Below, piece by piece: positions 1-32,502 of a stretch of DNA of 32,502 nt. Under the pieces are notes generated by a model that was given only the letters and a program-made list of their open reading frames with translations, searched no databases and had not been told where the DNA came from. The stretch is from a virus. Position numbers and translations under genes: made by a program. Position 1 is the first letter of the stretch. Every line of letters begins with the position of its first letter. The DNA lies in the IMG/VR virus record IMGVR_UViG_3300027861_000123, positions 1-32,502 of that record. One strand, 5' to 3'.

Positions 1-1417
1 CCCTCAACATCTGATGATAATAATGTTGTTCACTATGTAACTTATTCAGGTAGTGATGGAATGATATACTTTCGTGGTTCTCCAAATGTTAATGCTTCAA
101 TAGACAACGTATCAGTAAAAGAGGTTGGGCAAGATTGGCAAACTAACTATACAGGTGGTGTAGGTGCAGGTTGGTCTATTACAGATAAGTTAAATTTTGA
201 AAACGCAAATGGTGGTTCTGCACAATTAAATGTTTTTGAAATAGGTAAAATTTATAAAATAACTGTAGATTATGTTTTCACATCAGGTACAAGATTAATA
301 CTACCTTATGATGGAAGTAATTTTCCTTCAGGTGGAGTAATAACAACAACAGGTTCTGTTAATGGTTACACTTACTATTACACACCAAATAGTACAACTT
401 TACTTATTTATTCTGATGGTAATGGTAATGGTTCAGTAGACAACATATCAGTCAAAGAAGTAGGGCAGGGATGGACTATAGGAGGTGATGATATAACAAT
501 AGATGATAGTAAAGCTAGTTTTGTAAATGCTGATACAAATTCAGATTATATACAACAAAACAATGTAGCAGTAGTAGGAAGAACTTATAAAGTTAATTTT
601 GATATTTCTAATTTAGGTGTAGGAGAAAGTGTAAAATTAAGATACCCTTTTCAAAACACTAGTGCTAATGCAAATGGGAGTTATTCTTTTGTAGCAGAAG
701 CAGCAGATACACCTTTTAGAATAACACCTGCTTCTACTAATGGTACTTTTGACATAGACAACATAGTAGTACAAGAACTAAAGCACGATGCAACAAACCT
801 TATGCTTAATGCAGGTGCTTATCAGTCAGCTAATCCACTAATCACTTCTACTAAGAGTATGGAGTTTGATGGTACAGATGATTATTTAGAAGTTGGAGAT
901 GTAGGAAGTGTTAAATCTATGTCTTTTTGGTTTAATCCTGATAATAATATAACTGCTGCTACAACTAAAGAACAATTATTTGGTTTTAATACTTCATATA
1001 ATGGTATTAGGTTAGGTGCAGCTACAGGTTTAATAACAGGAGAAACATTGACAGTTATAGAAAGTGGTGGTAATTCTGGAAGAACTGCTACAACTAAAGA
1101 ATTTGATGCAGGTAGGTGGTATCATATAGTTATAGCTTGGAACGAAACTGCTACATATTTTGACATTTATGTAGATGGTGTATTAAGTACAGATATAGTT
1201 TATAATACTTATACATTAGCAAATTGGACTAATTTTAAAATTGGTGTAGGAAATAATTTAACTGATGAATTTAATGGAAAAATAACAGAAGTAGGTAATT
1301 GGGATAGAACACTTACTGCATTAGAAGTAGCATCACTATACAATCAAGGTATGCCTACTAATCTACTTGTAAATAGAAACGACTATCAGTCAGGTAACCC
1401 TACAGTATTTAATACTA
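1..1417. repeat. Left end of contig overlap; counterpart of 31068-32502
   Basis: Positions 1-127 are identical base for base to 31068-31194, with the first mismatch at 128 (G) versus 31195 (C). Positions 1319-1417 are identical to 32404-32502. Between them the two copies are patchy: near-identical around 750-930 and clearly diverged in 136-430, 480-740 and parts of 930-1318. The two segments are 1417 and 1435 bp, so the difference of 18 keeps the reading frame. I read this as a circular genome whose contig ends carry two alleles of one gene, not as a true terminal repeat. A tandem duplication is possible but less likely. Confidence 0.8.
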
Positions 1418-4400
1418 AGCAGGTTGATTTTGATGGTACAGATGATTATATGGTGTCTAATATAACATCAAGCACTTTTACAGGTTCAGTATCAGCTTGG
1501 GTAAACAGAGATGATAATTTAAGTTATCAGTTTATAGTTGATTTTAGAGGGGAGGGTAATACAGGTACAGGTGCGTTTTATTTTCATACTAATTCAGATA
1601 CTTTATCTGCAATTAGTGGTACTTTATATGTTGATGGTGTTGCAGGTAGTACAGTTCCAACTGATGGTAATTGGCATCACGTTGTAGTATCAGGAATGTC
1701 TATAGTTATTTCAGAACCTGTGTTTTTTAGTAGATATTGTTTAAGTAATACACTTAATCTAAATGGTCAAATGAGCCAAATAGGACTGTGGAACTCTACA
1801 CTAACTGCTGATGAAGTATCTTCTTTATACAATCACGGATTACCTATTGACTTATCTACAGATCAAGCAGCTTATGAATCTTCATCTAACTTAGTAGGTT
1901 ATTGGAGAATGGGTAGTGGTACACTAGATACTTATCCATTGATTGCAGACCAAACAAATGCTACACTTAGTTCAGAATTAATTACAGATGGAGATTTTCC
2001 TACAGGTACTACTGCTTGGAATACAACTAATGGCTTTACTATAGCTAATGGAGTAGCAAGTTATGATGCTATAACAGGTTTTGGAACTCTAGACCAAACT
2101 GAAACAATAACTCAGGGTAAAATTTATAAATTAGAATTTACAATTTCAAATGGTACTGCTAGAATTAATTTTACTAATCAAAGTAGTTCAAATATATTTA
2201 AACCATTAGGAAGCACTATTTCAAATTATGCTTCTAACACATATTCTTATTATGTTGAAGCATTAACAAGTGGTACAGCTTTTAGGGTTTTAGCATATAA
2301 TAATGGTGGTTTTTTAAGTTCTTTTAGTATTGATAACATATCAGTTAAACAAGTAAATGGCAACCCTGCAATAATGACAAACCAAACATCAAGTGATATT
2401 GAGAATGGTAGTCCTTATGCTAATCTTATACAAAATAATGATTTTAGTTTAGGTGAAGCAGGTTATTGGAATGTTGGTACTCATTGGGATATTGCTAATG
2501 ATGTAGCTACTTGTGATGGCTTACAATCAAGTGCTAATAATTTATATCAAGTTCCGTATATTGTAGGAAAAACATATAAGACACAATTAACTGTAAATGC
2601 TATAAATGGTACTTTAAAAGTCTTTACAGGTACAGGTGCAGCTTCTTTAACAATAACTTCAGCAGGAACTTATGATGTTACTACAGAAGCAGACAGTTCT
2701 ACAGTTTTATATATACAAGCACAAGCATCATCTTCTATGACTATAGACAACGTAACAGTAGAAGAAGTAAACACAGGATTACAAGGATATTGGAAGATGG
2801 GAGATGGTACTAATGATGAGTACCCTGTTATCTATGACCAAACTAATCCTACTAATGGTTCTGAACTTGTTACTAATGGGGATTTTTCTAATGGAACTAC
2901 AGATTGGACAAATCAATTAAGTGCTAACTTTAGTGTTACAAATGGAGTGGCTACAATAGAATCAACAGGTGCAAACTCATTAATTTACCAAAACATTTCT
3001 CCATCTTCTGTAACTGCAATTTTAAAAATTGAAATTGATGTAGTAAGTTTTACAGGTGATAAATTGCAGGTGTTTTTTGCAGGTTCAACTACAAATATAA
3101 ATCAATTAGGAATATCTACTTATTACACATCTCCTAATAGAAGTAATAGCAAAATGGACATTTCACCTACAACAGGACATACAATAGTTATTAGAAGTAT
3201 ATCAGTAAAAGAAGTACAAGGGAATGGTGCTTTTATGACCAATATGGTAGAGGGTAATATCACTAACCAATATCCACTAACAAAGATTAGAAACTACTAT
3301 AGAATGGGAGATGGTATCTTAGATGGTTATCCTATCATACAAGATCAAACAAGTCCTAATCTTGCACATATACCTACTACTAATTTAGTAACGTATTCAG
3401 AAGATTTTAGTCAATGGAGTAAAACAGGTACTACAGATGTCTCTCCAAATGATAATATTTCTCCTGATGGAACACAAAACGCAAGTACAGTAAGTGGATT
3501 AACAGGTAGTGGTAGTAACGATTTATATCTTATAGTTGGGGGTAATCCTGCGAGTAAAACATACTCTTTTTCAGTTTATTTAAAAGGGTCAGGAACATTG
3601 AGATTGCAAATTTCAAATAATGTAGACCAAGGTATAAATGAAATTGTTACACTAACAAGCGATTGGAAAAGACATATAGTTACAGGTGCTTTTAATTCAA
3701 CATCAGGTAATTTATCAGCTACACTTGATGATAATGGTGCAACTGCAACACAATACAATATATGGGGCGCACAACTAGAAGAACAATCACAAGCTACTGC
3801 ATACATAAAGTCAGATGGTATAGCAGCAGTAAGAAAATCATCTACTACTAACTTAATTACTTATAGTGAAGATTTTAGTCAATCATATTGGACAAAATCA
3901 AATTCAAGTGTAACAAGTGAATTTATATCTCCTGATGGAAATGCTACTGCTTATAAATTAGTTGAAGATTTAAACACATCTGCACATAGTTTGTATAGGT
4001 CAAATTTTTCAACAAATACCTTAAGGACATTTAGTATTTTTGCTAAGGCATCAGAAAAAGAAAGAATATCTATATATGATGCAAATAAGTTTGGAAGATT
4101 TATAGGTGTTATTTTTAATTTAACAAGTGGAATAGTAGAATCAAATCAAGATAATTCAATTTATTTAAATCCAAAAATAGAATTAATATCTAATGGTTGG
4201 TATAGATGTTCGGTTACTTGGCAAAACGCAGCATTACAAGTACCTGCTTTTGCAACAGCAATACTTTCAACAAATGTTTACACAGGAGATGGAGTAAGTG
4301 GAATATATGTATATGGCGCACAATTTGAAGAACAAACACAAGTAGAAACGTATGCACCAACTTATGGATTACCTGTAACAATAGATTTATTCACAGAAAA

Positions 4401-4464
4401 TAATTACGGAACAATGACAAATATGAGTGCTTCTGATATTATAGAGGACACACCAAACAATTAA
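1..4464 (+). CDS. Giant modular receptor-binding/adhesin protein, C-terminal part (5' end missing at contig edge)
   Basis: The frame is open from base 1, so this is the 3' part of a gene whose start is at 30198 across the contig junction. Joined, the protein would be about 1777 residues (30198-31067 plus 1-4464). It is a string of beta-sandwich modules. Jelly-roll, carbohydrate-binding-like domains end in the repeated motif IDNxSVKE (near nt 97, 436, 751, 2326, 2737, 3200). Two LamG/concanavalin-like domains open with FDGTDDY (nt 865 and 1429) and carry WYHI or WHHV. Linkers of the type GYWRMGDG recur near 1897, 2785 and 3295. Two tail-fibre-type modules at about 3379-3830 and 3850-4370 begin NLVTYSEDFS and end GAQLEEQ. 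No enzyme motif was seen. It probably binds host surface glycans from the tail tip or capsid. It is followed after 4 bases by a small gene. Confidence 0.85.
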   Translation, partial: PSTSDDNNVVHYVTYSGSDGMIYFRGSPNVNASIDNVSVKEVGQDWQTNYTGGVGAGWSITDKLNFENANGGSAQLNVFEIGKIYKITVDYVFTSGTRLILPYDGSNFPSGGVITTTGSVNGYTYYYTPNSTTLLIYSDGNGNGSVDNISVKEVGQGWTIGGDDITIDDSKASFVNADTNSDYIQQNNVAVVGRTYKVNFDISNLGVGESVKLRYPFQNTSANANGSYSFVAEAADTPFRITPASTNGTFDIDNIVVQELKHDATNLMLNAGAYQSANPLITSTKSMEFDGTDDYLEVGDVGSVKSMSFWFNPDNNITAATTKEQLFGFNTSYNGIRLGAATGLITGETLTVIESGGNSGRTATTKEFDAGRWYHIVIAWNETATYFDIYVDGVLSTDIVYNTYTLANWTNFKIGVGNNLTDEFNGKITEVGNWDRTLTALEVASLYNQGMPTNLLVNRNDYQSGNPTVFNTKQVDFDGTDDYMVSNITSSTFTGSVSAWVNRDDNLSYQFIVDFRGEGNTGTGAFYFHTNSDTLSAISGTLYVDGVAGSTVPTDGNWHHVVVSGMSIVISEPVFFSRYCLSNTLNLNGQMSQIGLWNSTLTADEVSSLYNHGLPIDLSTDQAAYESSSNLVGYWRMGSGTLDTYPLIADQTNATLSSELITDGDFPTGTTAWNTTNGFTIANGVASYDAITGFGTLDQTETITQGKIYKLEFTISNGTARINFTNQSSSNIFKPLGSTISNYASNTYSYYVEALTSGTAFRVLAYNNGGFLSSFSIDNISVKQVNGNPAIMTNQTSSDIENGSPYANLIQNNDFSLGEAGYWNVGTHWDIANDVATCDGLQSSANNLYQVPYIVGKTYKTQLTVNAINGTLKVFTGTGAASLTITSAGTYDVTTEADSSTVLYIQAQASSSMTIDNVTVEEVNTGLQGYWKMGDGTNDEYPVIYDQTNPTNGSELVTNGDFSNGTTDWTNQLSANFSVTNGVATIESTGANSLIYQNISPSSVTAILKIEIDVVSFTGDKLQVFFAGSTTNINQLGISTYYTSPNRSNSKMDISPTTGHTIVIRSISVKEVQGNGAFMTNMVEGNITNQYPLTKIRNYYRMGDGILDGYPIIQDQTSPNLAHIPTTNLVTYSEDFSQWSKTGTTDVSPNDNISPDGTQNASTVSGLTGSGSNDLYLIVGGNPASKTYSFSVYLKGSGTLRLQISNNVDQGINEIVTLTSDWKRHIVTGAFNSTSGNLSATLDDNGATATQYNIWGAQLEEQSQATAYIKSDGIAAVRKSSTTNLITYSEDFSQSYWTKSNSSVTSEFISPDGNATAYKLVEDLNTSAHSLYRSNFSTNTLRTFSIFAKASEKERISIYDANKFGRFIGVIFNLTSGIVESNQDNSIYLNPKIELISNGWYRCSVTWQNAALQVPAFATAILSTNVYTGDGVSGIYVYGAQFEEQTQVETYAPTYGLPVTIDLFTENNYGTMTNMSASDIIEDTPNN

Positions 4465-4468
4465 AATT

Positions 4469-4714
4469 ATGATATATACAACACCAAACACAAGTTTATT
4501 GACTGAAGTAGATGCAGAGGGAAACCCTGTATGCGACTTTTCACAAATCGTTGAGGATAGTCCTGCAACTGTAAGAAAGTCTTTAGATGGTACATTATTT
4601 ATTGCTAAATTTATGGGAGAAACTCCTACTTTTTTAGAGGGCTTAGACCAATATACTCACGAGGAGATATTAGCAATAGTAAGAACAGATGCTTGGACAC
4701 CTGAGCAAGAATAA
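4469..4714 (+). CDS. Small conserved phage protein downstream of the adhesin
   Basis: This 81-residue acidic protein starts 4 bases after the adhesin stop, at an AATT-ATG context. It has no signal peptide, membrane segment or cysteine cluster. The sequence runs from TPNTSLLTEVDAEGNP to a C-terminal stretch with YTHEEILAIV. I recall similar short proteins following fibre genes in flavobacterial phages, but no function is known to me. Its position between adhesin and portal suggests an accessory virion or assembly role. That is inference from context only. Confidence 0.7.
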   Translation: MIYTTPNTSLLTEVDAEGNPVCDFSQIVEDSPATVRKSLDGTLFIAKFMGETPTFLEGLDQYTHEEILAIVRTDAWTPEQE

Positions 4715-4722
4715 AACAAATT

Positions 4723-6630
4723 ATGGAAAATATACTAAGTGTAGATTTATCAAGTGAAACAAGTCCTATCGTACAAGAGGTACGAGGTAGGGAATATATA
4801 GAGTATGGTACAGAAGAATGGAGAAACCTTTACCCACAGTTCTTAATAGACCTTTACTACAATTCTAGTACACACGCAGCTATTATAAACACTACTGCTG
4901 AAATGATAGCAGGAGAAGATATAGTAGTAGAAGAAAGTGAAAACTTAGAACAATTTGTAAAACTTAAAAAATTCTTTGCAGAAGCTAATGGTAAGGAATC
5001 ACTACACGAGGTAATTAAAAAACTTTCATTTGACTTTAAGCTACAAGGTGCATTTGCTATTCACATTATTTGGAATAAAGCTAAAACAGAGATAGCTGAG
5101 ATTTACCACATACCTGTAGAGAGAGTTAGGGCATCACGACCTAATGCTATGGGTGTTGTAGATTGCTACTATGTATGTTCTGATTGGGGTAACACAAGAA
5201 CTAACAAACCAATGAAGATAGCAGCATTTAATACTAAGGATAGAACTAATCCTAGTCAGTTATTATACTCAGGTTTATACAGTCCTAATATGGACATCTA
5301 TCACACACCTGATTATCTTGCAGCAAACAACTGGGCATTAGTAGATCAGAGAGTTGCTGAGTTTCATCTTAACAATATATCTAATGGTTTCTCAGGAAGT
5401 TATATGATTAGCTTTGCTAACGGAGTACCTACACAAGAGGAGAGATTTCAAATAGAGAGAAGTTTAGCTGAGAAGTTTACAGGTGCTAGTAATTCAGGAA
5501 AGTTTGTATTGACTTTTTCAGATGACAAAACTAGAACACCTGAAATAACACCAATAACTGTAAGCAACGCAGACAAGCAATATCTTGCATTACAAGAACT
5601 TTTAGTACAAAACATACTTACAGGTCATAGAGTTACTTCTCCTATGCTTATGGGTATTAAAGATTCAGGAGGAGGTTTGGGATCAAATGTTGATGAAATG
5701 AACGCAGCATTTGAAATATACTTAAACACAGTAGTTGTACCTTATCAAAAACATATACTAAAAACATTATCTAAAATATTTGAGGTTAATGGTATGAACT
5801 TACCAATATCTTTTGTACAAGCTAAACCTATTACTACTAAGTTTACTGTAGAAGATTTAAAAAGTGTTTTAACTGAAGATGAAATAAGAGCAGAATTTGG
5901 ATTAAAACCTTTAAGTGATGAAGAACTAACGGCAGAGGATGACAACTATAACTTAGAAAAAGATTGTGATTGTGGTAAGAACAAAGATAGTTGTGACAAG
6001 AGTTGTTATGAGAAAACTGAGTTAGATGCTTTCTTAGAAACTGTTGAGGATATACCTGAAGGTTGGGAACTAATAGATGAAGAAGTAGTAGATGGAGAAC
6101 ACGCTGACTTTGACTTTGAAGAAGAACTAAATCAGATAGCTGCTGAGAAGATAGAGTTAAATACAGGTACAGGTAGAGCAATACCAAGCAGAAAGTCTGA
6201 GCAAGATGGTATATCTAAAAAGACATACGATTACTATAGGGTTAGATATGTATATGCTGAAGATGAGTTTTTAACTAGAAAGTCAGGAAAACAAAGAGAT
6301 TTTTGTAGAAATATGATGGCTGCTAAGAAACTATATAGAAAAGAGGACATAGAAAGAATGTATAAACTAAATAAAGATTTTTCTCCTAAAGGTACAGGTA
6401 AAGCAGGTTACGACAAGTTCCTTTTTAAGGGAGGAAATTCGTGCCATCATTACTGGCTCAGACAGATTTGGCGTACAGAACTAGGTATATCTAAAACTAC
6501 TAAAATAGAAGATGCTAAACTAATAGGATATACTAAAGCTAGGTCAGAGGGTTTTACTGCTAAGAAAAACGATAAGAGAGTAGCTATACCTCCAAAAAGA
6601 ATGAAGAATCAAGGAAGATTAAAAAAATAA
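4723..6630 (+). CDS. Portal protein with a C-terminal Cys/His-containing extension
   Basis: This 635-residue protein begins at an AATT-ATG context. Residues about 30-410 look like a phage portal. An N-terminal segment has NSSTHAAIINTTAEMIAGED, and a central region near 300-325 has TGHRVTSPMLMGI followed by a Gly-rich loop and the conserved DEMNAAFE segment. Portals form the dodecameric DNA channel at one capsid vertex and dock the terminase. Residues about 418-436 form a Cys-rich linker (DCDCGKNKDSCDKSC). Residues about 515-590 form a separate domain with KQRDFCRNMMAA, YRKEDI and GGNSCHHYWLRQIW. I remember the same C-terminal domain attached to other flavobacterial phage structural proteins, including XkdF-type ones. 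The gene lies far from the terminase and capsid genes, which is unusual. The portal call is by pattern, not alignment. Confidence 0.75.
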   Translation: MENILSVDLSSETSPIVQEVRGREYIEYGTEEWRNLYPQFLIDLYYNSSTHAAIINTTAEMIAGEDIVVEESENLEQFVKLKKFFAEANGKESLHEVIKKLSFDFKLQGAFAIHIIWNKAKTEIAEIYHIPVERVRASRPNAMGVVDCYYVCSDWGNTRTNKPMKIAAFNTKDRTNPSQLLYSGLYSPNMDIYHTPDYLAANNWALVDQRVAEFHLNNISNGFSGSYMISFANGVPTQEERFQIERSLAEKFTGASNSGKFVLTFSDDKTRTPEITPITVSNADKQYLALQELLVQNILTGHRVTSPMLMGIKDSGGGLGSNVDEMNAAFEIYLNTVVVPYQKHILKTLSKIFEVNGMNLPISFVQAKPITTKFTVEDLKSVLTEDEIRAEFGLKPLSDEELTAEDDNYNLEKDCDCGKNKDSCDKSCYEKTELDAFLETVEDIPEGWELIDEEVVDGEHADFDFEEELNQIAAEKIELNTGTGRAIPSRKSEQDGISKKTYDYYRVRYVYAEDEFLTRKSGKQRDFCRNMMAAKKLYRKEDIERMYKLNKDFSPKGTGKAGYDKFLFKGGNSCHHYWLRQIWRTELGISKTTKIEDAKLIGYTKARSEGFTAKKNDKRVAIPPKRMKNQGRLKK

Positions 6631-6633
6631 ATT

Positions 6634-7212
6634 ATGTCATACATTTTATTTATATCAGAACAGAAATTAGTAGACAGTACAAGTATATATGGTTCAGTAG
6701 ATAGTTCACTATTACTTCCTTATGTAAGACAAGCACAAAGACTGTACTGCGAAACTAAGCTAGGTACAAAGCTAACACAAAAGCTAAAGGATTTAATTAT
6801 AGCAGGTACAGTAAATGATGCAGGTAATGAATACTATAAGGAATTACTTAACGACTATATAGGAGATTATCTACCTAATATGGCTTTATATATGGCTATA
6901 CCTTTTTTAAGATTTAAAATAGAAGCAGGTAACATATACTCTAAGACATCTGAAACTGGAGTAGCTTTAACAACTGCTGAATCACAACACTTAAGGTCAG
7001 AAATTTTAAATACTGGAGAGTATTTTATCGAGAGAATGATAGATTTCATAAAAAACAATATAAGTCGTTTTCCTGAATACAATACAAACTCAGGTGCAGA
7101 TGTATCTCCAGACGGCTCAGGTTTTTCTTATTTAGGAATGAATTTAGAAAGACCAAAAGGACAAGGAGATAAGATAACACTAAGAGATTTTCTAACTCCT
7201 GATCTAACATAA
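6634..7212 (+). CDS. Probable head-completion/adaptor virion protein (DUF6712-like)
   Basis: This 192-residue protein starts 3 bases after the portal stop with AATT-ATG. The N-terminus (FISEQKLVDSTSIYGSVD, then PYVRQAQ and LGTKLTQKL) resembles the DUF6712 virion proteins of Bacteroidetes phages. These sit next to portal genes and are thought to act at the head-tail interface. The middle is a predicted helical hairpin (residues about 75-140) and the C-terminus is Gly/Pro-rich. There is no signal peptide and no Cys cluster. The adaptor role is inferred from family resemblance and its place directly behind the portal. Confidence 0.6.
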   Translation: MSYILFISEQKLVDSTSIYGSVDSSLLLPYVRQAQRLYCETKLGTKLTQKLKDLIIAGTVNDAGNEYYKELLNDYIGDYLPNMALYMAIPFLRFKIEAGNIYSKTSETGVALTTAESQHLRSEILNTGEYFIERMIDFIKNNISRFPEYNTNSGADVSPDGSGFSYLGMNLERPKGQGDKITLRDFLTPDLT

Positions 7213-7355
7213 TGAAGAAAAGATATAAAGTAAAAGAAGTTAATAAGACAAAACTAAAATCATATTTAAAAAATGCCAATACAAAAAACAGTACAGGACA
7301 CTCTAGAGGTCGCAACAGTCAACGGAACAGTTCTAGGATTAACGACATTTTCTAA
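7212..7355 (+). CDS. Short basic protein, uncertain gene
   Basis: A 47-codon reading frame starts in a TAATG overlap with the preceding stop. It encodes a very basic, Asn/Ser/Arg-rich peptide (MKKRYKVKEVNKTKLKSYLK at its start). It fills the otherwise empty 60 bases before the holin-like gene and then overlaps that gene by 83 bases in another frame. The coupled start supports it, while the composition and long overlap argue against it. It shares a basic Ser/Asn-rich character with the 7439-7561 product but no convincing alignment. Confidence 0.35.
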   Translation: MKKRYKVKEVNKTKLKSYLKNANTKNSTGHSRGRNSQRNSSRINDIF

Positions 7356-7452
7356 TATAGAATTAGCATTAAAGATTATTCTTCTAGTGGTATCAATAGC
7401 TTATACTATAGACAAGTGGTATAGTCAAAAAAAGAAGAATGGCAAAAAATAA
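7273..7452 (+). CDS. Putative holin, small single-span membrane protein
   Basis: This 59-residue protein has a hydrophobic segment at about residues 28-47 (IELALKIILLVVSIAYTI) and a strongly basic tail (KWYSQKKKNGKK). The N-terminal part is polar and short. This is the usual build of a small phage holin, which opens the inner membrane at the end of infection. It lies just before the DUF5675 gene and another small membrane protein, which fits a lysis cassette. The reading frame overlaps the flanking small genes at both ends. Holins are too diverse for sequence alone to prove the role. Confidence 0.6.
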   Translation: MPIQKTVQDTLEVATVNGTVLGLTTFSNIELALKIILLVVSIAYTIDKWYSQKKKNGKK

Positions 7453-7561
7453 AATATACACAGTAGTTAAAAAAACACGTACTAAACGTAAAGGAGTACA
7501 TTCTAAAAATGCTTCCAAATCCCAAAATGCTTTTAAAAAACAATCAAGAGGACAAGGTTAA
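7439..7561 (+). CDS. Very small basic phage protein
   Basis: This 40-residue, lysine/arginine/serine-rich peptide (KRKGVHSKNASKSQNAFKKQ in its centre, ending RGQG) begins inside the last codons of the holin-like gene. I recall short basic proteins with a VHSK...SK..N..KK pattern near the lysis and head genes of flavobacterial phages, which makes it more than a chance frame. Its function is unknown. It overlaps the beginning of the next gene by about 50 bases in a different frame. Confidence 0.5.
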   Translation: MAKNKIYTVVKKTRTKRKGVHSKNASKSQNAFKKQSRGQG

Positions 7562-7958
7562 TCTTAAACTTGTTCGTATGATATTTACTGATAAATCTAT
7601 TATAGGTAGATTATATCTTAATAAAGAATATGTATGTGATACTTTAGAGAATCCATATATAAACAATGAACGTAACATAAGTTGCATACCTGAGGGTACT
7701 TATGATGTTAGGTTGCGTTTAGCTAGAGAGAGTGCTTCAAGAGATTACTTACATCTTTTAGTACAAGAAGTACCTGATAGAAGTTATATACTGTTTCATA
7801 GAGGTAATACTGCTAAAGATACGTTGGGTTGTATTCTAGTAGGAACGCATAATGAACAAGACTTTGTTAGTAATTCAAAAGATGCTATGGATTTATTAAT
7901 AAGTGAAATACTTAAATTAGGTGGCGAGAATATTAAATTATCAATTAATAAAAAATAA
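7509..7958 (+). CDS. DUF5675 family protein in lysis-type cassette
   Basis: This protein is up to 149 residues long. The core (about residues 18-145) matches what I remember of DUF5675: KLVRMIFTDKS at the start, TLENP, then IPEGTYDVRLR and FHRGNTAKDTLGCILVG. His97 and Cys108 in the last block resemble the H...S/T..GC arrangement of L,D-transpeptidase-like enzymes, so a role on peptidoglycan is conceivable but unproven. Family members usually start near the KLVR segment. Here the available ATGs are 7509 and 7527, which add a short N-terminal extension overlapping the previous small gene. Its neighbours are two small membrane proteins, and no other endolysin candidate is visible in the window. 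Confidence 0.75.
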   Translation: MLPNPKMLLKNNQEDKVNLKLVRMIFTDKSIIGRLYLNKEYVCDTLENPYINNERNISCIPEGTYDVRLRLARESASRDYLHLLVQEVPDRSYILFHRGNTAKDTLGCILVGTHNEQDFVSNSKDAMDLLISEILKLGGENIKLSINKK

Positions 7959-7959
7959 A

Positions 7960-8148
7960 ATGAAAAATTATTTAATCTTAACAATGTTAAAGTCTAAAAA
8001 AGTTTGGTACACATTAGCAGCAATTATAGTACCTTTTATAGCGAGAAGTTTAGGAGTAGATGAAATACACGTTAGCGAAATCTTTTGGTCAATCTTAGCA
8101 CTACTAGGTGTTACTGGACTTCAAGACTTTGGTAAAGAAGCAAAATAA
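7960..8148 (+). CDS. Second small membrane protein, holin-like
   Basis: This 62-residue protein is read from the ATG directly behind the DUF5675 stop. A later ATG at 7984 is an alternative start, and an upstream in-frame extension to 7921 lies inside the previous gene and is unlikely. It has two hydrophobic stretches, around WYTLAAIIVPFIA and IFWSILALLGVTGL, separated by an acidic loop with VDEIHVSE. It ends in GLQDFGKEAK. Small phage membrane proteins of this shape are common near holin genes and may act as holin, antiholin or lysis accessory. The next gene overlaps it. Confidence 0.6.
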   Translation: MKNYLILTMLKSKKVWYTLAAIIVPFIARSLGVDEIHVSEIFWSILALLGVTGLQDFGKEAK

Positions 8149-9235
8149 ATTGTCCTCACAAGGGAAACGACTAAGACTGTCCTCTGAAGAAGTTGAGTTA
8201 ATCAATGAGTTCAGAGGGCAAAACTTAGATAACATAAATGGTAATACTGCTCTTGATCTACATATAAAAGAAAGAGGTATATCTAAAAAAGACATTGTTA
8301 GTGTTAAGCATTGGCAAAGTATGTCAGGAGAACTAAGGTTTTCTATAGTTACAAAAGAAAATTATGGTGTAGAGCAAAACGAATTGCTTGAAGATATTAA
8401 AAATTTAATAGATAACCACGCACCTACATATCCAACAATAAAAAGAACTAAGGGAGAACACTTATTAGTAATAAATCCTGCTGACATTCATATAGGTAAA
8501 CTTGCAGTAGCATTAGAAACTGGAGATGAGTATAATAGTGAGATTGCTTGTAAAAGAGTTTTAGAGGGTGTTACAGGGCTTCTAAGCAAGTCTAAAGGGT
8601 TTAGTATAGACAGAGTGTTATTTTGCGTAGGAAACGATATATTGCATATTGACAACGTATATAATCAAACTACAGCAGGTACAAGACAAGATGTTAATGG
8701 TAAGTGGTGGCAACACTTTGAATTAGCTTTAGATTTATATGTTAAATGCGTAGAGATACTTAGAGAGGTTGCACCAGTTGATGTTGTTCATTCTATGTCT
8801 AACCACGATTATCAGTCAGGGTTTCATTTAGCACACGCACTTAAAAGTTGGTTTAGAAATGCTAAAGATGTTACATTTGATATTAGTGTAGCACACAGAA
8901 AGTATTATAAGTACGGATCAAACTTAATTGGTTTAGAACACGGAGATGGTGCAAAAATGGATAATCTACCTATGCTTATGGCTAATGAAAGACCTAATGA
9001 TTGGTCAGATACCAAATATAGATACTGGTATTTACATCACTTACATCACAAAGTTAAATACAAGTGGAGAGATGCAAAAGATTTTATAGGAGTTACTGTA
9101 GAATATATGCGTTCGCCAAGTGGAACGGATAGTTGGCATAGCAGAAAAGGTTTCTGTGGAGTGCTTAAAGCAGTAGAAGGTTTTATACATTCAAAAGAAT
9201 CAGGACAGATTGCAAGGTTAGTACACTACTTCTAA
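8108..9235 (+). CDS. Calcineurin-like metallophosphoesterase
   Basis: The protein is up to 375 residues, with metallophosphoesterase motifs in order: DIHIGK (about 126-131), GND in place of the usual GD (175-177), SNHD in place of GNHD (231-234), and histidine-rich HHLHHK near 317 with a GLEHGD segment before it. Such enzymes use two metal ions to hydrolyse phosphodiesters or phosphomonoesters; the substrate is unknown. The N-terminal 100 residues include QGKRLRLSSEEVELI and may be a DNA- or protein-binding arm. No ATG fits the N-terminus. Possible starts are GTG 8108, TTG 8129 or TTG 8150, and the first two overlap the preceding membrane-protein gene. TTG 8129 or 8150 suits the family N-terminus best. 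This is the last gene before the early-region gap. Confidence 0.8.
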   Translation: MLLDFKTLVKKQNKLSSQGKRLRLSSEEVELINEFRGQNLDNINGNTALDLHIKERGISKKDIVSVKHWQSMSGELRFSIVTKENYGVEQNELLEDIKNLIDNHAPTYPTIKRTKGEHLLVINPADIHIGKLAVALETGDEYNSEIACKRVLEGVTGLLSKSKGFSIDRVLFCVGNDILHIDNVYNQTTAGTRQDVNGKWWQHFELALDLYVKCVEILREVAPVDVVHSMSNHDYQSGFHLAHALKSWFRNAKDVTFDISVAHRKYYKYGSNLIGLEHGDGAKMDNLPMLMANERPNDWSDTKYRYWYLHHLHHKVKYKWRDAKDFIGVTVEYMRSPSGTDSWHSRKGFCGVLKAVEGFIHSKESGQIARLVHYF

Positions 9236-9264
9236 TCTACTAAAAATCAACACCTTACATATAG

Positions 9265-9322
9265 TTAACAATTTAATTGTTAATAACTTATTTAATTACT
9301 ATGTTAATTTAAAAGTTAATTT
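9265..9322. promoter_or_regulatory. Candidate operator: inverted repeat plus direct repeats
   Basis: In the 100-base gap between the metallophosphoesterase and the first early gene there is a perfect 8-bp inverted repeat, TTAACAAT (9265-9272) and ATTGTTAA (9276-9283), with a 3-base centre. GTTAATTT then occurs twice in direct orientation at 9303-9310 and 9315-9322, just before the promoter element. This looks like repressor or activator sites controlling the early promoter. The whole region is A/T-rich, so some symmetry is expected by chance. Confidence 0.45.
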
Positions 9323-9323
9323 G

Positions 9324-9331
9324 TATATTTG
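9324..9331 (+). promoter_or_regulatory. Early promoter, Bacteroidetes-type -7 element
   Basis: TATATTTG is a perfect match to the Bacteroidetes TAnnTTTG -7 consensus, in the only sizeable gap before the early gene block. The ATG at 9336 lies only 4 bases after the element, so the transcript would start at or very near the start codon and be leaderless or nearly so. I do not see a clear TTTG -33 box at the expected distance. Confidence 0.6.
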
Positions 9332-9335
9332 CAGT

Positions 9336-9539
9336 ATGAAAACAATAATTAACAAAAAAAATCAAGAAGTAATTAGAATAAATTCTGCTCAATTTACTTT
9401 ATTAGTAGTTGGCGAAGGGTGTTCTTTAGTTGATATTATAGATACTAAAAATAAAACTTTGACAGTAGCTAGAGTAAAAGCTACAGAATGGATTTCTTTA
9501 GAGATTTTTGTTAAGAATTACTTTGGATATAAATTTTAA
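9336..9539 (+). CDS. First early gene, unknown function
   Basis: This 67-residue protein is read from the ATG at 9336. An in-frame TTG upstream at 9321 overlaps the promoter and is rejected. The sequence has an alternating hydrophobic pattern (RINSAQFTLLVVGEGCSLVD, then KNKTLTVARV), suggesting a small beta-rich fold. No known motif was recognised. As the first gene behind the early promoter it may act in host takeover or regulation, but that is only positional inference. Confidence 0.6.
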   Translation: MKTIINKKNQEVIRINSAQFTLLVVGEGCSLVDIIDTKNKTLTVARVKATEWISLEIFVKNYFGYKF

Positions 9540-9555
9540 TAAAAAACAAAAACAA

Positions 9556-9693
9556 ATGGTATTAGAAAAACGTAAGTTAAGATTAGTAAGTAAAAGATTT
9601 AAAAATATATTAAAAAATATAATAGCTTTTATAATTGTAAGTATAGGATCAGTAGGTTTATTAATGTTGGGTGGTTTATTAGATAAAATATAA
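9556..9693 (+). CDS. Small single-span membrane protein
   Basis: This 45-residue protein has a basic N-terminus (MVLEKRKLRLVSKRFKNILK) followed by one hydrophobic span of about 20 residues (IIAFIIVSIGSVGLLMLGGL). The start is the ATG at 9556; an upstream in-frame extension reaches into the preceding gene and is unlikely. The basic-then-hydrophobic layout predicts an inner-membrane protein with the N-terminus in the cytoplasm. Its stop overlaps the next ATG (TAATG). The function is unknown. Small early membrane proteins in phages often act in superinfection exclusion, but nothing here shows it. Confidence 0.55.
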   Translation: MVLEKRKLRLVSKRFKNILKNIIAFIIVSIGSVGLLMLGGLLDKI

Positions 9694-10058
9694 TGGATAG
9701 AATACCTACACCTACACCACCAACTAAAGAACAATTAGTTGAAATGCAAAAGCAACACGAAAGAGAAAGACAAGAAAGACTATTAACCTATGATAATACT
9801 AAGGTAGAAGCTAAGTTAGTATATTATAAAGGCTGGATAGCAACAACAGGTACACACTCTGTATTAGAAAAATTATCTTCTAAATTTGCAGATATAAAAA
9901 GAGGTACAAATTCTGTTGTTATGGTAGGAACTGTTAGACAAAGATGTGCAAATGATACAATAGATAATATCACAGGTACATATTCTTTAAACCTTACAGA
10001 TGATATGTTAGAAGCATATAAAGAAAACAATAATCAATTATTAATAATAAATAAATAA
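9693..10058 (+). CDS. Hypothetical early protein
   Basis: This 121-residue protein overlaps the previous stop (TAATG). The N-terminus is proline-rich (PTPTPPTKEQ) and then charged and helical (QLVEMQKQHERERQERL). The remaining 80 residues look like a mixed alpha/beta domain with VEAKLVYYKGWIATTG. It sits directly before the SSB-like gene, so a replication or host-interaction role is possible. I do not recognise the family. Confidence 0.6.
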   Translation: MDRIPTPTPPTKEQLVEMQKQHERERQERLLTYDNTKVEAKLVYYKGWIATTGTHSVLEKLSSKFADIKRGTNSVVMVGTVRQRCANDTIDNITGTYSLNLTDDMLEAYKENNNQLLIINK

Positions 10059-10060
10059 AT

Positions 10061-10525
10061 ATGAAAACGAGTAAAATCAAAACTGTAGTTAGTATAAAAC
10101 CACATAAAAATAGTTATGGCGAAACCTTTTACCATAATTTAGAAATGGAAAATGGAGATAAGATCAACATAGGTAAAAAGAAAGAGCAACAAGTAGGTTG
10201 GGAGTTAACCTATGAAATTACAGAACAAGGACAACAAGAGTATAATAAAGCTAAAGCAGTTGCACCTGAATCTTTTAATAAATCTAATAACTTTACTCCA
10301 TCTAATTCTTCTAATGATGATAGACAATTACTTATTGTAAAACAGTCAAGTATAAAAGCAGCAGTTGAATTTGATAATCAATGTACTATTGAAGATATGT
10401 TAAAAAATGCTGAAATAATTAAGGACTGGGTAATGGGTACTGATGTACAAAAGAAAGTAGATAAGGTAGCTAAGAATTTTAACGATAAGTTTGCAGGTAC
10501 AACTCCTGATGATTTACCTTTTTAA
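10061..10525 (+). CDS. SSB-like single-stranded-DNA-binding protein
   Basis: This is a 154-residue protein. Residues 1-60 have the short beta-strand pattern expected for an OB-type fold (VVSIKPHKNSYGETFYHNLE, NGDKINIGK). A polar Asn/Ser linker follows at about 70-90, then a helical segment. The C-terminus ends DDLPF, very close to the acidic DDDIPF tip through which bacterial SSB recruits replication and repair proteins. I infer that it coats phage ssDNA and may mimic the host SSB tip. It lies just before the DnaA-like and HTH replication genes, which supports this. It is not a canonical SSB by sequence. Confidence 0.6.
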   Translation: MKTSKIKTVVSIKPHKNSYGETFYHNLEMENGDKINIGKKKEQQVGWELTYEITEQGQQEYNKAKAVAPESFNKSNNFTPSNSSNDDRQLLIVKQSSIKAAVEFDNQCTIEDMLKNAEIIKDWVMGTDVQKKVDKVAKNFNDKFAGTTPDDLPF

Positions 10526-10527
10526 TT

Positions 10528-11043
10528 ATGACAGATAGAGAAAAATTTGAAACCATTTGTGACCTTACTACTAACACAGTAGGGTTGCAACAAGGTTCTT
10601 TAGCTTATAAGACTAGAAAGCAAGAGATATTAGTACCTAGAATGGTAGCTACTGTAATAGGTAGAATAAGTAAAGACATACATCCTACTATAATTGCAGA
10701 TATAATTAATAAGGATCGTACTTCTGTAATACATTATATGAAGTATCACAAATCTAATTATGCAAGTTTTCCAGTTTATAGAGATACTTTTAATAAAGTT
10801 TGGAAAGCATATAATGAACTAGAAAAGATAAAGATAGTATTTGCAGATAAAGAACAAATGATAAGACATTTATTAGATGCAGGTATTAAGATTGTAGCTA
10901 AGCCACAAGTAAAGATTAAAGTATTATGTGGTAAGTATAAATACTTAGTGCCTACTACCTATTTGGATTTCTCAAATAATATTGATATAATTAAGAACTC
11001 ATTAAAACATTATGATTACTCATACGACATTATAACAATATGA
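10528..11043 (+). CDS. DnaA domain-IV-like DNA-binding protein
   Basis: This 171-residue protein starts at an AATT-ATG context. Residues about 27-80 (YKTRKQEILVPRMVATVIGR, then PTIIADIINKDRTSVIHYMK) have the layout of the DnaA C-terminal DNA-binding helix-turn-helix, whose signature is a basic loop followed by DHSTVIH. There is no ATPase domain and no Walker motif, so this is a stand-alone DNA-binding module. The C-terminal 70 residues look like a separate small domain. It probably binds phage or host origin sites. Placement between the SSB-like and HTH replication genes fits replication initiation. The 3' end overlaps the next start by 4 bases. Confidence 0.6.
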   Translation: MTDREKFETICDLTTNTVGLQQGSLAYKTRKQEILVPRMVATVIGRISKDIHPTIIADIINKDRTSVIHYMKYHKSNYASFPVYRDTFNKVWKAYNELEKIKIVFADKEQMIRHLLDAGIKIVAKPQVKIKVLCGKYKYLVPTTYLDFSNNIDIIKNSLKHYDYSYDIITI

Positions 11044-11654
11044 ACGAAACACCAAACTATTATGCAATAATACCTGCCAACGTAAGGTATGCTGATCTAA
11101 AACCTAATGCTAAACTATTATACGGAGAGATAACTGCTTTAAGTAATAAGCACGGATTCTGCTTTGCATCTAACAAATACTTTGCAGAGTTATATAAAGT
11201 AAATAAAAATACAATTAGTTCTTGGATTTCTGATTTAAAAAATTACGGATTTATAACTGTAAAGATAGAACGTAATGTAAATAACCAAATCACGAAAAGA
11301 TGTATAGGTATACTGAAAAAGATGGATAACCCTATACACGAAAAGCTGAAGTATAATAATACAAGTATTAATACTACAAGTAATAATATATCTATAAAAG
11401 AAAAATTTGAAAATTTGGTTATGTTTTTTGATTACCCTAAAGAAATGAAATTAGACTTTATTAATTACTGGACAGAAAAAAGTTCTGATAGATTAAATGC
11501 TAAAATGAGGTATCAGAAACAAGCTACCTTTGATGTTAAGTTGCGACTGGATCGTTGGGCGAAAAATTCTGCTAAGTGGAATACAAAGAAAGCAGGTACA
11601 TCTAAATTAGATGCACAGATAGATGAGTGGCAAAAGGCAAAGAGTTTACTATGA
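11040..11654 (+). CDS. Helix-turn-helix replication initiator-like protein
   Basis: This is a 204-residue protein. Residues about 5-90 form a winged-helix domain (YYAIIPANVRYADLKPNAKL, then FAELYKVNKNTISSWISDLK), the form seen in phage replication proteins with HTH_36 domains. A low-complexity Asn/Ser/Thr linker (about 103-118) leads to a helical C-terminal domain with FINYWTEKSSD and FDVKLRLDRWAKN, as in phage DnaD/replisome-organiser-type proteins. It probably marks the origin and loads the host helicase through the C-terminal part. Its start overlaps the previous gene and its stop overlaps the next ATG (ATGA). Confidence 0.7.
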   Translation: MNETPNYYAIIPANVRYADLKPNAKLLYGEITALSNKHGFCFASNKYFAELYKVNKNTISSWISDLKNYGFITVKIERNVNNQITKRCIGILKKMDNPIHEKLKYNNTSINTTSNNISIKEKFENLVMFFDYPKEMKLDFINYWTEKSSDRLNAKMRYQKQATFDVKLRLDRWAKNSAKWNTKKAGTSKLDAQIDEWQKAKSLL

Positions 11655-11854
11655 TAGATGAGTATAAGGAGAAACTATACTTAGAAAAGTTATATAAAAA
11701 AAATACTATAGATTTGGATAATTATTTTAAGTATAGTGGTAAGTTAGAAGTTGGTAACAAATTTAAAAAGGTAACAGAGGAATATACTTATAAGTTAAGT
11801 TGTTACATAAAAAATGATATGAGTAAATACAAATTAAAAAACTATAGAAAATGA
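11651..11854 (+). CDS. Small hypothetical protein
   Basis: This 67-residue protein is read from the ATG that overlaps the preceding stop (ATGA). An in-frame upstream extension to 11627 lies inside the initiator gene and is less likely. It is lysine- and tyrosine-rich with a predicted helical N-terminus (YKEKLYLEKLYKK). No motif was recognised. Translational coupling on both sides suggests it is expressed with the replication genes. Confidence 0.5.
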   Translation: MIDEYKEKLYLEKLYKKNTIDLDNYFKYSGKLEVGNKFKKVTEEYTYKLSCYIKNDMSKYKLKNYRK

Positions 11855-12060
11855 AAGAATTAGATTTTAACGAAAACATTATAGAAGATTTAAATTTAAC
11901 TGAATTACAAATCTTAAATATTATTTCTAAATGGTACACAAATGGTATGATGCACGATATTATATGGGATTGTGAGTGTAGAGAATTAGATGAAATAGTA
12001 GAAGATTTATTTTTTGAAAAATTAGAAGAAGAAAATTTAATTAGAAGTATAAAATTATGA
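11851..12060 (+). CDS. Small acidic hypothetical protein
   Basis: This 69-residue, strongly acidic protein (IIEDLNLTELQILNII, later CECRELDEIVEDLFFEKLEE) is predicted to be mostly helical. The middle, LQILNIISKWYTNGMMHDII, could be a small helix-turn-helix without an obvious basic recognition helix. It overlaps both neighbours by 4 bases. The function is unknown. The acidity would suit a protein-binding inhibitor, but nothing else supports that. Confidence 0.5.
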   Translation: MKELDFNENIIEDLNLTELQILNIISKWYTNGMMHDIIWDCECRELDEIVEDLFFEKLEEENLIRSIKL

Positions 12061-12425
12061 AAACACTTCAAGAAGAAAATATTAAGGAACTAACAGAAAA
12101 GGTTTTAGACTTAGTAGCTAAGACTTCAGTAGAGTTAGGACACAGAGCAGATGCTAAAACAATGGCTTCATTATCTAAGATACTAGCAGAGGATTTACAA
12201 AAAGAGAATAGATTTAGAAGAATGACATTTAACCAAATACAAGATGCTTTTCATATAGGGGTAAGATATTGTGAGTTTGATCCTTTTTTAAATATAAAGA
12301 CATTTTTTAGATGGATTATTAAACATAAGCTAAAATTAAATGATGCTTACTATCAAGTACATACTTTAAACAAAAATCCACAAGAAGTACCTTTTTATCA
12401 AGAACCTAAAAAACTATTAAAATGA
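12057..12425 (+). CDS. Conserved phage replication-region protein
   Basis: This 122-residue, predicted all-helical protein has a central block FRRMTFNQIQDAFHIGVRYC and FFRWIIKHKLKLNDAYYQ. I remember short proteins with the pattern F..I..AF..GVR and a following RWI segment beside initiator genes of flavobacterial phages, where a helicase-loader or replication-accessory role is suspected. No Walker motif is present, so it is not an AAA+ loader. It overlaps the next gene by 4 bases. Confidence 0.5.
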   Translation: MKTLQEENIKELTEKVLDLVAKTSVELGHRADAKTMASLSKILAEDLQKENRFRRMTFNQIQDAFHIGVRYCEFDPFLNIKTFFRWIIKHKLKLNDAYYQVHTLNKNPQEVPFYQEPKKLLK

Positions 12426-12700
12426 AAACAATAACTATAACTGAAAATGAAATAAGTAGTTCTATAGATGCAATTAAATGGCATTTAAAAAACTATGGAC
12501 ATATAACAAGTTTACAAGCTATTAAATTATATGGTGCTACACGATTAGCTGATATAATATATAAGTTAAAGAAACAAGGTTATACTATACATACAACTGA
12601 TTTAGAATTTACTACTAGATTTGGTAGGAAAACAACAGTAGCTAAATACTTATACTTTAAACCTAAACCAACATTTGAACAGAAATTAATATGGGGGTAA
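12422..12700 (+). CDS. Small helix-turn-helix protein (HTH_39-like)
   Basis: This is a 92-residue protein. Residues about 14-60 read WHLKNYGHITSLQAIKLYGA, then TRLADIIYKLKKQGYTIHT, which is the typical layout of HTH_39 winged-helix proteins common in phages. It probably binds DNA as a regulator, perhaps of the early promoter. The C-terminal 30 residues would form the wing and a short tail. It overlaps NinG by 10 bases in a different frame. Confidence 0.7.
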   Translation: MKTITITENEISSSIDAIKWHLKNYGHITSLQAIKLYGATRLADIIYKLKKQGYTIHTTDLEFTTRFGRKTTVAKYLYFKPKPTFEQKLIWG

Positions 12701-13104
12701 AGAAACCAGTAAGCAAACTTAAGAAAGAGTTAGACAAATGGTTTAGCTTATACATAAGATTAAGAGATGCTACAGATATGGGTGTTGCTCAATGCTTTAC
12801 TTGTGGCAAAATAGATCATTACAAGAAACTACAGAACGGACACTTTCAATCTCGTAGGCATAATGCTACTAGATGGGATAATAAGAATTGTCAAGTACAA
12901 TGTGTTAAGTGTAATATGTTTGGACAAGGAGAGCAATATAAGTTTGGAATGTATTTAGATGCTAAGTATGGATTAGGAACTTCTGAAGAATTAGAAATAT
13001 TATCTAAACAACCTTTTAAAATTAGCAGGATTGATTATGTAAATTATATTAGTTATTACAAAGACCTTGTTAATAAAATAAAAAAGGAAAAGAGTATAGA
13101 ATGA
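12691..13104 (+). CDS. ninG: NinG/Rap-like recombination nuclease
   Basis: This 137-residue protein has the zinc-binding and nuclease layout of the lambda NinG (Rap) family: C35-x2-C38, then NGHFQSRR with His51, then C71-x2-C74-N75, all preceded by a basic helical N-terminus. In lambda, Rap is a structure-specific endonuclease that cuts recombination intermediates. Its length is shorter than lambda NinG, as is usual in Bacteroidetes phages. It belongs to the early operon, overlapping both neighbours, and with NinB at 14984 forms a small recombination set. Confidence 0.8.
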   Translation: MGVKKPVSKLKKELDKWFSLYIRLRDATDMGVAQCFTCGKIDHYKKLQNGHFQSRRHNATRWDNKNCQVQCVKCNMFGQGEQYKFGMYLDAKYGLGTSEELEILSKQPFKISRIDYVNYISYYKDLVNKIKKEKSIE

Positions 13105-13481
13105 ATAATTTTCTATATTTGAATATGACTAAACCTATATTTGCAAATACTACACACCAAATAGTTGTTAATGATTATTTAAACTTAATGCTAACATTTG
13201 CAAAAGACATATCTACTAAAGCAAAGTTTGAAAATTTTAAAGAGGTTTTAGATTGTGTTTTAGAATATCACAACAGTTACGGAGAAGATGTAAATGGTGG
13301 TAACTGGAATGATTGGTTAATGATAATACCTATTAATACTTCAGTAATGGTTAATGGATATTTTGCAGGAATACAAAGTAAAGGTAATTTAGAAATAGTA
13401 AGGTCTTACAAAGTTTTGTTAGATAATGCGTTAGAGGTTTTGGTAAATGATTTACGAGAAATAGAATACAATAATGAATAA
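13101..13481 (+). CDS. Hypothetical early protein with possible internal start
   Basis: This 126-residue protein overlaps the NinG stop (ATGA). A second in-frame ATG lies at 13125, 3 bases behind a perfect TATATTTG element (13114-13121), the same arrangement as at the early promoter. The shorter form would lack only the first 8 residues. The protein looks helical with a conserved-looking centre (EYHNSYGEDVNGGNWNDWLM). The family is not recognised. Confidence 0.55.
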   Translation: MNNFLYLNMTKPIFANTTHQIVVNDYLNLMLTFAKDISTKAKFENFKEVLDCVLEYHNSYGEDVNGGNWNDWLMIIPINTSVMVNGYFAGIQSKGNLEIVRSYKVLLDNALEVLVNDLREIEYNNE

Positions 13482-14037
13482 AGTATATGAAGCAGTAGCA
13501 GATTGTAGAAAGACATTTGTAGAGATGTCCTTTGCTTTTACTCACGATATAAACGAAATAGAAGAAGCAGTACAGGAATTAATGTTATATTTTATGCAGA
13601 TGAATCCCTCAGTATTAGAAAGTATTTTTAAGAAAGATGGACAGAAGGGATTAATAAGATATGGTGCAGTAGTTTTAAGAAGAAGTTTTACAAGTCCTAG
13701 AAGTCCTTATTATTATAAGTATAAGAAATACTACACTAACTTAGATGCACAAGCAAGTACATTAACTTACGACATAACAGAGAGTGGAGAAACATCTAAT
13801 GAAAAGAATCTATACAACATACCTAATCCTGAAGAATATAAACAATGGCAAAAGCTAGAACTTATAGATCAAGCACTAGAAAATGTTTACTGGTATGATG
13901 CTTCTGTATTTAAGTTATACTACTATGAAGGTAACACATTAACAGGACTTGCTAAAAAGACAGGCATAAGTAGAAACAGTCTTTTTACGACAATAGACAA
14001 AGTAAGAGAACAACTTAAAGAATTGTTAGATGAGTAA
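13474..14037 (+). CDS. Sigma-factor-like transcription protein
   Basis: This 187-residue protein is built like a small (ECF-type) sigma factor. The N-terminal half, around residues 25-75, contains EIEEAVQELMLYFMQM, similar to the region 2 helix that starts -10 recognition, followed by a basic stretch (VVLRRSFTS, YYYKYKKYY). The C-terminal half, about 130-185, has the region 4 helix-turn-helix: ALENVYWYDASVFKLYYYEG, then LAKKTGISRNSLFTTIDKVR. Its last gene-proximal position before the late genes, and the repeated non-host promoter motif upstream of those genes, suggest that it directs late transcription. The sigma call rests on pattern only. It could also be an HTH regulator of the phage-activator type. 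Its ends overlap both neighbours by 8 bases. Confidence 0.6.
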   Translation: MNKVYEAVADCRKTFVEMSFAFTHDINEIEEAVQELMLYFMQMNPSVLESIFKKDGQKGLIRYGAVVLRRSFTSPRSPYYYKYKKYYTNLDAQASTLTYDITESGETSNEKNLYNIPNPEEYKQWQKLELIDQALENVYWYDASVFKLYYYEGNTLTGLAKKTGISRNSLFTTIDKVREQLKELLDE

Positions 14038-14431
14038 TTTCTTTGTTAAAGATGAGGTGTATCAAGAACGTATAGCATTATGTAGAGAGTGCGTATATTA
14101 CTTTAAACCTACAGGTACTTGTAAAGTCTGCTTATGTTTTATGAAAGTAAAAGCTAGGATAGGAGTAATGGAATGTCCTCAGAAGTATTGGGGAAAAACA
14201 ACAGAAGTAGAAAGACCTGATGACATACCACAAGAACTAATAGAAGAATGTTTATTAATTTGGGAGGATGTAAAGACAGGAGTAGCTAAGAACGTAACAG
14301 TAAAAAAGAAAATGATAGAATTATATAATACTATATATAATGCTAACTATAAAACTACAAGTAACTGTGGTTCTTGTTTAAATAGTTGCTATCACGGAAT
14401 AAGACAAATAGTAGAAAAATATAAAACATAA
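14030..14431 (+). CDS. Zinc-ribbon protein
   Basis: This is a 133-residue protein. The N-terminal domain carries C18-x2-C21, C31-x2-C34-x-C36 and C49, a layout typical of a zinc-ribbon seen in many phage accessory proteins (LCRECVYYFKPTGTCKVC). A second Cys pair occurs near the C-terminus (NCGSCLNSCYHG). The middle is helical and acidic. The partner is unknown. The 8-base overlap with the sigma-like gene indicates coupled expression, so a link to transcription is possible but unshown. Confidence 0.6.
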   Translation: MSNFFVKDEVYQERIALCRECVYYFKPTGTCKVCLCFMKVKARIGVMECPQKYWGKTTEVERPDDIPQELIEECLLIWEDVKTGVAKNVTVKKKMIELYNTIYNANYKTTSNCGSCLNSCYHGIRQIVEKYKT

Positions 14432-14434
14432 AAG

Positions 14435-14674
14435 ATGAAAAATAAGATACCTGATTATTATATAGGAAAGAATTATAAATACGAAGCTAGAAAAGTAATA
14501 TCAGATTGGGAACTAAACTGGAATGTAGGTAATGCAGTAACGTATTTACTAAGAGCAAACTTTAAACATAATTCTCCTGAAGAATGTATAAAAAAAGCTA
14601 TACACCATTTAGAGTTTGAGTTAGAGGAGTTAGATCAGCAGAAGAAAAAGAATGTAAGAATTAGTCATATATAA
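14435..14674 (+). CDS. DUF3310-like protein
   Basis: This 79-residue protein matches the DUF3310 pattern: a tyrosine-rich start, YKYEARKVISDWELNWNVGN, then AVTYLLRANFKH and a helical end with CIKKAIHHLEFELEEL. The family, common in phages, has no confirmed activity, although annotations sometimes call it a nucleotide kinase. Its stop codon forms the first bases of a long hairpin (14671-14732). Confidence 0.7.
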   Translation: MKNKIPDYYIGKNYKYEARKVISDWELNWNVGNAVTYLLRANFKHNSPEECIKKAIHHLEFELEELDQQKKKNVRISHI

Positions 14675-14732
14675 AGGAGAGTAGGCATAATGCCAAAATA
14701 ATTTATTAAATGTTTTTTATGCTCTCCTTTAT
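14671..14732 (+). terminator. Long intergenic hairpin after the DUF3310 gene
   Basis: ATAAAGGAGAG (14671-14681) pairs with CTCTCCTTTAT (14722-14732). Inside it GCATAA (14685-14690) can pair with TTATGC (14717-14722) after a 4-base bulge, leaving a loop of about 26 bases. The stem begins in the last codon and stop of the gene. The tail is only weakly T-rich, so it may be an attenuator or processing site instead of a strong terminator. Confidence 0.5.
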
Positions 14733-14747
14733 TTTAAAACAAAAACT

Positions 14748-14984
14748 ATGTTAAAATATCAATGTAACAAATGTGAAATACAAAAAGAATTTAGTAAAGT
14801 CGTAATGAAAGTAGAAAACGGCAAAGTTGTTAATGTGGGTACTGAGTGTCCAAAGTGTAACGAGTATATGCAAGAGATAGCTAAAGAGTTTAATGGCTTT
14901 CCTCAATTACGCAGAACAGAACCATCACTAAGTAAAAGACAAGATAGAATGTGGAAAGACACTAAAGAAAAACTAACAAGCTAA
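14748..14984 (+). CDS. Small zinc-ribbon protein
   Basis: This 78-residue protein has C6-x2-C9 and C34-x2-C37 (KYQCNKCEIQKEF, TECPKCNEYM), a classic four-cysteine zinc ribbon, followed by a basic C-terminal tail (RRTEPSLSKRQDRMWKDT). Such small phage ribbons may bind nucleic acid or RNA polymerase. The gene follows the hairpin at 14671-14732 and overlaps the NinB start by one base (TAATG). Confidence 0.6.
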   Translation: MLKYQCNKCEIQKEFSKVVMKVENGKVVNVGTECPKCNEYMQEIAKEFNGFPQLRRTEPSLSKRQDRMWKDTKEKLTS

Positions 14985-15367
14985 TGAAGTTTGTAATACA
15001 CGATAACAAAGACAAGATGCAATTAGTAAACTATTTAAAAGATATAGAAAGTCCTTACACAGTTGATGTAAAGAAACATAGAAACACAAGGTCTAACGTA
15101 CAAAACAATTATTACTGGAAATGTATAGTACAAGTATTAGCACAAGAGTTAGGTTACTTTAATGATGAGATGCACGACATACTAAGAGCAAAGTTTTTAA
15201 ATGAGTGGGAGATGGTAGAGATAAACAATAAGAAAATAGGAATAAATAAGATAGTAAGTACAACATCTTTAAATACAAAAGCATTTGAAATATATGCAGA
15301 CCAAATTAGAATATGGGCTTTGTCTGATCTAGGGATAAGACTAATGTTACCAAATGAATATCAATAA
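14984..15367 (+). CDS. ninB: NinB-like recombination protein
   Basis: This 127-residue protein has the NinB family blocks: RSNVQNNYYWKCIVQVLAQE, LGYFNDEMHDILRAKF, STTSLNTKAFEIY and IRIWALSDLGIRL near the end. In lambda, NinB (Orf) is a recombination mediator that binds ssDNA and helps RecA load. The last codons also hold the upstream half of the late promoter motif (15349-15354). It ends the early block before the terminase genes. Confidence 0.75.
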   Translation: MKFVIHDNKDKMQLVNYLKDIESPYTVDVKKHRNTRSNVQNNYYWKCIVQVLAQELGYFNDEMHDILRAKFLNEWEMVEINNKKIGINKIVSTTSLNTKAFEIYADQIRIWALSDLGIRLMLPNEYQ

Positions 15368-15380
15368 TTTCTATTATATA
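15349..15380 (+). promoter_or_regulatory. Late promoter motif copy 1 (terminase)
   Basis: ACCAAA, 15 bases, then TCTATTATATA (15370-15380), upstream of the small terminase gene at 15413. It differs from the best copies only by one base in the upstream half. The upstream half is inside the NinB coding end. It lacks TAnnTTTG. Confidence 0.6.
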
Positions 15381-15412
15381 AAAGAATCAGTTAACTAATT
15401 TAAACTAATTAT

Positions 15413-15685
15413 ATGGATGGCAGAATAAACAATAAAGGTACAAAAGGAAACAAAGGTGGTAGACCATCTAAAGCAGAAGAACAAAAGCTAATAGAAAACC
15501 TTACACCAATGAACGCAGATGCTTTAAATTCTTTACAGATAGGTTTAAAGAATAAAGAACAATGGGCAGTTAAATTATTCTTTGAATACTTTTATGGTAA
15601 ACCACAACAGAGAGTAGATGTTACGAGTAATAGCGAAACCTTAAACATACCTATAATAAACTTTGTTGAATCCGAAACTGAATAA
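15413..15685 (+). CDS. terS: Terminase small subunit
   Basis: This 90-residue protein begins with a basic Gly-rich segment (GTKGNKGGRPSKAEEQKLIE), then a helical region LNSLQIGLKNKEQWAVKLFF, and ends with YGKPQQRVDVTSNSE and PIINFVE. This is the usual Bacteroidetes phage small terminase pattern. It recognises the phage DNA packaging site and hands it to the large subunit. Its 3' end overlaps the large-subunit start by 23 bases in another frame, which implies coupled translation. Confidence 0.75.
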   Translation: MDGRINNKGTKGNKGGRPSKAEEQKLIENLTPMNADALNSLQIGLKNKEQWAVKLFFEYFYGKPQQRVDVTSNSETLNIPIINFVESETE

Positions 15686-16874
15686 AAAATATAGTGCATT
15701 ATTTTCATCTAACTGTAGATACTATATAATCACAGGTGGTAGAGGATCAGGTAAGTCCTATGCCGTTACAGTATTTCTAACATTACTTACAATGACACAA
15801 GGTATAAGGGTGTTGTTTACAAGATACACTATGGTATCTGCACACTTATCTATTATACCTGAGTTTTTAGAAAAGATAGGACTATTAGGATTTGATTCTA
15901 TATTTAGTATTAACAAGTCAGAGGTAGTCAATACATCAACTAAGAGTGATATACTATTTAGAGGTATTAAGACCTCATCAGGAAACCAAACTGCATCTCT
16001 TAAATCATTACAAGGAATATCTTGTTGGGTACTTGATGAAGCTGAGGAACTTATAGATGAAAACATATTTGATACTATAGACCTTAGTATTAGACAGAAA
16101 AGCATACAGAATAGAATTATACTTGTCTTAAATCCAGTTACTAAAGAACATTGGATATACAAACGATTTTTTGAGGAGAGAGGGGTTAGAGATGGTTTTA
16201 ACGGCATTAAAGACAATGTCTGCTATATACACTCCACATACTTAGATAATAAAGCTAACCTATCTAAAAGTTTCTTAGAAAGAATATATAGATTAAAAGA
16301 CATTAACTTTAAAAAGTATCAGCATAAGATTTTAGGTGGTTGGTTAGATAAAGCAGAGGGAGTAGTATTTGATAACTGGACAATAGGAGAATTTAATCCT
16401 GATAACCTACAGACATCTTGTGGAATGGATTTTGGTTTTTCTGTTGATCCTGATAGTCTTACTGAGGTTGCTATTGACAAAAAGAAAATGAAGATATATA
16501 TTAAAGAACATATATATCGTAATGGTTTAAAATCTCACGAGTTAGCTAAGATAGTATTAGCAAAGGTAGAGAACAAACTAATTATAGCAGATAGTGCAGA
16601 GCCTAGACTGATAGAAGATTTAAGACACTTAGGAGTAAACATAAAGCCAGTAAAGAAAGGAACTATAGAAAGTGGTGTAACTCGTATGCAAGATTATCAG
16701 TTAGTAGTTACTTCTGAATCAACAAACATAATTAAAGAGTTAAACAACTATGTCTATGCAGATAAAGGAAGTAAGTTATATGTAGATAGTTATAACCACG
16801 CAATAGATGGTATTAGGTATAACGTAATATACCACTTAGACAATCCAAACGCAGGTAGGTATTTTGTGCAATAA
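15663..16874 (+). CDS. terL: Terminase large subunit (PBSX/Terminase_3 type)
   Basis: This 403-residue protein has an ATPase domain with Walker A GGRGSGKS (25-32) and Walker B WVLDEAEE (D125, E126), and a C-terminal RNase-H-like nuclease with MDFGF (near 256), IADSAEP (near 310) and NHAIDGIRY near the end. It is the motor and nuclease that packages DNA into the prohead through the portal. No ATG is available at the expected N-terminus. TTG at 15663 or 15666 gives the familiar NKKYSALF start of the family. The stop is followed directly by the hairpin at 16877-16942. Confidence 0.93.
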   Translation: MLNPKLNKKYSALFSSNCRYYIITGGRGSGKSYAVTVFLTLLTMTQGIRVLFTRYTMVSAHLSIIPEFLEKIGLLGFDSIFSINKSEVVNTSTKSDILFRGIKTSSGNQTASLKSLQGISCWVLDEAEELIDENIFDTIDLSIRQKSIQNRIILVLNPVTKEHWIYKRFFEERGVRDGFNGIKDNVCYIHSTYLDNKANLSKSFLERIYRLKDINFKKYQHKILGGWLDKAEGVVFDNWTIGEFNPDNLQTSCGMDFGFSVDPDSLTEVAIDKKKMKIYIKEHIYRNGLKSHELAKIVLAKVENKLIIADSAEPRLIEDLRHLGVNIKPVKKGTIESGVTRMQDYQLVVTSESTNIIKELNNYVYADKGSKLYVDSYNHAIDGIRYNVIYHLDNPNAGRYFVQ

Positions 16875-16876
16875 GA

Positions 16877-16942
16877 AAAGGTGTAAAATAAGAAGCTTAA
16901 GAATTAACCTAATCTTTGTACTTCTTCTTAAATCACACCTTT
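16877..16942 (+). terminator. Long hairpin behind the large terminase gene
   Basis: AAAGGTGT (16877-16884) pairs with ACACCTTT (16935-16942). A second stem, TAAGAAG (16889-16895) with CTTCTTA (16924-16930), stacks inside it across a small internal loop. It starts 3 bases after the TAA. There is no strong T-run, so it may be an attenuator or RNA-stability element. Confidence 0.5.
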
Positions 16943-16984
16943 AACTAAACAAAAACTAATTGAAAACGTGACAAATGTACGATT

Positions 16985-17016
16985 TTAAACTAAATAACAA
17001 TAAATTCTATTATATA
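16985..17016 (+). promoter_or_regulatory. Late promoter motif copy 2 (tail operon)
   Basis: TCTATTATATA at 17006-17016 is a perfect downstream half, 2 bases before the ATG at 17019. At the 15-base spacing the upstream half reads TTAAAC, a poor match to ATCAAA. Transcripts would be leaderless or nearly so. Confidence 0.5.
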
Positions 17017-17018
17017 TT

Positions 17019-17663
17019 ATGCAGGTAAACATTAAGAAAGATGGTGAGCAAAACACTTACAATCTAATTAACAGTTGGGATGATGTAACACTTGACAAAT
17101 GGGCTAAACTTATAGATAGTAAAAGTAAGTCAAAGACCAAAGAAGCATTAGATACAATTAGCTTGTTATCTGATATACCTAGAAAACTCGTAAAAGAGTT
17201 AAGTATAAATGATGTATCTAATATCTTAAACAGAGTAGCTGCGTTGCAGAACAAAGCTAGTAGTAGGTTAAAAAGAATAATAAAGGTAGATGATGTAGAG
17301 TATGGCTTTCATCCTGATCTATCAGAAATTACTCTTGGAGAATATGCAGATATTGAAACCTACATACAAAACGGAATGGAAAAGAACTTAGCTAAGTTAA
17401 TGGCAGTTCTTTACAGACCAGTAGTAGAGAAGAATGGTAAATACTATTCTATTGAAGCATATAATGGTAGTGGTGTACGGATGAGAGCAGAGAAGTTTAA
17501 GAAGATGAAAGCATCAGATGTAAATAGTTCATTGGTTTTTTTTTGGACTTTAGGCAACGAACTATCGACAATTTTGCCGTTGTATTTGATGGAACGGATG
17601 GAGGAAGTGAAACAATCACTACTGATGAAAAGTTCGCAACAAAGTGGTCTTGGTTCGGAGTGA
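17019..17663 (+). CDS. Tail assembly chaperone-like protein (0-frame product)
   Basis: This is a 214-residue protein. Residues about 15-100 are helical with SLLSDIPRKLVKEL. A conserved-looking block follows: EYGFHPDLSEITLGEYADIE, then LAKLMAVLYRPVV and SLVFFWTLGNEL near the end. I recall this family in flavobacterial phage tail modules, where it is followed by a second overlapping frame. By analogy with lambda gpG/gpGT, it should bind the tape measure protein during tail assembly. A run of nine T at 17536-17544 allows a -1 frameshift into the frame ending at 17788, giving a protein of about 256 residues. It is the first gene of the tail operon. Confidence 0.65.
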   Translation: MQVNIKKDGEQNTYNLINSWDDVTLDKWAKLIDSKSKSKTKEALDTISLLSDIPRKLVKELSINDVSNILNRVAALQNKASSRLKRIIKVDDVEYGFHPDLSEITLGEYADIETYIQNGMEKNLAKLMAVLYRPVVEKNGKYYSIEAYNGSGVRMRAEKFKKMKASDVNSSLVFFWTLGNELSTILPLYLMERMEEVKQSLLMKSSQQSGLGSE

Positions 17664-17788
17664 TGTATAATTTGACAGGAGGTAGTATAGTAAACTTAGA
17701 GAGAATAACTAAATTAAGTTTATATGAATGTTTAACTTGGCTTACTTATGAAGTTGATTTAAACGAAACAAAAAAGGTTAAAAGATGA
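17528..17788 (+). CDS. Frameshift extension of the tail chaperone (-1 frame)
   Basis: This frame opens only after a TAG at 17525-17527 and has no ATG until 17663, so its conserved part most likely depends on a -1 frameshift at the T9 run (17536-17544). The C-terminal segment (FATKWSWFGVMYNLTGG, ERITKLSLYECLTWLTYEV) matches the small KWGWY-type proteins I remember as the second product of this locus in related phages. An alternative is re-initiation at the TGATG overlap (ATG 17663), giving a 41-residue peptide without the KWSW block. The stop overlaps the next gene by 4 bases. Confidence 0.6.
   Translation, partial: FIGFFLDFRQRTIDNFAVVFDGTDGGSETITTDEKFATKWSWFGVMYNLTGGSIVNLERITKLSLYECLTWLTYEVDLNETKKVKR
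17536..17544 (+). other. Probable -1 ribosomal slippery site (T9)
   Basis: Nine consecutive T residues, read in the 0 frame as GTT TTT TTT TGG. The heptamer T-TTT-TTT is a perfect -1 slippery sequence. It falls at the very start of the 136-base window in which both frames are open (17528-17663). Confidence 0.6.
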
Positions 17789-18279
17789 CACATTTTAAGA
17801 ATTACAATAATACAATAGATACCTTAAAACAATTAGGTGCTAATCAGTTACAAATTAAAACTGTAACTACTGGAGATATATACGAGATAGACTTAGAGAA
17901 AAATACATTATATCCTTTAATGCACATCAATCCAGTTAATGCAGTAGCACAGAACAATCAAATGACTTTAAACTTTCAAGTGTTTATTATGGACTTAGTA
18001 TTTCCTGATGAAAGTAACGAGCAGGAAGTTCTGTCTGATTGTCTTAGTATTTGTAATGACTTAATAGGTACACTAAAGAACGGAGAGAGTTTATACTTGT
18101 CTAACGCAGATCAAGGCGAAAGTCCTGCATACTTTACAGAGGGAGATATAACGATAGAACCATTTACAGAACGATTTGATAACTCAGTAAGTGGATGGGT
18201 GTTTACATTACCAATAGTAATAGAGAACGACTACAACACTTGTATAGCACCACAACTAACAACATACGCAGGTAAATAA
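17785..18279 (+). CDS. Probable tail completion/terminator protein
   Basis: This is a 164-residue protein. The N-terminus (NTIDTLKQLGANQLQIKTVT, TGDIYEIDL) and the middle (FIMDLVFPDESNEQEVLSDC) follow a pattern I associate with neck or tail-terminator proteins of flavobacterial siphophages. The C-terminus ends IVIENDYNTCIAP. It follows the chaperone with a 4-base overlap. The function is inferred from position in the tail module and from family memory. Confidence 0.5.
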   Translation: MTHFKNYNNTIDTLKQLGANQLQIKTVTTGDIYEIDLEKNTLYPLMHINPVNAVAQNNQMTLNFQVFIMDLVFPDESNEQEVLSDCLSICNDLIGTLKNGESLYLSNADQGESPAYFTEGDITIEPFTERFDNSVSGWVFTLPIVIENDYNTCIAPQLTTYAGK

Positions 18280-18347
18280 TGTTTAAAATAAAAATAGGAA
18301 AATTAACAATACAACTAATACCACCAAAAATAACTTATAAATTATAA
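18279..18347 (+). CDS. Tiny ORF, 22 residues
   Basis: An ATG in a TAATG overlap starts a 22-codon frame that ends 2 bases before the next gene. The peptide (MFKIKIGKLTIQLIPPKITY, then KL) is basic and beta-like. It fills the otherwise empty 70 bases exactly, with coupled start, which is why it is listed. Chance is a real alternative. Confidence 0.3.
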   Translation: MFKIKIGKLTIQLIPPKITYKL

Positions 18348-18349
18348 TT

Positions 18350-18793
18350 ATGGCAGATTTAACAACAACCTTATCTGAATCAGTAACACTTAATGGTGCA
18401 GTCAGAGGTACAACAAACACAGTAACAACTACAGGTATAAATAATGTCTATGAACGTATAGTAACTTGTACTACTGGACAAACTACTTTTTTAGCAGCTT
18501 TTGATACTAACTCTTATGGATCAGCAGTTCAGATAGACAAAGAAGATGTTAGATATATTAGAGTTACTAACTTAGATGCTACTAACACTTTAGAATTAGC
18601 AGTAGTTGGTGCAGCTACATTATATCAAGTATTATTAAAAGCAGGTCAATCACATATACTTTGTGCAGCAGAAGATGTTATGTTAGCAGAAGCAGATACA
18701 TCTCCTAGCTTTGGTACTATGGCTGACTTAACTAGCTTACAGGTTAGTCCTGCTGCTGATTTAGATGTAGAGATATTTGTAGCTAGTGTATAA
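18350..18793 (+). CDS. Virion structural protein, probable tail tube candidate
   Basis: This 147-residue protein starts at AATT-ATG. The first half is Thr-rich (TTLSESVTLNGAVRGTTNTV) with SGIN-like TGINNVYERI; the second half has RYIRVTNLDATNTLELAVVG. This fold-type pattern is common in Bacteroidetes phage tail modules. It has no signal peptide and is beta-rich. It is suggested as a major tail component because of its size and place, but the family is not assigned to a role in my memory. Confidence 0.5.
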   Translation: MADLTTTLSESVTLNGAVRGTTNTVTTTGINNVYERIVTCTTGQTTFLAAFDTNSYGSAVQIDKEDVRYIRVTNLDATNTLELAVVGAATLYQVLLKAGQSHILCAAEDVMLAEADTSPSFGTMADLTSLQVSPAADLDVEIFVASV

Positions 18794-19314
18794 TGATAGC
18801 ATTAGAACGATACTTAAATAGTTTCGGTAAAAGTGTTGTCAATAAAGCTAAAGGAATACTAAAAAGAAAGAAAAAGGTAGTATCAGGTAAGCTTCTTAAT
18901 AGTATATCTTACAAACTTAAAAAAGACAATGATGGATTGACTGTTCAGTTTATGATGGTTGATTATGGTACGTTTGTAGATAAGGGGGTTTCAGGTACTA
19001 AGCAAAAGAGAACGTATGTAGATTATAAGGGAAAAAGAAAAGATACACCTTATGAGTTTGGTAAGACAAGAGATGGAGGTTTAACAAGAGGTTTAGATAA
19101 TTGGATAGTTCGTAGAGGTATAGCACCTAGAGATGCTAAAGGTAGGTTTATATCTCGTAAGAGTTTAAAGTTCTTAATAGCTAGAAAAATATATACACAA
19201 GGAATACAAGGTATCAGTTTTTTTCAAAAACCTTTACAAATAGGAATGAGAGATTTTTACAATCAAGTAGGTAAAGCAATAAAAGAAGATATAGAAAACA
19301 TAATAACAACATAA
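18793..19314 (+). CDS. Neck protein, HK97 gp10-like
   Basis: This is a 173-residue, strongly basic protein. Residues 1-50 form a basic helical arm (FGKSVVNKAKGILKRKKK), then GKLLNSISYKL and a beta segment with DYGTFVDKGVSGTKQKRTYV. The VDKGVSG motif is typical of HK97 gp10-like head-tail joining proteins. The C-terminal helix ends in KAIKEDIENI. Both ends overlap neighbours by 1 base (TAATG). It would join the head to the tail. Confidence 0.6.
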   Translation: MIALERYLNSFGKSVVNKAKGILKRKKKVVSGKLLNSISYKLKKDNDGLTVQFMMVDYGTFVDKGVSGTKQKRTYVDYKGKRKDTPYEFGKTRDGGLTRGLDNWIVRRGIAPRDAKGRFISRKSLKFLIARKIYTQGIQGISFFQKPLQIGMRDFYNQVGKAIKEDIENIITT

Positions 19315-20750
19315 TGGCAATATTAATAGATCAAAAACCACTATACAAGACATTACCAGTAGGTCAAGATATAGTATTCTCAGTATCAGACAGTACAATA
19401 GTTGCAAATAATTATAATGTAAAATTTGTAGCTTATGTATATGTAAGTAATAGTCTTGCAACCTTAAATACTGCAAATAGAGTAGCAGTATTAAAAACAA
19501 CTCCAAACAATGCAGGGGTTGGTATATTCTCTTTACAACCAGTATTAGAAAGTTATGTAAAAGCTGATAATAATGGTACTGATTTTTTAAATGGTAGTAC
19601 ATACAAGACAGTTACTTATTCTAATACAACTCCTCATCCTATACATTTAATAGATAAATATGCAACCTCAGATAATGCTGCTAAATATTTTATGGTAGAG
19701 TTTTTCTTAGAATACTCTCCAACTATTAATGGTGTTGTAACTATAGACTTAAGTACTTATGTATTATCAGAAATTTATTTATTTTATAATGGTTATTTAA
19801 ATTATGATGATGTATTAAATCAAGTAGGTAATGACTATGGCTATCCTTTATCTGATTTAAACTATGTTATGGATGCTGATAACGCATATTTTTTAAGTAA
19901 TGCACCAACTACACAATATGCACGATTAACTGATTATGGTACACTACCTTTCTTTAATTTTTTATCTGATTCAGATTATTCTTTTCAAACTGGTTCTGAT
20001 ACTTCTACAATAAATAAAGTACATTACTTTTCTATAAAACTATATGATAGTACAAATACATTATTAGCAACTACAACGCCTTTTGCTAATTTTGCTAATG
20101 GTTCTTCTACTACTTCTAATCAATATGCAAATATTAGAATAAATTACTTTGGTGCTTTTCCTGCTAACTTAGATGGTGCTGCTTATTCTGCTTGGGTAAC
20201 ACATAAAGCTAATACAAGCTATTACACTATACAAGGATTTGATGATGACAATCAAATTATAAGTCAATTATACAGAATAAATATTATAACAGATGACTGT
20301 AAAGGTTTTGAGGGTATTAGATTAACTTGGTTAAATCCTTATGGAGTTTGGGATTACTATACATTTACTAAAAAGTCAGTAAGGTCATTACAAACTAACA
20401 GAACTTCTTACACACAACTGGGAGGTACTTGGAATGAAAGCACATATAAGATAAATGGATTTAGTGGTGGTAAGAAAAACTTTAGGGTAAACTCAAAAGA
20501 ACTAATAACAGTAAATACAGATTATTTAGTAGATGCTGATGCTATTTGGTTTGAGGACTTAATAAACAGTCCTGAAGTTTATATACTAAATGGTTATTCA
20601 TCAGATTCTTATGGTATGGTAAATAAATATGTAGAACCTGTAACAGTTGCTACATCAAGCTATACAAGAAAAACAAAAGCTAACGATAAACTAATACAAT
20701 ATACATTTGAATTAGAAAAGAGTAAGAATAAAAGAATACAATCTGCATAA
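19314..20750 (+). CDS. Tail structural protein, unassigned
   Basis: This 478-residue protein is rich in Tyr, Asn, Ser and Thr with a beta-rich profile (AILIDQKPLYKTLPVGQDIV at the start). Blocks such as GFEGIRLTWLNPYGVWDYYT and the ending AIWFEDLINSPEVYIL recur in tail-tip proteins of flavobacterial siphophages as I remember them. No enzyme motif was seen. It directly precedes another large tail protein with overlapping start, so a distal-tail or baseplate role is likely. Confidence 0.6.
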   Translation: MAILIDQKPLYKTLPVGQDIVFSVSDSTIVANNYNVKFVAYVYVSNSLATLNTANRVAVLKTTPNNAGVGIFSLQPVLESYVKADNNGTDFLNGSTYKTVTYSNTTPHPIHLIDKYATSDNAAKYFMVEFFLEYSPTINGVVTIDLSTYVLSEIYLFYNGYLNYDDVLNQVGNDYGYPLSDLNYVMDADNAYFLSNAPTTQYARLTDYGTLPFFNFLSDSDYSFQTGSDTSTINKVHYFSIKLYDSTNTLLATTTPFANFANGSSTTSNQYANIRINYFGAFPANLDGAAYSAWVTHKANTSYYTIQGFDDDNQIISQLYRINIITDDCKGFEGIRLTWLNPYGVWDYYTFTKKSVRSLQTNRTSYTQLGGTWNESTYKINGFSGGKKNFRVNSKELITVNTDYLVDADAIWFEDLINSPEVYILNGYSSDSYGMVNKYVEPVTVATSSYTRKTKANDKLIQYTFELEKSKNKRIQSA

Positions 20751-23518
20751 TGAGTGTACAACTAATATTATATCCACAAAACTATCAGGGTGTTTACGCA
20801 TCTAACTCAAGTGTTATAACTACTAACTTAGTAGCAGATGGTGCTAGGTTTAATACAATAGCAAATCATACTGGATATAGTTCTTCTGCTAGTGATCCTG
20901 CTTTTGATGCAGTAACTAATGATGCACCTATAAGTAATTGGAAAAAGTTTAGGTCACAAGGTAGTAGTTCTTTTGCAGATGTAGATTATCCTATTGTTAT
21001 ATCAGGTTTTGCACCTAAACTAAGATTTAGAGCAGCATCAGGAGGTACTAATTCAAGTAGTGGTATATATCAAACAATAAACAACCTTGTAGTAGGTGCT
21101 ACATATCAATTAAAATTTAGAGTAGTAAATGCAGCTACTGGAGGATTAATTATTATTGGTGCTAATGGTTATGGTAACAATTTAGGAGGAGGAGGAGTAA
21201 CTGCTATATCAACTACAGGTACAGGTTTTAAGACATTTGATTTTACGGCAGTAAACTCATCAGAAGAACTTATAATGGATTACCAAAATGATGGTGCTGA
21301 TTCTATTGATATAAGGAGATTAACTATAAAAGGTGCAGGTGCTACACCACCATTAGTATTTACAGATTTAGCAGATGGACAAGTTATATGCGACTTATAT
21401 GAAGATGAAGATATACCATTGAGTTTATCTATTGATGACTTTAAAAATGTAGCTGAGAAAACTCAAAGTTATAGTAAAGACTTTAACCTACCTGCTACTA
21501 AACGTAACAATAGAATATTTACACAAATATTTGAGATAACTAATTCTGTAGAAAGTAACGCAGAATCATTTAATCCTTATGTGCAAACACAATGCGTATT
21601 AAAACAAGATGGTAATGTTATATTTAAAGGTTTTCTTAAATTAATTGATATTGTAAATAAAGATGGAGAGATAAGCTATAACGTAAACTTATATTCTGAA
21701 TCTATAATATTAGTAGATGTATTACAAAATAAATTATTTAGAGATTTAGATTTTGATGAATTAACTCACGATTATAATAAAACAAATATAACTGCTAGTT
21801 GGTATGATAATACAGGTATTACATTAGCAGAACCACTAGGATTAAGTTCTTTTGCTTATGATTCAGCATTAGGTGTAAATAATACAACAGTATTAAAATA
21901 TCCTTTTGTAGATTGGACTGGTAATTTAAGTGTAGATAATACAACAAACTATCCTATACTTAATAAATTAGAAGATGCTTTTAGACCTTTTATAAATTGT
22001 AAATATATATTAGATAAAATATTTAATGATGCAGGATTTACCTACACTTCTACTTTTTTAGATAGTTCTACATTTACTGATTTATTTATGGACTTTAACT
22101 GGGGTGCAGGAGATATGCCAGTAGAGGTTAATAGTAATGCAGTTGTAGGTAATTACAACAATACGACAGAACATTATGCAGGATCATCTTATACTAATTT
22201 AAAATTAACATTTCCAACTACAAATTTAGCTTCTGTAAATTATGACACAAGCACAAACAAAATTACAGCTGTAAATAATAATTCAGAATTTGTAATAGAT
22301 TATGATTATGGTGTTGCAAATAGAAATGGACAACCAGTAGTTCAGTTGAGATGGTTACTTACAAGAACAGATGGTACAACAGAAGAAATAGATGAAACAA
22401 GTCCTACAACACTAAATCCATTTGGTTCAGGTAATTATGCAGGACAATTTACTAGAACTTTAGATTCAGGAGATACATTAGAAGCACAGTTTAAATCTTC
22501 TATAACTAATATGTTCTATCAAGATTATAATATTTTAATTTCAAGTACTGCTACAGTAAACATAACAAGAAACATAACTGCCGTAACAGAATCTACTTTA
22601 TTAAATAATTTAAGAGGAGATTTAGGACAATGGGAATTTATTAAAGGGTTTATTAATATGTTTAATTTAATTATTAGACAAGATGAAACTAATCCTACTA
22701 ATCTATTAATAGAAACTTACGATACAGTATTTAACGATATAGACAAAGGATTAACTTTAGCAGATAGAAAAATAACACACGATTGGACTAATAAAGTAGA
22801 TGCTTCTGAAATAAAACTAACTCCTTTAGACTTAGCTAAGGAAACTATGTTTGATTACATAGAAGATGACAAAGATTTTGCAGCTAACTTATATAAAAAC
22901 ACTTTTGTAGAACCTTATGGCTCAAAAACATTTACTGCAAGAGGCAATACTATATTTGTAGAATCAGAGGAAGTAAGTGCTACTCCTTTTGCAGCCACTA
23001 TTGTAAAACCTTTATTAGATTACACACCTCAGTTTTTAACTCCTGCTATTTATTCATCAGATGGTGGTATTTATCAAAGTTTTGACAATAAACCCAGAAT
23101 ACTATACAAAACATCTGCTAGTCCTTTTGAAATGACTGATGGTACTTCATATTCTATACCTGCACAAAATGGAGTAACTGGTACTGGTGCTGAAACTGAT
23201 TATCTTAAGTTTAGTCATACAACTGATTTACCACCTTTATCTACATCATTAGATTTAAACTTTTCTCCTCATTTATTAATAGGTATATCAGGAAATACTT
23301 TAAATAGTTTATATCAACAGTATTGGTCTAATTATTTTGATGAGTTATATAACTTTGATACTAAAACAATGACAGTAAAAGTAAATCTTAACGCAGCAGA
23401 TATTACACAGTTTGATTTTAGAAATAAAGTAATGATACAAAACAGAGCATTTAGAGTAAACAAAATAGATTATAAACCAAACGACTTATCTACAGTTGAA
23501 TTTATACTTATACCATAA
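20750..23518 (+). CDS. Large tail-tip/baseplate protein with an inserted jelly-roll domain
   Basis: This is a 922-residue protein. The conserved core begins near residue 205 (QVICDLYEDEDIPLSLSIDD, then NVAEKTQSYSKDFNLPATK), typical of flavobacterial phage tail-tip proteins, and runs to the end (MIQNRAFRVNKIDYKPND). Residues about 20-195 look like an inserted carbohydrate-binding-like jelly-roll (SGIYQTINNLVVGATYQLKF, later SIDIRRLTIKG), the same module type as in the giant adhesin. I infer a baseplate hub or distal tail protein that also carries a glycan-binding domain. Overlaps of 1 base tie it to both neighbours. Confidence 0.65.
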   Translation: MSVQLILYPQNYQGVYASNSSVITTNLVADGARFNTIANHTGYSSSASDPAFDAVTNDAPISNWKKFRSQGSSSFADVDYPIVISGFAPKLRFRAASGGTNSSSGIYQTINNLVVGATYQLKFRVVNAATGGLIIIGANGYGNNLGGGGVTAISTTGTGFKTFDFTAVNSSEELIMDYQNDGADSIDIRRLTIKGAGATPPLVFTDLADGQVICDLYEDEDIPLSLSIDDFKNVAEKTQSYSKDFNLPATKRNNRIFTQIFEITNSVESNAESFNPYVQTQCVLKQDGNVIFKGFLKLIDIVNKDGEISYNVNLYSESIILVDVLQNKLFRDLDFDELTHDYNKTNITASWYDNTGITLAEPLGLSSFAYDSALGVNNTTVLKYPFVDWTGNLSVDNTTNYPILNKLEDAFRPFINCKYILDKIFNDAGFTYTSTFLDSSTFTDLFMDFNWGAGDMPVEVNSNAVVGNYNNTTEHYAGSSYTNLKLTFPTTNLASVNYDTSTNKITAVNNNSEFVIDYDYGVANRNGQPVVQLRWLLTRTDGTTEEIDETSPTTLNPFGSGNYAGQFTRTLDSGDTLEAQFKSSITNMFYQDYNILISSTATVNITRNITAVTESTLLNNLRGDLGQWEFIKGFINMFNLIIRQDETNPTNLLIETYDTVFNDIDKGLTLADRKITHDWTNKVDASEIKLTPLDLAKETMFDYIEDDKDFAANLYKNTFVEPYGSKTFTARGNTIFVESEEVSATPFAATIVKPLLDYTPQFLTPAIYSSDGGIYQSFDNKPRILYKTSASPFEMTDGTSYSIPAQNGVTGTGAETDYLKFSHTTDLPPLSTSLDLNFSPHLLIGISGNTLNSLYQQYWSNYFDELYNFDTKTMTVKVNLNAADITQFDFRNKVMIQNRAFRVNKIDYKPNDLSTVEFILIP

Positions 23519-24363
23519 TGAATTTTAAAAGAGGATTTAATATAAAACCAAAAGAAATAACTGGCATAGGAGAAGTTATATTTACTGATGGCACTAATGA
23601 TGTAGTACCTAATCAATTATCTTGTGAAGCATACGGATATACTTACAATGCAGATACAGGAACTTGCGTAGCTTTTGAGTATAGCACACAGGTACAAAAT
23701 TTTTTTAATAACGTAACTAACAATAGGTTAGGATCAAACAACACAACAGAGAAAGCAACTAATAACACTTTGATAAACGGAACTAATAATCTAACAAAGG
23801 GTAATAATAATAACTGTTTAGTAAATGGTAGGCAACACGAATTAACAAACGGACTAAATAATTCTGCAATTTTATCAGGTAGGTATGGACAAGCATTAAA
23901 TCAAGGAGAGGTAGTAATATCAGGAGGAGGTTTTAATGAGGAGTTAGCTATGTCTCAGATGTCCTTTGTTCAACAGTCAGGAAATACTACAGATGGTACT
24001 GAAACAGCTTTACTTACACAATATCTACCAACTACATATATACAAAAAGTAGCTAATTGTGTAATGGGTTTTGAAGCACACGTTATTGGAGTTAATACAG
24101 GTATAGGAGATGGTAGTGCAGGAGATTATGGTTATTTTAAATTAACAGGTGGTGTAAAGTTCACAAATGGATTAGCTTCTTATTACCACGTTGATGTTCA
24201 CGCAGTAGTTCCTCACGGACATAGTGGTTTAAACCTTACAGGTACAATGAAAGATGTAACTGCAACATCATTTGGTGTTCACGTTACAGGATTAGCAGAA
24301 ACATACATACAATGGACTGCAAGTATAAAATTATGGCAAAATAGAATACAACAAACTTTTTAA
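23518..24363 (+). CDS. Short tail spike/fibre with Asn-rich beta-helix-like repeats
   Basis: This is a 281-residue protein. After a short N-terminal adaptor (NFKRGFNIKPKEITGIGEVI), residues about 60-140 are Asn- and Gly-rich with regular hydrophobic spacing (TLINGTNNLTKGNNNNCLVN, LNNSAILSGRYGQALNQGEV), as in trimeric left-handed beta-helix or YadA-head-like spikes. The C-terminal domain (about 150-281) has FEAHVIGVNTGIGDGSAGDY and looks like a globular beta-sandwich tip. It lies between tail-tip proteins and the tape measure. The role is inferred from repeat shape. Confidence 0.6.
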   Translation: MNFKRGFNIKPKEITGIGEVIFTDGTNDVVPNQLSCEAYGYTYNADTGTCVAFEYSTQVQNFFNNVTNNRLGSNNTTEKATNNTLINGTNNLTKGNNNNCLVNGRQHELTNGLNNSAILSGRYGQALNQGEVVISGGGFNEELAMSQMSFVQQSGNTTDGTETALLTQYLPTTYIQKVANCVMGFEAHVIGVNTGIGDGSAGDYGYFKLTGGVKFTNGLASYYHVDVHAVVPHGHSGLNLTGTMKDVTATSFGVHVTGLAETYIQWTASIKLWQNRIQQTF

Positions 24364-24366
24364 GAT

Positions 24367-25770
24367 ATGGCAAAAGAAATAATAGAAGCAGAAGTAAAAT
24401 CAAATATAGGCGAAGTAGCTAAAGAAACAGAACAACTAGCAGATGCTGCCAAAGATGCTGAGAAAGGCTTTAAAGGTGTAGGAAACACTATTAAAGGAAT
24501 GGGTACTGCTCTAAAGGCAGCAGGTATTGGTCTAGTAGTAGGTTTATTTGCTAAACTAATGGATGTCTTTAGACAAAACCAAAAAGTAGTAGATATATTT
24601 AATACTGCTATGGAGTTTTTAAGTTTAACATTTAACGACTTCTTTAAATTCTTACAAAGCAACATAGATACTGCATCAGGATTTATGGATAGAATCTTTG
24701 GTAATGAAGTAGTACAAAGTATGATAGACTTTGGTAGGACTTTAAGTATAGAGGTTATTACTAGAGTTAAAAATCTTATACAAGGTATTGGTGGTTTAGG
24801 TTCTGCATTAGTAAAAGTATTTAAAGGAGATTTTGCAGGTGCTAGTGAAACTGCTAAAGCTGCAATAACTGATCTTACAGAAGTAGTAACAGGTAACGTA
24901 GTGGAAACTGTTGAAATGGAGAAAGCTATTACTAAGGTTACTGATAAGATAAAAGATTATGCTAAATCTACATTAGATAGTGCTAAAGCAATAGTTTCTT
25001 TAAGAAAAGAAAGTGAGTTAGCACAAGTTCAAGTACAAGGTTTAATAGAGGAGTACGACAGACAAGCAGAGAAGCTAAGACAAGTAAGAGATGATGAAAC
25101 TAAAACATTTGAGGAAAGAATAGCAGCTAATGAGGAGTTAGGTAGAGTTCTTAAAGAACAAGAAGAAGAAATGCTTAAATTAGTTGATATACAAATTAAA
25201 GCAGCACAAGCAGATGTAGATAAAAACAATAGTTTAGAAAATCAGATAGCATTACAAGAAGCATTAAACGAAAAGAAAGCAGTAGAAGCACAGATTACTG
25301 GTTTTCAATCTGAACAGTTAGTAAATCAAGTATCATTACAAAAAGAACAAACACAGTTTGCTTTAGAAAACGCAGATGCACAGATACAAGCATATAGCGA
25401 CTTAGCAGGTGCATTAAGTAGTTTAGCAGGAGATAATAAGGCATTAGCAGTAGCACAAGCAACTATAGATACATTTGCAGGTGCTAACAAAGCATTTGCA
25501 CAAGGTGGTGTAGCAGGTTTTGTAACTGGTGCAGCTATTATAGCATCAGGATTAGCTAACGTAAGAAAGATATTAGATACAGATGTAGGAGGTGGTGGTG
25601 GAGGTGGCTCAGTACCATCAGACACAGGAACTCCTGCACCTCAGGTACTTAGTGGTGCATTTACATTAGGAGGTGGCGAAGCACAACCAGTACAAGCATA
25701 CGTTGTTACAGATGATATGACTAACAACCAAAACAAGTTAGCTAATATTCGTAGGAGAGCAACAATTTAA
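24367..25770 (+). CDS. Tape measure protein
   Basis: This is a 467-residue protein. The N-terminus is helical with heptad-like spacing (KETEQLADAAKDAEKGFKGV), followed by a hydrophobic segment GLVVGLFAKLMDVF. Two long coiled-coil regions follow around 60-340, then a second hydrophobic stretch GFVTGAAIIASGLANVRKIL and a Gly-rich linker. This is the tape-measure layout; the protein sets tail length and is injected with DNA. At about 0.15 nm per residue it would specify a tail near 70 nm, fitting a siphovirus. The C-terminus ends NNQNKLANIRRRATI. Confidence 0.8.
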   Translation: MAKEIIEAEVKSNIGEVAKETEQLADAAKDAEKGFKGVGNTIKGMGTALKAAGIGLVVGLFAKLMDVFRQNQKVVDIFNTAMEFLSLTFNDFFKFLQSNIDTASGFMDRIFGNEVVQSMIDFGRTLSIEVITRVKNLIQGIGGLGSALVKVFKGDFAGASETAKAAITDLTEVVTGNVVETVEMEKAITKVTDKIKDYAKSTLDSAKAIVSLRKESELAQVQVQGLIEEYDRQAEKLRQVRDDETKTFEERIAANEELGRVLKEQEEEMLKLVDIQIKAAQADVDKNNSLENQIALQEALNEKKAVEAQITGFQSEQLVNQVSLQKEQTQFALENADAQIQAYSDLAGALSSLAGDNKALAVAQATIDTFAGANKAFAQGGVAGFVTGAAIIASGLANVRKILDTDVGGGGGGGSVPSDTGTPAPQVLSGAFTLGGGEAQPVQAYVVTDDMTNNQNKLANIRRRATI

Positions 25771-25772
25771 AA

Positions 25773-25804
25773 ATCAAATATTAATTAATTAAATCTATTA
25801 TATA
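25773..25804 (+). promoter_or_regulatory. Late promoter motif copy 3 (protease operon)
   Basis: ATCAAA (25773-25778), 15 bases, TCTATTATATA (25794-25804), then 2 bases to the ATG at 25807. Both halves match the consensus exactly. No TAnnTTTG is present. Confidence 0.65.
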
Positions 25805-25806
25805 GT

Positions 25807-26709
25807 ATGAAAAGAAAAGCAACTAAGATTGTAGAGTTAGTAATAGCAGATGATAGCGAAGAATTAACAATAGATGCTATAAGTCTTGTAACTTCTCCTG
25901 CAATAATGGAAAATTTTGTATTCTTTGGTAAAGAGAATAACAACTTAACACTAGCTAAGGTAGATGAGGAAAAACGTATGTTAGTTAGTCCTGCATTAAT
26001 ACCTAACAAACAAATATTTAGGTATGATCCTAATACTGATTCTAACTATTATGTATATTTCTCAAAAGAAACAGTAAGACAAGCTAGTGAGTTATATCTA
26101 AAGCATAACAACCACCACAAAGCTACATATCAACACGAAGATAGAGTATCAGGTGTATTGACTATAGAGAGTTGGATAAAAGAGGGAGAACAAGACAAAT
26201 CTAAGTTATATGGCTTTGACTTACCTGATGGTACTTGGTTTGTTAAGATGAAGATTGAGAATGATGAGATGTGGAATAAGATAAAAGATGGAGAACTAAA
26301 AGGTCTAAGTATAGAGGGCTACTTTATTAATAAAATGGAAAAAATGGGTAAACAACAATTTTCAAACGAAGATATAAGAGAAGCAATAAAAGAATTGTTA
26401 AGTGTGCAGAAAATAGAGTTAGGTGCTATAGATGATTTTGAAAAGTTATTTGATTCTACATTAGATAAAGATTTAAAAATATCTAATACTTTAATAGATG
26501 ATTTAAGAAAAGCTGAAGTATCTTATGCTAAAATTGAAAGTGATTATATAGCTTCTTTAAAATTAGGGGAAAAATTAATAGTACAAGCTAAAGATTTAGG
26601 TGTAGATTTACCACAAAAAATAAAAAACAAAGTAGAAAGTGCAAAAGTTACTATAAAAGATATACAAGCAAATATTAAAAATATTAAAAAGATGTATAAT
26701 TTATTATAA
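25807..26709 (+). CDS. XkdF-type prohead protease with scaffold-like extension
   Basis: This is a 300-residue protein. Residues about 1-180 match the XkdF-like serine protease domain (Peptidase_S78_2 type): SLVTSPAIMENFVFFGK, MLVSPALIPNKQIFRYD, HNNHHKATYQHEDRVSGV and IKDGELKGLSIEGYF. The histidine-rich block and the GLSIEGYF block are the likely active-site parts. Residues about 185-300 are helical and charged (EDIREAIKELLSVQKIELGA, ending IKKMYNLL) and resemble the following gene. The protease matures the prohead by cutting scaffold and capsid; the tail could act as its internal scaffold. This is the first gene of an operon with a late promoter motif. Confidence 0.75.
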   Translation: MKRKATKIVELVIADDSEELTIDAISLVTSPAIMENFVFFGKENNNLTLAKVDEEKRMLVSPALIPNKQIFRYDPNTDSNYYVYFSKETVRQASELYLKHNNHHKATYQHEDRVSGVLTIESWIKEGEQDKSKLYGFDLPDGTWFVKMKIENDEMWNKIKDGELKGLSIEGYFINKMEKMGKQQFSNEDIREAIKELLSVQKIELGAIDDFEKLFDSTLDKDLKISNTLIDDLRKAEVSYAKIESDYIASLKLGEKLIVQAKDLGVDLPQKIKNKVESAKVTIKDIQANIKNIKKMYNLL

Positions 26710-26720
26710 TATAAAATAAT

Positions 26721-27098
26721 ATGAGAGAAGATATATTAGAAGCATTAAGCGAACTAATAAAAGAAAAGACAGAACTAAAAGCTGAAAAGGTTGAGTTGGG
26801 TATGGTTGATGATTTAATTAGTGATTCTAAAAAATTAACTACGAGATTTGATAAAGCAGTAAAAAATCATATGGCTATAGCAAAATTAGTTAATGAAAAT
26901 TTTAAAGAAATGGCAAGTTTAGTTAAAGCTGCTAAAAAAGGATATGGTTTTGTGCAAAAAGTTGATAAACAATTTAAAGAGTTAGGAGTAAAACCTACAA
27001 AAGAATACAAAAATGCTACACAAAAAATTTATGATGTAGCAGAAGGTAGTGGAGAACAAATGCTTAAAGACCTAGCAAAGTTTAAAGGTTTATTATAA
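26721..27098 (+). CDS. Scaffold-like helical protein, paralogue of the protease C-terminus
   Basis: This 125-residue, mostly helical protein reads EDILEALSELIKEK, then KVELGMVDDLISDSKKLT, ending QMLKDLAKFKGLL. The order EDI.EA..EL, then K(V/I)ELG..DD, then a long helix, then LGVxxP, is shared with the last 115 residues of the preceding protease. This suggests duplication of the scaffold region into a free protein. It would assist capsid assembly, between protease and scaffold genes. Similarity was judged by eye. Confidence 0.5.
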   Translation: MREDILEALSELIKEKTELKAEKVELGMVDDLISDSKKLTTRFDKAVKNHMAIAKLVNENFKEMASLVKAAKKGYGFVQKVDKQFKELGVKPTKEYKNATQKIYDVAEGSGEQMLKDLAKFKGLL

Positions 27099-27100
27099 AA

Positions 27101-27132
27101 ATCAAACAAACAATAATTAATTCTATTATATA
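27101..27132 (+). promoter_or_regulatory. Late promoter motif copy 4 (scaffold/capsid)
   Basis: ATCAAA (27101-27106), 15 bases, TCTATTATATA (27122-27132), 12 bases before the ATG at 27145. Both halves are exact. It would drive the scaffold and major capsid genes. Confidence 0.65.
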
Positions 27133-27144
27133 AAAAAAAGACAA

Positions 27145-27801
27145 ATGGATTTAAAACAACAAATATTAGTAGCACTTGGTCTTGATAAACAAGAGGAAAG
27201 TGTTAATCTTGAATATCAAGCGAAACTAGAAGATGGTACTATAATAGTTTCTACTGCTGAATCTTTAGAGTCAGGAGTGGACATATCAGTTCTTACAGAA
27301 GATGGTACAACTATGTTACTTCCTGTAGGAGAATACAAGACCGAAGGAGAAGATGGTATAGGATTCTCTGTAGAGGTTGAGGGTGTTGTAGCTGAAATCT
27401 ACGAAGAAGAAGTAGAGGAGGAAGCAACAGAAGAAGTAGTTGAAGAAGAAGCTTCTAAGGAAGATATGGAAGAAGAAACTATTGAGGAAACTGAAGCAGT
27501 AGAATTTGATTCAGTAGCTTTTATGGATGAAGTTAAGTCTGTAGTAGTTGATCTAATGAGTAATGTAAATACTGAGATTGAAACATTAAAATCTGAGTTA
27601 GCAGAACTTAAATCAACAAATGAAGAATTATCTTCAGAAAAAGAAAAACTATCTGCACAAGTAGTAGAGTTATCAAACGAACCTGCTGCAAAACCTGTAG
27701 ATACAAACAAATTTAGTGCTTTAGGTAAAGAACTTTCACAAAGAGATTTATCTAAAATGACTAAAAGAGAAAGAATATTATATAACATAACAAATAAATA
27801 A
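27145..27801 (+). CDS. Capsid scaffold-like protein
   Basis: This is a 218-residue protein. The N-terminal 80 residues form a small domain (DLKQQILVALGLDKQ, YQAKLEDGTIIVSTAES). Residues about 88-120 are a run of Glu, and about 140-180 is a coiled coil (IETLKSELAELKSTNEELSS). The C-terminus is basic (KMTKRERILYNITNK). Acidic, coiled-coil proteins just before the major capsid gene are usually scaffolding proteins that are removed on maturation. The role is inferred from composition and place, not from sequence identity. Confidence 0.6.
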   Translation: MDLKQQILVALGLDKQEESVNLEYQAKLEDGTIIVSTAESLESGVDISVLTEDGTTMLLPVGEYKTEGEDGIGFSVEVEGVVAEIYEEEVEEEATEEVVEEEASKEDMEEETIEETEAVEFDSVAFMDEVKSVVVDLMSNVNTEIETLKSELAELKSTNEELSSEKEKLSAQVVELSNEPAAKPVDTNKFSALGKELSQRDLSKMTKRERILYNITNK

Positions 27802-27812
27802 AAAATTAAATT

Positions 27813-28715
27813 ATGGCTTTTAACGTAACATCAAATTATAGTGGGGGTGTTTTTGGACAATACATCTCGGCTGCATTAAAAGAAGCTAAATCCTTAGAGG
27901 GTTTAACTGTCTTAGAAAATATTAAACTAAAACAATCAATTAGAAAAATGGCAGGTTCTAGCTTAGTAGCTGATGCAACTTGTGATTTTACTGATGCAGG
28001 TACTCTAGCTTTAACAGAAGCAGTTTTAGAACCTAAGAATCTACAAATCAATGTAGACCTTTGTAAGAAAACTTTATTATCAGGTTGGGAAGCAGAAGAA
28101 ATGAAAGCAGGTGCTTTTAACAGAACTGCACCAACTTTTGACCAGTATGTATTAGCATACTTCGGAGAATTAATTGCTGATTCAGTAGAGGGTTCTATTT
28201 GGTCAGGTGCTGCTGCTAACGCAGGAGAATTTGAAGGCTTTTTAACGGCTACTACAGGTGCTTTTGCAGTAAATGGTAATGTAGTAGCATCTAGTGCTAC
28301 TGCTGCTTATACTGCTGCTAACATTATAGAAAACCTACAAACTTTAGTAGCTGACATTCCTGCTAACGTATATGGTAGAGATGATTTAAGAATCTATATG
28401 AATATGAAAACTTACAGATTCTATATTTCAGCTATCTCTACATTAGGATATGTTAATGCTTACAATATGAACGGAGATTACGTTCCAGTATTTGAAGGTA
28501 TCACAATCCAACCTTGTCCGGGGATGCCAGACAACAAAATGGTTGCTGCTGAAACTTCTAACTTATTCTATGGTACTGACTTACTATCTGATGATACAAA
28601 TATCAAAATGCTTGATATGACTCAGCTTGATGGTTCAGACAATATGAGAGTTGTTGCTAAGTTCTCAGGAGGTGTTCAAGTAGGAATTGGTGCTGACGTA
28701 GTTAGTCAATCATAA
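27813..28715 (+). CDS. Major capsid protein
   Basis: This 300-residue protein starts at AATT-ATG. The layout fits an HK97-fold capsid of Bacteroidetes phages: an N-terminal arm (SNYSGGVFGQYISAALKEAK), an early beta segment LTEAVLEPKNLQINVDLCKK, FDQYVLAYFGELIADSVEGS in the helical spine, and a P-domain-like region with GRDDLRIYMNMKTYRFYISA. The ending FSGGVQVGIGADVV is typical. It is directly behind the scaffold-like gene and is followed by a strong hairpin, which would allow separate control of the most abundant protein. Confidence 0.8.
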   Translation: MAFNVTSNYSGGVFGQYISAALKEAKSLEGLTVLENIKLKQSIRKMAGSSLVADATCDFTDAGTLALTEAVLEPKNLQINVDLCKKTLLSGWEAEEMKAGAFNRTAPTFDQYVLAYFGELIADSVEGSIWSGAAANAGEFEGFLTATTGAFAVNGNVVASSATAAYTAANIIENLQTLVADIPANVYGRDDLRIYMNMKTYRFYISAISTLGYVNAYNMNGDYVPVFEGITIQPCPGMPDNKMVAAETSNLFYGTDLLSDDTNIKMLDMTQLDGSDNMRVVAKFSGGVQVGIGADVVSQS

Positions 28716-28728
28716 TAACTGATTTAAT

Positions 28729-28753
28729 GGAGAGAGGGTTTATCCCTCTTTCC
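28729..28753 (+). terminator. Hairpin behind the major capsid gene
   Basis: GGAGAGAGGG (28729-28738) pairs with CCCTCTTTCC (28744-28753) around a 5-base loop; all ten pairs form, one as G-U. The following sequence is only moderately T-rich, so it may stop some transcripts or protect the capsid mRNA end. Confidence 0.6.
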
Positions 28754-28773
28754 TTAACTTTAAAATAAATAAT

Positions 28774-29340
28774 ATGTCTTGTAATTTAACAAAAGGAAGA
28801 AATATAACTTGTAGAGATACAGTTGGTGGAATCAAAGCAATTTACTTTGCACAGTTTGATGAAGTAGCTTCTTATATAAGTGCTTCAGGAGAATTGACTG
28901 ACTTTGACTTAGGTGCTTCTGATGACATATATAAATACACTTTAAAGAGGGGTACTGCGAGTTGCACAGAGACTCTTACTGGCAATAGCGAAGCAGGTAC
29001 TGTATTTTATACACCATCAGTTAATATCAAACTACACAAACTAACAAAAGAAGATCAAAATCAAGTAAAACTATTAGCTTCTAATAGATTGGTTATCTTT
29101 TTAGAATTAAACGAAGTATTAACGGCTAACTCACATAATGTGTTATTAGCTTTAGGACTTGAAAATGGAATGGAACTAAACGCAGGTACTAACGCAACAG
29201 GAACTGCATTTGGTGATATGAACGGCTATGACTGGACATTTGATGGTATGGAAAGAGATGCTATGGTAACAGTAGCTGACTATACTACAAATCCACTAGA
29301 CAATTCTGCATTTACTTTTCAAGGTATAGTTACTTCGTAA
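28774..29340 (+). CDS. Virion structural protein
   Basis: This is a 188-residue protein. The start SCNLTKGRNITCRDTVGGIK shows the Cys-x-L-x2-G-R...C pattern common to a Bacteroidetes phage virion family. The rest is beta-rich (IYKYTLKRGTASCTETLTGN, ending DNSAFTFQGIVTS). It lies between the capsid and the terminator. A head-decoration, neck or tail-tube role is possible; I cannot decide. Confidence 0.6.
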   Translation: MSCNLTKGRNITCRDTVGGIKAIYFAQFDEVASYISASGELTDFDLGASDDIYKYTLKRGTASCTETLTGNSEAGTVFYTPSVNIKLHKLTKEDQNQVKLLASNRLVIFLELNEVLTANSHNVLLALGLENGMELNAGTNATGTAFGDMNGYDWTFDGMERDAMVTVADYTTNPLDNSAFTFQGIVTS

Positions 29341-29361
29341 ACTATTGTTTTCATATTTCTT

Positions 29362-29391
29362 AGAGGGCTACTTCGGTAGTCCTTTTTTTTT
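29362..29391 (+). terminator. Rho-independent terminator with UUCG tetraloop
   Basis: GGGCTAC (29365-29371), TTCG loop, GTAGTCC (29376-29382), then nine T (29383-29391). The C(UUCG)G closing pair is exceptionally stable. This is the best terminator in the window and ends the capsid transcript. Confidence 0.9.
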
Positions 29392-29423
29392 ATCAAACAA
29401 AAACGACTTTTTTCTATTATATA
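29392..29423 (+). promoter_or_regulatory. Late promoter motif copy 5 (virion/adhesin operon)
   Basis: ATCAAA (29392-29397) begins at the base after the terminator T-run. It is followed by 15 bases, TCTATTATATA (29413-29423), and the ATG at 29438. Both halves are exact. Confidence 0.65.
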
Positions 29424-29437
29424 GTAAGTAAACAATT

Positions 29438-29917
29438 ATGATACACGCAACAACAGATTCTAATGCAGTTTTTATAGTAACGACAGAAGAGAAAAGAATT
29501 GATACTGGTGTACCATCTTCGCAGATAAGATATTTGTTTAAATTAACAAATGATATGTCTGAGAATGTTGTTTATGCTTATGGGCAAAGTCAGGTAGTAA
29601 ATGATAGATATACAAAGGTTGAAATTATATCAGGTGTCAATAGTGTATATACAGGTACAGTAAATTTTAGTCCTAGTGGGTATTGGACTTATGAAATATT
29701 TGAGGTGTCTTGGCAAGATTCTACAGTAACATTAGATGATGACCACGCACCTAAAACAGAAACACAAGTATTAACTCCTCTTGCATCAGATAAAGGAGTT
29801 GTTAAAGGAAGTATAGAAAAAGGAAAATTAAACGTAGCAGAAGCATCAGGATCAGAAGAAGTACAATATACAGAACATTCTGCACCTACTGGTACGAATT
29901 ACATATATGTTAGTTAA
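29438..29917 (+). CDS. Virion protein, first gene of the adhesin operon
   Basis: This 159-residue protein starts at AATT-ATG. It is beta-rich with an Ig-like flavour: FIVTTEEKRIDTGVPSSQIR, YLFKLTNDMSENVVYAYG, then YWTYEIFEVSWQDSTV and a C-terminal tail with YTEHSAPTGTNYIYVS. I remember similar proteins upstream of fibre genes in flavobacterial phages, function unassigned. As first gene behind promoter copy 5 it is probably a structural partner of the adhesin. Confidence 0.6.
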   Translation: MIHATTDSNAVFIVTTEEKRIDTGVPSSQIRYLFKLTNDMSENVVYAYGQSQVVNDRYTKVEIISGVNSVYTGTVNFSPSGYWTYEIFEVSWQDSTVTLDDDHAPKTETQVLTPLASDKGVVKGSIEKGKLNVAEASGSEEVQYTEHSAPTGTNYIYVS

Positions 29918-29930
29918 ATAAATAAAAAAA

Positions 29931-30194
29931 ATGGGAATAAAAAATACACAAGTTTTATTAAATGAACAATTAGGTCAACAAAACGGAATAGAAGTATTTA
30001 CAACTACTGCACAAACAGGAAAAGATTTTTATGCAATCTACTTTGTGCAAGAGAGTGTTATATCTTCAATTACTATGTCTAATAGTACAGGTGCAAGTAA
30101 CTTAGTTACGACAATACCTGCAGGAATGACTTTATTTGGTAACACGACTGCAATAACTCTGACTTCAGGTTTAGCAATCGGCTATAAAAACTAA
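29931..30194 (+). CDS. Small virion protein, adhesin-associated
   Basis: This is an 87-residue protein. The first half holds NEQLGQQNGIEVFTTTAQTG, KDFYAIYFVQESVISSIT; the second has TIPAGMTLFGNTTAITLTSG, ending LAIGYKN. The AG.TL.G....TL.SG..I.Y pattern is shared by short phage proteins near fibre genes, sometimes called spike-base-like. It could be the attachment collar for the giant adhesin, which starts 3 bases after its stop. That is inference. Confidence 0.55.
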   Translation: MGIKNTQVLLNEQLGQQNGIEVFTTTAQTGKDFYAIYFVQESVISSITMSNSTGASNLVTTIPAGMTLFGNTTAITLTSGLAIGYKN

Positions 30195-30197
30195 TAT

Positions 30198-32502
30198 ATG
30201 TTAGCATTAGCAAACAAGCTAACCCTATCAACACAACCTACCTATAGGTTTGTAAATAAGTATTCTATTGACTTTGATGGAGTAGATGACTGTATAGTTA
30301 CTGATGGTGCAGATACTGTAGCACAAAACACTACATATTCTTTTTGGTGTAAGTCTAGCGAAACAGGGCAAAATAGAGGTGTGTTTGGACACGGTAACGC
30401 ATCTGAGGGTGGTTTTCATTTTAATTGGAGTGGAGACAGACCATTATTGTATTTAGGTGTAGGATATTATGTTTATTGGAATGATACAACTGCTATTGAT
30501 GATGGAGAGTGGCATCATTGGGTAGTATATTCAGAACCAAATAATTTAAGTAATTGTAAATTGTATTGTGATGGAATTTTACAAACAGTAAACCTAATAG
30601 AAACATCAGGAAGTTTAGAAGCATACACAGAATCATTAACTATAGGTGGCGACCAACAATCAGGTGGTAATTACTTTGAAGGACAGATAGATGAGTTTGC
30701 AGTTTACGATAGAGAACTCACACAAGCAGAGATTACTCGTATGTATAACACCTATTATAGCCCTAATAGAATTGCTAATTCTAACTTTGCTCAGATAGGA
30801 AACGAAGAAGTAACTAATGGAGATTTTAGTCAGATAGGTAGTGAACTTGTAACTAATGGCAACTTTGCAACAGATAGTGATTGGACAAAAGAAACAGGTT
30901 GGACAATAGCTAATAGTAAAGCAGTTGCTAATACTACAGGTACACAACAAATATATCAAAATGTAGGGCTTGTAAATGGAAAAACATACAAGATAAGTTA
31001 TTCTGTTTCTGATTTTGTATCAGGTGCTATGTATTTATCATTAAATGGTAATGGCTTTATAAGTCCACCCTCAACATCTGATGATAATAATGTTGTTCAC
31101 TATGTAACTTATTCAGGTAGTGATGGAATGATATACTTTCGTGGTTCTCCAAATGTTAATGCTTCAATAGACAACGTATCAGTAAAAGAGGTTGCGCAAG
31201 ATTGGAGTTTAGGTGTTACTTGGTCTATGGGAGATGGTGTTGCAAATTTTGAAGGTAGTGGTTCTACAACTTCTGCATTAATTCAAACTCAGAATATAAA
31301 TTTACCTAGTGGTAAAAGCTACAATATAAAATTTGATATATCTAATGCTACAGGTAACGCATCACTATGGATAGGTAATGACGTAGGTAGTGTTAATTAT
31401 TTTGGTACTAGCTATGTTAATCGCCCAAATGGAAGTTATGATTTGTACTTTACAATGCCTAGTACACAAACTTCATTATCTTTTTATGCTAATCAGTCAG
31501 GAAGTAATTTCACAATAGACAACATATCAATCAAAGAATTAGGGCAGGGGTGGAGTTTTGGCGCAGGGTGGTCTACAGATGGAACTAAGGCAATAGCAGG
31601 TGCAGGTACTCAATCTAACCTAACAACTGTTAATAACCCACTTACTGTTGGTACAACTGTAAAAATTACATATACAATAAGTGATTATGTAGCAGGTACA
31701 TCAAAAGTTTTTTTTGGTGGTGGTTTAGCAGGTACAGTTAGAAATGCAAATGGAACTTATACTGAAACAAATGTAGTTACTACTAATGGTAGTTTTCTTA
31801 TTCAAAAAAGTTCTGATGGAGATTTTAGCATAGACAACATAGTAGTACAAGAACTAAAGCACGACGCTACAAACCTTATGCTTAATGCAGGTGCTTATCA
31901 GTCAGCTAATCCTTTGATCACTTCTACTAAGAGTATGGAGTTTGATGGTACAGATGATTATTTAGAAGTAGGAGATGTAGGAACTGTAAAATCTATGTCT
32001 TTTTGGTTTAATCCTGATGCAGCAATAACTTCTTCTTCTTCTTCTGAAAGATTATTTGGTTTTAATACAGTATCTCCTTCTGCTTTTGCTTTAGGCATAC
32101 AAACAGGTTCTGCTACAAGTAGTTTATCAGGAGAAACTTTAACAGTATTACCTGACAGTACAAGTAGAACTGCTACAACAAAAGAATTTGATGCAAATAG
32201 GTGGTATCATATTGCAATAGCTTGGAATGAAACTGCTAGTTATTTTGATATATATGTAGATGGTGTTTTAAGTACAGATTTAAATACAGGTACACATACT
32301 TTAGCAAATTGGACTGGTTTTAGAATTGGTGGTGCATTAGACCAATCTACAGAATTTAATGGACAAATAACAGAAGTAGGTAATTGGGATAGAACATTAA
32401 CATCATTAGAAGTAGCATCACTATACAATCAAGGTATGCCTACTAATCTACTTGTAAATAGAAACGACTATCAGTCAGGTAACCCTACAGTATTTAATAC
32501 TA
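30198..32502 (+). CDS. Giant modular receptor-binding/adhesin protein, N-terminal part (3' end missing at contig edge)
   Basis: This frame starts with ATG 30198 and is open to the last base (768 codons plus 1 base). The first domain (about nt 30261-30750) is LamG-like: SIDFDGVDDCIV, then WHHWVVYSEPNN and YDRELTQAEITRMYN. Jelly-roll modules follow (NEEVTNGDF, SELVTNGNF), with IDNVSVKEV near 31164 and IDNISIKEL near 31520. A second LamG-like domain begins near 31935 (FDGTDDYLEV) and contains WYHIAIAWNE. From 31068 on it is the allelic counterpart of 1-1417. Joined in frame to 1418-4464 it would give about 1783 residues. The protein is probably the main host-recognition structure. Confidence 0.85.
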   Translation, partial: MLALANKLTLSTQPTYRFVNKYSIDFDGVDDCIVTDGADTVAQNTTYSFWCKSSETGQNRGVFGHGNASEGGFHFNWSGDRPLLYLGVGYYVYWNDTTAIDDGEWHHWVVYSEPNNLSNCKLYCDGILQTVNLIETSGSLEAYTESLTIGGDQQSGGNYFEGQIDEFAVYDRELTQAEITRMYNTYYSPNRIANSNFAQIGNEEVTNGDFSQIGSELVTNGNFATDSDWTKETGWTIANSKAVANTTGTQQIYQNVGLVNGKTYKISYSVSDFVSGAMYLSLNGNGFISPPSTSDDNNVVHYVTYSGSDGMIYFRGSPNVNASIDNVSVKEVAQDWSLGVTWSMGDGVANFEGSGSTTSALIQTQNINLPSGKSYNIKFDISNATGNASLWIGNDVGSVNYFGTSYVNRPNGSYDLYFTMPSTQTSLSFYANQSGSNFTIDNISIKELGQGWSFGAGWSTDGTKAIAGAGTQSNLTTVNNPLTVGTTVKITYTISDYVAGTSKVFFGGGLAGTVRNANGTYTETNVVTTNGSFLIQKSSDGDFSIDNIVVQELKHDATNLMLNAGAYQSANPLITSTKSMEFDGTDDYLEVGDVGTVKSMSFWFNPDAAITSSSSSERLFGFNTVSPSAFALGIQTGSATSSLSGETLTVLPDSTSRTATTKEFDANRWYHIAIAWNETASYFDIYVDGVLSTDLNTGTHTLANWTGFRIGGALDQSTEFNGQITEVGNWDRTLTSLEVASLYNQGMPTNLLVNRNDYQSGNPTVFNT
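31068..32502. repeat. Right end of contig overlap; second allele of 1-1417
   Basis: 31068-31194 equals 1-127 exactly and 32404-32502 equals 1319-1417 exactly, with diverged stretches between. The conserved parts are mostly inter-domain linkers and the ends of modules; the diverged parts are beta-sandwich cores. Both copies keep the same frame and the same domain order. Confidence 0.8.

Follow-up and report, generated by a model that had tools for sequence, protein, structure and literature searches.

The locus examined here raises the question of whether a small protein encoded among the early genes of a phage is a sigma factor that turns on the late genes, as an initial annotation had proposed. 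The DNA analyzed is a whole IMG/VR virus entry (IMGVR_UViG_3300027861_000123; 32,502 bases; hereafter the window), in which the main genes all lie on the + strand and intergenic gaps, called mechanically, amount to 2.5% of the sequence. With early and late assigned by gene content, an early block of replication and recombination genes (9336–14674), which include NinG and a phrog 'replication initiation' gene, is followed by a stem-loop, NinB, TerS, TerL, and then head and tail genes. The candidate gene lies in the early operon 5' of TerS and TerL, as first described, and reads from an ATG at 13474 to a stop at 14037, overlapping a same-strand gene on either side (Table 1). With regard to the terminator-like stem-loop, CTCTCCTTTA is present in gaps of 47 of 85 loci.

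Table 1. Features of the window discussed in the text and the evidence for each (promoters are putative)
Feature	Position	Strand	Evidence
Host-type -7 element TATATTTG, 5' of early operon (9336-14674)	9324..9331	+	TAHHTTTG consensus, PMC6847099
Phage sigma-70/ECF-like sigma factor gene (almost certain), 187 aa	13474..14037	+	TIGR02937, Foldseek, family hhalign
Region 2 part, residues 1-88 (predicted)	13474..13737	+	AlphaFold2 pLDDT about 90 (residues 1-70); region-2-only profile match above decoys
Region 4 part, residues 119-184, HTH LAKKTGISRNSLF (predicted)	13828..14025	+	Sigma70_r4 sub-threshold matches; hhalign
Terminator-like stem-loop closing early operon	14671..14738	+	RNA fold -19.7 kcal/mol, z -4.4
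Putative late promoter P1, 5' of TerS 15413 / TerL 15663	15350..15380	+	Motif, shuffles, register
Putative late promoter P2, 5' of 17019, after TerL	16986..17016	+	Motif, gap after TerL, register
Putative late promoter P3, 5' of 25807, head maturation protease-like	25774..25804	+	Motif, register
Putative late promoter P4, 5' of 27145 and of 27813 (probable capsid gene, from its position)	27102..27132	+	Motif, register
Putative late promoter P5, 5' of 29438 and tail genes	29393..29423	+	Motif, register

Analysis of the protein with the NCBIfam sigma70-ECF model TIGR02937 revealed a match over residues 13–185 (E 3.1e-9) that covers regions 2 and 4, and the same model detects every one of the 45 sequences in the wider family. 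The score of 36.7 bits is below the curated cut-off of 42.9, and the protein is therefore termed ECF-like and given no named ECF group. Single-sequence searches of Pfam, PHROGs, and the PDB returned sub-threshold region 4 matches only, the Pfam region 2 model did not match the window protein itself, and Sigma70_r4 gave a sub-threshold match in 27 of 27 close relatives. Using hhalign, the narrow family alignment A1 identified region 4 only, and both regions were found after widening to the superfamily. The joint family profile aligned with five cellular ECFs over regions 2 and 4 (prob 97.2, E 3e-11, 148 columns) and, in sequence-based searches, retrieved sigma factors of known structure (3mzy, E 1.3e-8; SigL; SigW). 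Since this profile includes clear sigma factors, the N-terminal part of the window family was tested alone; its region 2 matched the N-terminal parts of the sibling phage sigmas with prob 71 and E 3.6e-5, compared with a best prob of 3.7 and a best E of 0.012 among 60 column-shuffled decoys.

An AlphaFold2 model built from the 45-sequence family alignment A3 features a region 2 part (residues 1–70, pLDDT about 90), a C-terminal HTH domain, and a disordered low-confidence linker at about residues 89–118. Regions 1.1 and 3 are absent and only a short linker separates the two parts of the chain, which is an ECF-type layout. In Foldseek searches of the PDB with two models of the protein, the 50 best matches are all sigma factors, headed by the ECF SigL (6dv9; E 6.6e-5, prob 1.00, whole chain). 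TM-scores over the full chain reach only about 0.35, a low value that we attribute to the loosely modeled orientation of the two domains, the linker (residues 89–125) being left loose as well. The region-2-like block and the region-4-like HTH that were originally noted, in that order, both lie in predicted helices: QELMLYFM (residues 34–41) within helix 26–42, in the part that also holds the VQE core (residues 33–35) and the region 2.3/2.4 segment YGAVVLRRSFTSPRSPYYYKY, and LAKKTGISRNSLF (residues 159–171) within the helix-turn-helix 156–163/167–184. A structure lacking region 2 had been named as evidence against a sigma factor; region 2 is instead predicted with confidence, and comparison with ECF sigma factors by profile and by fold points the same way. 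On these grounds the protein is almost certainly a sigma-70/ECF-like factor.

The protein is 72–100% identical across its best 80 viral contigs and has 380–557 relatives in IMG/VR. A search of INPHARED gave no true relative. The gene at 13101–13481, whose end overlaps the first bases of the sigma gene and which adjoins it in phage contig L085 too, has no recognized family match; its product could possibly be a sigma partner or an anti-sigma. Directly 3' of the sigma gene, 14030–14431 encodes a cysteine-rich protein that is DUF6171-like (E 1e-5) and matches phrog_13558 (E 1e-12). A stand-alone DnaA C-terminal (domain IV) helix-turn-helix is encoded at 10528–11043 (Bac_DnaA_C, E 4.5e-6) and in L085, and may bind the phage origin.

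The TerL of the window is most similar, among cultured phages, to those of the Nonlabens phages P12024S/L (61% identity), followed by Riemerella phages (45%). The hosts of P12024S/L are Flavobacteriaceae, and this kinship together with a TAnnTTTG promoter indicates that the marine phage from which the window derives probably has a flavobacterial host. The sole match to a genome contig, L085 in a MAG named Pseudooceanicola, is itself a phage contig of the same clade that appears to be misbinned, and it therefore gives no host; in L085, NinB and TerS are separated by a DNA methyltransferase-like gene. The ends of the window (1–1417 and 31068–32502) are 84–99% alike in pieces and both fall in one LamG-type tail gene, a likeness that probably reflects circular permutation of a genome of about 31.07 kb, the overlapping ends differing through strain variation.

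The five copies of a late motif reported in the initial annotation were recovered as exact TCTATTATATA at 15370, 17006, 25794, 27122, and 29413, all on the + strand and all in late intergenic gaps, with none on the - strand of the window; whole-window dinucleotide shuffles contain 0.2 copies on average and at most 2. Across 30 non-redundant sites drawn from the wider family, two blocks keep a constant register, T[AC]AA[AC]TAAA at -21 to -13 and TTCTATTATATA at -2 to +9 relative to the C. The motif thus does have a second part at a fixed distance, as had been suggested, and the spacing is compatible with the proposed ECF-like one, with the register of the -35 core unsettled. Of 180 sites, 83 have the next start codon 12 nt downstream of the C, as is also seen for CTATTATATA in the window (for example 17007–17019 and 25795–25807); many of the predicted late messages would therefore be almost leaderless. 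In window-type loci such as L021, L023, and L032, the motif near P1 (5' of TerS) can be read in inverted orientation as well, as TCTATTATATAATAGA, and so resembles a divergent site.

A different promoter class is found on the other side of the sigma gene. The -7 element of Flavobacterium is TAHHTTTG (PMC6847099). In window-type phages whose loci span at least 9 kb, this element stands close to the gap end in 44 gaps located 5' of the sigma gene and in 0 located 3', whereas CTATTATA occurs in 4 gaps 5' and 111 gaps 3'. P12024S is arranged in the same way: its early gaps contain TAnnTTTG elements, and its late genes are preceded by AAAACAAA..CGTTAATA. The late genes thus carry a promoter class of their own and the early genes the host class, which is the arrangement expected for a phage late sigma factor.

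A scan with the P12024S TerL revealed about 80 further, more distant phages, many of which have a sigma-like ORF 0.8–3.8 kb upstream of TerL. A profile seeded with P12024S gp33, which itself passes the Pfam Sigma70_r2 cut-off, reaches the window family through region 4 (window E 1e-8; L057 E 1e-10). No second member of the window sigma family was detected in the window or in P12024S, and none was found in Riemerella phage RAP44 (TerL about 44%). Related phages carry diverged sigmas at the syntenic place together with different -10 elements (CGTTAATA, ACGTTTATA, TTGTTTATA). Directly 3' of TerL, the form of the homologous promoter varies with the sigma subfamily: CTATTATATA in the window type, GTATTATATA in L149, AGTTATATA in L146, ACGTTTATA in L140 and L118, TTGTTTATA in L111/L114, ACGTTATATA in L133, and TTGTTTTTA in L127. 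For clades with short contigs, the motif was read directly from this one gap. When the gap just after TerL is left out, the table of own versus foreign motifs is nearly diagonal, with CTATTATA in 52 window-type gaps versus 0 others, CGTTAATA in 13 P12024-type gaps versus 1, and ACGTTTAT in 3 versus 0. All copies of the motif in one genome change together, which argues for a trans-acting reader.

Co-divergence of sigma and motif is partly confounded by shared ancestry, and close TerL pairs are informative here. L149 and L159 have TerL proteins that are 74% identical, sigmas that are 22% identical, and different -10 elements, while L129 and L135 share 94% of TerL and 64% of the sigma, with TTGTTTATA and ACGTTTATA, respectively, as the -10; TerL identity is therefore insufficient to explain the motif. 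Between L114/115/129 and L118/119/135/139 (best TerL pair 94%), the recognition helix SMRKM.RESGISFTSIYN and the AAACAAA -35 block are identical, whereas region 2.4 (MNLHNKK versus ADL[SL]RVK) and the -10 (TTGTTTATA versus ACGTTTATA) differ. This is what the standard division of labor predicts, where sigma2 reads the -10 and sigma4 reads the -35. In most clades, an aspartate at the region 2.4 position accompanies CGT, and N, Q, or S its absence (6/8 versus 1/7; about p 0.03, counted by hand and post hoc), with L109, L146, and L141 as exceptions; a residue-to-base code in region 2.4 is a tentative lead only.

The profile and promoter data also bear on what else the protein could be. A RinA/ArpU-type DNA-binding late activator would possess a sigma4-like HTH and an N-terminal part that is no working region 2, and would recruit the host holoenzyme. 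Region 4 is indeed the strongest single-sequence Pfam signal, phrog_36 'transcriptional regulator' matches 30 of the 45 members, and a position before terS is typical of RinA/ArpU. This is nevertheless improbable, because region 2 is predicted at high confidence and detected above decoys, TIGR02937 spans both regions, and neither a RinA nor an ArpU model appears in the ten NCBIfam matches obtained for the protein at E up to 0.1. Furthermore, the -10 itself changes with the sigma subfamily, not just the upstream block.

The behavior of the -10 is relevant, too, to the idea that the late motif is read by some other factor, either an alternative sigma of the host or a different DNA-binding protein of the phage, and that the sigma-like protein acts otherwise, for example by displacing the host primary sigma. 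The phage does encode further DNA-binding candidates (HTH_39 at 12422 and the DnaA-like protein at 10528), and the link between motif and protein is indirect; yet between phages of very similar TerL the -10 and the phage sigma change in concert, there is little reason for a host factor to track a phage gene, and no further member of this sigma family turned up in the window or P12024S, so this explanation is improbable. A Q-like antiterminator acting on RNA polymerase at late promoters, to which a weak phrog_79 Q-like match (E 0.19) might point, can be virtually discounted given that fold and profile are those of a sigma factor, that the late genes are preceded by several separate promoters instead of forming a single operon, and that the late -10 elements are unlike the host type. 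The position of the motif and the co-divergence of sigma subfamily and -10 element instead give strong, if indirect, evidence that the phage sigma reads the late motif, which we consider likely.

A switch is proposed where the host primary sigma would read the host-type TAnnTTTG promoter at 9324 and so start the early operon, from which the sigma factor would be made with its ECF-like sigma2–linker–sigma4 layout. This factor would bind host core RNA polymerase and steer it to at least five late promoters of the form T[AC]AA[AC]TAAA - 10 bp - TTCTATTATATA, with region 4 reading the -35-like block and region 2 the -10-like block, thereby switching on the packaging, head, and tail genes. In P12024S or P12024L, the 5' ends of late transcripts would correspondingly fall a few nt downstream of TTTCCGTTAATATA, and those of early transcripts downstream of TAHHTTTG. 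We infer core RNA polymerase binding, promoter recognition, and timing. The partition of promoters around the sigma gene and the co-divergence both favor the early-to-late switch first suggested, and we consider the full scheme likely on this sequence and model evidence.

Phage-encoded late sigma factors are already known. T4 gp55 and SPO1 gp28 and gp33-34 redirect host RNA polymerase to later genes, as proposed here, although their sequence families and promoters differ from those of the window and T4 late transcription needs sliding-clamp co-activation. RinA, ArpU, and Ltr of Gram-positive phages are encoded adjoining terS, control late genes, and have a sigma4-like HTH; the window protein differs in having region 2 and lacking an NCBIfam RinA/ArpU match. 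Cellular ECFs (group 4), such as M. tuberculosis SigL, E. coli sigma-E, and the Bacteroidota GFO_1088 type (NF058625), share the sigma2–linker–sigma4 order, the VQ[DE] core of region 2, and the fold. A cognate anti-sigma in the operon is usual for ECF sigmas, whereas the window sigma is phage-borne, has no recognized anti-sigma, and is diverged in region 2.3/2.4 with an extra TSPRSPYYYKY stretch; its late -10 is A+T-rich and without the CGT of the ECF type. A close counterpart is P12024S gp33 (YP_006560373.1), which profile searches link to the window family and which resembles the window protein in its place before TerS/TerL and its two-domain layout, in a phage that repeats its own late motif through the late gaps. 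However, gp33 is only about 19% identical to the window protein, the late -10 is CGTTAATATA, and the record gives no late-promoter function. The remark that such a switch had not been described stands in part: within the partial literature searched, both the early-to-late switch of these phages and the co-diverging series of sigma–promoter pairs appear undescribed, but gp33 already bears the GenBank note 'Sigma-70 region 2', so one relative is already annotated as sigma-like.

Few studies have addressed gene timing in Bacteroidota phages, whose hosts have an unusual main sigma. We lean towards a broader picture in which a large and almost uncultured clade of Bacteroidota phages carries fast-diverging ECF-like sigmas, each with its own late -10, and in which changes in region 2.4 took the window subfamily away from an ECF-type CGT -10 and towards CTATTATATA, so that the clade would offer a series of naturally matched pairs. 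The motif and the sigma could serve as an easy late-gene marker in uncultured phages, and the pairs as orthogonal sigma–promoter sets for Bacteroidota. Sigma–promoter pairs that change in concert over many lineages would allow direct and cheap tests of region 2.4 specificity and, if the picture is true, the recognition code could be read from the matched series.
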